Shown here one piece after another: positions 1-64,000 of a stretch of 64,000 bases of DNA. Within the stretch, counting starts at the first letter, position 1, and each line of letters opens with the position of its first letter. The DNA is taken from contig JIBW01000002.1 of NCBI GenBank assembly GCA_012970285.1, forward strand, positions 496,001 to 560,000. Reading direction: 5' to 3'. The DNA is from Bacillaceae bacterium JMAK1. Its GTDB lineage: Bacteria > Bacillota > Bacilli > Bacillales > Marinococcaceae. The translations under genes and the position numbers were made by a program. The notes under the pieces were generated by a model that saw only the letters and a list, made by a program, of their open reading frames with translations, did not search any database and was not told the DNA's origin.

Positions 1-2094
<2,094 letters not shown>

Positions 2095-2098
<4 letters not shown>

Positions 2099-2721
2099 AT
2101 CGTAAACAACAACTTGCTAGTCAGTTATTAGACATTGAAGCCGTTAGTTTAAAACCGAACGACCCGTTTACGTGGTCATCAGGATTACAAGCGCCGATCT
2201 ATTGTGATAACCGCCTTACGCTATCACACCCGTCACTTCGAAGTGAGATCGCAGAAGGGTTTAAGGACGTCATTGCTGAAAACTTCGCTGATTGTGATGT
2301 GATTGCAGGAACAGCAACTGCGGGAATTCCACACGCAGCAATCGTAAGTGATCGCTTAGAATTGCCGATGATCTACGTACGAGGAAGCGCAAAGAAGCAC
2401 GGTAAAGGTAATTTAATTGAAGGAAAGCTGTCAAAAGGAGATCGTGTTGTGGTCGTTGAAGATCTCATTTCAACCGGCAAAAGTTCCATTGATGTGGCAA
2501 ATGCCATTCAAGCAGCGGGCGGCGTAGTTATTGGCATCGTAGCGATCTTTTCTTACGGCTTACAAATTGGTAAAGACAACTTCTCACAAAGTAATCTTCC
2601 GTATCAGACGTTAACAGACTTTGAAACATTGGTTGAGCGAGCGATTGAAAAAGGTGTCATTCAAGAAGAAGAACAAGTACAATTAATACAATGGCAAAAA
2701 ACGCCAGAAAATTGGCGATAG
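2095..2721 (+). CDS. pyrE: Orotate phosphoribosyltransferase
   Basis: A 208-residue enzyme that joins orotate to PRPP to make OMP. Seen: the PRPP-binding signature VVVVEDLISTGKSS and the upstream GTATAGIPHAA loop; the YVRGSAKKHGKGN segment holds the catalytic-loop lysines. The ATG at 2095 overlaps the pyrF stop (ATGA) and is preceded by a GGAATGAG ribosome site; the in-frame start at 2071 lies inside pyrF. It is the last gene of the operon, followed directly by a perfect-stem terminator. Confidence 0.97.
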
Positions 2722-2746
2722 AAACCACAGTTGTGGTTTCTTTTTT
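2721..2746 (+). terminator. Intrinsic terminator of the pyr operon
   Basis: A GAAACCACA arm pairs perfectly with TGTGGTTTC and is followed by TTTTTT. It begins on the last base of the pyrE stop codon. Confidence 0.9.
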
Positions 2747-2762
2747 GTAGGAGGAGTAATGG

Positions 2763-3248
2763 TTGATTATTCGTGACATGGAACAAGCAGATTATGAACA
2801 CATGCAGCCCATTTATCAAGCAGGAATTGATTCGTTGTTAGCAACGTTTGAGACGACGGTGCCTTCTTGGCACGTATGGAATGACAAACATCATGACCAT
2901 AGTCGCTGTGTGGCAGTCATTGACGGTCGGGTCGCTGGTTTTGCAGCCCTCGCACCGGTCTCAAATCGTTTCGCATATCGAGGTGTTGCAGAAGTGAGCG
3001 TGTATGTAGACGAATCGCAACACGGAAAAGGAATTGGCAAAACGTTAGTTAACACACTTATTGAGCGCTCAGAAGAGAATGGTATATGGACGTTGCAATC
3101 GGTCATTCTTAGTGAGAACAAGGCAAGTATACATATTCATGAACAGTGTGGGTTTCGGCATGTCGGTGTGCGAGAGAACATTGCGAAGCTTAACGGTGAG
3201 TGGAGAAGTACAGTGATGATGGAGCGAAGAAGTTCAGTCATTGGATAA
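2763..3248 (+). CDS. GNAT N-acetyltransferase, phosphinothricin acetyltransferase (PAT/YwnH) type
   Basis: A 161-residue single-domain GNAT acyltransferase. Seen: the acetyl-CoA loop QHGKGIGKTL (Q/RxxGxG/A), preceding strand VSVYVDE and the C-terminal SIHIHEQCGFRHVGVRENIAK segment, an arrangement typical of the PAT/YwnH subfamily, which acetylates small amino groups such as phosphinothricin or methionine sulfoximine. The exact substrate is not readable. The start is TTG, placed 6 bases after an AGGAGGAG ribosome site at 2749-2756; the nearby ATG at 2759 is out of frame and closes after five codons. The gene lies between two terminators, so it may be read at low level from pyr read-through. 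Confidence 0.85.
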   Translation: MIIRDMEQADYEHMQPIYQAGIDSLLATFETTVPSWHVWNDKHHDHSRCVAVIDGRVAGFAALAPVSNRFAYRGVAEVSVYVDESQHGKGIGKTLVNTLIERSEENGIWTLQSVILSENKASIHIHEQCGFRHVGVRENIAKLNGEWRSTVMMERRSSVIG

Positions 3249-3286
3249 AAAAATGCCGTCTACGATTGCGATCGTAGACGGCATTT
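3247..3286. terminator. Convergent terminator between the GNAT gene and the symporter
   Basis: A 14-bp perfect stem (3253-3266 with 3271-3284, loop TGCG). An A7 run on its left serves as a U-tract for the minus-strand symporter; the right side has only a short TT. Best read as the terminator of the minus-strand transcript, probably usable both ways. Confidence 0.85.
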
Positions 3287-3296
3287 ACCTGTCTAA

Positions 3297-4457
3297 TTAA
3301 GAATGTTTTCCGTTAACAAAGCGATCAACGAGTAGTGCAATGGCACCGTCGCCCGTTACGTTTGTTGCTGTACCAAAGCTGTCTTGTGCCATATAAAGGG
3401 CAATCATTATACCGATTGCAGCTTCAGTAAACCCGAGCATCGTAGTCAGTAACCCGAGTGAAGCAATGACCGCACCACCTGGAACACCAGGAGCTGCAAT
3501 CATAATAACTGCAAGAGCAAAAATGAACGGCAACATCCCTAGTACGGTCGGTGTAGCTAAATCACCGTACATCATCATAACGGTTGATGCAGCTAATACA
3601 ATCGTTATTGTACTACCTGCTAAATGGATATTTGCACCGAGTGGAATGACTGTTTCAGCCATGCTTTCTCGAACATGATTCTTTTTCGTCGCTTCAACTG
3701 TAACTGGAATTGTTGCTGCACTAGACATCGTACCGACACCTGTAAAGTAGGCAGGTAGCATGTTTTTGAGTGCAGAAAATGGGTTTTGACCCGCAACAGT
3801 CCCCGCAATTGTAAAGGCTCCAATTAAATATAGCCAATGCGTAGCAATCGCTAGAACTAATACGAGAGCAAATGAGGTAAGTGTCTCCCAAACCGTACCA
3901 TCTGCTGCCATCTCAGCAAATATACTAGCAATATAAAACGGTAGGATAGGAATGACTACATTCCATAACACTTTTTCGATAATGTTCTTTCCTTCATCGA
4001 AAAATGACTTTAACGTCGGTGAGTTCGTTCGCGCGATGCCGATTCCGAACACAAACGCCATCACGAGTGCTGTAATAACACCGAGTGCAGGATCAATCTC
4101 TAATTCAAACAGTGGTGTAAAGCCTGCTTCTTCACCGACCATAGGAACGGATTCAGTAATGAATAATGGCAAGACGACGAGCGCAATAACAAGAGCGAAT
4201 ACCCCTGCTAGAACGGATGACGTATACGCGATTCCCGTTGTAAGACCGAGGGTTTTTCCAGAACCTGCGCCCATGCTCGCAACGCCACTCGTAATAAAAA
4301 ATAAAATAACAAAAGGGATAATAAAACCTAGAAATTGGCTGAAGATCATTTGGAATGTAACGATTGCTTCCATAATCCAAGAAGGAAGAGAAACAGCGAT
4401 AAGACCAACGACAATACCCCCGATAACACCTAGAAGCAGTTTCAAAATTAACTTCAA
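3297..4457 (-). CDS. SLC1/DAACS-family cation symporter, atypical substrate site
   Basis: A 386-residue integral membrane transporter with a DAACS (glutamate/dicarboxylate symporter) layout. Seen: about eight hydrophobic segments, an HP1 serine loop (TGVGTMSSAATIP, about 239-251), TM7 PLGANIHLAG (272-281), HP2 APGVPGG (322-328) and TM8 QDSFGTATNVTGD (358-370). Relative to the well-studied archaeal GltPh, the NMDGT motif reads HLAGS and the arginine that holds the substrate side-chain carboxylate is Gly362. A non-acidic substrate is therefore inferred. The start is TTG after GGGGG. It lies 13 bases downstream of rqcH on the same strand and may be co-transcribed with it. Confidence 0.85.
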   Translation of the reverse strand: MKLILKLLLGVIGGIVVGLIAVSLPSWIMEAIVTFQMIFSQFLGFIIPFVILFFITSGVASMGAGSGKTLGLTTGIAYTSSVLAGVFALVIALVVLPLFITESVPMVGEEAGFTPLFELEIDPALGVITALVMAFVFGIGIARTNSPTLKSFFDEGKNIIEKVLWNVVIPILPFYIASIFAEMAADGTVWETLTSFALVLVLAIATHWLYLIGAFTIAGTVAGQNPFSALKNMLPAYFTGVGTMSSAATIPVTVEATKKNHVRESMAETVIPLGANIHLAGSTITIVLAASTVMMMYGDLATPTVLGMLPFIFALAVIMIAAPGVPGGAVIASLGLLTTMLGFTEAAIGIMIALYMAQDSFGTATNVTGDGAIALLVDRFVNGKHS

Positions 4458-4470
4458 AACAAGATTCCCC

Positions 4471-6177
4471 CTATTTCTTCAGTTTCCTTACGACGTGTTC
4501 ATCTGGTGTGACGAACACTGTTTTTTGTTCGTCATACGTAACAAAACCAGGCTTGGCACCACTTGGCTTTTTCACATGTCGTATTAATGTATAGTCAACT
4601 GGGACACTCCCAGATTCTCGTGCCTTCGAGAAGTATGCGGCAAGTTGAGCGGCCTCGTGAAGTGTCTCTTCTTGGAAGTTGTCGCTTCGAATGACAACGT
4701 GGGAACCAGGAATGTCTTTCGTGTGCAGCCACGTATCGTTGCGATTTGAAAAACGCATCGTTAGAAATTCGTTTTGCTTATTATTTTTGCCAACAAAGAT
4801 TTCAATTCCTTCACTGGATTCATAACGCTCAGGTTTCGGTTTTTGTGGTTTGTTTTTCTTTTTGCCACGATGCTTTTGCTTCAAATAGCCTTCTTCTTCA
4901 AGTTCATCTCGGATGTCTTGTACTTCATTTTGAGAGATGTAATCCATTTGTTGAATTAAATTGTCAAAGTAAAGAATTTCTTCATCCGTTTGTTGAAGTT
5001 GTTCTTTTACAGCGTGTTGTGCGCTTTTCGCTTTGTTGTACAACTTAAAGTAATGCTGCGCGTTGTCAGCTGGGTTTTTTTCAGGGTTGAGTGAGATCGT
5101 TAAGGTTTGACCTTCAGGATCGTAATAATCAACGACTTCCACATCACGATCTCCTAGTTTCATAAGATGCATGTGGGCTGTGAGCAACTCACCGAGTTTT
5201 TGATTTTCTAATCCTTTAAGTGAAGATTGTTCAGTCTGTTGAAGTTTCGTTTTTTTACGCTCGTTTTTTTGGCGTTGATTTTTCAAGAAGCGTTCTAAGT
5301 CATGTGCTTGTTGTTTCACGCGATCTCGTTCTGCTTTTCCACTATAAAACTGAGCAATCATCTCGTTTGTTGTCTCAAATGTCGTCATCTCTCCACCAAT
5401 ATGTGAAAGCGGTAAAAGATAGAAGTACTCTTTATTTTGAGGTGATTGATGGATCGTCGGTTGAATGGCGTGCGTCTTGAGCGTTGCCATCATGTCCAAG
5501 AAAGAGTTCGCAAGCGTTGAGCGGTTTCCAATTCCTGCCCGCTCGACAACTTCTTTTGCCAGAAGAGGTGACATTCCTGAAAACCGACTAACAAGTTGCT
5601 TATCGATTTTGCCACTGTTCCAATCAATGGCACGGTAGACGTCCTCGACAGTCGCGAGCAATGGATTCTGCTTTTCTTGTTGTGGAGGGCTCGTATATTT
5701 TTGACCCGGTAAAAGTGTTCTGTGACGGTTGACAGCTGGTGAGATGTGTTTAATTGCATCAAGAATGTTACCGTTAGCTGCAACTAAAACTAAGTTGCTA
5801 TGCTTACCCATAATTTCAGCGATGAGCTTCTTTTCTTCACGATCGCCAATCTCATCGGTCGATTCAATTGTAAATGTTGCCACTCGTTCTAAATCCGTTT
5901 GTTCTATCCGTTTAATAAAACCACCTTCAAGATGCTTTCTAAGCATTCGGCAAAACATCGGTGGTTCTTGATGATCGCCTGCAGGACTTGTGCTCTCATG
6001 CATGCGAGCAAAGCTCGGGTGAACGGAAAGAAGTACGGTTATATTTTGACGTTGATTTCGAATCGTCATATAAATATCTGTTGCGCTCGGTTGTTTGATT
6101 TTCGTAATTCTGCCACCAACGAGTCTTTCTTGCCACTCGTTAAGGACAGAACGAAGTACAAATCCATCGTAGGACAT
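4471..6177 (-). CDS. rqcH: Rqc2-type ribosome quality control factor RqcH (NFACT protein, YloA/FbpA)
   Basis: A 568-residue NFACT protein. The family binds stalled 50S subunits carrying peptidyl-tRNA, recruits tRNA-Ala and directs C-terminal alanine tailing of the stuck chain. Seen: N-terminal NFACT-N start MSYDGFVL, the conserved Asp-Arg in EIGDREEKKL used for tailing, a charged coiled-coil region around residues 280-440 with two helices, and the C-terminal NFACT-R core NDTWLHTKDIPGSHVVIR. The older name FbpA (fibronectin-binding) refers to streptococcal homologues. It starts at an ATG behind AAAGGGTGA and is divergent from the calcium ATPase gene, as yloA/yloB neighbour each other in B. subtilis. 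Confidence 0.94.
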   Translation of the reverse strand: MSYDGFVLRSVLNEWQERLVGGRITKIKQPSATDIYMTIRNQRQNITVLLSVHPSFARMHESTSPAGDHQEPPMFCRMLRKHLEGGFIKRIEQTDLERVATFTIESTDEIGDREEKKLIAEIMGKHSNLVLVAANGNILDAIKHISPAVNRHRTLLPGQKYTSPPQQEKQNPLLATVEDVYRAIDWNSGKIDKQLVSRFSGMSPLLAKEVVERAGIGNRSTLANSFLDMMATLKTHAIQPTIHQSPQNKEYFYLLPLSHIGGEMTTFETTNEMIAQFYSGKAERDRVKQQAHDLERFLKNQRQKNERKKTKLQQTEQSSLKGLENQKLGELLTAHMHLMKLGDRDVEVVDYYDPEGQTLTISLNPEKNPADNAQHYFKLYNKAKSAQHAVKEQLQQTDEEILYFDNLIQQMDYISQNEVQDIRDELEEEGYLKQKHRGKKKNKPQKPKPERYESSEGIEIFVGKNNKQNEFLTMRFSNRNDTWLHTKDIPGSHVVIRSDNFQEETLHEAAQLAAYFSKARESGSVPVDYTLIRHVKKPSGAKPGFVTYDEQKTVFVTPDEHVVRKLKK

Positions 6178-6201
6178 ATTTTCACCCTTTCTAACCTCAA
6201 C

Positions 6202-6230
6202 AGTATAGCATGTTTTCCAGACTCACTGAA
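6202..6230 (-). promoter_or_regulatory. Candidate sigma-A promoter for rqcH
   Basis: On the minus strand TTCAGT is followed after 17 bases by TATACT, which is preceded by TGC (extended -10). The -35 is weak, the -10 is good. Confidence 0.5.
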
Positions 6231-6270
6231 TAGGATGGATTGAGAAGTCCAAGCTGTGGGGTGGGAAGAG

Positions 6271-8964
6271 ATGAAATGGCATCAGATCGATCCGCTTACG
6301 GTCTATAAGAAGTTAAACACGGAAGTGACGACCGGTTTGTCGGAAAAAGAAGCAGAGGAACGACTACACATCCATGGTCAGAATAAACTACAAGAAGAAA
6401 AAGCAACTCCATGGCCGATTTTGTTTTTAGAGCAATTCAAAGATTTTATGGTCATTATTTTGCTCGTTGCAACGTTCGTATCAGGCTTATTAGGCGAATA
6501 CATTGATGCCCTCGTCATTATGGGAATCGTTCTCGTAAACGCCATTCTCGGTTTTGTACAAGAGAGAAAAGCTGAACGGTCGTTAAAAGCGTTAAAAGAA
6601 TTATCCGCTCCAGAAATTACCGTATTTAGAGACGGGAAATGGAAGAACATTGCTTCTCAATATGCCGTTCCAGGGGACGTCGTCCAACTAGAGAACGGGG
6701 ATCGCATTAGCGCAGATATCCGCTTAATCGAGACGATGAGACTTGCGATTGAAGAATCATCGTTAACGGGTGAATCTGTCGCTTCAGAAAAAAATGAGCA
6801 TGTTGTATCAAACAGTGAGGCAGCGCTTGCTGACCAACACAATATGGCGTTTGCCGGCACGATGGTGACGAGAGGACGCGGGAAAGGCGTTATCGTTCAT
6901 ACAGGAATGAAGACGGAAATGGGGAAGATTGCACATTTGTTGCAATCCACTGAAAGTGTCTCCACGCCGTTACAGCGCCGCCTAGAGCAACTAGGTAAAA
7001 TTTTAATTGTCGGTGCGATTTTCTTAACAATTCTAGTCGTTTTACTCGGGATTATGCAAGGACAACCTGCATATGAAATGTTCTTAGCTGGCGTATCGCT
7101 CGCGGTAGCTGCAATTCCAGAAGGGTTACCAGCGATTGTGACCGTCGCACTTGCGCTCGGTGTTCAACGAATGATCCGTCATAAGGCGATTGTAAGACGG
7201 TTGCCAGCAGTTGAGACGCTCGGTTGTGCATCTGTCATCTGTTCAGATAAAACGGGAACCTTAACGAAAAATGATATGACAGTAACAGAACTTTGGACAT
7301 TCTCGCAGCATGTACAAGTTGAAGGTGAAGGCATTGAAGGCAAATTCCTTAGTAACCAAAAACCAGCAAAGGTTCAAAAGGACAGTGAAGATTTACTCAC
7401 CTATGGACTATTGTGCAACAATGCAGAGTTACAACTCGAGACGAACGATCGCAAACAGCACGTGCAAGCTTCGGATCAGTTTACCGTAAGTGGTGAGCCA
7501 ACAGAAGTGGCACTAGCCGTTTCAGCAGCACGTCACAACGTCTATCAGCAGCAATTAACGAACGAGTGGATTCGACTCGATGAAATTCCTTTTGACTCAA
7601 ATCGGAAACGGATGACGGTCATCGTTCGAAATCGCGAAGGACAAAAATTCGTCATTACAAAAGGTGCACCAGACGTCTTAATCTCTCGTTGTACGAGTGT
7701 ACAAATAAGCGGTGAAGTAAAGTCACTTTCAATGATGATGCGCTCCAAATGGGATCAAACGGTAAGTCGCATGGCGAAAAAAGCATTACGTACGATAGCG
7801 GTAGCCGTTCGACCATTGCCAGAGGGAGCAACTGTCGGTCTAGACATTGAACAAGATATGACGTTAATCGGTTTACAAGCGATGATGGACCCGCCAAGAC
7901 CAGATGTGAAAGATGCCATCAAAGAATGTCGTGAAGCCGGCATTAAAACGGTCATGATTACCGGAGACCATGTGGACACTGCAAAAGCGGTCGCAGAGAG
8001 TCTAGACATGCTTCCAGAGCATGGTGCTGTGATGACAGGCACCCAGTTAGATCAACTAAACGAGGGTGAATTGAAAAAGCACGTTGGGAAAACGTACGTG
8101 TTTGCCCGTGTCACACCTGAACATAAGCTCCGAATCGTACAAGCGATGCAACAAAACGGGCATGTTGTTGCGATGACTGGTGATGGCGTGAATGATGCAC
8201 CAGCATTAAAAGCCGCCGATATCGGCGTTGCGATGGGCAAAACGGGAACGGATGTAGCTAAAGAAGCGGCAGCCCTTGTGCTAGCCGATGACCATTTTTC
8301 GACAATCAAAGCTGCAATCGCAGAAGGTCGTACGATTTATGATAATATTCGAAAGTTTATTCGTTATATGCTTGCTTCAAACGTCGGAGAAATACTCGTC
8401 ATGTTGTTTGCACTTTTACTCGGGTTACCATTGCCGCTCGTTGCGATCCAGATCTTGTGGATTAACCTTGTTACCGACGGTTTACCAGCGATGGCACTCG
8501 GTGTTGATCGTGCAGAAAGCGACGTAATGAAACGGGCACCACGACATCCGAGGGAAGGAATTTTTGCGAGAGGTCTCGGTGTTAAGATTATCACTCGCGG
8601 CTTCCTAATTGGTGCGGTTACTCTCATCGGATTTGTCGTCACATTGTACGGAACATCCGGTATTCCAGATTTAACGAAGGCACAGACGGTTGCCTTTACA
8701 ACGCTCGTCGTCGCACAGCTCATTCATGTGTTTGATTGTCGAAGCGAATATTCGGTGTTCCACCGAAATCCGTTTAGCAACAAAGCACTCGTCGTTGCTG
8801 TAGTCTTATCGTTCGTCATGATGCTTGCTGTCATTTATGTACCATTCTTACAACCAATCTTCTATACGACAGCACTTAGCTTGAACGAATGGTTCCTTAT
8901 TGTCGGACTCGCTGCAATCCCAACCGTTGCGTTAAGTTGGTCTGGTCTTAAAAAAGGAGAATAA
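6271..8964 (+). CDS. P-type Ca2+-transporting ATPase (PII type, YloB-like)
   Basis: An 897-residue P2A ATPase that exports Ca2+ (possibly Mn2+) at the expense of ATP. Seen: N-terminal cation-ATPase domain, TGES actuator loop (about residue 168), TM4 ion-site motif AAIPEGLPAIV, phosphorylated aspartate in CSDKTGTLT (about 325), nucleotide-domain KGAPD, MITGDH and hinge MTGDGVNDAPA, then ILWINLVTDGLPA in TM6 with the Asn/Asp ion ligands. Start ATG 6271 (MKWHQ) is preferred to the in-frame GTG at 6256 because it matches YloB-type proteins and follows GGTGGGAAGAG. It is the yloB position in the conserved gene order. Confidence 0.95.
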   Translation: MKWHQIDPLTVYKKLNTEVTTGLSEKEAEERLHIHGQNKLQEEKATPWPILFLEQFKDFMVIILLVATFVSGLLGEYIDALVIMGIVLVNAILGFVQERKAERSLKALKELSAPEITVFRDGKWKNIASQYAVPGDVVQLENGDRISADIRLIETMRLAIEESSLTGESVASEKNEHVVSNSEAALADQHNMAFAGTMVTRGRGKGVIVHTGMKTEMGKIAHLLQSTESVSTPLQRRLEQLGKILIVGAIFLTILVVLLGIMQGQPAYEMFLAGVSLAVAAIPEGLPAIVTVALALGVQRMIRHKAIVRRLPAVETLGCASVICSDKTGTLTKNDMTVTELWTFSQHVQVEGEGIEGKFLSNQKPAKVQKDSEDLLTYGLLCNNAELQLETNDRKQHVQASDQFTVSGEPTEVALAVSAARHNVYQQQLTNEWIRLDEIPFDSNRKRMTVIVRNREGQKFVITKGAPDVLISRCTSVQISGEVKSLSMMMRSKWDQTVSRMAKKALRTIAVAVRPLPEGATVGLDIEQDMTLIGLQAMMDPPRPDVKDAIKECREAGIKTVMITGDHVDTAKAVAESLDMLPEHGAVMTGTQLDQLNEGELKKHVGKTYVFARVTPEHKLRIVQAMQQNGHVVAMTGDGVNDAPALKAADIGVAMGKTGTDVAKEAAALVLADDHFSTIKAAIAEGRTIYDNIRKFIRYMLASNVGEILVMLFALLLGLPLPLVAIQILWINLVTDGLPAMALGVDRAESDVMKRAPRHPREGIFARGLGVKIITRGFLIGAVTLIGFVVTLYGTSGIPDLTKAQTVAFTTLVVAQLIHVFDCRSEYSVFHRNPFSNKALVVAVVLSFVMMLAVIYVPFLQPIFYTTALSLNEWFLIVGLAAIPTVALSWSGLKKGE

Positions 8965-8969
8965 CACGT

Positions 8970-9014
8970 AGAGTTGCCTTAAAAAGTCATTAGACTTTTA
9001 AGGCAACTCTTTTT
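8970..9014 (+). terminator. Intrinsic terminator after the Ca2+ ATPase
   Basis: A long stem (8970-8988 with 8993-9010, one bulged A, loop ATTA) followed by TTTT. Confidence 0.9.
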
Positions 9015-9244
9015 CGCGTAAACGAAAGAATCATCGAAATGTAAGTAGAATGTCGCTTGGGATGGTGAATGCATTGATTATGAAAGCATTTCGTTCTTTT
9101 ATGAGTAGAAGAGGAGTAAATCGTCGTGCGAACGAAGATTCAGCCCACAAAATATGATTTTATAGTAGTTGAAGTTTCAGTAAAATAATTATGTAAACTA
9201 AAAATATTCTCATTATATGTTAAGCTGAATTTAGGTGATTGAGT
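9015..9244. other. Gene-free gap upstream of the reductase gene
   Basis: This AT-rich 230-base stretch has no convincing gene. A 25-codon frame at 9080-9157 lacks a well placed ribosome site. The downstream half probably holds the promoter of the reductase/ligase pair, but I could not find a good -35/-10 pair; TTGAAG near 9168 has no convincing partner. Confidence 0.5.
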
Positions 9245-10045
9245 ATGAAAAATGTACTAGAAACGATCCTTTTCCCAAAAACAAGATTACACGAACGACA
9301 AGTAGAACAGAGGATACATAACAAGACGATCGTCATTACCGGTGCGAGTTCTGGAATTGGTAAAGAAATTGCATTGAAGTTTGCTAACATTACGTGCCAA
9401 TTGGTATTAGTGGCAAGAAACCGTGAACGGTTGGACGACGTAAAACGACTCATAGAACGAAAACAAAAAGCGAAGGTATCGGTCTATTCACTCGATTTAA
9501 GAGATGAAGCTGAGCGTATATGTTTTTTACAGGCAATTCATGAAGAAAATGAATCGATTGATCTATTCGTATCAAACGCAGGGCTTTCGATTCGAAGATC
9601 AATCTATCAGTCTTTGGATCGTTTACATGACGTGCAACGAACGATCAACATTAATTATGAAGCACCAGTTGCGATTGTGATGTCTCTTCTTCCGTTATTA
9701 GAGAAGAATGGTGGTCAGATCGTAAATGTGTCTACCATCAATTGTCAATTACCACCTATGGCTCATTTTTCAGCTTATCAAGCGTCAAAGAGTGCATTTG
9801 ATACATGGCTTCGTTCGGTAACACCGGAAATTCGTAAACGTGGTGTCAACGTTACGAGCATTTACTTGCCGCTCGTTCGTACACAGATGATTGCTCCGAC
9901 AAAGCAATATAATCGAATGCCTGCAATGTCACCAGAGCAAGCAGCGATTAAAGTGATTAACGCAACGATGAAGCAGAAAGCACGCTTTGAGCCGTGGTGG
10001 CTCAAGTTTGCTAAGCTTTATAGTTCAAGAAAAGTGAGCATGTGA
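9245..10045 (+). CDS. Short-chain dehydrogenase/reductase, Acr1-like (putative fatty acyl-CoA reductase)
   Basis: A 266-residue SDR. Seen: Rossmann motif TGASSGIG (about residue 33), VSNAGLS, catalytic serine in VSTIN and YQASK (Tyr-x-x-x-Lys). Beyond the generic SDR signature, the segments GLSIRRSIYQSLDRLHD, TSIYLPLVRTQMIAPTK and SPEQAA closely resemble, from memory, the Acinetobacter Acr1 fatty acyl-CoA reductase and its mycobacterial relatives. The inferred reaction is NADPH-dependent reduction of long acyl-CoA to fatty aldehyde. ATG 9245 is chosen (AGGTGAT 5 bases upstream) over TTG 9239. The next gene encodes an acyl ligase, which could supply the acyl-CoA. The pair is inserted between genes adjacent in B. 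subtilis. Confidence 0.75.
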   Translation: MKNVLETILFPKTRLHERQVEQRIHNKTIVITGASSGIGKEIALKFANITCQLVLVARNRERLDDVKRLIERKQKAKVSVYSLDLRDEAERICFLQAIHEENESIDLFVSNAGLSIRRSIYQSLDRLHDVQRTININYEAPVAIVMSLLPLLEKNGGQIVNVSTINCQLPPMAHFSAYQASKSAFDTWLRSVTPEIRKRGVNVTSIYLPLVRTQMIAPTKQYNRMPAMSPEQAAIKVINATMKQKARFEPWWLKFAKLYSSRKVSM

Positions 10046-10063
10046 CGCGCTCTTGCCGCGTCA
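10043..10063 (+). other. Intercistronic hairpin between reductase and ligase genes
   Basis: TGACGCG pairs with CGCGTCA across a 7-base loop, starting in the reductase stop codon. No U-tract follows, so a role in mRNA stability or in setting the ratio of the two products is more likely than termination. Confidence 0.5.
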
Positions 10064-10081
10064 AGATAAGAGGTGAACACA

Positions 10082-11572
10082 TTGTTTCAACTATTCAAAG
10101 CGTTACATAGTATTCGATTATTAAACCCAAAAGCGATATTTACACTCATTTATTCGTGTGTACGTAGAGGAATTAATCTGATGGCGCTCTTTGAGTTTGC
10201 CAAACGCACATACCGACATGCTCCTATTCTTAGAAGCGACAACGTAGTGTGGAGTTTTGAAGATTTGCATCGTAAAGTGATTACCGTCTCACGGAAATTA
10301 AGCAATCATGAAGTCAACTTAAAAGAAGGAGATAAAGTTGCCCTCGTTGTAACGAACAATACGTCCTTCACGACTCTACTGTTCGCGTGTTCGTCAATCG
10401 GTGTTGATCTATTCTTAATGAATACGTCGATGTCGAATAAGCAGCTTCACGAGTTTTGTACAGAAAACAATGTAAAAGCGATCATTCATGATGATTGTTA
10501 CGAATCGACTGACAACGTGACAGCAATTACAGTTAAAGAAATTGATTACATACCACCGGCTAAGATTCTACCACGCCGAGCACGGACGAATCGTGTTGTT
10601 ATTCCTTCTGGAGGATCAACTGGAAAGGCGAAGGTGATTGCTCACAAACCTTCACTGACGAATTATTTGGCCCCTTTTCGTGCTTTTATTAACGTTTTAA
10701 ACGTTGATCAGCACCAACATGTATACGTCGCGACCCCTATGTATCACGGTTACGGATTTGCCGTCTTTTTATTATGTGTTGCTGCTGGAAAAGAAGTGAT
10801 TGTCGATGAACGGTTTAACGCAAAGATCGTTATGAAACGAATGGCAGAACATAACGTTCACATGTTAATCGTAACCCCAACGATGCTACACGACCTTATC
10901 CAAATTCCAATGCCGAAAAAGCTGAACATTCAGTGCATCGCATCTGGTGGCGCTCCGTTAAACGAACCACTCATAAACCGTGCTACCGAGTTGTTTGGTC
11001 CAGTCGTTCATAATTTATTCGGTACAACTGAAACGGGATTAAACTTTATTGCTAGACCAAGCGATTTACTTCGAGACCCAAGAGCATTAGGCAAACCAAT
11101 TAAAGGAATGAAAGCAAGAGTTGTCAACGCTCGCGGAACGGTAGCAAACAGTCTAGAGACAGGATCACTGCAAATTTTCACGAAGAGCGGCATGGAAAAA
11201 GCAAGGCAAAATTGGTATGCAACAGGAGATCTTGTGGTTCATGATGAAAGAGGATGTTATTACAGTCGAGGAAGAGAAGATGAACAAATTATATCCGGCG
11301 GAATTAACGTCTATCCAATTGAATTAGAACAACTTCTACACGAACATGAGCAAGTCGAGCGCGTGGCTGTCATCGGTATTCCTGATGAGCGTTTTGGTGA
11401 GCGACTACACGCATTTATCGAGCCTAAAGTAAACGCGTTGACAGAAGAAGAGGTACGACGATGGCTGAAAGAACGAGCAAGGCGAGAATTGATGCCGAAG
11501 GAAATAACCTTCCGTTCAAAGCTTCCCTATGAACGAACTGGAAAAGTAAACAAAAAGAACTTACTTAATTGA
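10082..11572 (+). CDS. AMP-forming acyl-CoA synthetase (ANL superfamily)
   Basis: A 496-residue adenylate-forming ligase. Seen: a divergent P-loop PSGGSTGKAK (about 175-184; the family consensus is TSGTTGKPK), PMYHGYG, the A5 motif FGTTETG, A7 YATGD, hinge/A8 GREDEQIISGGINVYP and the A10 lysine in RTGKVNKK. The complete motif set suggests an active enzyme that activates a carboxylic acid, probably a fatty acid, to acyl-AMP and then acyl-CoA. The start is taken as TTG 10082, 5 bases after GAGGTGA; the in-frame GTG at 10073 lies inside that ribosome site. It forms a two-gene unit with the Acr1-like reductase upstream. The substrate chain length cannot be read from sequence. Confidence 0.82.
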   Translation: MFQLFKALHSIRLLNPKAIFTLIYSCVRRGINLMALFEFAKRTYRHAPILRSDNVVWSFEDLHRKVITVSRKLSNHEVNLKEGDKVALVVTNNTSFTTLLFACSSIGVDLFLMNTSMSNKQLHEFCTENNVKAIIHDDCYESTDNVTAITVKEIDYIPPAKILPRRARTNRVVIPSGGSTGKAKVIAHKPSLTNYLAPFRAFINVLNVDQHQHVYVATPMYHGYGFAVFLLCVAAGKEVIVDERFNAKIVMKRMAEHNVHMLIVTPTMLHDLIQIPMPKKLNIQCIASGGAPLNEPLINRATELFGPVVHNLFGTTETGLNFIARPSDLLRDPRALGKPIKGMKARVVNARGTVANSLETGSLQIFTKSGMEKARQNWYATGDLVVHDERGCYYSRGREDEQIISGGINVYPIELEQLLHEHEQVERVAVIGIPDERFGERLHAFIEPKVNALTEEEVRRWLKERARRELMPKEITFRSKLPYERTGKVNKKNLLN

Positions 11573-11575
11573 ACA

Positions 11576-11607
11576 CAAAAAGCAAGATTCTAAGGAATCT
11601 CGCTTTC
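11576..11607. terminator. Bidirectional terminator between the ligase and vanW-like genes
   Basis: A 12-bp stem with one mismatch (11579-11590 with 11595-11606, loop TAAG). A-rich sequence on the left and the TTT on the right allow use from both strands. Confidence 0.75.
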
Positions 11608-11618
11608 ATAAAACACTC

Positions 11619-12524
11619 TTAAATGCTCTCTGCAGCCGTTACTTCAAAGGTCACTTGCCCGCTTGACGCATCAACAGAACCGGTAATCATAACAGGGAAG
11701 TCATGACCGTTCTCAAACTTAAAGTCCGCCCATCCCCAACTGACCATCGCATCGTCACCTTCTGGTACGTAACTAATCGGTAACGAATGATGATGACGTT
11801 CAACAATGTCCAGTCCTGCGCGTTCAACGGCATTGTAAAGGGTCGTAGACGTTTGGCAAATACCGCCACCCATGCCATTTGTAAATTCCCCATCAACAAT
11901 TACATTGGCTTCTTGGTAGCCACGTTCTGCAGTGGCAGGTCCCACGACTTCATGGAAAGAAAAGCGGTCGCCAGGACCTAAGACAGAACGGTGAATGCTT
12001 TCGGTTGATAAGCGAATGTTCTCAACTCTTCCCGTCGTACTGGCATCAAAAGACGTTGAAAATGATCCGATCGTCTGATCGGCTATGGCTTGTAGATCAT
12101 CGTCGGTCACATTTGGGGAGGTAACTTCGATCGGTAGTTTAATAGAATCATGATAATACGAATGATTCAATATATTCTCAACGAGCGCGTTTTCGTCTAA
12201 GATTACTTGGTCTTGACCGCCCTCAACTTGGCCGTCAATGTTCTTAGGGGTTTTCATTGATTGATCATAACCATTCTCGCCACGGGCGAGTTCTGTTGCA
12301 AAAGAGCGTAACTCATCTTCTTGCAATTCATCTCGTGAAAATTCTACATGAAAATCTTCATCGTTTTCGTCATAAACACTCACTTTATGAGTTGGAGTTT
12401 CACGTAATTCGTGAAGTGATTTCTCTCCAAATATAGGTGCGCTTGCCATGACTTCTTCATCTGCACCACAAGCACTACTTAGTACGAAAATTCCTACAAT
12501 AGGCAATAGACATAACCGTTTCAT
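11619..12524 (-). CDS. VanW-domain lipoprotein (YoaR/VanW family)
   Basis: A 301-residue predicted lipoprotein. Seen: a hydrophobic signal peptide ending in lipobox LSSAC (Cys near residue 19), an N-terminal putative peptidoglycan-binding region, then a VanW domain: LGPGDRFSFHEVVGP, GGGICQTSTTLYNAV and a HHHSLPISYVPEG segment. VanW proteins occur in some vancomycin-resistance clusters and in many spore formers, but their biochemical role is not settled; an envelope location is inferred here. ATG 12524 is chosen because it follows GGAGGGG and begins the signal peptide; the upstream in-frame ATG at 12539 would overlap that site. It is transcribed alone, convergent with the acyl ligase. Confidence 0.88.
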   Translation of the reverse strand: MKRLCLLPIVGIFVLSSACGADEEVMASAPIFGEKSLHELRETPTHKVSVYDENDEDFHVEFSRDELQEDELRSFATELARGENGYDQSMKTPKNIDGQVEGGQDQVILDENALVENILNHSYYHDSIKLPIEVTSPNVTDDDLQAIADQTIGSFSTSFDASTTGRVENIRLSTESIHRSVLGPGDRFSFHEVVGPATAERGYQEANVIVDGEFTNGMGGGICQTSTTLYNAVERAGLDIVERHHHSLPISYVPEGDDAMVSWGWADFKFENGHDFPVMITGSVDASSGQVTFEVTAAESI

Positions 12525-12598
12525 ACGATTCCCCTCCATAGAACTTGGTCGTAGTATAGACGTTTCAAATCGGGAAAAGTTTCACATCTTTTCTACTT

Positions 12599-12627
12599 AT
12601 AATATACCATAAATTCCCACCTTGTAA
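12599..12627 (-). promoter_or_regulatory. Candidate sigma-A promoter for the vanW-like gene
   Basis: On the minus strand TTACAA, 17-base spacer, TATTAT, about 70 bases upstream of the start codon. Confidence 0.6.
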
Positions 12628-12715
12628 TATATGTAATAGAAAAAAACGACAACGAAAATCCGACTTCATTTCTACAAATTTCGCGCCTCTCTTCTTAAAG
12701 ACAACCGTCAACTAC

Positions 12716-12744
12716 TTGTTGTCTAAAGCAAAAACGTATAAAAT
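12716..12744 (+). promoter_or_regulatory. Candidate sigma-A promoter for yicC
   Basis: TTGTTG, 17-base spacer, TAAAAT. The predicted start of transcription (about 12751) leaves a leader only about 14 bases long before ATG 12765. Confidence 0.45.
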
Positions 12745-12764
12745 AAAATGATGGAGTGAATCGA

Positions 12765-13643
12765 ATGGTAAATAGTATGACTGGTTTTGGACGAGCAGAA
12801 CAGACATTTATAGGTGGAAAGTTACTCGTCGAAATGCGTACCGTGAATCATCGTTTTTTAGATGTTCATATGCAATTGCCTACTTCACTAAGACACATAG
12901 AACAAGATCTTCTACAACTAATTAAGTCTCGGATGAACCGAGGGAAGTTTGATCTGAAAGTTGAGATTGAAGAAAATCGAGGTCGTCTAAAAAAACTCCA
13001 AGTGAATGAAACATTGTATGACGACTACATCAAAACAATGCGTAGATTTATGAAAACGGAGAATGTTGAACAGAAGATCTCACTCGATTCAAGCTTAATT
13101 GATTTGGGGATCATTGAAGTTGTTGACGACGAGTCAACGACAAACGGTTTGGAGGAGCTTGTTCTAAACACATCGAAGGACGCTCTCGTTCAGCTACTAA
13201 GCATGAGAGAAACAGAAGGAGAGTATTTGTACGGTGATGTTTATGAGCGATTGCTCGAGCTCGAACAAATGGAGCTAAATATAAAAGGGTTTGTACCTGA
13301 AGTAGAAACGATGTATCGTGAACGTTTAGAATCGAAACTGAGTGAACGTTTTAGAATATCAGACGAACACGATGAACGACTGCATCAGGAAATTGCCTTT
13401 TTACTAGATAAGAGTGATATTACAGAAGAATTAACGAGACTACATTCGCACCGATTGCAGTTTTTACAAACGCTTACTGAAAAACCCCCGATGGGTCGTA
13501 AGCTGGAGTTCATTCTTCAAGAAATGAATCGTGAAATAAATACAATTGGCTCAAAAGCCAACCATGCAGAAATCTCCAAAAGTGTCGTTTCGTTCAAAGC
13601 TGAGCTTGAAAAGTTACGCGAACAAGCGCAAAATATCGAATAA
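12765..13643 (+). CDS. yicC: YicC/YloC family endoribonuclease
   Basis: A 292-residue YicC-family protein. The family has an N-terminal YicC-like domain starting with SMTGFGR and a C-terminal DUF1732 domain; E. coli and B. subtilis members act as endoribonucleases in RNA turnover. Seen: [10 protein letters not shown] at the N-terminus, [12 protein letters not shown], and the C-terminal [22 protein letters not shown] block that marks DUF1732. ATG 12765 follows GGAGTGA by 5 bases; the in-frame GTG at 12756 falls inside that site. It heads the conserved yicC-remA-gmk-rpoZ-coaBC-priA group. Confidence 0.93.
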
Positions 13644-13671
13644 ACGACGTGCAGAAAAGGAGGGTAACATA

Positions 13672-13935
13672 ATGAACGTAAAACTCATTAATATCGGTTT
13701 TGGAAATATGGTTTCAGCAAATCGAATTATTACCATTGTAAGTCCTGAATCTGCACCGATTAAACGAATTATTCAAGAAGGTCGAGATCGTAACATGCTG
13801 ATCGATGCTACATATGGAAGAAGAACGCGAGCGGTGATTATTTCAGATAGTGATCATGTTATACTGTCAGCGGTTCAACCAGAGACTGTTGCTCAACGAT
13901 TGCATTCTAAAGAAGAAAGTGAAGAAGAATCATAA
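13672..13935 (+). CDS. remA: Extracellular matrix regulator RemA (YlzA)
   Basis: An 87-residue DNA-binding protein. In B. subtilis RemA activates biofilm matrix and osmoprotection genes as a ring-shaped oligomer. Seen: [19 protein letters not shown] at the start and the basic patch [22 protein letters not shown], both strongly conserved in the family; the tail is acidic and probably flexible. ATG 13672 follows AAAAGGAGGG. It sits in the conserved slot between yicC and gmk. Confidence 0.95.
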
Positions 13936-13954
13936 GTGTAGGAGTGAACCAATA

Positions 13955-14572
13955 TTGAAAAAGGACAAAGGGTTATTAATTGTTTTATCAGGGCCTGCAG
14001 GAGTTGGAAAAGGCACAGTTTGTAACGCATTAAGAGGCGTGAATGATCGAATTTCATACTCCGTGTCTGCAACGACCCGCTCTCCTAGAGAAGGTGAGCA
14101 AGAAGGTGTCAATTATTTCTATAAGACAAAAGAAGTTTTCGAAGAAATGATTGCTAAAGATGAGCTTTTAGAATGGGCAAAGTATGTCGACAATTATTAT
14201 GGAACACCACTACACTATGTAAAAGAACAGCTCCGTGAAGGTCAAGACATTATTTTGGAAATTGAAGTTCAAGGTGCTGCAAAAGTAAAAGAGAAGTACC
14301 CAGATGGTGTTTTTATCTTCCTAGCCCCGCCAAACTTAGATGAGCTTAGAAAGCGAATTGAAGGACGAGGAACGGAAGATTCAGATCTGATTAATCAACG
14401 CATGAATGTTGCCAAAGCAGAAATTGAAATGATGGCGCAATATGATTATGTTGTAGAAAATGACCAAGTCGACAATGCTGTAAACAAAGTTCAAACGATC
14501 ATTGATGCAGAACACCTTCGCCAAGAGCGAGTGATTGATTATTATCGTAATTTAGTAGAGGGAAGTGAATAA
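13955..14572 (+). CDS. gmk: Guanylate kinase
   Basis: A 205-residue enzyme that phosphorylates GMP to GDP with ATP, feeding GTP, dGTP and (p)ppGpp pools. Seen: Walker [11 protein letters not shown] near residue 12, the GMP-binding [13 protein letters not shown] segment and [13 protein letters not shown], and the lid arginines in RIEGRGTE. The start is TTG at 13955, about 8 bases after TAGGAGTGA; upstream in-frame starts fall within remA and would add unrelated residues. Confidence 0.97.
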
Positions 14573-14573
14573 G

Positions 14574-14771
14574 ATGTTATACCCATCGATTGATTCATTA
14601 TTAAAGAAGATTGATAGTAAGTATTCACTCGTTACAATTTCAGCGCAACGAGCACGTGCACTTCAAGAATATGAAGAATTAACTACTGGATTGAACAAGC
14701 CGGTATCAAAAAAGAATGTCGGTGTTGCACTTGAAGAAATTCAAGAAGGATACTTGAACATCAAATCGTAA
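14574..14771 (+). CDS. rpoZ: RNA polymerase omega subunit
   Basis: A 65-residue subunit that helps fold and assemble the beta-prime subunit. Seen: [19 protein letters not shown] followed by the conserved helix ISAQRARAL and a short C-terminal region [13 protein letters not shown]. The ATG at 14574 lies one base after the gmk stop, with GAGGGAAGTGA upstream; the in-frame GTG at 14565 would start inside gmk. It is probably translationally coupled to gmk. Confidence 0.95.
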
Positions 14772-14777
14772 CGGTCA

Positions 14778-14812
14778 AAGAGGCTGTCTAATTACAGGCA
14801 GTCTTTTTTTTA
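14778..14812 (+). terminator. Imperfect terminator after rpoZ
   Basis: GGCTGT and ACAGGC pair with one mismatch around a short loop, followed by T8. The stem is weak; partial read-through into coaBC is likely. Confidence 0.5.
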
Positions 14813-14826
14813 TTTGTGTAGGAGTT

Positions 14827-14835
14827 TGCTATAAT
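14827..14835 (+). promoter_or_regulatory. Extended -10 promoter element for coaBC
   Basis: TGC followed by a perfect TATAAT, 38 bases before the coaBC start. There is no good -35, as is typical of extended -10 promoters. Confidence 0.55.
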
Positions 14836-14872
14836 ATATAGCAAAAGAACAGTGCGGAAGGGTGTAGGACGT

Positions 14873-16102
14873 ATGGACGGTAAGAAAATCGTGCTCGGTG
14901 TAACCGGAGGTGTAGCAGCTTTTAAAGCAGCCGCCCTTGCTTCAAAGCTGAAACAAGCAGGAGCGAGTGTAAAAACAATCATGACAGAAAGTAGCAAGGA
15001 ATTTGTTACACCATTAACGTTTCAAGCACTCACAAGAGACCGAGTCTATGACAATACGTTTGTAGAAGAAGATGTATCAAAAATTGCTCATATCGACGTT
15101 GCCGATTGGGCGGATGCGTTTGTCATTGTACCTGCGACCGCGAATTTTATCGGGAAATATGCAAATGGCATTGCAGATGATATGTTAACGTCCACGTTAC
15201 TTGCGACAAAAGCACCTGTATACGTTGCACCTGCAATGAATGTAAACATGTATGATCACCCTGCAGTGTTACAAAACATCGAAACATTGGTGAAACGCGG
15301 TGTAACATTTATTGAACCAGGCGCCGGGTACTTAGCGTGTGGTTGGATTGGTAAAGGGCGATTAGCTGAGCCAGAAGATATTCTTAGCTTTTTACAAGGT
15401 GAACTTGTTGAACCGAAAGAAAAGATGTTAAATGGTAAAAATGTACTTATAACAGCTGGACCGACGAGGGAAGTCATTGATCCTGTAAGGTTCCTGAGTA
15501 ATCGTTCAACTGGGAAAATGGGTTATGCGATCGCCAAAGCAGCGGTCGACTTAGGGGCGAATGTGACACTCGTAAGTGGGCCTGTACAATTGGATGCACC
15601 ACAAGGCGTTACGCTCATTTCGGTAACGAGTGCAGAGGAGATGTACGAGCAAGTCGTAAACCATTTTGATGATGCAGATCTCGTCATTAAAACCGCGGCT
15701 GTATCCGATTATCGACCGACAAAAATAGAAGCACATAAAGTGAAGAAACAAGCAGGCAATCTGACGATTGAGATGGAGCGGACGAAAGACATTCTTCGTA
15801 CATTAGGAGAAAGTAAACGCCATCAAGTCCTTGTGGGCTTTGCGGCTGAAACGCAAGACGTAGAAACATACGCAAAAGAAAAGCTCGAGAAAAAACGACT
15901 GGATTTAATCGTTGCGAACGATGTTTCGGATCGGTCAATTGGCTTTGAAAGTGATGAAAACCGTGTGTTGTTGATCGATCGTGAAGGTGGCATCCTGCAA
16001 GTTGATCAACAAAAGAAAGAAACATTAGCTTATACGATTTTAGAAAAAGCATCAAAGCTTTTACGTGAGGAGAATCAACGTGTACGCGAAAGTCATCGTT
16101 GA
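14873..16102 (+). CDS. coaBC: Bifunctional phosphopantothenoylcysteine decarboxylase / phosphopantothenate-cysteine ligase
   Basis: A 409-residue enzyme catalysing two steps of coenzyme A synthesis. Seen: CoaC half with [11 protein letters not shown], the active-site histidine in [22 protein letters not shown] and the catalytic cysteine of [19 protein letters not shown]; CoaB half beginning [17 protein letters not shown], with TGKMGYAIA and KKQ. ATG 14873 (MDGKKI) is preferred to the in-frame GTG at 14852, since it has a GGTGTAGG site and matches the family start. It ends inside priA (23-base overlap), implying coupling. Confidence 0.96.
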
Positions 16103-18470
16103 TGTCGCTGCGGGAGGGGTTGATCGACCGTTCGACTATCGTCTAAAAGAAGCGCATCTTGGCGTTGCGGCACCGGGGATGCGCGTGCTTGTCCCGTTTG
16201 GAAAACGTAAGCTAACAGGAATTATCATTGAACTTTCCGACACTGCTTCAGTGAAGAACGTCAAATCAATTAGTGAATTGTTAGATGTCACCCCAGTTCT
16301 GAGCCCAGAACTTCTTGATTTGGGGAGCTGGCTTGCAAAAGAAACGACGTGTTTTCAAATAACGGCGCTGTTTGCGATGATTCCAGCGGCAATGAGAGCG
16401 AAAGCACAAAAGTTCCTCATTCGTAACGATGAAACGAATCACGTTGATGTTTCCATTCAAGCGTTGTTCGGTCAACGATTGAAACTACCGTTCAAAGAAA
16501 TTCCAGAAGATAAAACGATTTTAAATGCCGTTTCTAAAGGAATTCAAGAAAATGTTCTATCGGTGTATTATGAGCTAAAAGACGGTGCAAAACATAAAGA
16601 ACAAAAGGCAGTAACTACGTTAAAGAGCGACCAACAACCGAAAACGACGAAGCAGCAAGAAACTCTTGCGACCATTGAACGAGTATCTGATTCTGGTGTT
16701 GTGCCAGTCGCCACACTCATTAATGATCACGGACTCAGTCGTTCAACAATTCAAACGCTCATCAAAAACGAATTCCTTGCTGAACATCAAATGGTGATTG
16801 AACGTAATCCCTATGAACGTCAAGTTGGTGATGGGCGTGAAGCAAAGCAAACACTCACCCATGATCAACAAGAAGCGTATGCTTCGATTAGTCTAGGGGT
16901 TAAAGAACGCTCATCTAAACCGATGCTGTTGCATGGAATTACGGGTAGCGGAAAGACAGAAGTGTATTTGCAAGCAATTGAACAAGTGTTAGAAGAAGGA
17001 CGAGAGGCAATTGTTCTCGTCCCAGAGATTTCCTTAACACCACAAATGGTCGAACGGTTCAAACGGCGCTTCGGAGATCATGTAGCGGTCATGCATAGTG
17101 CGCTCTCCAGTGGAGAGCGGTATGACGAATGGATGAAGATCCACCGGAAAGAAGTGCAAGTCGTCGTTGGAGCGCGGTCGGCGGTATTTGCCCCATTTAA
17201 CAACATCGGCCTTATCATTATTGATGAAGAGCATGAAAGTAGTTATAAGCAAGAAGATTACCCGCGCTATCATGCTCGAGAAGTGGCCATCTATCGAAGT
17301 CAGACGCACAAGTGCCCGGTCGTTCTCGGTAGTGCTACCCCTTCTATGGAAAGCTTCGCAAGGGCAAAAAAAGACGTCTATACGTTGCTTTCATTACCAG
17401 AGCGTGTGAACAAAAAACCACTTCCGGCAATTGAACTCATTGATATGAGAGACGAACTTCGTGGTGGTAATCGTTCGGTCTTTTCAAGCCAGCTACTCGA
17501 TAAAGTGAAAGACCGGTTAGCGAAAGAAGAGCAGATTGTCTTGTTTTTAAATCGGCGTGGATTCTCAACGTTTGTGATGTGTAGAAGTTGTGGGTACGTG
17601 GGTGATTGTCCGCACTGTGAAATTTCACTGACGTATCATCAGCGAGGCAACCAGTTGAAATGCCATTACTGTGGACATGAAGAGACGATGTACGAAGAGT
17701 GCCCTGCTTGTGAAAGTGAGCACATTCGCTTTTTTGGAACGGGTACGCAAAAAGTCGAAGAGGAACTGCAAAAGTTAGTTCCGGAAGCTCGGATCATACG
17801 AATGGACAACGATACGACGCGCAAGAAAGGTTCGCATGAAGCGTTGTTAAAACGATTTGGTAATCATGAGGCAGATATTCTACTCGGTACGCAGATGATT
17901 GCAAAAGGATTGGATTTCCCGAAAATTACATTGGCAGGCGTTTTAACGGCTGATACGCTCTTGAATTTACCAGATTTCAGAGCGCCTGAACGAACGTTTC
18001 AGTTGTTAACACAGCTCGGTGGTCGGGCGGGGCGAGACACTCGTGAAGGAGAAGTCGTCATTCAAACGTACACCCCAGAACATTATGCGATCCAGCACGC
18101 AAAAAGCCATGATTTTGAAGGGTTTTTTGCTTATGAGATGCAACAAAGGCGACAAGCGGGTTATCCGCCGTATTACTTTATCTGTTTAATTACGTTTTCA
18201 CACGAAGAATTGTTCACGGCAATGAAAGCCGCGGAACGAGCGACTCGTTTTCTGAAGGAACGTTTAAGTGATGAATCGGTCATCTTAGGGCCGACTCCGT
18301 CACCAATTAGTCGGATCAATGATAGATATCGTACGCAATGCATGATAAAATACAAACGAGAACCTAATTTTTCGGAGATTCTCAGCGAATTATTTACGCA
18401 TTACCAACAAGAAGTGCACAAAGATAGTCGTTTCATGGCCATTGATCGCCATCCAAACATATTCATGTAG
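16080..18470 (+). CDS. priA: Primosomal replication restart helicase PriA
   Basis: A 796-residue 3'-to-5' DNA helicase that reloads the replisome at collapsed forks. Seen: N-terminal DNA-binding start [18 protein letters not shown], Walker [10 protein letters not shown] (about 286), DEEH box in [12 protein letters not shown], four paired cysteine motifs binding two zinc ions ([13 protein letters not shown] and [17 protein letters not shown], about 500-545), and the helicase segment [16 protein letters not shown] 16080 is chosen: it follows GAGGAG and gives the family N-terminus; the in-frame GTG at 16065 would put that site inside the gene. It overlaps the coaBC end by 23 bases. Confidence 0.96.
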
Positions 18471-18493
18471 CCCCCACAGCGTTGGGGGTTTTT
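18471..18493 (+). terminator. Intrinsic terminator between priA and fmt
   Basis: CCCCCA pairs with TGGGGG across a 6-base loop, followed by TTTTT. It lies where B. subtilis carries def. Confidence 0.75.
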
Positions 18494-18526
18494 GCACGAC
18501 AGTAAGGTTTGAAAGGATAGATAAGT

Positions 18527-19477
18527 ATGAAGATCGTTTTTATGGGAACACCTGATTTTGCTGTACCTGTACTTTCTATGCTCGTTGAAGAAGGTCATGA
18601 CGTTATACGTGTCGTAACACAACCGGATCGTCCGAAAGGTCGAAAAAGAGAACTCATTAAAACGCCTGTGAAAGTTGAAGCAGAGAGACATGGTATCCCG
18701 GTTTTTCAACCAGAGAAGCTTCGTGATGAAGAAGCAGTAGAACTAGCAATAGAAGGCAACCCTGATTTAATTGTGACCGCAGCATACGGTCAGCTTTTGC
18801 CAGAGTCGATTTTAACAGCTCCGCAATACGGTGCTGTAAACGTTCATGCTTCGCTATTGCCTGCTTATCGTGGAGGCGCTCCGATTCATCAATCAATCAT
18901 TGATGGGCAAAAAGAAACCGGCGTGACGATCATGTATATGGTGAAGCGATTGGATGCAGGCGATATGCTTCTTCAAGAAGCTGTCAACATTGAAGAAGAT
19001 GATACGGTTGGATCGATGCATGATAAGTTAAGTGCGCTCGGTGCGAAGCTTTTAAAAGAAACGTTACCACATCTTGAAAATGGAACGGTTCAACCAGTAC
19101 AACAAGATGAAGAAAAAGTAACGTATGCACCGAACATCGCTCGAGGTGCAGAACGTATTGATTGGACGAAATCTGCCCAAGCTGTTCATAACCAAATTCG
19201 TGGTATGAATCCATGGCCTGTTGCTTTTACGATGTGGAATGGTCAATCGCTTAAATTATGGAAGTCAGAACTTGTGGATGAGCACTTTGATGATAATCCT
19301 GGAACGGTCGTTACACGTAATCAAGACTCATTTATCGTTGTGGCAGGGGACCAAAAAGGCGTAAAGTTACTGACTGTCCAACCAGCAGGCAAAAAAGCAA
19401 TGGATGCCTCTGATTTTCTTAGAGGAAAAGGCCAATCATTAAACGTTGGAGATGTACTCAAAGATGACGAAAAATGA
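18527..19477 (+). CDS. fmt: Methionyl-tRNA formyltransferase
   Basis: A 316-residue enzyme that formylates initiator Met-tRNA with 10-formyl-tetrahydrofolate. Seen: FMGTPDFAVPVL at the N-terminus, the folate-binding SLLPAYRGGAPI segment with its upstream NVHA, and the catalytic Asp in RLDAGDML; the C-terminal tRNA-binding domain follows from about residue 205. ATG 18527 follows GAAAGGAT. The usual partner gene def (peptide deformylase) is absent immediately upstream. It overlaps rsmB by 14 bases. Confidence 0.96.
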   Translation: MKIVFMGTPDFAVPVLSMLVEEGHDVIRVVTQPDRPKGRKRELIKTPVKVEAERHGIPVFQPEKLRDEEAVELAIEGNPDLIVTAAYGQLLPESILTAPQYGAVNVHASLLPAYRGGAPIHQSIIDGQKETGVTIMYMVKRLDAGDMLLQEAVNIEEDDTVGSMHDKLSALGAKLLKETLPHLENGTVQPVQQDEEKVTYAPNIARGAERIDWTKSAQAVHNQIRGMNPWPVAFTMWNGQSLKLWKSELVDEHFDDNPGTVVTRNQDSFIVVAGDQKGVKLLTVQPAGKKAMDASDFLRGKGQSLNVGDVLKDDEK

Positions 19478-20825
19478 AAATCCACGTTACGTGGCAGCGA
19501 AAACGCTTCAAGCCGTTTTCTTCAAAGGTGCATATAGCCATTTAGCACTTGACGAACAACTTAAAAACCATGATTTAACAGCAGTTGATCAACGGTTTGT
19601 AACCGAAGTGGTTTATGGTACGATAAAACGATTGAATACGATTGATCACCTGCTTAATAGCGTGATGAAAAACAAAATTCATAAAAGCGATCAACGAATT
19701 CAAGTCATTCTTCGAATGGCGGTTTACCAAATGTATTATTTGGATCGTATTCCCGAACGAGCTGCAATTCACGAAGCGGTTGAGCTCTCGAAACAATGGG
19801 GAAGAGTCGGTCTAAAAGGTTTAATCAACGGGGTTCTACGTGCATTATCTAGACAAGGATTTCCTGATTTTTCATCAATTACACCGAGTTCAAAACGAAT
19901 TGCACTGGAAACATCACACCCTGAATGGCTCGTTAAACGTTGGATTAACGCGTACGGTGAAGAAGAAACGATGCGTTTGTGTGTTTCCAATAGTGAGCGT
20001 GGCAAAACGACAATCCGAGTTAATCAACGGGTAACGAGTGTTGATTCGGTCCAAAAAGAGCTTGAAGAAGAAGGAATCGAAACGGTCAAGGGTGAACTAG
20101 CTTCTGAGAGTTTAATCGTTACAAAAGGCGTGGTCACAAAAAGTGCCCCGTTCAAAGAAGGACGACTTAGCATCCAAGATGAAAGTTCGATGCTCGTGGC
20201 AAGAGCATTAAACCCTCAGCCCTCAATGAAGGTGTTGGATGCGTGTGCGGCCCCAGGCGGCAAAACGATGCATTCAGCCGAATTGATGAACAACGAAGGT
20301 GAAATTATCGCCAATGATATTCATCCTCATAAGAAGCGCCTCATTGAAAAGGAAGCAAACCGCCTTCAACTTTCAATCGTTCGTGCAACGACTGAAGACG
20401 CGATTAACCTTGCGACAACGTATCAAGATGTGCGGTTTGACCGCATTTTAGTTGATGCACCGTGCAGTGGTCTTGGTGTACTTCGGAGTAAGCCTGATAT
20501 TAAATGGAATACGGATGAAAAAGAGATTCGTAATTTACCAGCGCTGCAACTCGACATTTTAAATACAGCATCGAAACTACTCAAAGATGACGGAGTGCTC
20601 GTATATAGTACGTGTACCATTTTGCCAGAAGAAAACGAACACGTTGTTCACGAATTTCTAAAGAACAATGAAGACTTTACTCAAGATGAATCATTACAAG
20701 AACGTATTAAGATACAAAGCGAAAATCAAGGATACACAACAATATTGCCACATCAATATGGCAGTGACGGATTTTTTATTTGTGCAATGAAGAAGGGAAG
20801 TGCTCGTCATGGAAACGAGAACTAA
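19464..20825 (+). CDS. rsmB: 16S rRNA (cytosine-967 C5) methyltransferase RsmB
   Basis: A 453-residue SAM-dependent rRNA methyltransferase. Seen: an N-terminal NusB-like RNA-binding domain (about 1-140; [25 protein letters not shown]), SAM-binding [10 protein letters not shown], and the two catalytic cysteine motifs DAPCSGLGV and [15 protein letters not shown] 19464 lies inside the fmt end and follows GGAGATG; the in-frame TTG at 19446 is less likely. The C-terminal end overlaps rlmN by 17 bases. Confidence 0.95.
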
Positions 20826-21906
20826 AAAGCGTGATATTACGAAAACAGCAACAGATGGAAAGCGATCAATTCTTTCTTTAACTTTTGAGCAATGGGAAGA
20901 GTGGATGAAAGAAAACAAAGAACCGAAGTTTCGCGCAAAGCAAATGTATGAATGGATTTATCGTAAGCGTGTTGAATCAATCGATGAGATGACAAATTTA
21001 TCGATTACACTTCGTGAGAAATTAAAAGAGGAATTTCGATTTACGCGGTTAAAAGAAGTGCTTCGTCAAACGTCTGTTGACGGTACGGAGAAGTTTCTTT
21101 TTGAGTTACACGATGGGTATTCAATTGAAACAGTATTGATGCGTCATGATTACGGAAATAGCATTTGTGTTACGACACAAGTTGGGTGTCGTCTCGGATG
21201 TACGTTTTGTGCATCTACACTCGGTGGCTTAAAGCGAAACCTTGAAGCGGGTGAAATTACAGCACAAGTGTTAGACGTACAACGTGCGCTTGATGCAAAA
21301 GGCGAGCGTGTCGATTCGATTGTCGTGATGGGTATTGGTGAGCCGTTTGATAACTATGAAAACCTAATGGGCTTTCTTAGAACGGTAAACCATGATGAAG
21401 GACTTAACATTGGTGCTCGCCACATTACGGTCTCAACGAGTGGAATGGTCCCTAAAATTTACAAATTTGCTGATGAAGGAATGCAAATCAACTTTGCGAT
21501 TTCTCTACATGCACCAAACGACGAAATCCGCGGTCGCTTAATGCCGATTAACAAAGCATTCCCGGTGAAAAAGCTAATGGAATCGATTAAGTATTACCAA
21601 AAGACAACGAAACGTCGTGTTACATTTGAGTACGGTCTATTTGGTAAGGTGAACGACCAAGTCGAGCATGCCGAAGAATTAGCAGAACTAATTAAAGACC
21701 TCAAATGTCACGTGAACCTCATTCCGGTGAATGACGTTGTTGAGCGTGATTATGTGCGTACGAGTCGCGAAGATATTTTTGAATTTGAACGTACGTTAAA
21801 AGAAAAAGGAGTACTCGTCACAATCCGTCGTGAACAAGGGCATGATATTGATGCTGCTTGTGGACAATTACGCGCGAAAGAACGCGCTGAAGAAACGAAG
21901 GTGTGA
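20809..21906 (+). CDS. rlmN: Dual-specificity 23S rRNA A2503 / tRNA A37 C2-methyltransferase RlmN
   Basis: A 365-residue radical-SAM enzyme that methylates A2503 of 23S rRNA and A37 of some tRNAs. Seen: the iron-sulfur motif [10 protein letters not shown] (C-x3-C-x2-C), upstream VCVTTQVG-like segment (SICVTTQVG), [11 protein letters not shown], and the catalytic C-terminal cysteine in [13 protein letters not shown] 20809 is preferred to the in-frame start at 20800. It is translationally coupled to rsmB and ends just before prpC. Confidence 0.96.
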
Positions 21907-21908
21907 GT

Positions 21909-22649
21909 GTGAAAGTTGAGCTTCGAAGTGATGTAGGTAAGATGAGAGAACACAATGAAGATGTATGTGATTATTTTCTCTCAGATGATCTTCTTCTCGC
22001 AGTTGTAGCCGATGGTATGGGTGGCCATAAAGCTGGAGATGTTGCGAGTGAACTTGCCATTCAAACGTTAAGAGAAGCATGGAAGAAACAAGCACCACAT
22101 GCAACCGAAGAAGCCATGACAACATGGCTTCTTCATACGATAACAACTGCAAATGAACGCATTTATGAGCAATCCTTAACAAACACAGAGATGCGAGGCA
22201 TGGGAACGACGATCGTCTGCGCACTCATAACGAAATCTGAAGTGATCAGTGCTCATGTTGGTGATAGCCGGTTATATGTGATGAAAGAAAACCACATCTC
22301 ACAAGTGACACACGACCACACGCTCGTCAATGAATTATTCCGCCAAGGTCAGATCTCAGAAGACGAAGCGAAAAACCACCCTCAAAAAAACGTCGTCACA
22401 CGAGCGCTAGGAACAGAGAATCAGTGCAATATCGATGTGTTGCAGCATGAATTAAGCGATACGGATACACTTATTTTATGTTCAGATGGGTTGAGCGACA
22501 AACTTTCAAACGATGATTTTGACGCAGTTTTAAATCAAGACATTCGTTTAGAACATAAAGCTGACCAATTGCTGCAACTTGCACTTGACCGTGGTGGCGA
22601 AGATAACATTACGTTCATTCTCATAGACAAGGGAGCGAACGAACTATGA
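21909..22649 (+). CDS. prpC: PP2C-family Ser/Thr phosphatase PrpC (Stp1)
   Basis: A 246-residue metal-dependent phosphatase that reverses the action of PrkC. Seen: REHNED near the N-terminus, VVADGMGGHKAGDVAS (metal ligand Asp), ISAHVGDSRLY, and the C-terminal CSDGLSD and GGEDNIT metal-binding motifs. GTG 21909 has the better spacing from AAGGTG at 21897-21902; the in-frame GTG at 21903 is the alternative. The stop overlaps the prkC start by 4 bases, giving a coupled phosphatase/kinase pair. Confidence 0.95.
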   Translation: MKVELRSDVGKMREHNEDVCDYFLSDDLLLAVVADGMGGHKAGDVASELAIQTLREAWKKQAPHATEEAMTTWLLHTITTANERIYEQSLTNTEMRGMGTTIVCALITKSEVISAHVGDSRLYVMKENHISQVTHDHTLVNELFRQGQISEDEAKNHPQKNVVTRALGTENQCNIDVLQHELSDTDTLILCSDGLSDKLSNDDFDAVLNQDIRLEHKADQLLQLALDRGGEDNITFILIDKGANEL

Positions 22650-24607
22650 TAGGGTCACGTATTGACGGTCGTTATGAAGTCATTGAAGCCATCGGTGGTG
22701 GCGGAATGGCAAACGTTTACCGAGCGCGAGATGTTATTTTAGAGCGAGATGTTGCGGTAAAGGTTTTGCAACCTCAATATACACATGATGAAGCATTTAT
22801 ACGTAGATTTAGACGAGAAGCTCAGGCTGCAACTAGCTTAATTCATCCAAATGTTGTTGATATTTATGATGTTGGTGAAGAAGGTCAGACATTTTACATT
22901 GTGATGGAATACGTCGGAGGTAGTACATTAAAAGAAAAGATTCAACGTGAAGGTGCCCTTCCTTTTCAAGAAGTGCTCCAAATCTTTGATCAAATTTCTT
23001 CAGCGATTGCGTATGCCCACGACCAAGGGATTATCCACCGCGACGTAAAGCCACACAACATCCTGCTTGATGAAGATGGTACCGTGAAAGTAACGGACTT
23101 TGGGATTGCAAGAGCTGCCTCAGCAGCAACAATTACACATACGAATTCTGTCCTCGGCTCTGTCCATTATCTTTCTCCTGAACAAGCACGTGGTGGGACG
23201 GTTACGTTAAAGGCGGACATTTATGCTTTAGGCGTTGTACTCTATGAAATGATTACTGGGACATTGCCTTTTGATGCGGATTCTGCGGTTTCAATTGCAT
23301 TAAAACACTTGCAAGAAAAGATTCCAAACGCAAAAGCGTTGCGTCCTGATTTGCCAGAAAGCTTGAACAATATCATCCGGAGGGCAACTGCGAAAGATCC
23401 GCTGTTGCGTTATGAAACGGCACACGACATGAAACACGATGCAGAGACTGCATTGTTACCAGAGCGGATGAATGAAGCTCCTCTTGTTATTGATGAACAT
23501 AGTGAAGAAGAAACGAAAGTGTTGCCAGTACTAAACGACCAAGAGTCTTCAGAGGAAACGATTGTTGCCCCAAGTGAGCAAATGGATCAAGAAGAAAATG
23601 ATGCAAAAGCAAATGATCCTAAGAAAAAGTCAAAGCGCAAGCGTTGGTTGTTTCCGCTACTTGCCTTTTTAATCATTGTACCAACTGCGCTCGTATTAGG
23701 ATTTATGGTTATCCCATCATGGTTTGCGGTAGACGAAGTTCAAGTGCCTGATGTTGTTGGTACGAACTATGAAGAAGCAGAGCAGTTGTTAGAAGAGAAT
23801 GAGCTAATCGTTACGATTGAACGAGAATATCACGATGAAGTGGAACGTGATGTTGTTTATTATCAGGACCCAAGAGCAGGAAGAAACGTAAAAGTAGAAA
23901 GTGCGATTACGCTACGAGTGAGTGATGGCCCTGAAACGATCGAAATGCAAGATTTGACGGGGATGAGTGTTGAGGATGCTGTTGAACGTCTAGAAGAGTT
24001 AGGGATCGCCGTAGAGACGACGAGCGAGCCTTCTGACGAACAACCGCCAGGCTATGTGATTAGCCAGACACCTGAGCCCGATGAAGAGGTTATCCAAGAG
24101 GAGTTATCAGTTCAACTCGTTTATAGTGAAACACCACAAATGACTCTTGGAGACCTCACAGGGTCTAGTGAGCAAGCGGTGCGTAATTATCTAGAATCCC
24201 ATCAACTATCCGGTTCATTTGATCGAGATTACTCAGAAACCGTACCAGAAGGTCAAGTTATTACGCATGAACCAGGACCATACGTTACGGTTGATGAAGG
24301 CTCTGACGTTACATTTGTTATTTCTGATGGTGAACCACCTGTTGAAGAGGAAGAAACGCAAACGAGATATGCGGAGATTCCAGTAAACGTGACTGATCCA
24401 GAAGCTGGACAGTCCTATGACATTCGCATTGAATTTACAGATAGAACAACAGGCGATGAACCAGAAATTTTCGTTGAGGAAGAGATTACAGAATCAACCG
24501 AATATCTCGTTCCTTTTGAAGTGAGTAAAAGTATATCAGGTACGTATACGTTGTATATTAACGACGAAGAAATGCAATCAAATACGTTAGAGTTTGAAGA
24601 AGACTAA
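22646..24607 (+). CDS. prkC: Membrane Ser/Thr protein kinase PrkC with PASTA domains
   Basis: A 653-residue receptor kinase that senses muropeptides; in B. subtilis it triggers spore germination and controls cell-wall and ribosome-associated targets. Seen: cytosolic kinase domain (about 10-270) with GGGGMANVY, catalytic HRDVKPHNI and DFGIA, an acidic juxtamembrane stretch, one membrane span at about 333-356, then three PASTA repeats beginning near VPDVVGTNYEEAEQLL, MQDLTGMSVEDAVERL and LGDLTGSSEQAVRNYL, and a C-terminal beta-rich domain. ATG 22646 overlaps the prpC stop. Confidence 0.96.
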   Translation: MIGSRIDGRYEVIEAIGGGGMANVYRARDVILERDVAVKVLQPQYTHDEAFIRRFRREAQAATSLIHPNVVDIYDVGEEGQTFYIVMEYVGGSTLKEKIQREGALPFQEVLQIFDQISSAIAYAHDQGIIHRDVKPHNILLDEDGTVKVTDFGIARAASAATITHTNSVLGSVHYLSPEQARGGTVTLKADIYALGVVLYEMITGTLPFDADSAVSIALKHLQEKIPNAKALRPDLPESLNNIIRRATAKDPLLRYETAHDMKHDAETALLPERMNEAPLVIDEHSEEETKVLPVLNDQESSEETIVAPSEQMDQEENDAKANDPKKKSKRKRWLFPLLAFLIIVPTALVLGFMVIPSWFAVDEVQVPDVVGTNYEEAEQLLEENELIVTIEREYHDEVERDVVYYQDPRAGRNVKVESAITLRVSDGPETIEMQDLTGMSVEDAVERLEELGIAVETTSEPSDEQPPGYVISQTPEPDEEVIQEELSVQLVYSETPQMTLGDLTGSSEQAVRNYLESHQLSGSFDRDYSETVPEGQVITHEPGPYVTVDEGSDVTFVISDGEPPVEEEETQTRYAEIPVNVTDPEAGQSYDIRIEFTDRTTGDEPEIFVEEEITESTEYLVPFEVSKSISGTYTLYINDEEMQSNTLEFEED

Positions 24608-24619
24608 GGAGGAGATTCG

Positions 24620-25483
24620 TTGCAAGCAGGCCAAATTATAAAAGCCGTTGGTGGGTTTTACGATGTATTACATGATGGAGAGGTCACGCGTTGCCGTGCA
24701 CGTGGATTGTTTCGAAAGCAAAAAATAAAACCACTTGTTGGCGATTTTGTCACGTTTGAACAAGAGTATGTTCAAACGGTTGAATCGAGATCAAATGAGA
24801 TGCATCGTCCGCCGATTGCAAATGTCAATCAAGCACTACTCGTTATGTCTTCGACGAAACCAGAGTTTAGTACGTATTTATTGGATCGCTTGCTCGTTCA
24901 TACGGAAGCGATGGAAGTAGAATCGGTCATCATCATTACGAAAATGGATCTTGCAAGTGAAGAGGTACAACGAGAAGTTAAAAGTAAAGCGAGTCGGTAT
25001 GAATCACTCGGTTATACCGTCGTTTTTACACCTAGTGATAACGATCTCGAAGTGATTCGAGGTTTATTAAAAGACCGTACAACCGTTGTTGCGGGTCAAT
25101 CTGGCGTCGGGAAATCAACGCTATTAAATCGTGTTGATGACTCATTAAACCTTCAAACAGGAGAAATTTCGCAACAATTATCAAGAGGGAAACATACGAC
25201 GCGTCACGTTGAGTTGTTGCAAACGTGTGGAGGTCAAGTAGCGGATACCCCAGGCTTTAGCTCGCTTGACTTTACTGGGGTAGATCTCAATGTTTTAGCG
25301 GACAGCTTTATTGAAATCTATGAGGTATCTAAAGACTGTAAATACCGCGGCTGTTCGCATCGTAGAGAAGATCGTTGTGCTGTAACAGCTGCGGTGGAAA
25401 CCGATGAAATCGCATCGTATCGCTACGACAATTATTTGTCATTTTACAATGAAAAAGAAGAAGAAGAAAAGCGGAGGTATTAA
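24620..25483 (+). CDS. rsgA: Ribosome small-subunit-dependent GTPase RsgA (CpgA/YloQ)
   Basis: A 287-residue GTPase with a circularly permuted motif order that assists 30S maturation. Seen: N-terminal OB-fold, G4 ITKMDL (the threonine at the Asn position is also found in B. subtilis CpgA), G1 GQSGVGKST, G3 DTPGFSSL, and the C-terminal zinc motif CKYRGCSHRREDRC. The start is TTG at 24620 after AAGGAGGAG. It lies between prkC and rpe, as in B. subtilis, where CpgA is also a PrkC substrate. Confidence 0.95.
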   Translation: MQAGQIIKAVGGFYDVLHDGEVTRCRARGLFRKQKIKPLVGDFVTFEQEYVQTVESRSNEMHRPPIANVNQALLVMSSTKPEFSTYLLDRLLVHTEAMEVESVIIITKMDLASEEVQREVKSKASRYESLGYTVVFTPSDNDLEVIRGLLKDRTTVVAGQSGVGKSTLLNRVDDSLNLQTGEISQQLSRGKHTTRHVELLQTCGGQVADTPGFSSLDFTGVDLNVLADSFIEIYEVSKDCKYRGCSHRREDRCAVTAAVETDEIASYRYDNYLSFYNEKEEEEKRRY

Positions 25484-25487
25484 CACA

Positions 25488-26135
25488 ATGGCAATGATCG
25501 CACCGTCAATCCTTTCAGCAGATTTTAAACAACTAGGCAACGACATCGAGGCAGTGAGTAATGCGGACTACGTTCATGTTGATGTGATGGACGGAAAGTT
25601 CGTTCCTAACATTACGATAGGTCCTCTTATTGTTGATGCAGCAAAACGTTCAACCTCACTTCCGCTTGATGTTCATTTAATGATTGAAGATCCAGATCGG
25701 TATGTTGAAGATTTTGTGAAAGCTGGCGCGGACATCATTACGGTTCACGTTGAAGCTTGTACTCACTTACACCGGACGATTCAACTCATTAAAAGCCACG
25801 GTGTAAAAGCAGGAGTTGCATTAAATCCACATACTCCCGTAGCGGTCATTCAACACGTAATTGAAGATGTAGATCTTGTTTTATTAATGACCGTTAACCC
25901 TGGATTTGGAGGGCAGAGCTTTATTCACGCTGTGTTGCCAAAGATTGCTGAAGTACGTAACATTGCAAATGATGTGAACGAAAAGTTGCTCATCGAAGTT
26001 GACGGAGGCGTAAACGAGGAAACTGCAAAAAAATGTGTAGAACACGGGGCAAATCTACTCGTAGCAGGATCGCACATTTATAAACAATCTGACCGAAAAC
26101 AGGCGGTGGAACGGCTTAAGAGCGTCACCGAGTAA
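25488..26135 (+). CDS. rpe: Ribulose-phosphate 3-epimerase
   Basis: A 215-residue TIM-barrel enzyme of the pentose phosphate pathway interconverting ribulose 5-phosphate and xylulose 5-phosphate. Seen: APSILSADF, VHVDVMDGKFVPNITIG (metal and catalytic Asp), LDVHLMIEDPD, LLMTVNPGFGGQ and EVDGGVN. ATG 25488 follows GCGGAGGT; ATG 25494 is a possible alternative. Upstream in-frame starts are within rsgA. In B. subtilis thiN follows; here the next feature is spoVM. Confidence 0.96.
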   Translation: MAMIAPSILSADFKQLGNDIEAVSNADYVHVDVMDGKFVPNITIGPLIVDAAKRSTSLPLDVHLMIEDPDRYVEDFVKAGADIITVHVEACTHLHRTIQLIKSHGVKAGVALNPHTPVAVIQHVIEDVDLVLLMTVNPGFGGQSFIHAVLPKIAEVRNIANDVNEKLLIEVDGGVNEETAKKCVEHGANLLVAGSHIYKQSDRKQAVERLKSVTE

Positions 26136-26251
26136 TTTTTTATAAAAAACGATGTACTATTTCCTTCTGGGTGAATATACATATAGAAGAATCCGTATGT
26201 GCCCGTCAGTGATTGTCTTCGGAAAAAGCTGGCCTTCAAGGAGGAATTGGA

Positions 26252-26332
26252 ATGAAATTTTATACGATTAAGCTTCCGAAGTTTTTAGGTGGGGTTGTTC
26301 GCGCAATGCTGAACTCATTTAAGAAAGAGTAA
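26252..26332 (+). CDS. spoVM: Stage V sporulation protein M (26 residues)
   Basis: An amphipathic peptide that marks the forespore membrane by sensing positive curvature and anchors SpoIVA for coat assembly. The translation begins MKFYTIKLPKFLGG and ends MLNSFKKE, nearly identical to B. subtilis SpoVM, including Pro9 and the length of 26 residues. It starts at ATG 26252 after AAGGAGGAATTGG and is followed by a strong terminator. It occupies the same place between rpe and rpmB. Because it is so short, automated callers may miss it. It shows the organism is a spore former. SpoVM genes are read by sigma-E in the mother cell; only a weak match is visible upstream. Confidence 0.97.
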   Translation: MKFYTIKLPKFLGGVVRAMLNSFKKE

Positions 26333-26343
26333 CCCTACAAAAG

Positions 26344-26379
26344 AAAAAGCACCGCTTAGCGGTGCTTTTTCTTTTTTTT
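26344..26379. terminator. Terminator between spoVM and rpmB
   Basis: A 12-bp perfect stem (26344-26355 with 26359-26370) followed by CTTTTTTTT. The A-rich left arm may also serve the minus-strand rpmB transcript. Confidence 0.92.
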
Positions 26380-26406
26380 GATTTTATAAAAACCGGTAAG
26401 TAGCGC

Positions 26407-26595
26407 TTAAACGCGCTCTACTTTACCGGCTTTCAACGCTTTTGCAGATACATATACTCGTTTAGGTTTCCCGTCAACTAGAATACGAACCTTTTGGACA
26501 TTTGCGCCCCAACGGCGTTTTGACGAGTTGTTCGCGTGGGAACGGTTGTTACCGCTTGATGGTCCACGACCCGTAACAAAACATTTACGTGCCAT
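26407..26595 (-). CDS. rpmB: 50S ribosomal protein L28
   Basis: A 62-residue large-subunit protein. Seen: [29 protein letters not shown] and the C-terminal [16 protein letters not shown]. The start at 26595 follows GGAGGGATTC on the minus strand; the in-frame upstream start at 26649 would add unrelated residues. Only one Cys is present, so this is not the four-cysteine zinc form. Transcribed opposite to its neighbours, as in B. subtilis. Confidence 0.97.
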
Positions 26596-26639
26596 CAGAA
26601 TCCCTCCTTTATTTACTACTCCCTTACTTGCACTCGAAC

Positions 26640-26669
26640 ATCTTAGCATAAAAATATGGAAGAAATCAA
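26640..26669 (-). promoter_or_regulatory. Candidate sigma-A promoter for rpmB
   Basis: On the minus strand TTGATT, 18-base spacer, TAAGAT preceded by TGC (extended -10). Confidence 0.65.
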
Positions 26670-26686
26670 TATAGATTTATGAACAG

Positions 26687-26714
26687 TTGCTTTATAAAAG
26701 CTGAGAAATATAGT
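26687..26714 (+). promoter_or_regulatory. Candidate sigma-A promoter for yloU-fakA
   Basis: TTGCTT, 16-base spacer, TATAGT, about 47 bases upstream of ATG 26761. Confidence 0.5.
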
Positions 26715-26760
26715 AAACTGTCGATAGTTATCATTACTGATGGATGAAAGGAGGATGGCT

Positions 26761-27123
26761 ATGGCCTTAGAAATGAATTCACAACTAGGTTCCATTGACA
26801 TCTCAAAAGAAGTAGTTGCAACCGTTGCAGGAGGTGCAGCAACAGACTGTTATGGGATTGTAGGCATGGCCTCTCAAAAGCAGATCAAAGACGGAATCTC
26901 TGAGCTTTTAAAGCGTGACAATTTCTCACGTGGAGTTGTCATCCGTGAAAACGAAGGAGATCTTATGATTGATATGTACATTATCGTAAGCTACGGCACG
27001 AAGATCTCTGAAGTTGCTTACAACGTACAATCAAAAGTGAAATATCAACTAGAAAAATTACTCGGACTACAAGTAGACTCTGTGAATATCTTCGTTCAAG
27101 GTGTTCGCGTTTCTAATCCGTAA
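26761..27123 (+). CDS. yloU: Asp23/Gls24 family protein YloU
   Basis: A 120-residue Asp23/Gls24-domain protein. Family members are alkaline-shock or envelope-stress proteins; S. aureus Asp23 lies at the membrane. Seen: GSIDISKEVVATVAGGAA, DCYGIVGMASQKQIKDG and the C-terminal VDSVNIFVQGVRV typical of the family. ATG 26761 has AAAGGAGG 6 bases upstream; the ATGs at 26740 and 26755 are too early or touch that site. It precedes fakA in the conserved order; the partner link to fatty acid kinase is positional only. Confidence 0.92.
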   Translation: MALEMNSQLGSIDISKEVVATVAGGAATDCYGIVGMASQKQIKDGISELLKRDNFSRGVVIRENEGDLMIDMYIIVSYGTKISEVAYNVQSKVKYQLEKLLGLQVDSVNIFVQGVRVSNP

Positions 27124-27150
27124 CGGTTGGACTAAATGAGGTGTGTATAA

Positions 27151-28824
27151 GTGTCAAATACAATCAACGGCCAGATGCTTCTGGCCATGTTTAATGAGGG
27201 AGCAGTCGCTTTAGAGAAACACGCAAAGCGGGTTGACGCTCTAAACGTCTTTCCTGTACCAGATGGTGATACTGGAACGAATATGAGCCTTACAATACGC
27301 TCTGGTGTAAAGGAAATGAAACAGCAGGATGCAATGAGTGCAAATCAAGTTGCAAAAACGTTCTCTAAAGGTTTGCTAATGGGAGCACGTGGAAATTCAG
27401 GTGTCATTTTGTCACAACTGTTCCGTGGTTTTGCTAAAGGCATTGAGCACGATCAAGTTCTTGACGGACAAGCGCTTGCTAAAGCGTTCGATGGAGGCGT
27501 TCAGACGGCTTACAAGGCAGTGATGAAGCCTGTTGAGGGTACAATCTTAACTGTCGCTAAAGACGCTGCTGAGAAAGCGACAAAGTCTGCGAAGAAAACG
27601 AAAGATGCCGAACAAGTACTCGTTGATGCAATTGAAGAAGCAAAAGCTTCACTTGAGCGGACACCAGACTTACTTCCAGTACTTAAAGAAGTCGGTGTCG
27701 TCGATTCTGGCGGTCAAGGGCTCGTTTACATCTACGAAGGTATGCTACGTGCCATGCGCGGTGAAACGACAGCAGATGACGCTCCTGAGCAAGCGACGAT
27801 GGAAGAACTCGTTCATGTTGAGCACCATAACATTCAAGGTGATATGAATCCAGAGGATATTGAATTTGGATATTGTACAGAAGTTATGGTCCGCTTTAGC
27901 GATGACAAAACGAACGACTCACCATACGTTGAGGAAGATTTCCGCAATACGTTAAGCCAATATGGAGATTCTCTTCTCGTTGTAAGTGATGAAGATATTA
28001 TTAAGATCCATATTCATGCGGAACATCCAGGTTTCATCATGAACGAAGCACAAAAGTACGGGGATCTTATTCACGTTAAAGTGGACAACATGCGAGATCA
28101 GCATGCTGCTCTTTCTAATGAACCACAAAGATCTGAGCTTCCTGTTCCGAAGCGAACACAAGAAGAAGCTGATTTTGCAATGATCGCCGTTGCGATGGGA
28201 GATGGAATTCGTGATCTTTTCAAGAGTGTTGGCGTAGACATCGTGATCGAAGGTGGTCAAACGATGAACCCGAGCACAGAGCAGTTAACGAACGCCATTA
28301 AAGAAACACACGCGAAGCATGTGTTTTTAATTCCAAACAACAGCAACATCATTATGACAGCCGAGCAAGCTGCAGAAGTGAGTGATCGTGATGTACGTGT
28401 CATCCCTACGAAATCCGTTCCTCAAGGATTAAGTGCGCTGTTTTCGTTTAATGCAATGAACGATGCTGATCGTAATCAAAAAGAAATGACGGACAGCATT
28501 TCTCAAGTGAAAAGCGGTCAAATAACGAAATCAATTCGTGACACAGCGATTGATGGCATAGACATTAAGAAGAACGACATTATGGGCCTCGTTGAGAACA
28601 AAATTGTAAGCTCTGGAGATTCTTTAGAAGAGACGCTCATTTCTGTGACGAGCCAAATGGTAGACGGCGATACAGAAATGGTAACCATTATTAGTGGTGA
28701 AGAAGCTGAAGCGTCATGTACAGATGCACTCGTGTCTTACATTGAAGAAAAGTACCCAGAAGTTGAGACCGAGGTACATGAGGGGAAACAACCGCTTTAT
28801 CATTACATTATTGCTGCTGAATAA
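27151..28824 (+). CDS. fakA: Fatty acid kinase catalytic subunit FakA (YloV)
   Basis: A 557-residue DAK-like kinase that phosphorylates fatty acids held by a FakB (DegV) protein, producing acyl-phosphate for PlsX/PlsY phospholipid synthesis. Seen: N-terminal DhaL-type nucleotide domain with VPDGDTGTNMSLT, GARGNSGVILSQ and EGTILTV, VVDSGGQGLVYIYEG, then a central and C-terminal domain that binds FakB. The start is GTG 27151. A DegV gene follows directly, and plsX lies 5 kb downstream, so two entry points to acyl-phosphate sit in one region. Confidence 0.92.
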   Translation: MSNTINGQMLLAMFNEGAVALEKHAKRVDALNVFPVPDGDTGTNMSLTIRSGVKEMKQQDAMSANQVAKTFSKGLLMGARGNSGVILSQLFRGFAKGIEHDQVLDGQALAKAFDGGVQTAYKAVMKPVEGTILTVAKDAAEKATKSAKKTKDAEQVLVDAIEEAKASLERTPDLLPVLKEVGVVDSGGQGLVYIYEGMLRAMRGETTADDAPEQATMEELVHVEHHNIQGDMNPEDIEFGYCTEVMVRFSDDKTNDSPYVEEDFRNTLSQYGDSLLVVSDEDIIKIHIHAEHPGFIMNEAQKYGDLIHVKVDNMRDQHAALSNEPQRSELPVPKRTQEEADFAMIAVAMGDGIRDLFKSVGVDIVIEGGQTMNPSTEQLTNAIKETHAKHVFLIPNNSNIIMTAEQAAEVSDRDVRVIPTKSVPQGLSALFSFNAMNDADRNQKEMTDSISQVKSGQITKSIRDTAIDGIDIKKNDIMGLVENKIVSSGDSLEETLISVTSQMVDGDTEMVTIISGEEAEASCTDALVSYIEEKYPEVETEVHEGKQPLYHYIIAAE

Positions 28825-28846
28825 AAGATAAGAGGGGATGGATAAT

Positions 28847-29713
28847 ATGACACGCGTAAAGATTGTTACGGATAGTACGGCTGACATTCCGAATTCACTC
28901 GCTGAAGAACTAGACATTACCGTTATTCCACTAAAAGTAAACTTTTCAGCGGATGAGACGTATCTTGATGGAATTGAATTAAGTCCGACTGCCTTTTATG
29001 AGAAGTTACAACAAGCGAATGAAATGCCAACAACTTCTCAGCCTTCACCGTATGATTTTGAAAAGCTTTATAACAAGATCTACGATGAATCAGAAGAAGA
29101 TACCGTCATATTTTCCATTCATCTGTCTTCTAAATTGAGCGGTACGTATCAAGCTGCAACGATCGCTGCTTCAGAAGTAGAAGACAAAATTAACGTTCAC
29201 GTAATTGATTCAAGGCGTGCGAGCTATTCTATTGGCATTATCGTCGCAGATGTAGCGAAGCTTGCCATTGAGGGCGCTGATCATAAGACCATTCAAGATC
29301 GTATTGACGTTCTTCTAAACGAGACATCGGTCTACTTTATGGTTGAGACACTTGAGTATTTACAAAAGAACGGTAGAATCGGTAAAGCACAAGCACTTAT
29401 AGGATCCTTATTAAAAATGAAACCGATTTTATCTCTTTCAGAAGAAGGAGAAGTCTACCCGTTTGAAAAAGCTCGTGGTCGTAAAAAAGCAATCGATAAA
29501 ATCGTTGAAACGTTACAAGAAAAATACAAAGACCAACCCGTAGACATCGGTCTTAGCCATGCAGTGGCTCCAGAAGTTGGCGACACGGTCTTAGAAGAAA
29601 TTAAAGCTCGTTTAAACACTCAATCGACAGTTAAGACAGAGATTGGCGCAGTGATTGGTACCCATGTTGGTCCTGGAACTGTTGCTGTGATGGTCACTCC
29701 TACAAAAGCGTAA
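28847..29713 (+). CDS. DegV family fatty-acid-binding protein (FakB-like)
   Basis: A 288-residue DegV protein. Seen: KIVTDSTADIP at the N-terminus, PTTSQPSPYDF (the conserved TSQPS loop), IHLSSKLSGTYQ and the C-terminal IGAVIGTHVGPGTVAV, all lining the acyl-chain pocket in FakB structures. Its position right after fakA suggests it presents a bound fatty acid to FakA. ATG 28847 is preferred to the in-frame ATG 28838, which touches the AAGAGGGG ribosome site. Chain preference cannot be read here. Confidence 0.9.
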   Translation: MTRVKIVTDSTADIPNSLAEELDITVIPLKVNFSADETYLDGIELSPTAFYEKLQQANEMPTTSQPSPYDFEKLYNKIYDESEEDTVIFSIHLSSKLSGTYQAATIAASEVEDKINVHVIDSRRASYSIGIIVADVAKLAIEGADHKTIQDRIDVLLNETSVYFMVETLEYLQKNGRIGKAQALIGSLLKMKPILSLSEEGEVYPFEKARGRKKAIDKIVETLQEKYKDQPVDIGLSHAVAPEVGDTVLEEIKARLNTQSTVKTEIGAVIGTHVGPGTVAVMVTPTKA

Positions 29714-29723
29714 GGGGATTGTT

Positions 29724-30386
29724 ATGAAATATCGTAGTGTTACAGAGATTATTGGTCCAATCATGGTTGGGCCGTCAAGTTCACATACAGCAGGTGCTGC
29801 TAGAATCGGACGTCTCGCAAGACTTCTTTTTGATGGTCAACCAAAGCGTGTGAACATTCATTTATACGGTTCATTTGCGAAAACTTACAAAGGTCACGGG
29901 ACTGACGTGGCGCTCATCGGAGGATTACTTGATTTTGATACGTTTGATGAGCGTATTCGCGATGCAAAGGAACATGCAGATAAAGCAAATATGCGTGTTC
30001 GCTTTCATGAAGAAGAAGCGATTCCAGACCATCCAAATACGGTCAAGCTTCGCCTTGAATCCGATGACAATGCGATGGAACTCGTTGGAATCTCAATCGG
30101 TGGCGGTAAGATTGAGATTATTGAGTTAAACGGTTTTGCTCTACAATTAACCGGTCATCATCCAGCACTTTTAATTGTTCATCAAGACCGATACGGTGTC
30201 ATAGCAAACGTGGCAAACGTATTAGCGCTTCATAAAGTGAACATTGGTCATATGAAAGTCTCACGAAAAGAAAAAGGGCGAGAAGCTCTCATGGTCATTG
30301 AAGTTGATCAAACGGTCACAGATGAGATTATGACATCACTTGAAAAGCTTGAGCATGTAGACCAAGTCGCAAAACTTCACGAATAA
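29724..30386 (+). CDS. sdaAB: L-serine dehydratase, iron-sulfur type, beta subunit
   Basis: A 220-residue subunit of the [4Fe-4S] L-serine deaminase, which turns serine into pyruvate and ammonia. Seen: IIGPIMVGPSSSHTAGA (substrate loop), YGSFAKTYKGHGTD, and a C-terminal ACT domain (about 145-220) that senses amino acids, starting LLIVHQDRYGVIANV. It precedes sdaAA, the cluster-bearing subunit, with a 21-base gap between this stop and the chosen sdaAA start. Confidence 0.95.
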   Translation: MKYRSVTEIIGPIMVGPSSSHTAGAARIGRLARLLFDGQPKRVNIHLYGSFAKTYKGHGTDVALIGGLLDFDTFDERIRDAKEHADKANMRVRFHEEEAIPDHPNTVKLRLESDDNAMELVGISIGGGKIEIIELNGFALQLTGHHPALLIVHQDRYGVIANVANVLALHKVNIGHMKVSRKEKGREALMVIEVDQTVTDEIMTSLEKLEHVDQVAKLHE

Positions 30387-30407
30387 ATGATTGAGAGGTG
30401 GACGTTC

Positions 30408-31295
30408 ATGTTTCGAAACGTCGCAGAGTTAATCGAGTTGACTAAGAGAGATGGAATCTCCATTTCAGAAGTCATGATTCAGCAAGAGATCGAGGTGACA
30501 GGTCGTTCAAGGGAAGCCGTCTTAGCTGATATGGATGAGAAGCTCACGATTATGGAAGAAGCCGTAAGACGTGGCATTGAAGAAGATGTGAAATCTGTTT
30601 CAGGGCTCACCGGTGGAGATGGAAAAAAACTTGAAAAGTATATCGAAAGTGGCAACGGATTAAGCGGTGACACAATGTTACGCGCAGTGAGTCGTGCAAT
30701 GGCAACAAACGAAGTGAATGCAGCGATGGGAATGATTTGTGCGACACCAACAGCCGGTTCTGCTGGAGTGGTACCTGGAACGTTGTTTAGCCTAAAAGAC
30801 AAATTAAACCCAACGCGTGAAGCGATGCAACGCTATTTATTGACCTCAGGTGCGTTTGGTCTTGTCGTTGCGAACAATGCTTCCATTTCAGGAGCAGCGG
30901 GTGGTTGTCAAGCAGAAGTCGGTTCTGCAGCAGGAATGGCTGCAGCGGCAACTGTAGAACTTGCAGGCGGTACACCTAAACAATCTGCTGAAGCAATGGC
31001 AATGGCGTTAAAGAACATGCTAGGTCTCGTTTGCGACCCGGTTGCAGGACTCGTTGAAGTACCGTGTGTCAAACGAAATGCAGCGGGTGCATCGATTGCA
31101 ATGGTAGCAGCCGATATGGCGCTTGCAGGAATCGAAAGCCGCATTCCGTGTGATGAAGTCATCGATGCGATGTACCGCATCGGTGAAAGCATGTCAGAAA
31201 CGTTAAAAGAAACTGCCTTAGGTGGGCTTGCTGCTACACCTACAGGTAAAGCGCTCGAATCACAGATTTTTAACCTCTCTGCTGAGCGTACATGA
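30408..31295 (+). CDS. sdaAA: L-serine dehydratase, iron-sulfur type, alpha subunit
   Basis: A 295-residue catalytic subunit carrying the iron-sulfur cluster. Seen: conserved cysteines in MICATPTAGSAG, GGCQAEVGSA, LVCDPVAGLVEVPC (cluster ligands), then VKRNAAGA. ATG 30408 is chosen: it follows GAGAGGTGGA, while the in-frame ATG at 30387 lies directly after the sdaAB stop without such a site. The stop overlaps the recG start. Confidence 0.94.
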   Translation: MFRNVAELIELTKRDGISISEVMIQQEIEVTGRSREAVLADMDEKLTIMEEAVRRGIEEDVKSVSGLTGGDGKKLEKYIESGNGLSGDTMLRAVSRAMATNEVNAAMGMICATPTAGSAGVVPGTLFSLKDKLNPTREAMQRYLLTSGAFGLVVANNASISGAAGGCQAEVGSAAGMAAAATVELAGGTPKQSAEAMAMALKNMLGLVCDPVAGLVEVPCVKRNAAGASIAMVAADMALAGIESRIPCDEVIDAMYRIGESMSETLKETALGGLAATPTGKALESQIFNLSAERT

Positions 31296-33325
31296 TGAAC
31301 ACCCCCGTCTCCTCGCTAAAAGGAATCGGTAAAGAAAGTGCCAAAGACCTCGAGCGCCTTGGCATTTTCTTTATTTCTGATCTTCTAGCACACCTTCCTT
31401 ATCGCTACGAAAACAAAGAAGCACAACCGGTTGAACAGCTCGTTCATGATGAAAATGTGACCGTTGAAGGAGTTGTAATCGGTGAAGCGAGGGTAAGTTT
31501 CTACGGAAGAAAGAAAAACCGATTAAATTTTAAATTAAATAGCGGAGGACACGTGCTGAACGTTGTAGCGTTTAACCGTGCGTTTTTAAAAAGCAAGTTG
31601 CAAAACGACGTAGCCATTACGGTGTCAGGGAAATGGAATCGCCATCGTGCTCAAATTACAGCTCAGTCGATTGAAGTTGGACAAGTGGAGCAAAAAAGGC
31701 CTTACGCGCCAATCTACGCGTTATCAGGTCGATTGACGACACGTCAACTAACACAATGGACCGAAGACGCGTTAACGATGACAGACGAGTTTCCACCAGA
31801 ACGATTGCCAAACGCTTTGTTAGAGCGGTATAAATTACCGACGATCGTTGATACGATTCAACAATTGCATCGACCGACGGACAAAGAATTTTTAAAACAT
31901 GCGAGAAGGCGCTACATATACGAAGAATTTCTGCTGTTTCAACTACGCATGCAAGCATATAAACGTTCGGTTCGACAAAATGAACAGGCAGCACCGCTTC
32001 AAGAAGACGTGCCTAAAGTGAAGACGTTTATGGAGTCTCTGCCATTTGCGCTTACAAACGCACAAAAACGCTCACTTGATGAAATCGTCCATGATCTGCA
32101 TGAACCGTATCGAATGAATCGTTTGCTTCAAGGAGACGTAGGTTCTGGTAAAACCGTCGTGGCAGCAATTGCAATCTATGCAGTTATAACCGCAGGGAAA
32201 ACGACAGCGTTAATGGTACCAACGGAGATTTTAGCGGAGCAGCATTTTGAATCGTTACGAAAACTCTTTCGTGATTTCGACGTTTCTATTCGTTTACTGA
32301 CCGGTTCAACGAAGAAGTCTGAGCGGAAACAAACGATCGAAGAATTAGAAGCAGGTAATGTGAATCTACTAATCGGAACCCACGCTCTCATTCAACCCGA
32401 CGTACCAATTCCAAATCTCGGTCTCGTCGTGACCGATGAACAACATCGGTTTGGCGTTAATCAACGACGGGCATTGAAAGAAAAAGGCAACCCAGATGTG
32501 TTATTTATGACAGCAACGCCAATTCCGAGAACGCTTGCAATTACAGCTTTTGGTGATATGGACGTATCAAGAATCGATGAACAACCAGTAGGGCGTAAAC
32601 CGGTGGAGACGTATTGGGCGAAGCATGACATGTTTGAGCGAGTCATTACGTTTATTGAAAAAGAAATTCGTGCAGGTCGACAAGCGTATGTGATATGTCC
32701 ACTAATAGAGGAATCAGAGCAACTTGATGTACAAAATGCGATTGATTTGTATGAGCAATTGCAACAGATTCTCCCGAACACGTCGGTCGGGCTCGTTCAC
32801 GGTAGGCTCTCAAACGATGAGAAAAATAACACGATGGAACGTTTTTTTAGCAATGATGTTCAGTTGCTCGTATCTACAACAGTCGTTGAAGTCGGTGTAA
32901 ACGTTCCGAATGCAACCTGTATGCTTATTTATGATGCCGATCGCTTTGGATTAGCTCAGCTTCACCAGCTAAGAGGTCGTGTCGGACGAGGAGATGCGCA
33001 GTCGTATTGCATTTTGCTTTCTGACCCAACGTCTGAAACAGGAAAAGAACGAATGAAAATCATGACCGAAACGACGGACGGATTTGTGTTAGCAGAAGAA
33101 GATTTAAAACTTCGAGGTCCTGGGGATTTGCTCGGAAAGAAACAGAGTGGTATGCCTCATTTCCGTTTAGCTGATCCTGTCCATGATTACCGTGCACTTG
33201 AAACAGCAAGACAAGACGCGCAAACGCTCATTCAGTCAGACGCATTTTGGGCCGACGCTGAGTACGAGGCGTTACGCAACTATTTATCCGATACAGGAGC
33301 GCTTTCTGGAGAGAAACTCGATTAA
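31292..33325 (+). CDS. recG: ATP-dependent DNA helicase RecG
   Basis: A 677-residue branch-migration helicase that regresses stalled forks. Seen: N-terminal wedge/OB region with GIGKESAKDLERLGI, Walker A GDVGSGKT (about 280), TDEQHRFGVNQR (DEQH), ATPIPRT, VVEVGVNVPNA and the RGRVGRG motif, with the C-terminal TRG-like region GPGDLLGKKQSG. ATG 31292 overlaps the sdaAA stop (ATGATGA). Its length is usual for the family. Confidence 0.96.
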   Translation: MMNTPVSSLKGIGKESAKDLERLGIFFISDLLAHLPYRYENKEAQPVEQLVHDENVTVEGVVIGEARVSFYGRKKNRLNFKLNSGGHVLNVVAFNRAFLKSKLQNDVAITVSGKWNRHRAQITAQSIEVGQVEQKRPYAPIYALSGRLTTRQLTQWTEDALTMTDEFPPERLPNALLERYKLPTIVDTIQQLHRPTDKEFLKHARRRYIYEEFLLFQLRMQAYKRSVRQNEQAAPLQEDVPKVKTFMESLPFALTNAQKRSLDEIVHDLHEPYRMNRLLQGDVGSGKTVVAAIAIYAVITAGKTTALMVPTEILAEQHFESLRKLFRDFDVSIRLLTGSTKKSERKQTIEELEAGNVNLLIGTHALIQPDVPIPNLGLVVTDEQHRFGVNQRRALKEKGNPDVLFMTATPIPRTLAITAFGDMDVSRIDEQPVGRKPVETYWAKHDMFERVITFIEKEIRAGRQAYVICPLIEESEQLDVQNAIDLYEQLQQILPNTSVGLVHGRLSNDEKNNTMERFFSNDVQLLVSTTVVEVGVNVPNATCMLIYDADRFGLAQLHQLRGRVGRGDAQSYCILLSDPTSETGKERMKIMTETTDGFVLAEEDLKLRGPGDLLGKKQSGMPHFRLADPVHDYRALETARQDAQTLIQSDAFWADAEYEALRNYLSDTGALSGEKLD

Positions 33326-33362
33326 AGTTTTGTTGATTTTCTCTCCAGATTGTTGCAAACTA

Positions 33363-33382
33363 CTATTAGGACCTAGTCATAG
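33363..33382. promoter_or_regulatory. FapR operator-like site upstream of fapR
   Basis: CTATTAGGACCTAGTCATAG resembles the FapR box of fatty acid genes (core TTAGTACCTAG). It lies just ahead of fapR and downstream of TTGCAA (33353-33358), a possible -35. By known FapR biology, malonyl-CoA would release FapR from it and derepress fapR-plsX-fabD-fabG. Confidence 0.7.
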
Positions 33383-33402
33383 AAATGCGGTGCTTATTAT
33401 TC

Positions 33403-33960
33403 ATGAGAAAACCAAAGCATGTTCGTAAAGCTGAACTGAAGGAAACGATTCAAAACAATCCATTCATAACAGACGAAGCATTGGCTACGTCCTTTAATGT
33501 GAGCATTCAAACGATTCGACTAGATCGCTTAGAACTCGGAATTCCAGAACTTCGTGAGCGACTAAAAGACGTCGCAAGACAACATCACGATGAAGTAAAA
33601 GCGTTAACAGATGAAGAGGTTATCGGTGAAGTCATTGACTTGCAACTTGATGAGACAGCGATATCCATTATGGAAATTCGAGAAGAACATGTGTTTACGA
33701 GAAATGGAATTGCTCGTGGACATCATCTGTTTGCACAAGCGAACTCGTTAGCCGTTGCCATCATTAATGATGATTTCGTCGTAACAGGTCGTGCAAATGT
33801 GCGCTTTTCAAAACCAGTAAGGGCAACGGAGCGAGTTGTAGCAAAAGCAAAAGTAACCGCCCAAGATGACAAATGGACAACTGTAATCGTTGAAAGTTAT
33901 GTCGATCAACGGCGAGTGTTTACTGGAGAATTTAATATGGCAAGAGGCCATCAAGACTAA
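33403..33960 (+). CDS. fapR: Fatty acid and phospholipid biosynthesis repressor FapR
   Basis: A 185-residue repressor with a DeoR-type helix-turn-helix N-terminus and a hot-dog domain that binds malonyl-CoA. Seen: [32 protein letters not shown], read here as [20 protein letters not shown] (helix-turn-helix), then the hot-dog core with [15 protein letters not shown] and the C-terminal VNMARG-like EFNMARG. ATG 33403 (MRKPKHVRK) fits the family start; ATG 33385 is an in-frame alternative. It heads the lipid operon and carries its own operator. Confidence 0.95.
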
Positions 33961-33999
33961 ACGTAACTAAGGTTGAGTTGATAAAAGGAGCTTAAAGGC

Positions 34000-34998
34000 A
34001 TGAAGATTGCAGTAGACGCTATGGGCGGTGACAACGCCCCTAAAGCTCAAGTGGCTGGCGCAATGGCAGCTGTTAAAGCATTTGATCAAATTTCAATTGT
34101 CCTCGTCGGTGACGAATCGAAAATTAACGAACACTTAAATGCGCATCCACGTATTGAAATTTTGCATACTGACGAGTTTATTACAAACGAAGATGCACCA
34201 ACTCGTGCGGTACGCCGCAAAAAGAACTCATCAATGGTCCTAGCAGTTCGAGAAGTACGTGAAGGTCGCTGTGACGCGTGTATTTCTGCGGGTAACACTG
34301 GTGCACTTATGACGGCAGGCCTTCTTCACGTCGGGCGAATCGAAGGGGTGGAGCGTCCTGCGCTTGCGCCGATGTTACCGACGATTGATGGTGAAGGGTT
34401 CTTGCTCTTAGACGTTGGTGCGAATATAGAAGCGAGAGCTGAACATTTGTATCAATACGGTGTTATGGGAGACGTTTATTTACGACAAGTAAAAAACCGT
34501 AAAACGCCTCGCATCGGTTTGTTAAACGTCGGTACAGAAGAAGGAAAAGGAAACGAATTGTCGAAAGCAGCCTTTGAACAACTTCAAGGTGGAAAGTTCG
34601 AATTCGTTGGAAACGTCGAAGCAAGAGACGTGTTAAACGGTGTTTGTGACGTTGTCGTTTGTGACGGTTTCTCTGGGAACATTCTTCTAAAAACAATTGA
34701 AGGAACTGCTGAATCACTGTTCACGATTTTAAAGGCAGAACTAACATCAACGACGATGAACAAATTAGCAGCAGGAGTTTTGAAACCTTCGTTTAAAAAT
34801 ATAAAAGAGAAGATGAGTTATTCTCATTACGGTGGTGCAGGATTGTTCGGGCTTAAAGCGCCAGTTATTAAAGCCCACGGCTCATCAGATCATACTGCGA
34901 TTTATCACGCAGTGAGGCAAGCAATGCAAATGATTGAAGAAAAAGTTCCAGAAGTCATTGCTGAAGAATTAAGCAAAGATACGTCAGAGAAGGAGTGA
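34000..34998 (+). CDS. plsX: Phosphate acyltransferase PlsX
   Basis: A 332-residue peripheral membrane enzyme that converts acyl-ACP to acyl-phosphate for PlsY. Seen: [30 protein letters not shown] and the C-terminal [20 protein letters not shown] segment. ATG 34000 follows AAAAGGAG. It is second in the FapR operon and, with FakA upstream, gives two routes to acyl-phosphate. Confidence 0.96.
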
Positions 34999-35003
34999 TT
35001 CAC

Positions 35004-35948
35004 ATGCGTAAGTTTGCGTTTTTGTTTCCGGGACAAGGGTCTCAAGTCGTTGGAATGGGACTAGATGCGAAGCAGACGAATGAATCATCGAAAAACGTCG
35101 TGGAAGTTGCTGATCGTGTGTTACAATTTTCACTTTCTAAGCTTATGGAAGAAGGACCTGAAGATGAACTAAAGCAAACGACAAATGCGCAACCAGCACT
35201 GGTTACGACGAGTATTGCGGCTCTAGAGCTCATTAAAGGGCTTAATGTTACTCCGTCGTTTGTTGCAGGTCATAGTTTAGGAGAATACAGTGCTCTCGTT
35301 GCGGCGGGTGTTTTAACGTTTGAAGATGCGGTTTCAATCGTCCGCAAGCGCGGTCAGTTTATGGAAGCTGCAGTTCCTAACGGAATGGGCGCAATGGCTG
35401 CAGTTATGGGTGGCACACGTGAGGACTTAAAAGCAGTCTGTGAAGACGTTACGGCCGAAGGTGAAGCGGTGCAAATGGCAAATGTTAATGCACCTGGTCA
35501 AGTTGTTATCTCTGGAACTTCTGCAGGTGTGAAAGTAGTCGCTGAACGTATGAAAGAAAAAGGTGCGAAACGCACGATCCCATTAAATGTGAGTGGTCCG
35601 TTTCATTCTGAATTAATGAAACCCGCCGCAAAAGAGCTTGAAGCAGCTTTATCTGGTATTACGTTTCGTGATGCAACCGTTCCAGTTATCACAAATGTAG
35701 ATGCGAAAGAAGAACAATCTGGCGAACAATTAAAAGCAGGACTCGTCAAGCAAATGACATCTCCAGTTCTCTGGGAAGATTCTATTCGCTATATGATTGG
35801 TGAAGGAGTCAATACATTTGTTGAAGTAGGAAGTGGACAAGTATTATCAGGACTAGTGCGGAAGATCGAGCGCAAAAGTGTTGACGTTGTCTCTCTTCAT
35901 ACGAAAGACGATGTAGATAAGTTAAACGCGTTACTTCAGGAGGTTTAA
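35004..35948 (+). CDS. fabD: Malonyl-CoA:ACP transacylase
   Basis: A 314-residue enzyme that loads malonate from CoA onto ACP. Seen: FLFPGQGSQVVGMG, active serine in GHSLGEYSAL, QPALVTTS upstream and the PFHSELMKPA segment with the catalytic histidine. ATG 35004 is preferred to the GTG at 34995 because AAGGAGTGA lies 6 bases before it. Confidence 0.96.
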   Translation: MRKFAFLFPGQGSQVVGMGLDAKQTNESSKNVVEVADRVLQFSLSKLMEEGPEDELKQTTNAQPALVTTSIAALELIKGLNVTPSFVAGHSLGEYSALVAAGVLTFEDAVSIVRKRGQFMEAAVPNGMGAMAAVMGGTREDLKAVCEDVTAEGEAVQMANVNAPGQVVISGTSAGVKVVAERMKEKGAKRTIPLNVSGPFHSELMKPAAKELEAALSGITFRDATVPVITNVDAKEEQSGEQLKAGLVKQMTSPVLWEDSIRYMIGEGVNTFVEVGSGQVLSGLVRKIERKSVDVVSLHTKDDVDKLNALLQEV

Positions 35949-35952
35949 TCTA

Positions 35953-36699
35953 TTGAAATTGCAAGGAAAAAAAGCACTAGTGACCGGGGCGTCTAGAGGA
36001 ATTGGACGAGCAATCGCCATTCAATTGGCTAGTCTTGGTGCAGATGTAGCGATTAACTATTCAGGAAATCAAGCAAAAGCAGAAGAAACGAAAGCAAGTT
36101 GTGAAGCTCACGGTGTTCGAGCGATTACCATTCAAGCAGATGTTTCTGATGAGACTCAAGTGAAAGCGATGTTTAAGACAGTAACCGATGAATTTGAACG
36201 CATTGATTTGCTCATTAACAATGCGGGGATTACGCGTGACAATCTTGTTATGCGTATGAAATCAGAAGATTGGGATGACGTCATGAACACAAACGTAAAG
36301 GGGGTGTTTCTTTGCTCGAAGGCAGCGTCAAGACCGATGATGAAGCAACGCGAAGGGATCATTGTGAACATTGCCTCCGTCGTTGGCTCAATTGGTAATC
36401 CTGGTCAAGCGAACTACGTTGCAGCTAAAGCAGGTGTTGTCGGACTAACGAAAACACTTGCGAAAGAGTTTGCGAGCCGTAACATTCGCGTGAATGCTGT
36501 CGCTCCGGGCTTTATTGCGACTGAAATGACCGATGAATTGCAAGATGAAACAAAATCAGCATTACTTGAACAAATCCCACTTGCTACACTTGGTGAGCCA
36601 GAAGATGTTGCACGTGTTGTATCCTTTTTATGTGGAGAGGGCAGTCGCTATATGACAGGACAAACGTTGCATGTTGATGGTGGCATGTATATGGGGTAA
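35953..36699 (+). CDS. fabG: 3-oxoacyl-[ACP] reductase FabG
   Basis: A 248-residue NADPH-dependent SDR that reduces beta-ketoacyl-ACP. Seen: TGASRGIGRAIA, NNAGITRDNLVMRM (ACP-contact segment), catalytic YVAAKAG, and C-terminal YMTGQTLHVDGGM. The start is TTG at 35953 behind GGAGGTTTAATCTA. It closes the fapR-plsX-fabD-fabG group, with acpP about 110 bases later. Confidence 0.97.
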   Translation: MKLQGKKALVTGASRGIGRAIAIQLASLGADVAINYSGNQAKAEETKASCEAHGVRAITIQADVSDETQVKAMFKTVTDEFERIDLLINNAGITRDNLVMRMKSEDWDDVMNTNVKGVFLCSKAASRPMMKQREGIIVNIASVVGSIGNPGQANYVAAKAGVVGLTKTLAKEFASRNIRVNAVAPGFIATEMTDELQDETKSALLEQIPLATLGEPEDVARVVSFLCGEGSRYMTGQTLHVDGGMYMG

Positions 36700-36734
36700 G
36701 ACAAACCTCTCTAGTTTTTTACTAGGAAATCATC

Positions 36735-36740
36735 TATAAT
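36735..36740 (+). promoter_or_regulatory. -10 element of an acpP promoter
   Basis: A perfect TATAAT in the gap between fabG and acpP; the -35 region is weak (TAGTTT at 17 bases). A separate acpP promoter is common in this operon. Confidence 0.5.
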
Positions 36741-36809
36741 GACAATGGTTACTTTCAATTAATAAACAATACATGTAAAAACATGAAAGAAATTTTAGGA
36801 GGAATTAAA

Positions 36810-37046
36810 ATGGCAGAAACAAATACATTAGAGCGTGTAACGAAGATTATCGTTGATCGTCTAAGTGTGGAAGAGTCAGAAGTAAAAATGGAGTCAACGT
36901 TTAAAGAAGATTTAGGTGCAGATTCACTTGATGTTGTTGAACTTGTAATGGAACTTGAAGATGAGTTTGACCTTGAGATCTCAGATGAGGAAGCGGAAAA
37001 GATTTCGACAGTTGCTGATGTCGTCAACTACATAGATGCACAGTAA
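36810..37046 (+). CDS. acpP: Acyl carrier protein
   Basis: A 78-residue acidic helical carrier. Seen: the phosphopantetheine serine in [14 protein letters not shown] and the acidic helix [20 protein letters not shown] 36810 follows TTAGGAGGAATT; the ATG at 36783 would add nine unrelated residues. It carries growing acyl chains for the Fab enzymes and for PlsX. Confidence 0.98.
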
Positions 37047-37060
37047 CCCTTTCCTTTCAG

Positions 37061-37091
37061 ACAAGTTCTGCACATCGCAGAGCTTGTTTTT
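37061..37091 (+). terminator. Intrinsic terminator after acpP
   Basis: An 11-bp stem (37061-37071 with 37077-37087, one mismatch) followed by TTTT. It lies 40 bases before rnc. Confidence 0.75.
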
Positions 37092-37130
37092 CCCGTTTTC
37101 TGATTGAACTTTTTAAAGGAGTAGATGAGA

Positions 37131-37895
37131 ATGAGTCAACAGTCAGGGCGTAAACGCAAGGCTGAAAAGAAATACAGTGTGAGTGAAGAACAAGTGAAGA
37201 AGTTTCAAACGATGCTTGATTCCTTATCTGTTACGTTTATTGATCAACAGCTATTGTATCAAGCGTTTACTCACTCTTCGTATGTCAATGAGCAACGATT
37301 TCGTGCAGACCAAGATAACGAACGTTTAGAGTTTTTAGGGGATGCGGTATTAGAGCTTGCTGTATCACAACATTTATTCAAGCGGTTTCCACTCATGCAA
37401 GAAGGAGAGATGACGAAACTAAGAGCAGCAGTCGTCTGTGAACCTTCTTTGTTTGAACTTGCGGAGCGACTCGACTTTGGAGCGCTTATTTTCCTAGGTA
37501 AAGGCGAAGAAATGAGCGGGGGACGTCAGCGTCCTGCAATGCTTGCAGATGTGTTTGAAGCGTTTGTCGGTGCGTTGTATTTAGACCAAGGGATGGATGC
37601 AGTCTACTCATTTCTTGAAGAAACTGTCTATCTAAAGATTGAATCGGGAAGTTACACGCACGTAATGGACTTTAAAAGCCAGTTGCAAGAATTTGTACAA
37701 CAAGAAAGCAGCGGACGGATTAGTTATCAAATCGTTGCAGAGCAAGGACCTGCACATAGCCGTGAATTTGTTGCGAGAGTGTTCGTAAACGAGACGAGTT
37801 ACGGAGAAGGTACAGGAAAGACGAAGAAGGCAGCTGAACAACACGCTGCACAAAAAGCATTAACCCACTTAAGTAAAAAAATAGCGAGTAAATGA
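37131..37895 (+). CDS. rnc: Ribonuclease III
   Basis: A 254-residue double-stranded RNA endonuclease that processes rRNA and other transcripts. Seen: the catalytic signature [17 protein letters not shown], a Mg-binding [16 protein letters not shown] segment, and a C-terminal dsRNA-binding domain (about 180-250) ending [19 protein letters not shown] 37131 lies 9 bases after AAAGGAG; the ATG at 37125 is too close. Confidence 0.97.
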
Positions 37896-37930
37896 CAATC
37901 ACCTTAAAACATAACGTTTAAGGTGATTGT
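37895..37930. terminator. Convergent hairpin between rnc and the DUF1128 gene
   Basis: A 14-bp perfect stem with an 8-base loop. Neither side has an immediate U-tract, so termination is likely but weaker than usual. Confidence 0.55.
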
Positions 37931-37939
37931 ACGGTTGAC

Positions 37940-38170
37940 CTATTTTTTTGCTTTTATTGCCCCGAGTTCGGATACGAGTGCATCAATTTCTCTTACGCTT
38001 AAATTCGGATGACTAATAACATAGTCGTACACGTCTTTAATGTCTTCGTATTGATGAAGTGAGTAGTACTCAGGATCTAGAACAACTCGGTTTACTACTT
38101 TTAGTCGTTCCTGCAACTTTTCAAACATGTAAGTCAAATTCTCATGTGTAGCATGATCTAAATTCGTCAT
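37940..38170 (-). CDS. DUF1128 family small protein (YfkK-like)
   Basis: A 76-residue cytosolic protein of unknown function. Seen: LQERLKVVNRVVLDPEYYSL and YEDIKDVYDYV, then LSVREIDALVSELGAIK; this resembles B. subtilis YfkK. ATG 38170 follows AGGGAGG on the minus strand; the in-frame upstream start at 38212 lacks support. It is not at this locus in B. subtilis, so it has moved here or is an insertion between rnc and smc. Confidence 0.8.
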   Translation of the reverse strand: MTNLDHATHENLTYMFEKLQERLKVVNRVVLDPEYYSLHQYEDIKDVYDYVISHPNLSVREIDALVSELGAIKAKK

Positions 38171-38292
38171 GGATGGCCTCCCTTTCCATTCTATTTTAGA
38201 GGCGATTTTCATGTTTGAAAAGGTGAGATTACAAAAAAGTCGTCAGATGGAACGAGATTAGCACGATGTTAGAGAGAATTGAGGGTAAAGCC

Positions 38293-41200
38293 ATGTATTT
38301 AAAAAGGCTAGAAATATCAGGGTTCAAATCCTTTGCAACTCCGTTAAAAATTGATTTAGATCCGGGAGTGACTGCAATTGTAGGGCCGAACGGGAGCGGG
38401 AAAAGCAACGTTTCGGACGGTGTCCGCTGGGTACTTGGTGAACAATCTGCGAAACAATTGCGTGGATCAAAAATGGAAGACATCATTTTTGCCGGTAGTG
38501 AATCGAGAAAAAAAGTGAATCTCGCAGAAGTAACGCTCGTTTTAGATAACGAAGACGGACATATGAGCTCTGAGTATGCTGAGATTAGTATGACGAGACG
38601 GTTGTTTCGAACCGGAGAGAGTGAATACTATTTGAACGGCACCGCTTGCCGTCGAAAAGACTTACTTGATCTACTCATCGATTCAGGACTCGGTAAAGAA
38701 GCCTATTCGATGATTGGACAAGGAGAAGTGGAAAAGATCCTCTCCTCAAAACCAGAAGAACGTCGAGTAATGTTTGAAGATGCTGCAGGCGTGTTGAAAT
38801 ATAAATCAAGAAAACAGCAATCTGAGAAAAAACTTACAGAAACAAAAGATAACCTGCAGCGTGTTGAAGACATTTTAAGTGAGCTAGAACAACAAATTGA
38901 ACCACTGGAACGTCAAGCATCTACCGCAAAAGAGTATGTCGAAAAGCGTGAGGAATATGAGAAGTTAGACGTCTCGTTACTTAGTTTTGATATTGATGAT
39001 AAGCATGGTCAATGGACGAGCAAAAAGAATAAACTCCAATCATTACAAGCGGCTTTAGAAACAAAAGGCGGACAACTTGAAAAAAGTGTTCAAGAACAAG
39101 ACGACGTCAAAGCGTTGCTCAAACAAATCGACCAACAATTAGAAGACAGCCAAAAAGAACTTTTGGAAGTCAGTGAGCGTTTAACGCAATTGGAAGGTCA
39201 CCGAGAACTCATGAATGAGCGGGGTTCGAACGCACACGTTAGGCTCGAGGAACTCGAGCAAAGAATGACCGCAATTGAGACGAGTTGGCAAGAGTCTAAG
39301 AAATCTCTTGATGCTGAAGCAAAACAACTTGAAGATAAAGAAGCGAATGATGCGAAGCTCGAGAAGCGTTGGAACACAATGCAAAAAGAGATGAGCAAAA
39401 CGCAAGAAGACTTCGAGGTAGAGCTTGAGTCACTGAAAACGACGTATATCGATGTGCTAAATGAACAAGCAGCACTTAAAAACGAAATGCGTTACCGAAA
39501 AGAACAACAAGAAAAAGTGAAGCGGCGAATGGACGCACTTGACGAAGAACATTCAGGTGCTAAAGGATCCCTTGAAGAGAAGCAAACGAATTTCGATCAT
39601 ATGCAACAACAAATCGAATCACTTGAAACGAAGAAACAAACCGTCCAAGAAGAAGTGAGTGAGTCAAAGCAACACGTTGAGCATATCCAAGCAAACAAGC
39701 AAAAACAAAGCGATCATCTTCATCGAGGCTACCGCAGTTATGAAGATGTCAAAGCCCGGATCGACTTACTTGAGAGAATGGAACAAGAACATGCAGGTTT
39801 CTTCCAAGGAGTAAAAGCGGTTATGCAAGGCCAGGATCACGGTCAACTTTCGGGTGTACTCGGCCCAGTTGCTTCACTCATTCATGCTACGAAAAAATTC
39901 GAACTAGCGATCGAAACTGCACTTGGTGGAGCGCTACAGCATATTGTCGTAGACACAGACCAAAACGGTCGTAAAGCCATTGCTTACTTAAAAGCGAAAA
40001 AGCAAGGGAGGGCAACGTTTCTTCCTCAAAATGTCATGAAACCAAGGTTCGTCCAGTCAAGTACGTTAAAAAAACTCGAGCAACAACCTGGGTTTGAGTG
40101 TGTGGCAAACAAAGCCGTCGCCAATGATGATCACGTTCAAAACGTCATTGATCACCTTTTAGGTGGTATTATTATCGTAAGCGACTTAGAAAGTGGTCAG
40201 GCGATCGCAAAAGCGAGTGAGTTTAGGCATCGCATCGTTACGTTAGACGGTGATGTGATTAACCCTGGTGGTTCAATGACCGGGGGTAGTGAGAAGAAGA
40301 AAGGCCAAGAGTTACTCGGTCGTAAACGTGAGCAAAAAGAATTACTTGAGAAAAAGCGCGACATTGAAGCCGCAATTTCTGACTTGGAACAAACCGTAAA
40401 AGACAAGACAAACGAACTCGATGAAGCCATGCAGCTATCACAAAGAAAAGAAGCAGCACTCGAAGAGTTAGCAGAGTCACTGCAACGAGCAAAAGAAGAT
40501 CTGCATCTTCAAAGGCACACGCTTCAACAAAAGCAGTCCGAGCACTCGTTGTATGTGAAAGAAAAGAATGTGCTTGACCAAGAGCTCATACAGTGGACAG
40601 AGGAAAAAGAAACGAATGAACAAAAAGCAATCGAGCTTTCGGAGCGTTCAATCTCATTAGAGCAAGAAATTAATGAAAAAGAAGCCGAGAAAAAACGTCA
40701 AGCACTTTCAGAGAAAGAAATGCAAGAACAAGTGACGTTGCTTCGAATTGAACGGGCCAAGCAAAAAGAACAACTCGACCATCAAAAACAGACGGTAAAA
40801 CGACTGCAAACGGAAGTTAGTGAGCAGCAACGAGAATTGGTCAACATTAAGGAAGAACGTGAAGCGTTGACGTACCGCCTTGAAGATGTTTCGGGTGGAA
40901 CGTCAACGATTGATGAAGATATTGAAAAAGCTCGTGAAAGCAAAGAAAAGTGGCAAACCTACGTTGAGGCTAAACGTAAAGAACGTGAAGAAACGAACGA
41001 AAGGCTTGGCTTAGTGGAACAAGCCGTAACGAGGTTCGATACAGAATACCGCGATGTTGACCAGGAAAGACAGCATGTGGAACTCGTTACAGAACGACTT
41101 GATGTTGAGCTTGATCATCTTCTTGATCGTTTGCAAGGTGAATATGAGTTAACGTACGAAGCGGCCAAGAAAAAGCGTGATCGTGAGATTCCGATTGAAG

Positions 41201-41877
41201 ACGCTAGAAAGCGACTAAAATTATTAGAGCGTGGCATTGAGGAACTCGGTTATGTAAACTTAGGTGCTATCGAAGAATATGAACGAGTATCTGAACGCTA
41301 TCAGTTTCTAAAAGCACAACAAGAAGATTTGCGTGAAGCAAGACAAACACTCGTTGAAGCCATCCGTGAAATGGATGAAGAGATGACACGTAAGTTTCGA
41401 GAGACGTTCGTTCAAATTCGCGAGCAATTTAAAGAAACGTACCGTGTGATGTTTGGTGGCGGTGAGGCCGATCTCGTTTTAAGTGAGCCGGACGATCTGT
41501 TAGAAACAGGAATTGATATTTTTGCAAGACCTCCCGGAAAGAAAAAACAAGCATTGTCTTTACTGTCGGGTGGCGAAAAGTCATTAACCGCGATTGCGCT
41601 ATTGTTTGCAATCTTAAACGTTCGCCCTGTTCCGTTTTGCATCTTAGATGAAGTGGAAGCGGCACTTGATGAAGCGAACGTAAAGCGGTTTGCAAACTAC
41701 TTGCAACGTTTTTCTGAACAAACTCAGTTTATTGTTATTACTCACCGTAAAGGGACAATGGCAGCAAGTGACTCGCTTTATGGGGTCACGATGGAAGAGT
41801 CAGGTGTATCACGACTCGTCTCTGTAAGGCTAGAGGAAGCTGAGATGTTGGAACCAGCGATGTCAACCAGTAAATAA
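38293..41877 (+). CDS. smc: Chromosome segregation ATPase SMC
   Basis: A 1194-residue SMC protein that forms a DNA-loop-extruding ring with ScpA and ScpB. Seen: Walker A GPNGSGKSN (31-39), two long coiled coils on either side of a hinge (about 510-665), C-terminal signature LSLLSGGEKSLTAIALLFA (about 1088) and Walker B FCILDEVEAALDEANV. ATG 38293 (MYLKRLEISGFKSF) is the family start; the in-frame ATG at 38266 would add nine residues. It is followed 20 bases later by ftsY. Confidence 0.97.
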   Translation: MYLKRLEISGFKSFATPLKIDLDPGVTAIVGPNGSGKSNVSDGVRWVLGEQSAKQLRGSKMEDIIFAGSESRKKVNLAEVTLVLDNEDGHMSSEYAEISMTRRLFRTGESEYYLNGTACRRKDLLDLLIDSGLGKEAYSMIGQGEVEKILSSKPEERRVMFEDAAGVLKYKSRKQQSEKKLTETKDNLQRVEDILSELEQQIEPLERQASTAKEYVEKREEYEKLDVSLLSFDIDDKHGQWTSKKNKLQSLQAALETKGGQLEKSVQEQDDVKALLKQIDQQLEDSQKELLEVSERLTQLEGHRELMNERGSNAHVRLEELEQRMTAIETSWQESKKSLDAEAKQLEDKEANDAKLEKRWNTMQKEMSKTQEDFEVELESLKTTYIDVLNEQAALKNEMRYRKEQQEKVKRRMDALDEEHSGAKGSLEEKQTNFDHMQQQIESLETKKQTVQEEVSESKQHVEHIQANKQKQSDHLHRGYRSYEDVKARIDLLERMEQEHAGFFQGVKAVMQGQDHGQLSGVLGPVASLIHATKKFELAIETALGGALQHIVVDTDQNGRKAIAYLKAKKQGRATFLPQNVMKPRFVQSSTLKKLEQQPGFECVANKAVANDDHVQNVIDHLLGGIIIVSDLESGQAIAKASEFRHRIVTLDGDVINPGGSMTGGSEKKKGQELLGRKREQKELLEKKRDIEAAISDLEQTVKDKTNELDEAMQLSQRKEAALEELAESLQRAKEDLHLQRHTLQQKQSEHSLYVKEKNVLDQELIQWTEEKETNEQKAIELSERSISLEQEINEKEAEKKRQALSEKEMQEQVTLLRIERAKQKEQLDHQKQTVKRLQTEVSEQQRELVNIKEEREALTYRLEDVSGGTSTIDEDIEKARESKEKWQTYVEAKRKEREETNERLGLVEQAVTRFDTEYRDVDQERQHVELVTERLDVELDHLLDRLQGEYELTYEAAKKKRDREIPIEDARKRLKLLERGIEELGYVNLGAIEEYERVSERYQFLKAQQEDLREARQTLVEAIREMDEEMTRKFRETFVQIREQFKETYRVMFGGGEADLVLSEPDDLLETGIDIFARPPGKKKQALSLLSGGEKSLTAIALLFAILNVRPVPFCILDEVEAALDEANVKRFANYLQRFSEQTQFIVITHRKGTMAASDSLYGVTMEESGVSRLVSVRLEEAEMLEPAMSTSK

Positions 41878-41897
41878 GAGAGGTAGGATTTTAGCGA

Positions 41898-42878
41898 ATG
41901 AGTTTTTTTAAGAAATTAAAAGATCGCGTAACAAATCAAACGGATTCGGTAACAACAAAATTTAAGGATGGCCTTCAAAAAACGAGAGATTCGTTCTCTG
42001 AGAAAATGAATACATTAGCAGCAAAGTACCGCACAGTTGATGAAGATTTCTTTGAGGAACTCGAAGAACTTCTTATTTCGGCAGATGTCGGTGTGAATAC
42101 GGTCATGGAGCTCGTCGATGAACTTCGTGAAATTGCAAAGCTTGAAAATGTGAAGAACAGCGCGGATATTTTACCGGTCATTAGTGAGAAATTAACAGAG
42201 AAACTAGATTTCACAGGCGATGATTCAAAGCTTTCGATGAATGCTGATGGAATGACGGTCATCTTATTCGTCGGTGTTAACGGTGTAGGGAAGACAACTA
42301 CGATCGGTAAACTTGCTCATCACTTTAAAGAGCAAGATAAAAAGGTCGTGTTAGCAGCGGGAGATACGTTTAGAGCAGGTGCGATTGAACAGCTAGGTGT
42401 ATGGGGAGATCGTGTTGGCGTTGACGTTATTAAACAAGCTGAAGGGTCGGATCCTGCTGCAGTGATGTATGACGCGATCCATGCTGCCAAATCTAGAAGT
42501 GCGGACGTTCTTCTATGTGACACCGCAGGTCGTTTACAAAACAAAGTAAACCTCATGAAAGAACTCGAGAAAGTTAAACGAGTCATTCAGCGCGAAGTCC
42601 CAAGCGCACCTCATGAAGTATTGCTCGTATTGGATGCAACGACTGGACAAAACGCAATGGCGCAAGCGAAGCAGTTTAAAGAAGCGACGGACGTATCAGG
42701 CATTGTGTTAACGAAGCTCGACGGAACAGCAAAGGGTGGAATTGTACTAGCGATCCGTAATGAACTCGACATTCCTGTGAAGTTTGTTGGGCTCGGTGAG
42801 AAGGTCGATGATTTACAACCGTTTGATGCAGAACAGTTTACGTACGGCTTGTTCCAAACACTTGCTGAAGAGAAGTGA
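41898..42878 (+). CDS. ftsY: Signal recognition particle receptor FtsY
   Basis: A 326-residue SRP receptor GTPase at the membrane. Seen: short basic N-terminal region, helical N domain, G1 GVNGVGKTTT, DTAGRLQNK (G3), TKLDGTAKGG (G4) and GLGEKVDDLQPF. The N-terminal acidic A domain of enterobacterial FtsY is absent, as in other Bacillales. It works with Ffh encoded 0.5 kb downstream. Confidence 0.97.
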   Translation: MSFFKKLKDRVTNQTDSVTTKFKDGLQKTRDSFSEKMNTLAAKYRTVDEDFFEELEELLISADVGVNTVMELVDELREIAKLENVKNSADILPVISEKLTEKLDFTGDDSKLSMNADGMTVILFVGVNGVGKTTTIGKLAHHFKEQDKKVVLAAGDTFRAGAIEQLGVWGDRVGVDVIKQAEGSDPAAVMYDAIHAAKSRSADVLLCDTAGRLQNKVNLMKELEKVKRVIQREVPSAPHEVLLVLDATTGQNAMAQAKQFKEATDVSGIVLTKLDGTAKGGIVLAIRNELDIPVKFVGLGEKVDDLQPFDAEQFTYGLFQTLAEEK

Positions 42879-42956
42879 GTGAGGACGAGCAAATGACGGA
42901 GAAGTCTAATTAAAAGGGTTCACCGTAGCGTTGTGATCTATAAAATGTATTCACTT

Positions 42957-42978
42957 GAGAGTTTTTGTAGAAACTCTC
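42957..42978 (+). terminator. Weak hairpin after ftsY
   Basis: GAGAGTTT pairs with AAACTCTC around TTGTAG. Only a broken T-rich tract follows, so termination is uncertain. Confidence 0.35.
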
Positions 42979-42987
42979 GGCTGTTTC

Positions 42988-43016
42988 TTGACACATGGCA
43001 AGGAGAATTGTACGAT
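42988..43016 (+). promoter_or_regulatory. Sigma-A promoter for ylxM-ffh
   Basis: A perfect TTGACA, 17-base spacer and TACGAT, 45 bases upstream of ylxM. Confidence 0.8.
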
Positions 43017-43060
43017 TCTAATTGTAAAGGTTATTCACTTAACAGTAAGGGTGAAGTACA

Positions 43061-43381
43061 ATGCTCGAGAAAACAATGAGAATGAATGCATTGTTTGATT
43101 TTTATCATGCATTATTAACAGACAAACAACGGAATTACTTGCAATTGTACTACTACGATGATTATTCCCTCGGAGAAATTTCTGAGTTATACGATGTGAG
43201 TCGTCAAGCTGTTTATGATAACATTAGGCGTAGTGAACTTATGCTTGAACAATACGAAGAGAAACTTCAATTGTTCAGCCGTTATCGTTTAAGAGAAGAG
43301 CTTTACAAGAAGCTTAGACTTGTGTCTGAAGACAGTGAAGTAATCGCTCTTGTAACAGAGTTAGAAAGTACGGAAGAGTAA
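43061..43381 (+). CDS. ylxM: SRP-associated helix-turn-helix protein YlxM
   Basis: A 106-residue protein with a sigma-factor-region-4-like helix-turn-helix. Seen: [39 protein letters not shown] (recognition helix) and MLEQYEEKL. Streptococcal YlxM associates with SRP components, but its exact role is open. ATG 43061 follows AGGGTGAAG. It directly precedes ffh, as in most Firmicutes. Confidence 0.93.
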
Positions 43382-43388
43382 GGGGGAG

Positions 43389-44756
43389 ATGACCATCGCC
43401 TTTGAAAGTTTAGCTGAACGACTTCAGCAAACGATGCAAAAGATAAAAGGCAAAGGGAAAGTAAGCGAAGCCGACGTCAAAGAAATGGCGCGTGAAGTTC
43501 GTCTTGCTTTGCTAGAAGCCGATGTTAACTTTAAAGTGGTTAAACAGTTTGTCAACCGCGTGAAAGAACGTGCGGTAGGACAAGAAGTAATGAAGAGCCT
43601 TACGCCAGGTCAACAAGTCATTAAAGTAGTAAATGAAGAATTGACAGCACTTATGGGTTCAGAAGAAAGTAAGATTGAAACAGCACCGAAACCACCGACG
43701 GTCATTATGATGGTCGGTTTGCAAGGTGCCGGTAAAACAACAACGACAGCAAAGCTTGCAAACTATTTACGTAAGAAAAAGAACCGCACACCGATGCTCG
43801 TTGCAGCGGATATTTACCGTCCAGCAGCGATTGATCAATTGAATACACTCGGTAAGCAACTCGACATGCCTGTCTATTCAGAAGGGACCGATGTTAGCCC
43901 TGTAGACATCGTAAAGCGTGGTGTTGAAAAGGCAAAGGAAGAACATCACGACACGGTGATCCTGGATACTGCTGGACGTTTACACGTTGATGAGAACTTA
44001 ATGGATGAGCTTAAGGAAATGAAAGCCTCTGTCAATCCTGATGAGATTTTACTCGTCGTTGATGCAATGACGGGTCAAGATGCGGTAAACGTTGCTGAGC
44101 AATTTAATGAACTCCTTGAAATATCAGGTGTCGTTCTTACGAAACTTGATGGTGATACGAGAGGTGGTGCGGCGCTTTCAATTCGCGCTGTAACCGAGAA
44201 ACCAATTAAATTTGCCGGTATGGGTGAGAAGATTGACCAACTTGAACCGTTCCATCCAGAACGAATGGCTTCACGAATTCTCGGCATGGGTGATGTTCTT
44301 TCACTTATTGAGAAAGCACAGACGAATGTTGATGAAGAGAAAGCAAAAGAACTTGAAGCGAAGCTTCGAAACGCAGATCTCACGTTTGATGATTTTCTAG
44401 AACAAATTGATCAAGTGAAAAGCATGGGCCCTCTTGAAGACTTGCTTGGCATGTTGCCAGGTGCAAACAAGATGAAGGGCATGAAGAACATGCAAGTGGA
44501 TGACAGCCAAATTGGCAAAGTCGAAGCGATTGTTCGTTCCATGACAAAGCAAGAAAAGAACGAACCGAAGATTATTAATGCGAGTCGAAAGCGTCGGATT
44601 GCTAAAGGTAGTGGTACGACGGTTCAAGATGTGAACAAGCTTCTCAAACAGTTTGAAGATATGAAGAAGATGATGAAGCAAATGACATCTCAAATGGGTG
44701 GAAAAGCTGGTAAACGTAAAGGAAAAGGCGGTATGCAGTTTCCATTTATGAAGTAA
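43389..44756 (+). CDS. ffh: Signal recognition particle GTPase Ffh
   Basis: A 455-residue SRP protein that binds signal sequences and scRNA and docks with FtsY. Seen: N domain, G1 GLQGAGKTTT, DTAGRLHVD, TKLDGDTRGG, then a methionine-rich M domain (from about 300; GPLEDLLGMLPG, GSGTTVQDVNKLLKQ) ending in KRKGKGGMQFPFMK. The ATG at 43389 directly touches the GGGGGAG ribosome site, which is unusual; the codon homologous to Met1 of B. subtilis Ffh is ATC at 43395. Confidence 0.96.
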   Translation: MTIAFESLAERLQQTMQKIKGKGKVSEADVKEMAREVRLALLEADVNFKVVKQFVNRVKERAVGQEVMKSLTPGQQVIKVVNEELTALMGSEESKIETAPKPPTVIMMVGLQGAGKTTTTAKLANYLRKKKNRTPMLVAADIYRPAAIDQLNTLGKQLDMPVYSEGTDVSPVDIVKRGVEKAKEEHHDTVILDTAGRLHVDENLMDELKEMKASVNPDEILLVVDAMTGQDAVNVAEQFNELLEISGVVLTKLDGDTRGGAALSIRAVTEKPIKFAGMGEKIDQLEPFHPERMASRILGMGDVLSLIEKAQTNVDEEKAKELEAKLRNADLTFDDFLEQIDQVKSMGPLEDLLGMLPGANKMKGMKNMQVDDSQIGKVEAIVRSMTKQEKNEPKIINASRKRRIAKGSGTTVQDVNKLLKQFEDMKKMMKQMTSQMGGKAGKRKGKGGMQFPFMK

Positions 44757-44790
44757 ACAAAGCGATTTATGCACTGAAAAGGAAAAACCC

Positions 44791-44819
44791 TTTACACACT
44801 CAAACATTTTGTCTATAAT
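44791..44819 (+). promoter_or_regulatory. Strong sigma-A promoter for rpsP
   Basis: TTTACA, 17-base spacer, perfect TATAAT. It gives a leader of about 90 bases before rpsP. Confidence 0.85.
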
Positions 44820-44825
44820 AGGCTA

Positions 44826-44916
44826 ATGTGCGATGATTTCACCATGAACGTGAAGTTATAGGTGACCATTTGTCATCATAAAAAATTTACAACATATAAG
44901 TTGGAGGTAATGAATT
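44826..44916 (+). ncRNA. Structured 5' leader of rpsP (candidate)
   Basis: Within the leader GATGA (44832-44836) pairs with TCATC (44873-44877) and TCACC (44839-44843) with GGTGA (44861-44865). A competing hairpin, TTCAC with GTGAA (44838-44854), uses the same bases. I know of no described S16 leader of this shape. Confidence 0.35.
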
Positions 44917-45189
44917 ATGGCTACAAAAATTCGTCTTAAAAGAATGGGATCAAAGAAAAGACCTTACTACCGTGTCGTAGTTGCGGACTCTCGCTCACCA
45001 CGTGACGGTCGTTTCATCGAAGAGATTGGAACGTACAACCCACTCGTTACAGATAACTCGTTTACAGTTAAAGAAGACCGTGCTGTACAGTGGATGCTTG
45101 ACGGTGCAAAGCCATCTGACACAGTACGTAACCTATTCTCAACTGCTGGCCTCATGGAGAAAGTCCATGAAGCAAAGAACAGCAAGTAA
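44917..45189 (+). CDS. rpsP: 30S ribosomal protein S16
   Basis: A 90-residue small-subunit protein. Seen: [21 protein letters not shown] and the conserved [19 protein letters not shown] start of its core, followed by [19 protein letters not shown] 44917 follows TTGGAGGTAATGAATT. It opens the conserved rpsP-khpA-ylqD-rimM-trmD-rplS group. Confidence 0.98.
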
Positions 45190-45201
45190 GCAGGAATACG
45201 G

Positions 45202-45432
45202 ATGCTACAAACACTCGTCTTGACCGTTGCCAAAGCACTTGTGGATCATCCTGACGATGTGACTGTTGAAGAGACAGAGCACGATGGAACAACGTTATTA
45301 ACGCTGTCGGTCCATAAGGACGATGTCGGTAAAGTCATCGGCAAAAATGGTAAAGTTGCAAGTTCGATGCGTTCATTACTTGCTGCTGCCAATCGTGAGA
45401 GCGGCAAAGTTCGTCTCAAGATTGCTGATTAA
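45202..45432 (+). CDS. khpA: KH-domain RNA-binding protein KhpA (YlqC)
   Basis: A 76-residue single KH-domain protein. Seen: the GxxG loop in VGKVIGKNGKVASSMRSLL and LTVAKALVDHPDDV. In related species KhpA pairs with KhpB/Jag to bind RNA and influence cell division and elongation. The gap after rpsP is 12 bases, and a terminator follows it. Confidence 0.94.
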   Translation: MLQTLVLTVAKALVDHPDDVTVEETEHDGTTLLTLSVHKDDVGKVIGKNGKVASSMRSLLAAANRESGKVRLKIAD

Positions 45433-45442
45433 GGACGTGTTG

Positions 45443-45472
45443 AGGGGAGGCTAAGCCTTCCCTTTTTCTTTT
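45443..45472 (+). terminator. Intrinsic terminator after khpA
   Basis: AGGGGAGG pairs with CCTTCCCT (one G-U) around CTAAG, followed by TTTTTCTTTT. Confidence 0.85.
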
Positions 45473-45526
45473 ATCAATGCTACGATTTTTACATATACAT
45501 ACTATCTAGAGGATGAGGTGGATTTT

Positions 45527-45955
45527 ATGAGGATTGAAAAGAATGTACTTGTACGTCACGTACTTACAGAAGATTACCGCAAAAAATTGCTCACAAAGAT
45601 GGATCAAGAAAAAGATCGCCTAAACAATGAAGTGGAGCAGCTCCGTTTTCAAGCTCAAAAGCAAGCGAAAGAACAAACCGATGCGAAAAACAAAGCACTC
45701 ATAAAAACACGCTTTAACGCAGAGATTAATAAACGAACGCAACGCGTGGAAAGCATCACGTTCCGTGAGAGCAAAATCCGCACATTGCCAGAAGGTTCTC
45801 TAGTTACAGGAGACACTGTCAAACGATATACAGACATCCAAGCAGGTGATCGCTGGGCCGATCATAAACTCGAGGATGAAATTATCGTAGAAGATGGGGT
45901 CATTAAAGAGATCCGTACTAAAGGAGATCACGCTTCACATGACGTCAAACATTGA
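45527..45955 (+). CDS. ylqD: YlqD family protein
   Basis: A 142-residue protein of unknown function, conserved in Bacillales at this position. Seen: KNVLVRHVLTEDYRKKLL, a long charged coiled-coil helix (about 25-70; rich in Lys, Gln and Glu) and a C-terminal small beta-domain with LPEGSLVTGDTVKRYTDIQAGDRW. ATG 45527 follows GGATGAGGTGG. The end overlaps rimM by 17 bases. Confidence 0.88.
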   Translation: MRIEKNVLVRHVLTEDYRKKLLTKMDQEKDRLNNEVEQLRFQAQKQAKEQTDAKNKALIKTRFNAEINKRTQRVESITFRESKIRTLPEGSLVTGDTVKRYTDIQAGDRWADHKLEDEIIVEDGVIKEIRTKGDHASHDVKH

Positions 45956-46472
45956 ATACTTTAATGTTGGAACCATCGTGAATACCCACGGCGTAAAAGG
46001 AGAAGTTCGTGTCATTTCAACGACGGACTTTCCTGAAAAGCGTTTTAAAGTTGGCAATGAATTGTCTGTCAAGTATAAAAATGGCACGCGCCAACGTCTT
46101 ACGATTATGAGCTCAAGAGCGCATAAACAATTCCAATTATTAACGTTTGAAGGCATTACCGACAAAGACGAAGCAGACAAGCTTCGCGACGGGGTTTTAG
46201 AAGTTACTGAAGATGAACGAGATGAGTTGTCAGATGGAGACTTTTATTACAACGATATTATCGGGTTGAAAGTCGTTACAACAGACGGCGTAGAGCTCGG
46301 GTTTGTGAAAGAAATTCTCGCACCTGGAGCGAACGACGTTTGGGTCGTTAAGCGAACGGAGCCAAAGAAAAAAGACGTCTTGCTTCCTTATATAGATCAA
46401 GTTGTTAAAGACGTTGATTTCAACTCTAAAACGGTGACAGTAACATTAATGGAAGGATTGCTTGATGAATGA
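45939..46472 (+). CDS. rimM: 16S rRNA processing factor RimM
   Basis: A 177-residue 30S maturation factor that binds S19. Seen: [18 protein letters not shown] at the N-terminus, the linker region, and the C-terminal PRC-barrel ending [17 protein letters not shown] 45939 is chosen because it starts the recognised domain and lies downstream of AAAGGAGATCA; upstream in-frame starts lie within ylqD. The stop overlaps trmD by 4 bases (ATGA). Confidence 0.95.
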
Positions 46473-47194
46473 AGCTCACATTTTTAAGTTTGTTTCCTGA
46501 AATGTATCAAGGCGTTTTTTCGTCATCGATCTGGAAGCAGGCAGAAGATAAAGGGCAAGTGAATTATTCCGTTACTGATTTTCGTCAGTTTGCTGACAAC
46601 AAGCATAACAAAGTGGATGACTATCCGTTTGGTGGCGGCGCAGGCATGGTGCTCCGTGCTCAACCGATCTATGATGCGATTGAAAGCTTACAGCTTTCGA
46701 AAGACGCACGTGTTGTGCTCCTTTGTCCACAAGGAGAGCCACACACGCAGGAGAAAGCCGAACAACTAGCGTCAGCTGAAGAGATTGTCTTCATTTGTGG
46801 ACACTATGAAGGATATGACGAGCGAATCCGTGCGCTTGCAACAGACGAGATTTCAATTGGTGATTACGTGTTAACCGGTGGAGAGCTCGCGTCGATGGTG
46901 ATTGCAGATAGTGTAATTCGTTTGCAAACTGGAGTGCTCGGCAATGAGCAATCGGCCAAAGAAGATTCATTTCAAACGGGACTGCTCGAACACCCTCATT
47001 ACACGAGACCCGCAGAGTTTCGTGGAATGAAAGTGCCAGACGTTCTGCTTTCAGGTCATCACAAGAACATTGAAGAGTGGCGTAAGAAAGAATCGCTTCG
47101 TAGGACGTACAACCGAAGACCTGATCTTCTAGAAGGCTATGATCACTCAGTTCAAGAAGAAAAATGGTTGAAGGAATTTAAGAACAACGATTGA
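46469..47194 (+). CDS. trmD: tRNA (guanine-37 N1)-methyltransferase
   Basis: A 241-residue knotted (SPOUT) methyltransferase that methylates G37 of tRNAs and prevents frameshifts. Seen: [51 protein letters not shown] and [20 protein letters not shown]. It starts by ATGA overlap with rimM. Confidence 0.97.
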
Positions 47195-47219
47195 ACTCTA
47201 GTAATCGGTATGCTATGAT
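47191..47219 (+). promoter_or_regulatory. Sigma-A promoter for rplS
   Basis: TTGAAC, 17-base spacer, TATGAT with an extended TGC. It starts on the trmD stop region. Confidence 0.8.
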
Positions 47220-47225
47220 AGCACT

Positions 47226-47304
47226 TGTGGCGAAAGCCGTTGAATCCGATGTTCCGCTGCGGTAACCCCTTAAGAGCATCCGAGAAGGAAGGAGGAAACA
47301 CCCA
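47226..47304 (+). ncRNA. L19 ribosomal protein leader
   Basis: The rplS leader contains a GGC-GAAA-GCC tetraloop hairpin (47229-47238) and a 7-bp stem GATGTTC/GAGCATC (47248-47254 with 47274-47280, one G-U) enclosing a CCGCTGCGG/AACCCC element. A leader RNA of this kind, bound by L19, is known for Firmicutes rplS. Assignment rests on location and pairing, not a covariance search. Confidence 0.62.
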
Positions 47305-47655
47305 ATGACTAATCTCATTAACGAAATCAACAAAGCTCAACTTAAGAGCGACGTACCTAGCTTTCGTCCTGGAGATACACTAGCTGTTCACGTAAAGGTA
47401 GTTGAAGGTACGCGCGAGCGTATCCAAGTATTCCAAGGTCTTGTATTAAAGCGCCGTGGAAGTTCAATTAGCGAAACGTTTACAGTACGTAAGATCTCTT
47501 CAGGTGTTGGAATTGAGCGTACGTTCCCAGTACATTCACCAAGAATCGATAAGATCGAAGTGAAGCGTCGTGGACGTGTACGTCAAGCGAGACTTTACTA
47601 CTTGCGTAAGCTTCAAGGTAAAGCTGCAAGAGTTAAAGAACTTCGTAGCAACTAA
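47305..47655 (+). CDS. rplS: 50S ribosomal protein L19
   Basis: A 116-residue large-subunit protein at the 30S-50S interface. Seen: [39 protein letters not shown] and [26 protein letters not shown] 47305 follows GAAGGAAGGAGG. Confidence 0.98.
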
Positions 47656-47663
47656 AGATGTTC

Positions 47664-47699
47664 AAAAGGAGCTTGCCATTGGTCAGGCTCCTTTTTATT
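47664..47699 (+). terminator. Intrinsic terminator after rplS
   Basis: A 12-bp stem (47664-47675 with 47684-47695, one G-U) followed by a T-rich tract. Confidence 0.88.
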
Positions 47700-47727
47700 T
47701 ATAGTCGTAAGGAAAGTAGGGAAGACG

Positions 47728-48576
47728 ATGACGATTCAATGGTTTCCAGGACATATGGCGAAGGCAATTCGCCTGATCAAAGAATCTTTAAACCAAGTGG
47801 ATGTGGTCATTGAGCTGGTCGATGCACGGATTCCAGAATCCTCGCGAAATCCAGTGCTTGATGAAACCGTAACAGACCAACCCCGTGTTCTTGTATTAAT
47901 GAAACCAGATATGGCTGACCCTCAGGTTACGAAACAGTGGTTACAACATTATCGTAATCTCGGTCAAACCGCCCTGACCATTGATGCCAAAAAGAACGTC
48001 GGGATCTCAGAGTTAATTGCTGCTGTAACAGAGCTTGCAGAGCCTAAAATGGAAAAGCTTCGTAAAAAAGGCATTCAACATCGAAGTGTACGAGCAATGA
48101 TTGTCGGAATTCCGAACGTAGGAAAATCCACACTTATTAATCGCCTCGTAGGAAAGAATCAAGCAACAACCGGGAATAAACCAGGAGTGACGAGAAAGAA
48201 CCAATGGCTAAAAGTCGGCAAAAAGCTAGAGCTATTGGATACACCAGGAATTCTTTGGCCGAAATTTGAAGATCAAACGGTCGGTTTGCGTTTAGCAGCG
48301 ACTGGCGCAATTAAAGATGAGCGACTTGATTTTTCAGATGTTGTACTCTATTTGATTCGCTATATGCAAGAATACTACCCAAAATCTTTGTTAGAACGGT
48401 ACAAGCTTCAAGAAGAACCAGAACATGAGGTTGGCTGGTTTGAAGAAATTGGCCGAAAGCGCGGATGCCTCATGGGAGGCGGCGACATTGATTTTGATGC
48501 AACTGCAGAGTTGATTTTACGAGAATATCGTTCTGAAAAACTAGGGAGAATTTCGCTTGAACGACCTGAGCAATAA
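47728..48576 (+). CDS. rbgA: Ribosome biogenesis GTPase RbgA (YlqF), altered G4 motif
   Basis: A 282-residue circularly permuted GTPase needed for late 50S assembly (loading of L16, L27 and others). Seen: catalytic-histidine N-terminus WFPGHMAKA, LVDARIPESSRNP, the G4 position reading MKPD (58-61) rather than NKxD, G1 GIPNVGKST, G3 DTPGILWPK, and a C-terminal ANTAR-like region with GRKRGCLMGGG. ATG 47728 is used. Loss of the G4 asparagine could weaken guanine specificity. Confidence 0.94.
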   Translation: MTIQWFPGHMAKAIRLIKESLNQVDVVIELVDARIPESSRNPVLDETVTDQPRVLVLMKPDMADPQVTKQWLQHYRNLGQTALTIDAKKNVGISELIAAVTELAEPKMEKLRKKGIQHRSVRAMIVGIPNVGKSTLINRLVGKNQATTGNKPGVTRKNQWLKVGKKLELLDTPGILWPKFEDQTVGLRLAATGAIKDERLDFSDVVLYLIRYMQEYYPKSLLERYKLQEEPEHEVGWFEEIGRKRGCLMGGGDIDFDATAELILREYRSEKLGRISLERPEQ

Positions 48577-48586
48577 GCGGGGCGTC

Positions 48587-48612
48587 TGACGAAGGATCCC
48601 TAGTTTTCGTCA
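48587..48612 (+). other. Intercistronic hairpin before rnhB
   Basis: TGACGAA pairs with TTCGTCA across a 12-base loop. No U-tract follows, so it is probably a processing or stability element, or chance. Confidence 0.35.
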
Positions 48613-48627
48613 TAGAGAGGGCTAATC

Positions 48628-49386
48628 ATGAAAAAAGCTACGATTAAAGAGATTAAATTAGAGTTAGCAGGGGAAACAATCGAAGCATCCAGAGTCGAAG
48701 AACTTCGTGCGGATTCACGAGTAGGCGTACAGAATTTGCTGAAGAGTTACGAGCAAAAACAACAGCTCATACGTGAAAAAATGCAATCTTATACCGATAA
48801 AAGAAATGAAGAGTTTCATATGTGCAATACGTGGCAGATTGCAGGCCTTGATGAAGTCGGTCGAGGACCACTTGCAGGACCAGTTACGACCGCTGCCGTA
48901 ATGATCCCAGAAGACGTTTTCCTTCCAGGTCTGACAGATTCCAAAAAGTTAAGTAAACGAGATCGTGCGTATTTCTACGATGAGATTATGAGTCGTTGCA
49001 TCGTTAGTGTTGGTGAGGCAAGCGTCGAAGAAATTGATGAGTTCAACATTTATGAAGCAACAAAGTTAGCTATGGTACGTGCAGTGTCAGGTTTGCACAC
49101 GACCCCAGATCATTTGCTCGTTGATGCTATGACGCTTCCAGTCACAATTCGTCAAACGTCACTCATTAAAGGTGACTCAAGAAGCATGAGCATTGCAGCT
49201 GCGTCAGTCATCGCAAAGGAAACACGGGACGAGTATATGAAAACGTTGCACGACCGCTACCCGCAGTATGGGTTTGATCAACATGTTGGTTATGGGACGA
49301 GCGCGCATCTACAAGCGATGGATGAATACGGCGTGTTGCCTATTCATCGCAGAAGCTTTCGCCCTGTAGCAGATCGTTTAAGTTAA
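48628..49386 (+). CDS. rnhB: Ribonuclease HII
   Basis: A 252-residue RNase H2-type enzyme that removes ribonucleotides from DNA. Seen: a short N-terminal extension of about 65 residues seen in Bacillus homologues, catalytic Asp-Glu in GLDEVGRGPLAGPV, SKKLSKRDR, LLVDAM (Asp) and SIAAASVIAKETRDE (Asp). ATG 48628 follows AGAGAGGG. Confidence 0.96.
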   Translation: MKKATIKEIKLELAGETIEASRVEELRADSRVGVQNLLKSYEQKQQLIREKMQSYTDKRNEEFHMCNTWQIAGLDEVGRGPLAGPVTTAAVMIPEDVFLPGLTDSKKLSKRDRAYFYDEIMSRCIVSVGEASVEEIDEFNIYEATKLAMVRAVSGLHTTPDHLLVDAMTLPVTIRQTSLIKGDSRSMSIAAASVIAKETRDEYMKTLHDRYPQYGFDQHVGYGTSAHLQAMDEYGVLPIHRRSFRPVADRLS

Positions 49387-49401
49387 AGAAGGTGAGTCAA
49401 C

Positions 49402-50838
49402 GTGAATGTCAGTGGTCCACTACATAGTACTGAGAATCGCACACAGAAGACTTCCTCATTTCATGGTCTTCGCGTAGGTGAGTGGTTTAGCGGAAAAGTG
49501 AAGACCATCTATAATGGACAGTTCGCAGCCATTGAAACGAAAAACAGTTCATTTGTTGCGCGGCTGGAAGCGGCGCTTGAAGCGAACAAACGGTACGTAT
49601 TTCAAGTGAAGCAAACGGGTCGCGAGATTCAACTGAAAGTCGTTCAACAAACGGGTAGCGTCGATGTAAATGAAACGTTAGGAAAGCGTGCTGACCGTTT
49701 TGAGCGAGCGATTTTCCATCATTTTGTAAAGCATGAGGTAGCTTTTACGAAAGAACAGAACCAACAATTAGCTACGCTTCTAAAGGAAGCGGGCACGGTT
49801 AAGCCGAATGCGTTGCAAACGATCACACTCATGCAAGAGCGTCAGTTTCCTGTGACGAAAGCGACGTTTGACGCGTTGCATACGTTTCAAACGTCCTCTC
49901 TGACACTTAGTGAGCGTTTAGATACGCTAAAGCAGCAATTACAACAATCACAGTCGCGATCAGAGCCTGCGACTCGTTTTCTGCAGTTGTTAGAACACGT
50001 TTCGTCTTCACGTGATGTTGGCAATCGTGAAGTGTTGCAATTTACTCGTTTGCAACAGATCGTTCACGATGCTGTTCGTGGAGAAGGTGCTAGACAACAA
50101 GGAGCAACAGAACTACTATCAAGGCTACAATGGATTGAACGAGGAACGACGATGGTGCAAGAACAACATGCACGAACGTTCGAACAGAAACTAGTACATA
50201 TGAGTCAAAAAGAGCAAGCTTCTGCGATGAGCCAGTTGCTACATGCGAAAGGCCTTACGAAGGATGAGCGCTTCGTTCTACAACAACTGTTTAAAGAGGA
50301 GCGAATCCAAGTCTCTCAGGTACGAGATTTTCTACGTGGTGAAAATCATGTGTCGGTACGTGCGCTCCTGCAAGCGGGAGTTTCATCTGAATTGCCTGTG
50401 CAACAAAAAGGACAGTTAGCAACGGTTTTCCAGCAAGTTGTTGGCACTTCGCTCTTCCATGAGTCACAAACGCAACCGTTAATCGTACCGATGCAAGTGA
50501 ATGATACGTTTTTAGATGTGCTTGTTATGCTAGACGATCCTAAAGAGCAGCTTGAAGCAACGGAAAGAGTGTTATTTTTTTTAACATTACCGCATTTAAA
50601 AGATACTGTCGTTGATGTGCGTCGTCAAAAGCAGCAGTTAGCCATCGCTGTGTATAATCAAGCTGATGAGCCCCATTGGATGAAGCCGATTTTATTGCCG
50701 CCTTTTAAAGAGAAGTTAAAAGAACTCGGGTTTTCGTTAACTTCATTCGAATGGTTGCGATCAAACGAACAACTACCAGTGTTAACGTCATCAAATCAAG
50801 AGATCACGACCAATCATCGATTGGACGTGCGCGTATGA
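49402..50838 (+). CDS. ylqG: YlqG family protein, possible FliK-like C-terminal domain
   Basis: A 478-residue conserved hypothetical protein. Seen: no signal peptide and no membrane segment, a long Gln-rich helical middle, and a C-terminal domain (about 360-465) running LPHLKDTVVDVRRQKQQLAI to FKEKLKELGFSLTSFEW. That C-terminus has the strand-helix pattern of flagellar hook-length control (FliK) proteins; this is my inference. The start is GTG 49402 after AAGGTGAG. It overlaps ylqH by 4 bases (ATGA), so the two products are coupled, which fits a FliK/FlhB-like relationship. Confidence 0.72.
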   Translation: MNVSGPLHSTENRTQKTSSFHGLRVGEWFSGKVKTIYNGQFAAIETKNSSFVARLEAALEANKRYVFQVKQTGREIQLKVVQQTGSVDVNETLGKRADRFERAIFHHFVKHEVAFTKEQNQQLATLLKEAGTVKPNALQTITLMQERQFPVTKATFDALHTFQTSSLTLSERLDTLKQQLQQSQSRSEPATRFLQLLEHVSSSRDVGNREVLQFTRLQQIVHDAVRGEGARQQGATELLSRLQWIERGTTMVQEQHARTFEQKLVHMSQKEQASAMSQLLHAKGLTKDERFVLQQLFKEERIQVSQVRDFLRGENHVSVRALLQAGVSSELPVQQKGQLATVFQQVVGTSLFHESQTQPLIVPMQVNDTFLDVLVMLDDPKEQLEATERVLFFLTLPHLKDTVVDVRRQKQQLAIAVYNQADEPHWMKPILLPPFKEKLKELGFSLTSFEWLRSNEQLPVLTSSNQEITTNHRLDVRV

Positions 50839-51155
50839 AATCGAAACGAAAATTTGCAGCTGCGCTCCGACATGATGCAAAAGGCGATCGTGCACCAGTC
50901 GTAACAGCAAAAGGTCACGGAACCGTTGCCGAGAAAATTGAACAAATTGCCAATGAGTCAGATACCCCTATTGTTGTTGACGAGGCACTTGCTGAGCTCA
51001 TGACGCACTTACATGTTGAGACACCAATTCCATCGGAACTGTATGAGGTGGTCGCTGAAGTGTTTGCCTTTGTCTATAAGATTGATCGTGAAATGAAAGA
51101 AATTCACGAAGTTGGGAATGTTAGTGACAAAGGGGGTTCTACTCATGGTAAATAA
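50835..51155 (+). CDS. ylqH: FlhB C-terminal-domain-like protein YlqH
   Basis: A 106-residue protein resembling the cytoplasmic switch domain of FlhB/YscU. Seen: AAALRHDAKGDRAPVVTAKGHG, LAELMTHLHVETPIPSELYEVVAEVFAFVY, i.e. the APxVxAKG and IPxELYxxVAE blocks; quoted here in parts: APVVTAKGHG and IPSELYEVVAEVFAFVY. The Asn-Pro-Thr-His autocleavage site of FlhB and its membrane domain are both absent. ATG 50835 overlaps the ylqG stop; the in-frame start at 50751 is inside ylqG. Its role in Bacillus is not established. Confidence 0.85.
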   Translation: MKSKRKFAAALRHDAKGDRAPVVTAKGHGTVAEKIEQIANESDTPIVVDEALAELMTHLHVETPIPSELYEVVAEVFAFVYKIDREMKEIHEVGNVSDKGGSTHGK

Positions 51156-51321
51156 GAAGAATTTACTTGATGTTCAAGGTGCAACTGACATGATTAATCA
51201 GTACAAAGAAGAGATGGCGCAAGAGTTTGGAGTACACCATAGTGTGCAAGAACAAGATGCGAAAGCGAAAGATATGACAAAAACGATTCAAGATGAAAAG
51301 AATAATAAAAAGAATGATTAA
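51145..51321 (+). CDS. Small hypothetical protein downstream of ylqH
   Basis: A 58-residue charged, probably helical protein. Seen: ATG 51145 inside the ylqH end with AAGGGGG 8 bases upstream, and a segment INQYKEEMAQEFGV that resembles the N-terminal part of alpha/beta-type small acid-soluble spore proteins (consensus like MKxEIAQEFGV); the glycine-rich GSVGGEIT part of those proteins is missing. The tail is Lys/Asn-rich. It is likely co-translated with ylqG-ylqH. Function unknown. Confidence 0.65.
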   Translation: MVNKKNLLDVQGATDMINQYKEEMAQEFGVHHSVQEQDAKAKDMTKTIQDEKNNKKND

Positions 51322-51322
51322 G

Positions 51323-51380
51323 TAAACGTTCAAGAATGGAGAGTGATTGTGACTTTCCATTCTTGAACGTTTATTTATGT
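51323..51380 (+). terminator. Long terminator after the ylqG-ylqH group
   Basis: An 18-bp perfect stem (51323-51340 with 51356-51373, 15-base loop) followed by a T-rich tract. Confidence 0.85.
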
Positions 51381-51407
51381 TTTTTTAAAATTTTTCCGAA
51401 TATTCAC

Positions 51408-51436
51408 TGGCAATTTATTTCGAAAAGCGTTATATT
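51408..51436 (+). promoter_or_regulatory. Candidate promoter of the ABC exporter operon
   Basis: TGGCAA, 17-base spacer, TATATT; the -35 is a weak match. Confidence 0.4.
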
Positions 51437-51482
51437 TACTTGGTGACTGTTTTCTGAACTCCGCTTGAAAGTAGGTGTAATT

Positions 51483-53237
51483 TTGCAAATATTTAATGCG
51501 TTAAGACAGTATTATTGGCCATTTCGACGTTACTTTCTAGGCTCAATATTCTTTTTGGTGTTCGTGACTGGCTTTACAGTCGTCTATCCGATCTTCTTGC
51601 AATTAGCTATTGATGAAGGAATCGTTAACCAAAACTATGACCTCATTCCCATTCTTGCAATCGGTTTTATTATCGTCATGATGTTCAAAGGGCTAGCCGC
51701 CTTTTTCCATCAATATTGGGGCGATGTTTTTGGGATAAAAACTGTCTATCAATTACGAAAAGGATTGTATGAAAAGTTGCAATACTTACCTTTCCGCTAT
51801 TATGATAATGCTCGGACAGGAGATTTGATGTCAAGGCTAACAGCTGATGTAGAAGGCTTCCGATTCTTCTTATCATTTGGATTTGCCCAATTGTTTAACT
51901 TCGTAATGATCATCGTCTTTTCGCTTATTGTTATGTTTTACTATTCACCTCAACTCGCACTGATTACTCTTTTTATGATGCCTATACTAGCGATTACGGT
52001 ACAGCGATTTGATAAATTTGTACATCCTGCATTTAAAGAAATTCGTATTTCAATGGCAAGTTTAAATACGCGTGTTCAAGAAAATGTAAGTGGAATGAAC
52101 ACAGTTAAATCATTGTCAAAGGAAGAGTTCGAGAAAGATCGATTTGATGAGAAGAATTCCCATTATCGCGATCGCTACTTGTACACGTCTGGCATTTGGT
52201 CAAAGTATTTTCCGGTCATGGAATTTATCGGCAACGTCGCTGTTGTGCTATTACTCGCTTACGGCGGTTATCTAGCGATCTATGGCACGCTTACGCCAGG
52301 CGCATTTGTCGCCTTCTTTAGTCTCGTATGGTACATTATGGGACCTTTAATGAACTTAGGTTTTATCATTAATACGTTTAGCCAATCAAAAGCTTCTGGT
52401 GAGCGTTTGCTTGAAGTGTTAAACGAACCTGTAGACATCAAAGATGATGAAACAGCGATCGACGCTGGACGACTCACAGGTGATGTATCGTTTGAAGACG
52501 TATCATTTTATTATCCTAATGAAGAAAAGTCTGCATTACGAAATGTTTCATTTCAAGTGAATCACGGTGAAACGATCGGACTAATGGGTCAAACAGGCGC
52601 TGGTAAATCTAGTGTTACACAGCTTATTGCTCGATTTTATGAAGCCACTCATGGGCAAGTCAAGATTGATGGAAAATCAGTACAAGATTATACAATTAAA
52701 ACGTTACGGGAGAATATTGGGTTTGTTTTACAAGAACCGTTTTTATTCTCATCTTCAATTCGAGATAACATTTCTTACGGACGTCCAGAAGCTGGGCTTG
52801 ATGAAATTATTGAAGCGGCAAGGCGAGCAGACGCCCATGAATTCATCGAAGCGTTGCCGAATGGTTATGACACCGTTCTAGGTGAACGAGGAATGGGACT
52901 TTCCGGTGGACAAAAACAACGAATTTCAATTGCAAGAGCGTTGTTAGTGAATCCAAGTATTTTAATTTTGGACGACGCAACGAGTGCGGTTGATATGCAA
53001 ACTGAAGTGAAAATCCAAAAAGCGTTTCGTGAACTAATGAAAGGACGTACAACGTTCATTATTGCTCACCGAATTTCAAGCGTTCAACATGCAGATCAAA
53101 TCTTTGTGTTAGAAAACGGAAAAATGAAAGAACAAGGAAAGCATAATGAGCTGCTTGAAGAAGGTGGCATGTATAAACGAATCTATGATATTCAATATCA
53201 AGATTTGCAATCGATCGAGAAAGAGTCTATACGATGA
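51483..53237 (+). CDS. ABC exporter half-transporter, subunit with degenerate ATP site
   Basis: A 584-residue half-transporter: six membrane segments (about 15-300) and a C-terminal ATPase domain. Seen: Walker A GQTGAGKSS, Q-loop VLQEPFLF, signature LSGGQKQR, Walker B ILILDDATSAVD in which the catalytic glutamate is Asp, and H-loop FIIAHR. The partner encoded next has the matching defect, so they form a heterodimer with one active and one degenerate site. TTG 51483 follows AGGTG; the in-frame TTG at 51465 is less likely. Substrate is unknown; the family exports drugs, lipids or peptides. Confidence 0.9.
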   Translation: MQIFNALRQYYWPFRRYFLGSIFFLVFVTGFTVVYPIFLQLAIDEGIVNQNYDLIPILAIGFIIVMMFKGLAAFFHQYWGDVFGIKTVYQLRKGLYEKLQYLPFRYYDNARTGDLMSRLTADVEGFRFFLSFGFAQLFNFVMIIVFSLIVMFYYSPQLALITLFMMPILAITVQRFDKFVHPAFKEIRISMASLNTRVQENVSGMNTVKSLSKEEFEKDRFDEKNSHYRDRYLYTSGIWSKYFPVMEFIGNVAVVLLLAYGGYLAIYGTLTPGAFVAFFSLVWYIMGPLMNLGFIINTFSQSKASGERLLEVLNEPVDIKDDETAIDAGRLTGDVSFEDVSFYYPNEEKSALRNVSFQVNHGETIGLMGQTGAGKSSVTQLIARFYEATHGQVKIDGKSVQDYTIKTLRENIGFVLQEPFLFSSSIRDNISYGRPEAGLDEIIEAARRADAHEFIEALPNGYDTVLGERGMGLSGGQKQRISIARALLVNPSILILDDATSAVDMQTEVKIQKAFRELMKGRTTFIIAHRISSVQHADQIFVLENGKMKEQGKHNELLEEGGMYKRIYDIQYQDLQSIEKESIR

Positions 53238-53254
53238 AAGGAGGGAAAACGTCA

Positions 53255-55057
53255 ATGTCAACGACAAGGGTCATGGAGCGCTTTCGGTACAGTCAAGATA
53301 CAGCAATTGAAAAGCCGTTTAACTGGGAAAAGTTAACACGCTTGTTGCACTACATGAAAGAAAGTGGCTCTTTAATCGTAAAAGCGATTGTTGCGATGCT
53401 GATTACGACAGCTGTACGATTAATCGTGCCGTTAATTATCGGACAATGGGCGTTAGATTTTGCACTAGCAAATGAAGATTACGGGCTCATGTTGCAACTC
53501 GCTGTATTTGCATTGTCTCTTTATATTTTTTCTTTATTTGCGAACCGACTGCGAATTAAATGGACGAATGAAATTGGACAAAATGCGATTCATGCGCTGA
53601 GAAAACAGTTGTTTAATCACATTCAAGGGTTATCTAACCGGTTTTTTGATAACCGTTCGGCTGGGTCGATTCTCGTACGAGTCGTAAATGACGTGAATGC
53701 ACTGCAAGAACTTTTCACCAACGGAATTATTAACATGTTAATGGACATGATCATGCTCATCAGTATTGTAATCATTCTCTTTACGTTAAGTCCGCCACTG
53801 GCACTTGCTGTGTTAATTGTCTTGCCAATCATGTTTTTCATTTCGACGAAATTACGACGCAACATCCGGCGGTCTTGGCAAACGGTACGCATTCGTCAAT
53901 CTAAGTTGAACTCTCACTTAAATGAAAGCATTCAAGGCGTAAGAGTAACACAATCGTTTTCACAAGAAGAAAACAACATGGCCTTTTTTAAAGGCGTGAA
54001 TAAAGAAAATTACGATGCATGGGATGAAGCATCAAAGAAAAGTGCTGTTTTCCGCCCATTTGTAGAAATGGCAAATGCACTCGGTTCAGCCGTATTAATT
54101 TGGTACGGAGCGTATCTCGTTATGACAGGTTCAATCGGATTTGGTGTTCTTGTTTCATTCGCGTTTTTCCTCGGGATGTTTTGGGAACCGATTTCTAGAC
54201 TTGGGCAAGTGTACAATCAGCTGCTCGTTGCAATGGCGTCGTCTGAACGAATCTTTGAGTTTTTAGACGAAGAACCAAATGTGAAATCGAAACACGATGG
54301 CAATGAAGCAACAAACCTTAAAGGCGATATTCAATTTGAATCAGTGACGTTTGCTTATGATGAAAGCCGTAAAGCGTTAAACAGCATAAGTCTTTCGATC
54401 CCGAAAGGACAGACGATTGCACTCGTCGGACATACAGGTTCTGGAAAATCAACGATTGCCAATTTAATTTCTCGTTATTACGATCCTACAGGCGGTCGCA
54501 TTATGCTAGATGGGGTCGACTTAAAAGATTACAAACTCCATCGTTTACGTGAAGAAGTGAGTACGGTGTTGCAAGACACGTTCATTTTCTCCGGGACTAT
54601 ACGTGAGAACATTCGCTTCGGAAAACCGGATGCAACAGACGAAGAAGTGGAGCAAGCGGCAACGGCAATTGGGGCTAATCATTTTATCGAGAAGTTACAG
54701 AACGGGTATGAAACAGAAGTAGAAGAACGAGGTAACGTGCTTAGTGTCGGTGAAAGGCAATTGCTTTCGTTTGCAAGAACGTTGCTGGCAAATCCGAAAA
54801 TAATCATTTTAGATGAAGCAACAGCAAGTATTGATACCGAAACCGAAGTGAAGATTCAACAAGCATTAAAGACGTTGCTACACGGTCGAACGTCAATTAT
54901 GATCGCACACCGATTATCAACCATACGTGAAGCGGATAATATTATCGTACTAGAACAAGGAAACGTTCTTGAAAACGGAAACCATGAGCAATTAATGAAA
55001 CGAGAAGGTAAATATTTTGATCTCGTGATGAGTCAATTCAAAGCTTTAACTGTATAA
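53255..55057 (+). CDS. ABC exporter half-transporter, subunit with active ATP site
   Basis: A 600-residue partner of the preceding gene: six membrane segments and an ATPase domain. Seen: Walker A GHTGSGKST, Q-loop VLQDTFIF, a degenerate signature LSVGERQL, intact Walker B IIILDEATASID and H-loop SIMIAHR. Its own Walker A/B pair with the LSGGQ of the first protein to give the functional site. ATG 53255 follows AAAGGAGGG; an earlier in-frame ATG at 53234 overlaps the first gene's stop and is possible. Confidence 0.9.
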   Translation: MSTTRVMERFRYSQDTAIEKPFNWEKLTRLLHYMKESGSLIVKAIVAMLITTAVRLIVPLIIGQWALDFALANEDYGLMLQLAVFALSLYIFSLFANRLRIKWTNEIGQNAIHALRKQLFNHIQGLSNRFFDNRSAGSILVRVVNDVNALQELFTNGIINMLMDMIMLISIVIILFTLSPPLALAVLIVLPIMFFISTKLRRNIRRSWQTVRIRQSKLNSHLNESIQGVRVTQSFSQEENNMAFFKGVNKENYDAWDEASKKSAVFRPFVEMANALGSAVLIWYGAYLVMTGSIGFGVLVSFAFFLGMFWEPISRLGQVYNQLLVAMASSERIFEFLDEEPNVKSKHDGNEATNLKGDIQFESVTFAYDESRKALNSISLSIPKGQTIALVGHTGSGKSTIANLISRYYDPTGGRIMLDGVDLKDYKLHRLREEVSTVLQDTFIFSGTIRENIRFGKPDATDEEVEQAATAIGANHFIEKLQNGYETEVEERGNVLSVGERQLLSFARTLLANPKIIILDEATASIDTETEVKIQQALKTLLHGRTSIMIAHRLSTIREADNIIVLEQGNVLENGNHEQLMKREGKYFDLVMSQFKALTV

Positions 55058-55096
55058 TTGGTAAAGGTGCACGTACTACATTATGTTTTGAAATGA

Positions 55097-55172
55097 GCTT
55101 CATGACAACGAAGCGCGAGGTGCTGACGAACACCTGTTATTTTCAGGAGACGTCGCTTACTCGCGCTTTTTT
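55097..55172 (+). promoter_or_regulatory. Structured leader / terminator-like element before the second GNAT gene
   Basis: AAGCGCGAG (55111-55119) pairs with CTCGCGCTT (55160-55168), followed by TTTTTT (55167-55172); inside lie small hairpins GGTG/CACC and CCTG/CAGG. An upstream GCTTC (55097-55101) can pair with GAAGC (55110-55114) and would break the main stem. It may be the ABC operon terminator or an attenuator. Confidence 0.5.
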
Positions 55173-55191
55173 AATTAGTAAGGGGGAAGTT

Positions 55192-55710
55192 ATGGAGAAC
55201 AACATTACGATTCGTCAAGCGGTTGTCACTGATGTTGTCGATATTATTCGACACAAACGGATTGTCTTACAAGAGAACGCTTCATTTATGGGACGAACCG
55301 CTAAGGAATATCAACCGACCGTTGAAGAGGAATTAGCGAGAATTCGTCGACATCAAACCGAAACAGGCTTAATGCTTGTTGCTGTAAATCGCGAAGAAGT
55401 TGTCGGTATGCTAACGTTCTCAAGACCACAAAGACCACATTATTCACATAATGGGATGTTTGGGATGAGCATACAAGAGCGCTTCACAAATCAACGTCTA
55501 GGTTACAAACTGTTAAATGAACTGTTAATGTTTGCCAAGAATGACGAGGCAATCAAGAAAATTTCATTAGAAGTCTATGCACATAATGAGCGAGCAATCT
55601 CTTTGTACAAACGGCTTGGATTCATAGTGGAAGGTCGTAAACCCTATCATCGCAAAGAGAGTGACGGCTCGTACGTTGAAGACGTTCTCATGAGTAAAAT
55701 TCTAACGTAA
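55192..55710 (+). CDS. GNAT family N-acetyltransferase
   Basis: A 172-residue GNAT protein. Seen: ITIRQAVVTDVVDIIRH at the N-terminus, the acetyl-CoA loop RFTNQRLGYKLLNELL (NxxxGxxLL), and HNERAISLYKRLGFIVEGR, a signature of RimJ/SpeG-like acetyltransferases. ATG 55192 follows AAGGGGGAAG; an in-frame upstream start at 55093 would read through the structured leader and is rejected. Substrate unknown. It is isolated between the ABC operon and sucCD. Confidence 0.85.
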   Translation: MENNITIRQAVVTDVVDIIRHKRIVLQENASFMGRTAKEYQPTVEEELARIRRHQTETGLMLVAVNREEVVGMLTFSRPQRPHYSHNGMFGMSIQERFTNQRLGYKLLNELLMFAKNDEAIKKISLEVYAHNERAISLYKRLGFIVEGRKPYHRKESDGSYVEDVLMSKILT

Positions 55711-55761
55711 GACGTTTTTCGACATTTTCGGCACTTAAACCTTTAGTAGAAAACGTTTTTA

Positions 55762-55770
55762 TGCTATGAT
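55762..55770 (+). promoter_or_regulatory. Extended -10 promoter element for sucCD
   Basis: TGC followed by TATGAT at 55765-55770, about 100 bases before sucC; the -35 (TTTAGT) is poor. Confidence 0.55.
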
Positions 55771-55794
55771 AAAAAATGTGTGAAATGAACTTAT

Positions 55795-55843
55795 GACAAG
55801 CAAATCGCTTGTCTAGTACCCACATCTGATGTAACCGATTGTA
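55795..55843 (+). promoter_or_regulatory. sucC leader: hairpin and cre-like sequence
   Basis: GACAAGC pairs with GCTTGTC (55795-55813), followed by TGTAACCGATTGTA (55830-55843), which partly matches the CcpA site consensus. Both lie between promoter and start codon. The cre assignment is tentative. Confidence 0.3.
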
Positions 55844-55866
55844 CTCATAGGGAGGATGGAAATAAC

Positions 55867-57027
55867 ATGAATATTCATGAGTACCAGAGTAAAGAATTGC
55901 TCCGCAAGTACGGCGTTGCTGTACCGAACGGGCACGTTGCTTTTACGGTCGATGAAGCCGTTGAAAAAGCGTCTTCATTAGGTACAGCCGTAACCGTAGT
56001 AAAAGCACAAATCCACGCAGGTGGACGCGGAAAAGCTGGCGGTGTTAAAGTCGCGAAAAACCTTGATGAAGTGCGTACATACGCAGATGACATTCTTGGT
56101 AAAACACTCGTGACTCACCAAACAGGACCAGAAGGTAAAGAAGTAAAGCGTCTTCTCGTTGAAGAGGGCTGCGATATTGATCAAGAATACTACATCGGCC
56201 TTGTGCTTGATCGTAGTACATCCCGTGTTGTCCTTATGGGTTCTGAAGAAGGTGGAACAGAGATCGAGGAAGTTGCAGAAGCGACACCTGAGAAGATCTT
56301 TAGAGAGTATATTGATCCTGCAGTAGGATTACAAGGTTTCCAAGCAAGACGTCTTGCTTTTAACATGAACATTCCGCAAGATTCACTCGGAAAAGCGGTT
56401 AAATTTATGGGAAGCCTTTACCAAGCATTTGTTGAAAATGACTGCTCGATCGCAGAGATCAACCCACTTGTTACAACAAAGCAAGGCGACGTACTCGCTC
56501 TAGATGCGAAGCTTAACTTTGATAGTAACGCTCTTTACCGTCAAAAAGGAATCACAGAATACCGTGACCTTGACGAAGAAGATGCAAAAGAAATCGAAGC
56601 TTCTAAGTACGACTTAAGCTATATTGCACTTGATGGTAACATCGGTTGTATGGTTAACGGAGCCGGTCTTGCGATGGCTACGATGGATATTATTAAGTAC
56701 AAAGGCGGCGAACCCGCGAACTTCCTTGACGTTGGGGGCGGTGCGACTGCTGAGAAAGTAACAGCAGCGTTCAAGATTATCCTTTCTGATGAGCATGTGA
56801 AAGGAATCTTCGTAAACATCTTTGGTGGAATTATGAAGTGTGACGTTATCGCAGAAGGTGTCGTTACAGCAACGAAAGAAGTTGGACTTGAAATTCCACT
56901 CGTTGTACGTCTTGAAGGTACAAACGTAAAAGAAGGTAAGAAGATTCTCGAAGAATCAGGGCTTAACATCACAGCTGCAGATACGATGGCTGATGGTGCA
57001 GAAAAAATCGTAGCTTTAGTTAAATAG
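55867..57027 (+). CDS. sucC: Succinyl-CoA ligase (ADP-forming), beta subunit
   Basis: A 386-residue ATP-grasp subunit of the TCA cycle enzyme making succinate and ATP. Seen: [17 protein letters not shown], the ATP-grasp region with [22 protein letters not shown] after [17 protein letters not shown] and [14 protein letters not shown] in the C-terminal domain. ATG 55867 follows GGGAGGATGG. It is 19 bases before sucD. Confidence 0.97.
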
Positions 57028-57046
57028 AAAGGCGGGGCCAAGTACA

Positions 57047-57958
57047 ATGAGTATCTTAATTAATAAAGATACGAAGGTTATTGTCCAAGGTATTACGGGC
57101 AGTACTGGACTATTCCATACAAAACAAGCGATTGAATATGGAACAAACATCGTTGGCGGTGTAACACCGAAAAAAGGTGGCACCGAGATTGAAGGAGTTC
57201 CTGTATTTAACACAGTGTCAGAAGCAGTTGAAGCGACTGGCGCAAACGCAACAGTAATCTACGTTCCACCTGCATTTGCAGCAGATGCAATTATGGAAGC
57301 CGTAGACGCGGAACTAGATCTTGCAATCTGTATTACAGAAGGTATTCCAGTTCTTGACATGCTTAATGTTAAGCGTTATATGGAAGGCAAGAAGACTCGT
57401 CTCGTTGGACCTAACTGTCCAGGAGTTATTACTCCTGAAGAATGTAAGATTGGTATTATGCCAGGATACATTCACCAAAAAGGTCACGTTGGCGTTGTCT
57501 CCCGTTCTGGTACATTAACGTACGAAGCGGTAGATCAACTATCAAGCAACGGCATCGGTCAATCAACAGCAGTTGGAATCGGTGGAGACCCAGTAAACGG
57601 TACAGATTTCATCGATACGCTTAAACTCTTCAACGAAGATGAAGATACAAAAGCAGTTATTATGATCGGTGAGATCGGTGGTACAGCAGAAGAAGAAGCT
57701 GCTGAATGGGTTAGAGATAACATGACGAAGCCAGTTGTCGGTTTCATTGGTGGCGCTACTGCACCTCCAGGGAAGCGTATGGGACATGCTGGTGCAATCA
57801 TCTCTGGCGGTAAAGGAACAGCTGAAGAAAAGCAAAAGACACTTCGCGCATGCGGAATTGAAGTTGCTGAAACTCCAGCAGTAATTGGTGAAACACTAAT
57901 TAATGTTCTTAAAGAACAAAACCTTTACGAAGCTTGCTTAACGCACGAAGTAAAATAA
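57047..57958 (+). CDS. sucD: Succinyl-CoA ligase (ADP-forming), alpha subunit
   Basis: A 303-residue CoA-binding subunit. Seen: [36 protein letters not shown], and the phosphorylated histidine in [16 protein letters not shown]. It forms a two-gene unit with sucC, closed by a strong terminator. Confidence 0.97.
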
Positions 57959-57963
57959 CGAGT

Positions 57964-57997
57964 AAAAAGCCCTTGTGATAAACAAGGGCTTTTTTTA
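57964..57997 (+). terminator. Intrinsic terminator after sucD
   Basis: A 13-bp perfect stem (57964-57976 with 57982-57994) and T-tract. Confidence 0.93.
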
Positions 57998-58001
57998 TAA
58001 T
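57973..58001 (+). promoter_or_regulatory. Promoter for dprA embedded in the sucD terminator
   Basis: TTGTGA (57973-57978), 17-base spacer, perfect TATAAT (57996-58001). The -35 lies in the terminator hairpin; transcription would start about 13 bases before the dprA ATG. Confidence 0.55.
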
Positions 58002-58020
58002 ACGATTACGGAGGTGTTAC

Positions 58021-58875
58021 ATGGACACAAAACGCAATCGTCTTCTTTACTTGCACAGTACGAAGAAACTAACGTCAAAGCATTTATTGTCGCTCATTAG
58101 GCATGTACCTGTAGAAGAAATCCATACGCTGGATGTGGCTTCATTAGCCTTTCTTACGAAAGCGAAAACAGACACTGTGACTTCGTGGACAAAGCATTGG
58201 AAAGAACATCTGTATTCAGACTTTAAACCGCCTAAAACCCCCGCAATTACGCTTTTTGATCATGACTATCCTCGCCGTCTTTATGAGTTACCTGACCTTC
58301 CCCCTGTGCTTTATTATTCCGGAAACCTTCATTTAATACGTGCACAACATATCTTAGCTGTTATAGGAACGCGTTCGCCGAGTTCATATGCAGAAACTGT
58401 TATGCCGAATCTACTTGACCCTGTTATACAACAAGGGGCCGTAATCGTCAGTGGTTTAGCGAGAGGGATTGATACGTACGCCCACAAGCTTGCCATCGGT
58501 AAACATGGACATACAATAGCAGTCATTGCAGGCGGACTGAACCACATTTATCCAAAAGAAAATCAAGGCATTGCAAATCTACTGGCTACGAAACATCTTA
58601 TCCTCTCTGAATACTTTCCGACTCAACTCCCTGAAAAGTGGCATTTCCCTGAACGAAATCGAATTATTAGCGGCCTTTCAGACCGAGTGTTTGTCGTTGA
58701 GGCTGGTGTACGCTCAGGTACACAAATTACCGTCGATTGTGCATTAGAACAAGGTAAAGACGTCTATGCTCTTCCTGGTAATATCAATGTGTCAACATCA
58801 CAAGGAACGAATCAAATGATCTTTGATGGTGCACAAATGGTTTTATCTGCGAACGATTTATTATTTCAGGAATAA
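58021..58875 (+). CDS. dprA: DNA processing protein DprA (Smf)
   Basis: A 284-residue DprA that loads RecA onto incoming single-stranded DNA in natural transformation. Seen: the Rossmann-like core with VIGTRSPSSYAE, IVSGLARGIDTYAHKLAI, HTIAVIAGGLNHIYPKEN, FPERNRIISGLSD and GSGTQ-like RSGTQITVDCALEQGKDVYALPG, quoted in part as RSGTQITVDCALEQG. The N-terminal region (about 1-70) is SAM-like. ATG 58021 follows ACGGAGGTG. It is placed before topA as in B. subtilis. Confidence 0.93.
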   Translation: MDTKRNRLLYLHSTKKLTSKHLLSLIRHVPVEEIHTLDVASLAFLTKAKTDTVTSWTKHWKEHLYSDFKPPKTPAITLFDHDYPRRLYELPDLPPVLYYSGNLHLIRAQHILAVIGTRSPSSYAETVMPNLLDPVIQQGAVIVSGLARGIDTYAHKLAIGKHGHTIAVIAGGLNHIYPKENQGIANLLATKHLILSEYFPTQLPEKWHFPERNRIISGLSDRVFVVEAGVRSGTQITVDCALEQGKDVYALPGNINVSTSQGTNQMIFDGAQMVLSANDLLFQE

Positions 58876-58929
58876 ACCATTTTTACTGCTTAAAATCAAA
58901 AAATTTCACCGATTAAAAACATAGGATGT

Positions 58930-58959
58930 TTGACAAATTGTAAATTCATGTTCAATAAT
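58930..58959 (+). promoter_or_regulatory. Sigma-A promoter for topA
   Basis: Perfect TTGACA, 18-base spacer, AATAAT. Confidence 0.65.
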
Positions 58960-59001
58960 AGGGAAGGTTTACATTTACAAAGAAGGGGGAGGAAACTCGA
59001 G

Positions 59002-61089
59002 ATGGCAGATTACCTAGTAATCGTGGAATCTCCCGCAAAAGCGAAAACCATTGGAAAGTATTTGGGCAAAAAATATGCAGTTAAAGCATCCATGGGCCAT
59101 GTCCGTGATTTACCTAAATCCCAAATGGGCGTTGATGTGGAACAGAATTATGACCCGAAATACATTACCATTCGAGGAAAAGGACCTGTTTTAAAAGATT
59201 TGAAACAGGCGGCTAAGAAAGCCAAACGCATCTATCTCGCTGCCGACCCCGATCGCGAAGGGGAAGCGATTGCTTGGCACTTGGCGCATAGCCTCAACAT
59301 CGACACAGATTCAGAATGTCGTGTAGTATTTAACGAAATTACGAAGACCGCGATTAAAGACGCATTTAAACACCCGCGTCCAATTAACATGGACTTAGTT
59401 GATGCACAACAAGCGAGACGAATTCTAGATCGTCTTGTTGGATATAACATTAGCCCTCTATTATGGAAGAAAGTGAAAAAAGGGTTAAGTGCGGGACGAG
59501 TTCAATCGGTCGCTGTGAAGATGATTAATGATCGGGAAAAAGAGATTCAAGAATTTATACCAGAAGAATATTGGTCCATTACTGGACAGTTTTCGTACGG
59601 AAAAGAAACGTTCGAAGCGCATTTCTACGGTACGAAAGACAACAAAGAAAAATCAAAGAAACAGCCACTTTCCTCTGAAGATGATGTCAAAGCTGTATTA
59701 GGTCAGCTAAACGGTGATGAATTCCTCATTGATAGTGTGACGAAGAAAGAGCGTAAGCGAAATCCAGTACAGCCGTTCACAACATCGTCATTACAACAAG
59801 AAGCTGCACGTAAGCTTAATTTCAGAGCGAAGAAAACGATGATGCTTGCCCAACAGTTGTATGAAGGTGTGGACCTTGGAAAAGAGGGGACCGTCGGTTT
59901 AATTACGTATATGCGTACAGACTCTACTCGTATTTCCGATACCGCTAAAGGTGAGGCAAAAACGTTTATTGAAGAGAAGTACGGCAGTGACTATGTTGGT
60001 CAAGATTCAAAACCGAAAAAACAAAATGAAAACAGTCAAGACGCACACGAAGCGGTTCGTCCGACGACCGTTTCTAGAGAGCCGAAAGAATTGAAGTCGT
60101 ATCTCTCTAGAGACCAACTGCGCTTGTACCGTTTAATATGGGAACGTATGGTCGCAAGCCGCATGGCGCCAGCGATCATGGATACGATGTCGGTTGACTT
60201 GACAAACGAAGGCGTCATTTTCCGAGCAACAGGGTCAAAAGTGAAGTTCCCTGGTTTTATGAAAGTATATATTGAAGGAAATGACGATGGGAAAGAAGAA
60301 GAAAACTCTTTTCTACCTGACTTAGAAGAAGGAAAAACGGCAACGCGTGATGAGTTGAATGAAAACCAACACTTCACCCAGCCGCCTCCACGTTACACAG
60401 AGGCGAGGCTCGTTCGTACGATGGAAGAATTAGGCATTGGCCGTCCGTCAACGTACGCACCGACACTAGATACAATTCAACGTCGTGGCTATGTAGCGAT
60501 GGAAGACCGTCGATTCGTACCGACTGAACTCGGTGAAATTGTGTTAGACTTGATCGTTGAGTTTTTCCCTGAGATCTTAAATGTTAAGTTTACGGCAAGA
60601 ATGGAAACAGATCTTGATGAAATTGAAGCGGGAGATCAGAATTGGATTAAGATTATTGATCGCTTTTATCAAGATTTCGAAAAGCGTCTCGATGTTGCTG
60701 AGAAAGAAATGCAAGAAGTTGAGATTAAAGATGAGCCCGCCGGTGAAGATTGTGAACTGTGCGGAAACCCAATGGTCATTAAGATGGGTCGTTACGGTAA
60801 GTTCATGGCTTGTTCGAACTTCCCCGATTGTAGGAATACGAAAGCGATCGTCAAAAAAATCGGCGTTGATTGTCCAACTTGTAAAAAAGGTGACGTCGTT
60901 GAGCGTAAGAGTAAGAAACAGCGTACATTCTACGGTTGTGACCAATACCCTGAGTGTGATTTCGTATCTTGGGATAAACCGATCGCCCGTCCGTGTCCTC
61001 GTTGTGAACACATGCTCGTTGAGAAAAAAGTGAAAAAAGAAGTCCGAGTACAGTGTACAAAATGTGACTATGAAGAAGATCCGAATTAA
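59002..61089 (+). CDS. topA: DNA topoisomerase I
   Basis: A 695-residue type IA topoisomerase that relaxes negative supercoils. Seen: Toprim start [34 protein letters not shown], catalytic tyrosine in [32 protein letters not shown], and three C-terminal four-cysteine zinc motifs (CELCG..CSNFPDC, CPTCK..CDQYPEC, CPRCE..CTKC). ATG 59002 is preferred to the in-frame start at 58930, which overlaps the promoter; it follows GGGGGAGG. Confidence 0.97.
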
Positions 61090-61129
61090 AAACTTGTAAG
61101 TACGACAAAAACTCGGTATATTGTTACAG

Positions 61130-61156
61130 CGCCCCTTTTAGATGAAAGGGGCGTTT
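61130..61156 (+). terminator. Terminator after topA
   Basis: CGCCCCTTT pairs with AAAGGGGCG around TAGATG, followed by TTT only. Confidence 0.65.
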
Positions 61157-61235
61157 GCATGTCAATGAAATGCTGAATAAGAAAATACATAGATTGTCAC
61201 TGAATGTTTGTTGTTCTTTAATGAGGGTTATCATT

Positions 61236-61241
61236 TATACT
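61236..61241 (+). promoter_or_regulatory. -10 element for trmFO
   Basis: TATACT, 43 bases before trmFO; the -35 region is T-rich and not well defined (TTGTTC at 19 bases). Confidence 0.35.
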
Positions 61242-61283
61242 AGATAGTAAGAAGAGTGAGAGACTTTTGAAAGGAAGATGGCG

Positions 61284-62597
61284 ATGACAACAAAGCAAGC
61301 AGTAAATGTTGTTGGAGCAGGACTTGCTGGAAGTGAAGCGGCTTGGCAAATCGTAAGCCGCGGAGTGCCTGTTAATCTATATGAAATGAGACCGGTAAAG
61401 AAAACGCCAGCTCACCATACAGAACAATTTGCTGAGCTTGTTTGTACGAATTCTTTACGAGGCAATTCTTTAGCGAACGCAGTCGGTGTATTAAAGGAAG
61501 AAATGCGGAAGCTTGATTCAATTATTATTTCATCAGCAGATGAAAGTGCGGTGCCTGCTGGAGGCGCCCTTGCGGTAGATCGTCATGATTTCGCTGGTAA
61601 AGTGACTGAGCGATTGCACGCTCACCCTCTCGTTAATGTCGTACGAGAAGAAATAAGCGAGATTCCAAGTGGTCCGACGATTATTGCTACTGGTCCTCTA
61701 ACTTCTTCATCGTTGTCTGATAGCATTATCGGCTTAACGGGTGAAGAAGAATTGTACTTTTATGATGCAGCAGCGCCTATTCTTGAAACCGATTCAATTG
61801 ATATGGATAAAGTCTATTACAAATCTCGTTACGATAAAGGTGAAGCGGCATATATCAACTGTCCGATGACAGAAGACGAGTTTAATACGTTTTATGATGC
61901 CCTCGTTGCAGCAGAAACGGTTCCGCTAAAAGAATTTGAGAAGAAAATGTTCTTCGAAGGGTGTATGCCCGTTGAAGTCATGGCTGGTCGTGGTCGAAAA
62001 ACATTATTGTTCGGACCGATGAAGCCAGTAGGATTAGAAGACCCTAGAACAGGGAAACGTCCATATGCTGTCGTTCAACTTCGTCAAGACAATGTGGAAG
62101 GCACGCTTTACAATATTGTTGGATTTCAGACACATATGAAATGGGGTCCACAGAAGGAAGTTATTCGTCTTATTCCTGGTTTGGAAAACGCAGATATCGT
62201 TCGTTACGGAGTTATGCATCGAAACACGTTTATGAATAGTCCCCGTCTACTCCGTCCAACGTATCAATACAAAGATCGTGATGACTTGTTCTTCGCAGGA
62301 CAAATGACAGGTGTTGAAGGGTATGTAGAATCAGCGGCTGCGGGACTTATTGCCGGAACAAACGCTGCAAAGCAAGTGTTAGGTGAAGAGTTGATTGTTT
62401 TCCCGAAAGAGACGATGATTGGTGCAATGGCACAATACATTACGACAGCAGACCCTGATCACTTCCAACCGATCAATGCTAACTTTGGTCTCGTTCCAAG
62501 ACCAGCCGAGAAGATGAAGAAAAAAGAACGCTATGAATACCTCGGCCAAGTAGCGCTGGAGTCCATTCAGAATTTTATGAAAAAACAAGGCGTTTAG
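61284..62597 (+). CDS. trmFO: Methylenetetrahydrofolate-tRNA (uracil-5-)-methyltransferase TrmFO (Gid)
   Basis: A 437-residue FAD enzyme that methylates U54 of tRNA with folate carbon. Seen: FAD motif [41 protein letters not shown], and the C-terminal [22 protein letters not shown] 61284 is preferred to the ATG at 61278, which touches AAAGGAAG. Confidence 0.97.
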
Positions 62598-62654
62598 GTT
62601 GATATCGACAAAGTTATGTGGTACGATTTAGTCGCTTTATTGAGGTGAATGATC

Positions 62655-63554
62655 ATGTGTACAAACGCACAAGATCCTTATCAGAAGTTTTTTCAATATC
62701 TGCAAGTGGAGAAAAATGCCTCTCCCAATACGCTTACAGCTTATACTCGTGGGCTAAGTGATTGGGAGGAATTTTTAAAAGAAGAAGGCGTGGATGCAGG
62801 GTGCTTGAATGCTGAGCGCCTCCACGTACGACTTTACTTGACGGCAATGCACAATAAAGGGTTACAACGAACGAGTATTGCTCGCGAGCTCTCGGTATTA
62901 CGGACGTTTTATCGCTTCTTAAAACGGGAATCAATGATTCTTGAGAATCCAACATCGTTTACGCACTTTCCTTCGCAGCCCAATCGACTACCACGCTTTC
63001 TCTATGAAGAGGAGCTTCATTCCCTATTTGAAGTTTGTCGTGGAGATGACCCACTTAAACAAAGAGATCTTGCGATTATAGAGTTGCTGTATGCAACAGG
63101 AATACGAGTGAGTGAATGCACGAATTTGAAGATGACGGATCTTGATTTCGTGACAGAAACCGTTCATGTCTTAGGGAAAGGACGTAAAGAACGATACGTT
63201 CCAATCGGCGCTTTTGCGATTGATGCACTCGAGAGGTATTTTGAAGGTGGACGAAAGCGTTTAATACGCGAAGAAACTGAGCGCGTGTTTCTAAACTTTC
63301 GTGGTCTTCCCCTTACTGATCGTGGTTTACGTCATACATTAACGAAACGTGTACAGGAAGCTTCGCACACTTTGCGAATTTCTCCGCATAGTCTAAGGCA
63401 TACGTTTGCAACTCATCTGTTGAATGAAGGTGCTGATCTGCGCTCGGTACAGGAGCTTCTCGGTCATGAGAACCTTCGAACGACGCAGAAGTATACGCAC
63501 GTAACGACAGATCGTCTTCGTCACGTATACAAAGGTGCACACCCACGTGCCTGA
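62655..63554 (+). CDS. xerC: Tyrosine recombinase XerC (CodV)
   Basis: A 299-residue site-specific recombinase that resolves chromosome dimers at dif with XerD. Seen: N-terminal SAM-like domain, [12 protein letters not shown] (Arg), [11 protein letters not shown] (Lys), [12 protein letters not shown] (His, Arg), [15 protein letters not shown] (His, catalytic Tyr). ATG 62655 lies 6 bases after GAGGTGA; the ATG at 62649 is too close. It is upstream of hslV as in the codVWXY operon. Confidence 0.96.
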
Positions 63555-63565
63555 AAGGAGGCAAC

Positions 63566-64000
63566 ATGGAACATTCATTCCATGCTACGACAATTTTTGC
63601 AATCCGACATAACGGTAAAGGTGCAATGGCAGGTGATGGACAGGTAACGTTCGGTCAAGCGACAGTCATGAAGCACTCAGCTAAGAAGATCCGTAGAATA
63701 TACAACGGTAAAGTTCTCGCAGGCTTCGCAGGTTCTGTTGCAGATGCGTTTACGCTTTTTGAGATGTTTGAAGGTAAGTTGCAAGAAGCGAGCGGACAAC
63801 TGGACCGTGCTGCCATTAACCTCGCAAAGGAATGGCGTAATGATAAAGTGCTTCGCAAGCTTGAAGCGATGCTCCTTGTCATGAACGAAGATAAACTTCT
63901 TCTTGTCGCAGGGACTGGTGAAATCATTGAACCTGATGATGGCATGATTGCGATCGGTTCTGGAGGTTTTTACGCCTTAGCAGCGGGACGTGTGCTTGCG
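63566..64000 (+). CDS. hslV: ATP-dependent protease subunit HslV (CodW/ClpQ), 3' end missing
   Basis: The first 145 codons of the peptidase partner of HslU. Seen: [24 protein letters not shown], quoted in part as [57 protein letters not shown] and [15 protein letters not shown], all core family motifs. ATG 63566 follows AAAGGAGG with only 4 bases between. The N-terminus is MEHSFHATT, not the MSSFHATT of B. subtilis. The gene runs off the right edge. Confidence 0.93.

Follow-up and report, generated by a model that had tools for sequence, protein, structure and literature searches.

The two adjacent genes on the forward strand at 9245–11572 of the window (the whole stretch of 64,000 nucleotides analysed here) probably encode a dedicated two-enzyme module that converts a fatty-acid-type acid, through its CoA thioester, to an aldehyde. 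The substrate of the ligase, a free carboxylic acid and most likely a fatty acid, would be adenylated and turned into its CoA thioester; the SDR would reduce this thioester with NADPH to the aldehyde and perhaps further to the alcohol. Together the two proteins would do what a carboxylic acid reductase (CAR) does in one. Intact enzymes of both families, near-obligate linkage, joint transfer and signature residues common with tested reductases could be established from sequence, and we infer the reaction, its direction, the chain length, the use of NADPH and the purpose of the aldehyde. An aldehyde or alcohol would thus be the product of two genes for which the existing annotated record gives 'SDR family NAD(P)-dependent oxidoreductase' and 'AMP-binding protein', and nothing more specific.

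The SDR gene (9245–10045, + strand, 266 aa) is intact and starts with ATG at 9245, with an in-frame TTG at 9239 as a possible alternative. The protein is a classical SDR, predicted to be an NADPH-dependent acyl-CoA (thioester) reductase of the ligase-linked sister clade within the Acr1 superclade. It matched adh_short in Pfam (6.2e-39), carries the motifs TGASSGIG, SNAG and Y178-x3-K182, and gave a predicted model (pLDDT 94) whose closest folds are classical SDRs, with 11beta-HSD1 and farnesol dehydrogenase (7w61) among its structural neighbours. No curated NCBIfam cut-off was passed by the SDR. Its top curated model was PRK07201 (242 of 549 bits), matched at model positions 357–592 only, which is the C-terminal SDR half, and the Pfam scan found no NAD_binding_4 domain. 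PRK05866 (211 bits) came second and the third model reached 132 bits; the same two models also lead for Acr1-type proteins, and the Acinetobacter baumannii Acr1-type protein itself stays under the PRK07201 cut-off (403 of 549). The best matches are therefore not the ordinary ketoacyl or sugar reductases that would have spoken against the initial annotation.

The ligase gene (10082–11572, + strand) encodes a complete AMP-forming acyl-CoA ligase of 496 aa from a TTG start at 10082. This start is preceded by AGAGGTG, and a GTG at 10073 lies inside the AGAGGTG site. Pfam AMP-binding (7e-37) and AMP-binding_C (5.4e-14) were matched, and the motifs customarily named P-loop, A5, A7, A8 and A10, including the A10 Lys, were found. 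The curated models were closely spaced (PRK06187 226, PRK13383 212, FadD2 210 and menE 202 bits) and no NCBIfam cut-off was passed, the best score being 226 of 476, with FadD2 at 210 of 875 and FadD12 at 184 of 850. With scores this close, and o-succinylbenzoate ligases as the nearest relatives of solved structure, the ligase by itself gives no firm case for a fatty substrate. In a quick tree it nevertheless fell with actinobacterial FadD2/FadD12 ligases in a 41-row clade with a support of 100. Recognised members of this clade are L206 and L208, over the FadD12 cut-off, and L212, over the FadD2 cut-off, in a scan that covered five of the ten actinobacterial and three of the sixteen other class ligases among the tree rows.

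Both open reading frames are thus as the initial annotation had described them, with the SDR directly before the ligase, and hairpins flank the pair. Upstream, yloB is closed by a hairpin (8970–9014, + strand; −24.7 kcal/mol, z −7.8, equalled by none of 200 shuffles) that is followed by TTTTT; this terminator-like element would separate the pair from upstream transcription. Downstream, a second hairpin (11579–11606; −11.6 kcal/mol, z −5.5) lies in the gap where the ligase and vanW-like genes converge. Neither hairpin was found by a simple consensus terminator scan, and a promoter scan was uninformative because it returned 13 candidates where 8.3 were expected. The claim that the pair stands alone between yloB and yicC needs correction, in that the vanW-like gene (11619–12539, − strand, 306 aa) lies between the ligase and yicC. 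A foreign base composition was not borne out: the GC content of the SDR (40.7%) and ligase (41.7%) is near the mean of 2.3-kb stretches of the window (42.8%, sd 1.5), and so gives no sign of a recent arrival.

Phylogenetic trees placed the SDR, together with Acinetobacter Acr1-type, mycobacterial FCR-like and two-domain fatty acyl-CoA reductases, in a superclade with a support of 100/100, apart from ordinary SDRs. Within this superclade the window SDR belongs to a sister clade (98/99), while the Acr1-type, FCR-like and two-domain proteins form the other half. The second tree dropped ten rows of the first (three near-duplicates and seven ordinary SDRs, mostly on long branches) and added L217, and the last tree added L132, L185 and L245. 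Segments that the initial annotation had likened to Acr1 proved genuine: SIRR, YDRFHD, PLVRTPMIAPTK and SPEQAA of the A. baumannii Acr1-type SDR (L024, 40% identity) occupy the same alignment columns as in the window SDR. On these trees the SDR is a true relative of Acr1, though at one remove; the common superclade upholds the proposed similarity, and the separate clade and different catalytic loop qualify it. We know of no assayed member of the pair-type SDR clade. For the other half, PMC5806253 reports that Acr1 and its homologue Ramo form fatty aldehyde, and PMC3522743 reports NADPH-dependent reduction of fatty acyl-CoA by FCR1 and FCR2. PMC11948995 cautions that remote homologues of Acr1 may serve other functions.

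Residue comparisons, from which L054, L134, L105 and L004 were left out, showed both the common features of the superclade and the particular ones of the pair clade. Eighteen signature sites, including R118, R126, D129, D186, L210, M215, P218 and P226, have one residue in at least 80% of both superclade halves and in at most 40% of ordinary SDRs; the window SDR has all 18. Arg58 after strand 2 is present in 20/20 pair-type and 26/26 Acr1-type SDRs, and use of NADP(H) is predicted from it. The active-site stretch (S163-T164 ... Y178 ... K182; 9731–9790, + strand) departs from the canonical Acr1-type catalytic Ser and loop length: Thr164 occupies the canonical Ser position and one extra residue precedes Tyr178. 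In one alignment, this extra residue was found in 20/20 pair-type, 0/26 Acr1-type and 0/25 ordinary SDRs; it is also present in L134, which lies outside the pair clade, and absent from L054. The canonical Ser position is Thr in 13, Ser in four, Ala in two and Gly in one of the 20 pair-type SDRs. How an SDR works with Thr, Ala or Gly at this position and a loop one residue longer is a question for enzymology.

The functional link between SDR and ligase, proposed from adjacency in a single locus, is supported across genomes. Among 398 genomes of the window's class, taken to be Bacilli, scored for the top six SDR and top three ligase candidates per genome and with ligase counts referring to the high-scoring group, the SDR was found in 35, the ligase in 35 and both in 34 of 36 carriers in total. 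In all 34 two-gene carriers the genes share a strand and the ligase follows the SDR; next to the SDR of the SDR-only genome lies a divergent ligase, and the ligase-only locus is cut by an apparent insertion element. Linkage in the class sampled thus appears near-obligate. In the 22-row pair-type SDR clade the ligase is directly downstream in 20, fused in one and missing in one, a Nocardia SDR (L132) with no ligase match within ~1.4 kb. In 6/15 loci a candidate ligase start and the SDR stop overlap by 4 bases, and SDR and ligase distances are correlated (Mantel r 0.86, 18 pairs, 0/10000 permutations). Fusion is found in Nocardia jejuensis, where one frame of 996 aa joins SDR and ligase (L217). 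Open-frame lengths had hinted at further fusions, but among the candidates read, which did not include G503, only L217 stands, because L245 and L246 each proved to be two separate ORFs (434 and 541 aa); fusion as a general trait was therefore discarded. In both of these actinobacterial genomes a similar ligase follows 165 bases after an FCR2-like SDR (74% identity to L108); this is another, separate instance of the pairing. Together with L132, they rule out an exclusive linkage of the ligase with the pair clade. Of ten unfused loci with Actinomycetota ligase relatives, nine had no SDR match and one had a weak match of 77 bits, and Acr1-type SDRs of the other half had an adjacent ligase in 0/20 named loci and 0/9 further loci, of which three had already been counted as named.

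Among the best 80 matches of a scan of genome contigs, the pair occurs in five phyla: that of the window's Bacilli, Bacteroidota, Actinomycetota, Deinococcota and Pseudomonadota. Of 16 neighbourhoods, two at most have any third gene family in common, and a genome of the same genus has the site without the pair. This distribution, the lack of a third common gene and the pair-free site suggest a moving two-gene cassette, and joint transfer between phyla is apparent. No neighbour gene in the 16 neighbourhoods points to a use of the aldehyde. The initial annotation had considered the product unusual for Bacillaceae; with the SDR in 35/398 class genomes the pair is not rare. A search of titles and abstract openings in open-licence PMC found no publication on such an SDR–ligase pair, a weak negative.

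An ordinary keto- or hydroxyacyl reductase lying beside a ligase by chance would explain the classical SDR fold. This is very improbable given the 100/100 clade split, the lead of PRK07201 and PRK05866 over all other models and the linkage in 34/36 carriers, and identity as an ordinary SDR is ruled out by the trees and signature sites. An isoprenoid, aromatic, branched or hydroxy acid in place of an ordinary fatty acid is unlikely as the substrate, though likelier than the other alternatives; the private ligase would then be there to supply an acyl-CoA that the general fatty acyl-CoA synthetases fail to provide. Such a substrate is hinted at because pair-type SDRs have an adjoining ligase and those of the Acr1-type half are mostly without one, and it would suit the 11beta-HSD1 and farnesol dehydrogenase neighbours of the SDR model and the o-succinylbenzoate ligases closest to its partner. 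Grouping of the ligase with actinobacterial ligases, three of which scanned over the FadD12 or FadD2 cut-off, and signature sites common to fatty acyl-CoA reductases argue for fatty substrates instead.

Reversal of the pathway, in which the SDR would oxidise an alcohol or aldehyde to an acid for the ligase to activate, is improbable. SDR reactions are reversible, and the patchy occurrence and mobility of the pair would suit a niche trait, but Arg58 predicts NADP(H), the tested relatives reduce acyl-CoA (PMC5806253, PMC3522743), and there are no common catabolic neighbour genes. An Acinetobacter-like wax-ester pathway has hardly any probability, even though in Acinetobacter and mycobacteria relatives supply wax synthesis (same sources) and WS/DGAT is present in 4/14 pair carriers (two mycobacteria, N. 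jejuensis and MAG BWSM_10). The remaining 10 carriers gave no match to WS/DGAT (PF03007): G000, six other Bacilli, Limnobaculum, Edaphocola and MAG KLAP112. Wax esters, which the initial annotation had listed among lipids to look for, are thus unlikely in the Bacilli carriers, 0/7 of those tested having the enzyme. An OleC/OleD-type pairing was set aside because the window SDR is classical.

Conversion of a fatty-acid-type acid to an aldehyde thus gives a testable function to two vaguely annotated genes that occur together in 34/398 class genomes. If it is true, the carriers produce fatty aldehydes or alcohols, and do so without WS/DGAT in the Bacilli tested; the pair is then a compact, carrier-free acid-to-aldehyde module that could serve as a biocatalyst. 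We suggest, as a possibility somewhat short of an even chance, that the pair is a horizontally moving split CAR without a carrier domain, having its own reductase clade with a rebuilt active-site loop. From it many Bacilli, and scattered members of Bacteroidota, Actinomycetota, Deinococcota and Pseudomonadota, would obtain an undescribed product derived from a fatty aldehyde or alcohol and different from a wax ester.

The pair resembles several known systems in part. The ligase shares the 41-row clade with FadD2/FadD12-type synthetases; however, the three paired ligases that were scanned stayed below the FadD2/FadD12 cut-offs, and in the class sample the high-scoring ligases occur with the SDR. 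Two-domain fatty acyl-CoA reductases (NAD_binding_4 plus SDR; PRK07201; FCR1/AcrA1 and Marinobacter types) belong to the same superclade and the best curated match falls on their C-terminal SDR half, whereas the window SDR has no N-terminal Male-sterility-type domain and has an AMP ligase as its partner. The FCR2-type mycobacterial reductase is likewise a stand-alone SDR of the superclade, and FCR2-like SDRs (L108 and L109 being so termed from length and identity, not from name) have a downstream ligase in two genomes, yet this type lies in the other half of the tree and has the canonical loop. With the Acinetobacter Acr1-type the window SDR has in common its superclade, signature residues and the 40% identity noted above; it differs in its sister clade, longer Ser–Tyr loop, C-terminus shorter by ~45 residues than that of the A. 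baumannii protein, and own adjoining ligase, the Acinetobacter genes being without an adjacent one. CAR converts an acid to an aldehyde via adenylate and thioester, and the same overall chemistry is proposed for the pair, but here it would be divided between two proteins, with a classical SDR and, by the Pfam scan, no carrier domain.

The SDR gene (9245-10045; ATG start at 9245, with AGGTGA upstream) and the AMP-forming ligase gene (10082-11572; start most likely TTG 10082, with AGAGGTG upstream) are separated by 36 bases from stop to start. The initial annotation had placed this pair between yloB (6256-8964) and yicC (12756 onward); both do flank it, but a vanW-like gene with a VanW domain (PF04294; 11619-12539, minus strand) between the ligase and yicC had been overlooked. 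RNA folding gave a hairpin plus T-run that ends yloB and a second hairpin 3' of the ligase, neither of which was listed by the consensus terminator scan. The two hairpins therefore suggest that the SDR and ligase genes are probably a transcription unit of their own, in agreement with the separate operon first proposed. The vanW-like gene scored far under the vanW resistance-accessory cut-offs in a curated profile scan. It was also found in G001, G002 and G003, three genomes of the window's genus, whereas in G007 and G012 it was not observed in the yloB-yicC interval.

We examined how tightly the two genes are linked. Named loci were the best 80 of one scan of genome contigs, and in 14 of these 80 a ligase directly follows a pair-type SDR. 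Among the same 80, no ligase was found in the available flanks (up to 6 kb) of the 20 Acr1-type loci and the 46 other loci had no adjacent ligase, with a weak match 1.4 kb off in L096. A Deinococcus plasmid also carries the pair. The 'pair' label, assigned by adjacency, required one change on an earlier SDR tree versus a mean of 16.7 when shuffled (0/500 as few). Clustering of 165 ORFs from 16 pair neighbourhoods revealed no third gene family in more than two loci besides the SDR and ligase.

The SDR was present in six of 81 relatives of the window genome, and the ligase in the same six. Top-scoring SDR and ligase candidates were then scored in each of 398 genomes of the class. For the SDR, 35 genomes scored 332-437 bits and further matches at most 174; for the ligase, 35 genomes scored 351-756 and further matches at most 318. 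Co-occurrence, which the initial annotation had suggested as a check, was borne out: 34 genomes had both genes (Fisher p 6e-47, uncorrected for kinship), and in 34/34 the ligase lay downstream of the SDR on the same contig and the same strand. The 35 SDR carriers span 8 families and 15 genera by database codes. In the SDR-only genome (G154) a divergent, shorter ligase adjoins the SDR, and in the ligase-only genome (G354) the ligase is cut beside apparent IS21-type genes, the type being judged from ORFs, with no SDR in the examined stretch. All 30 class loci fetched had a ligase match downstream of the SDR. The SDR stop and a candidate start of the ligase share a 4-base overlap in 6/15 loci, and SDR and ligase distances were correlated (Mantel r 0.86, 18 pairs). 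We regard it as almost certain that SDR and ligase are one functional unit in Bacilli.

The best NCBIfam model for the window SDR was PRK07201 (242 bits), followed by PRK05866 (211 bits) and a third model at 132. PRK07201 describes two-domain reductases; the match was to model positions 357-592, their C-terminal SDR half, and did not reach the full-length cut-off of 549. The same two models led for the Acinetobacter proteins L024 and L036 (403-404 and 311-316 bits, respectively); we take L024 to be Acr1 from its genus and identity profile, the record bearing no such name. A Solimonas two-domain protein, with NAD_binding_4 N-terminal of the SDR in the profile scan, passed the PRK07201 cut-off at 850 bits. 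In the final SDR tree (69 rows, two support values per node), pair-type, Acr1-type, mycobacterial FCR-like and two-domain SDRs were split from ordinary SDRs at 100/100, as in two earlier trees with fewer rows of interest. The window's half was supported at 98/99 and the other main half at 99/94, with L054 and L134 beside both. Because of this split, sequence comparison places the window SDR as sister of the group with tested enzymes. The original description of the SDR as Acr1-like thus holds for the shared clade; the SDR lies in the sister half, not among the tested enzymes.

Of the 22 rows in the window's half, 20 have a ligase as neighbour; the other two are a fusion and a solitary SDR. The solitary SDR (L132, 1450-2283, plus strand) is from Nocardia jejuensis, and the surrounding 1.4 kb or so gave no ligase match. 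A single 996-aa frame from the same species (L217, 1441-4428, minus strand), with adh_short followed by AMP-binding and AMP-binding_C, is a candidate natural fusion of an Acr1-type SDR and a FadD-type ligase. Two actinobacterial genomes of the family of N. jejuensis encode an FCR2-like SDR with a canonical loop and a FadD-type ligase 165 bases downstream (L245, 1504-4041, minus strand; L246, 1459-3996, plus strand). L245 fell in the other half of the SDR tree and L246 agrees with it at the loop; these are a separate instance of the SDR-ligase partnership.

A single alignment was used to compare residues among pair-type (20 rows), Acr1-type (26) and ordinary (25) SDRs. At 18 sites one residue reached at least 80% in both pair-type and Acr1-type SDRs and at most 40% in ordinary SDRs. 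These sites are located in SIRxSxxxxxxRxHDxxRT, Y138, D186 and LVRTxMIxP, the Acr1 segments named in the initial annotation, and at a few positions nearby. Tyr178 was present in all aligned rows and Lys182 in nearly all. Between the canonical Ser position and Tyr178, one extra residue was found in 20/20 pair-type, 0/26 Acr1-type and 0/25 ordinary SDRs. It also occurred in all 30 class loci fetched (28 plus L141 and L147), in L185 and in the solitary L132. The exceptions were the fused Nocardia protein at the clade base, with a loop of usual length, and L134, which carries the extra residue outside the window's clade. Of the 20 pair-type SDRs, 13 have Thr at the canonical Ser position, 4 have Ser, 2 Ala and 1 Gly; S163, just N-terminal of it, was Ser in 20/20.

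The window ligase retains the P-loop, A5, A7, A8 and A10 motifs. In a quick tree, all 30 pair ligases included grouped with the fused protein and with ten actinobacterial ligases in a 41-row clade (SH-aLRT 100), apart from 16 other class ligases and 12 others. Curated models were scanned with five of the ten actinobacterial ligases and three other class ligases. L206 and L208 passed the FadD12 cut-off and L212 the FadD2 cut-off, FadD12/FadD2 models ranked first for L211 and L226, and PRK06187 or a Staphylococcus FadD model was first for the three other class ligases. The Mycobacterium asiaticum pair ligase scored 939 bits against PRK13383 (cut-off 987). For the window ligase the leading models differed by a small margin (PRK06187 226, PRK13383 212, FadD2 210, menE 202), and the nearest solved structures were o-succinylbenzoate ligases. 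The Edaphocola ligase (L064, 6837-8228) is truncated, without the C-terminal lysine region and with an altered P-loop, and may be inactive; its SDR partner is complete.

The pair is mobile: one clade (100/99 in the 69-row tree) united Limnobaculum (Pseudomonadota), Edaphocola and a Bacteroidota MAG with eleven rows of the window's phylum, apart from Deinococcus and Actinomycetota. G001 and G002 have the pair at the same site as the window; in G003 the vanW-like gene and then yicC come after yloB, and the pair is missing from this site. yloB adjoins yicC in G005, G007, G010 and G012; no yloB was observed up to 1.5 kb from yicC in G004, and yicC itself had no match in G013. Judged from site occupancy in these genomes, insertion of the pair here most likely took place within the genus. 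The base composition of the pair gave no sign of recent arrival. G003 has a distant second version at another site (L188, contig 33, 42000-48500), with its SDR in two ORFs. Decay of copies is seen as well: the ligase is broken up or shortened in G145, G284, G338, G345 and G002, in G345 by an apparent IS3-type element within it (judged from ORFs), and some of the breaks in either gene may be assembly errors.

The ligase would convert acid, ATP and CoA to acyl-CoA, and the SDR would reduce acyl-CoA with NADPH to aldehyde. In the SDR family an Arg after strand 2 points to NADPH; Arg58 occupies this position, and NADPH is therefore predicted for the window SDR. Tested relatives include Acr1 and Ramo, which convert acyl-CoA to aldehyde (PMC5806253), and FCR1 and FCR2, which reduce acyl-CoA with alcohol also formed (PMC3522743). 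The FCR2-like SDRs beside same-family ligases in two other genomes support the proposed chemistry. On balance, we favour the reading that the pair reduces a fatty acid to aldehyde. The private ligase could reflect the lack of a suitable host synthetase, a special substrate or direct acyl-CoA handover. Genome searches for WS/DGAT gave no match in the window genome, six other Bacilli carriers, Limnobaculum, Edaphocola or MAG KLAP112; it was present in four pair carriers (two mycobacteria, N. jejuensis and MAG BWSM_10) and in 3/3 non-pair genomes searched. Wax esters, named at the outset among the lipids to look for, are thus unlikely in the window's organism, since WS/DGAT is absent there.

No work on such an SDR-ligase pair turned up in listings of open-licence papers. 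The known routes are given as FarA, AcrB and Acr1, to which FcrA was added, and distant Acr1 homologues may have other functions (PMC11948995). The enzyme families are already known; here they occur as a mobile, tightly linked pair whose SDR has an altered active site.
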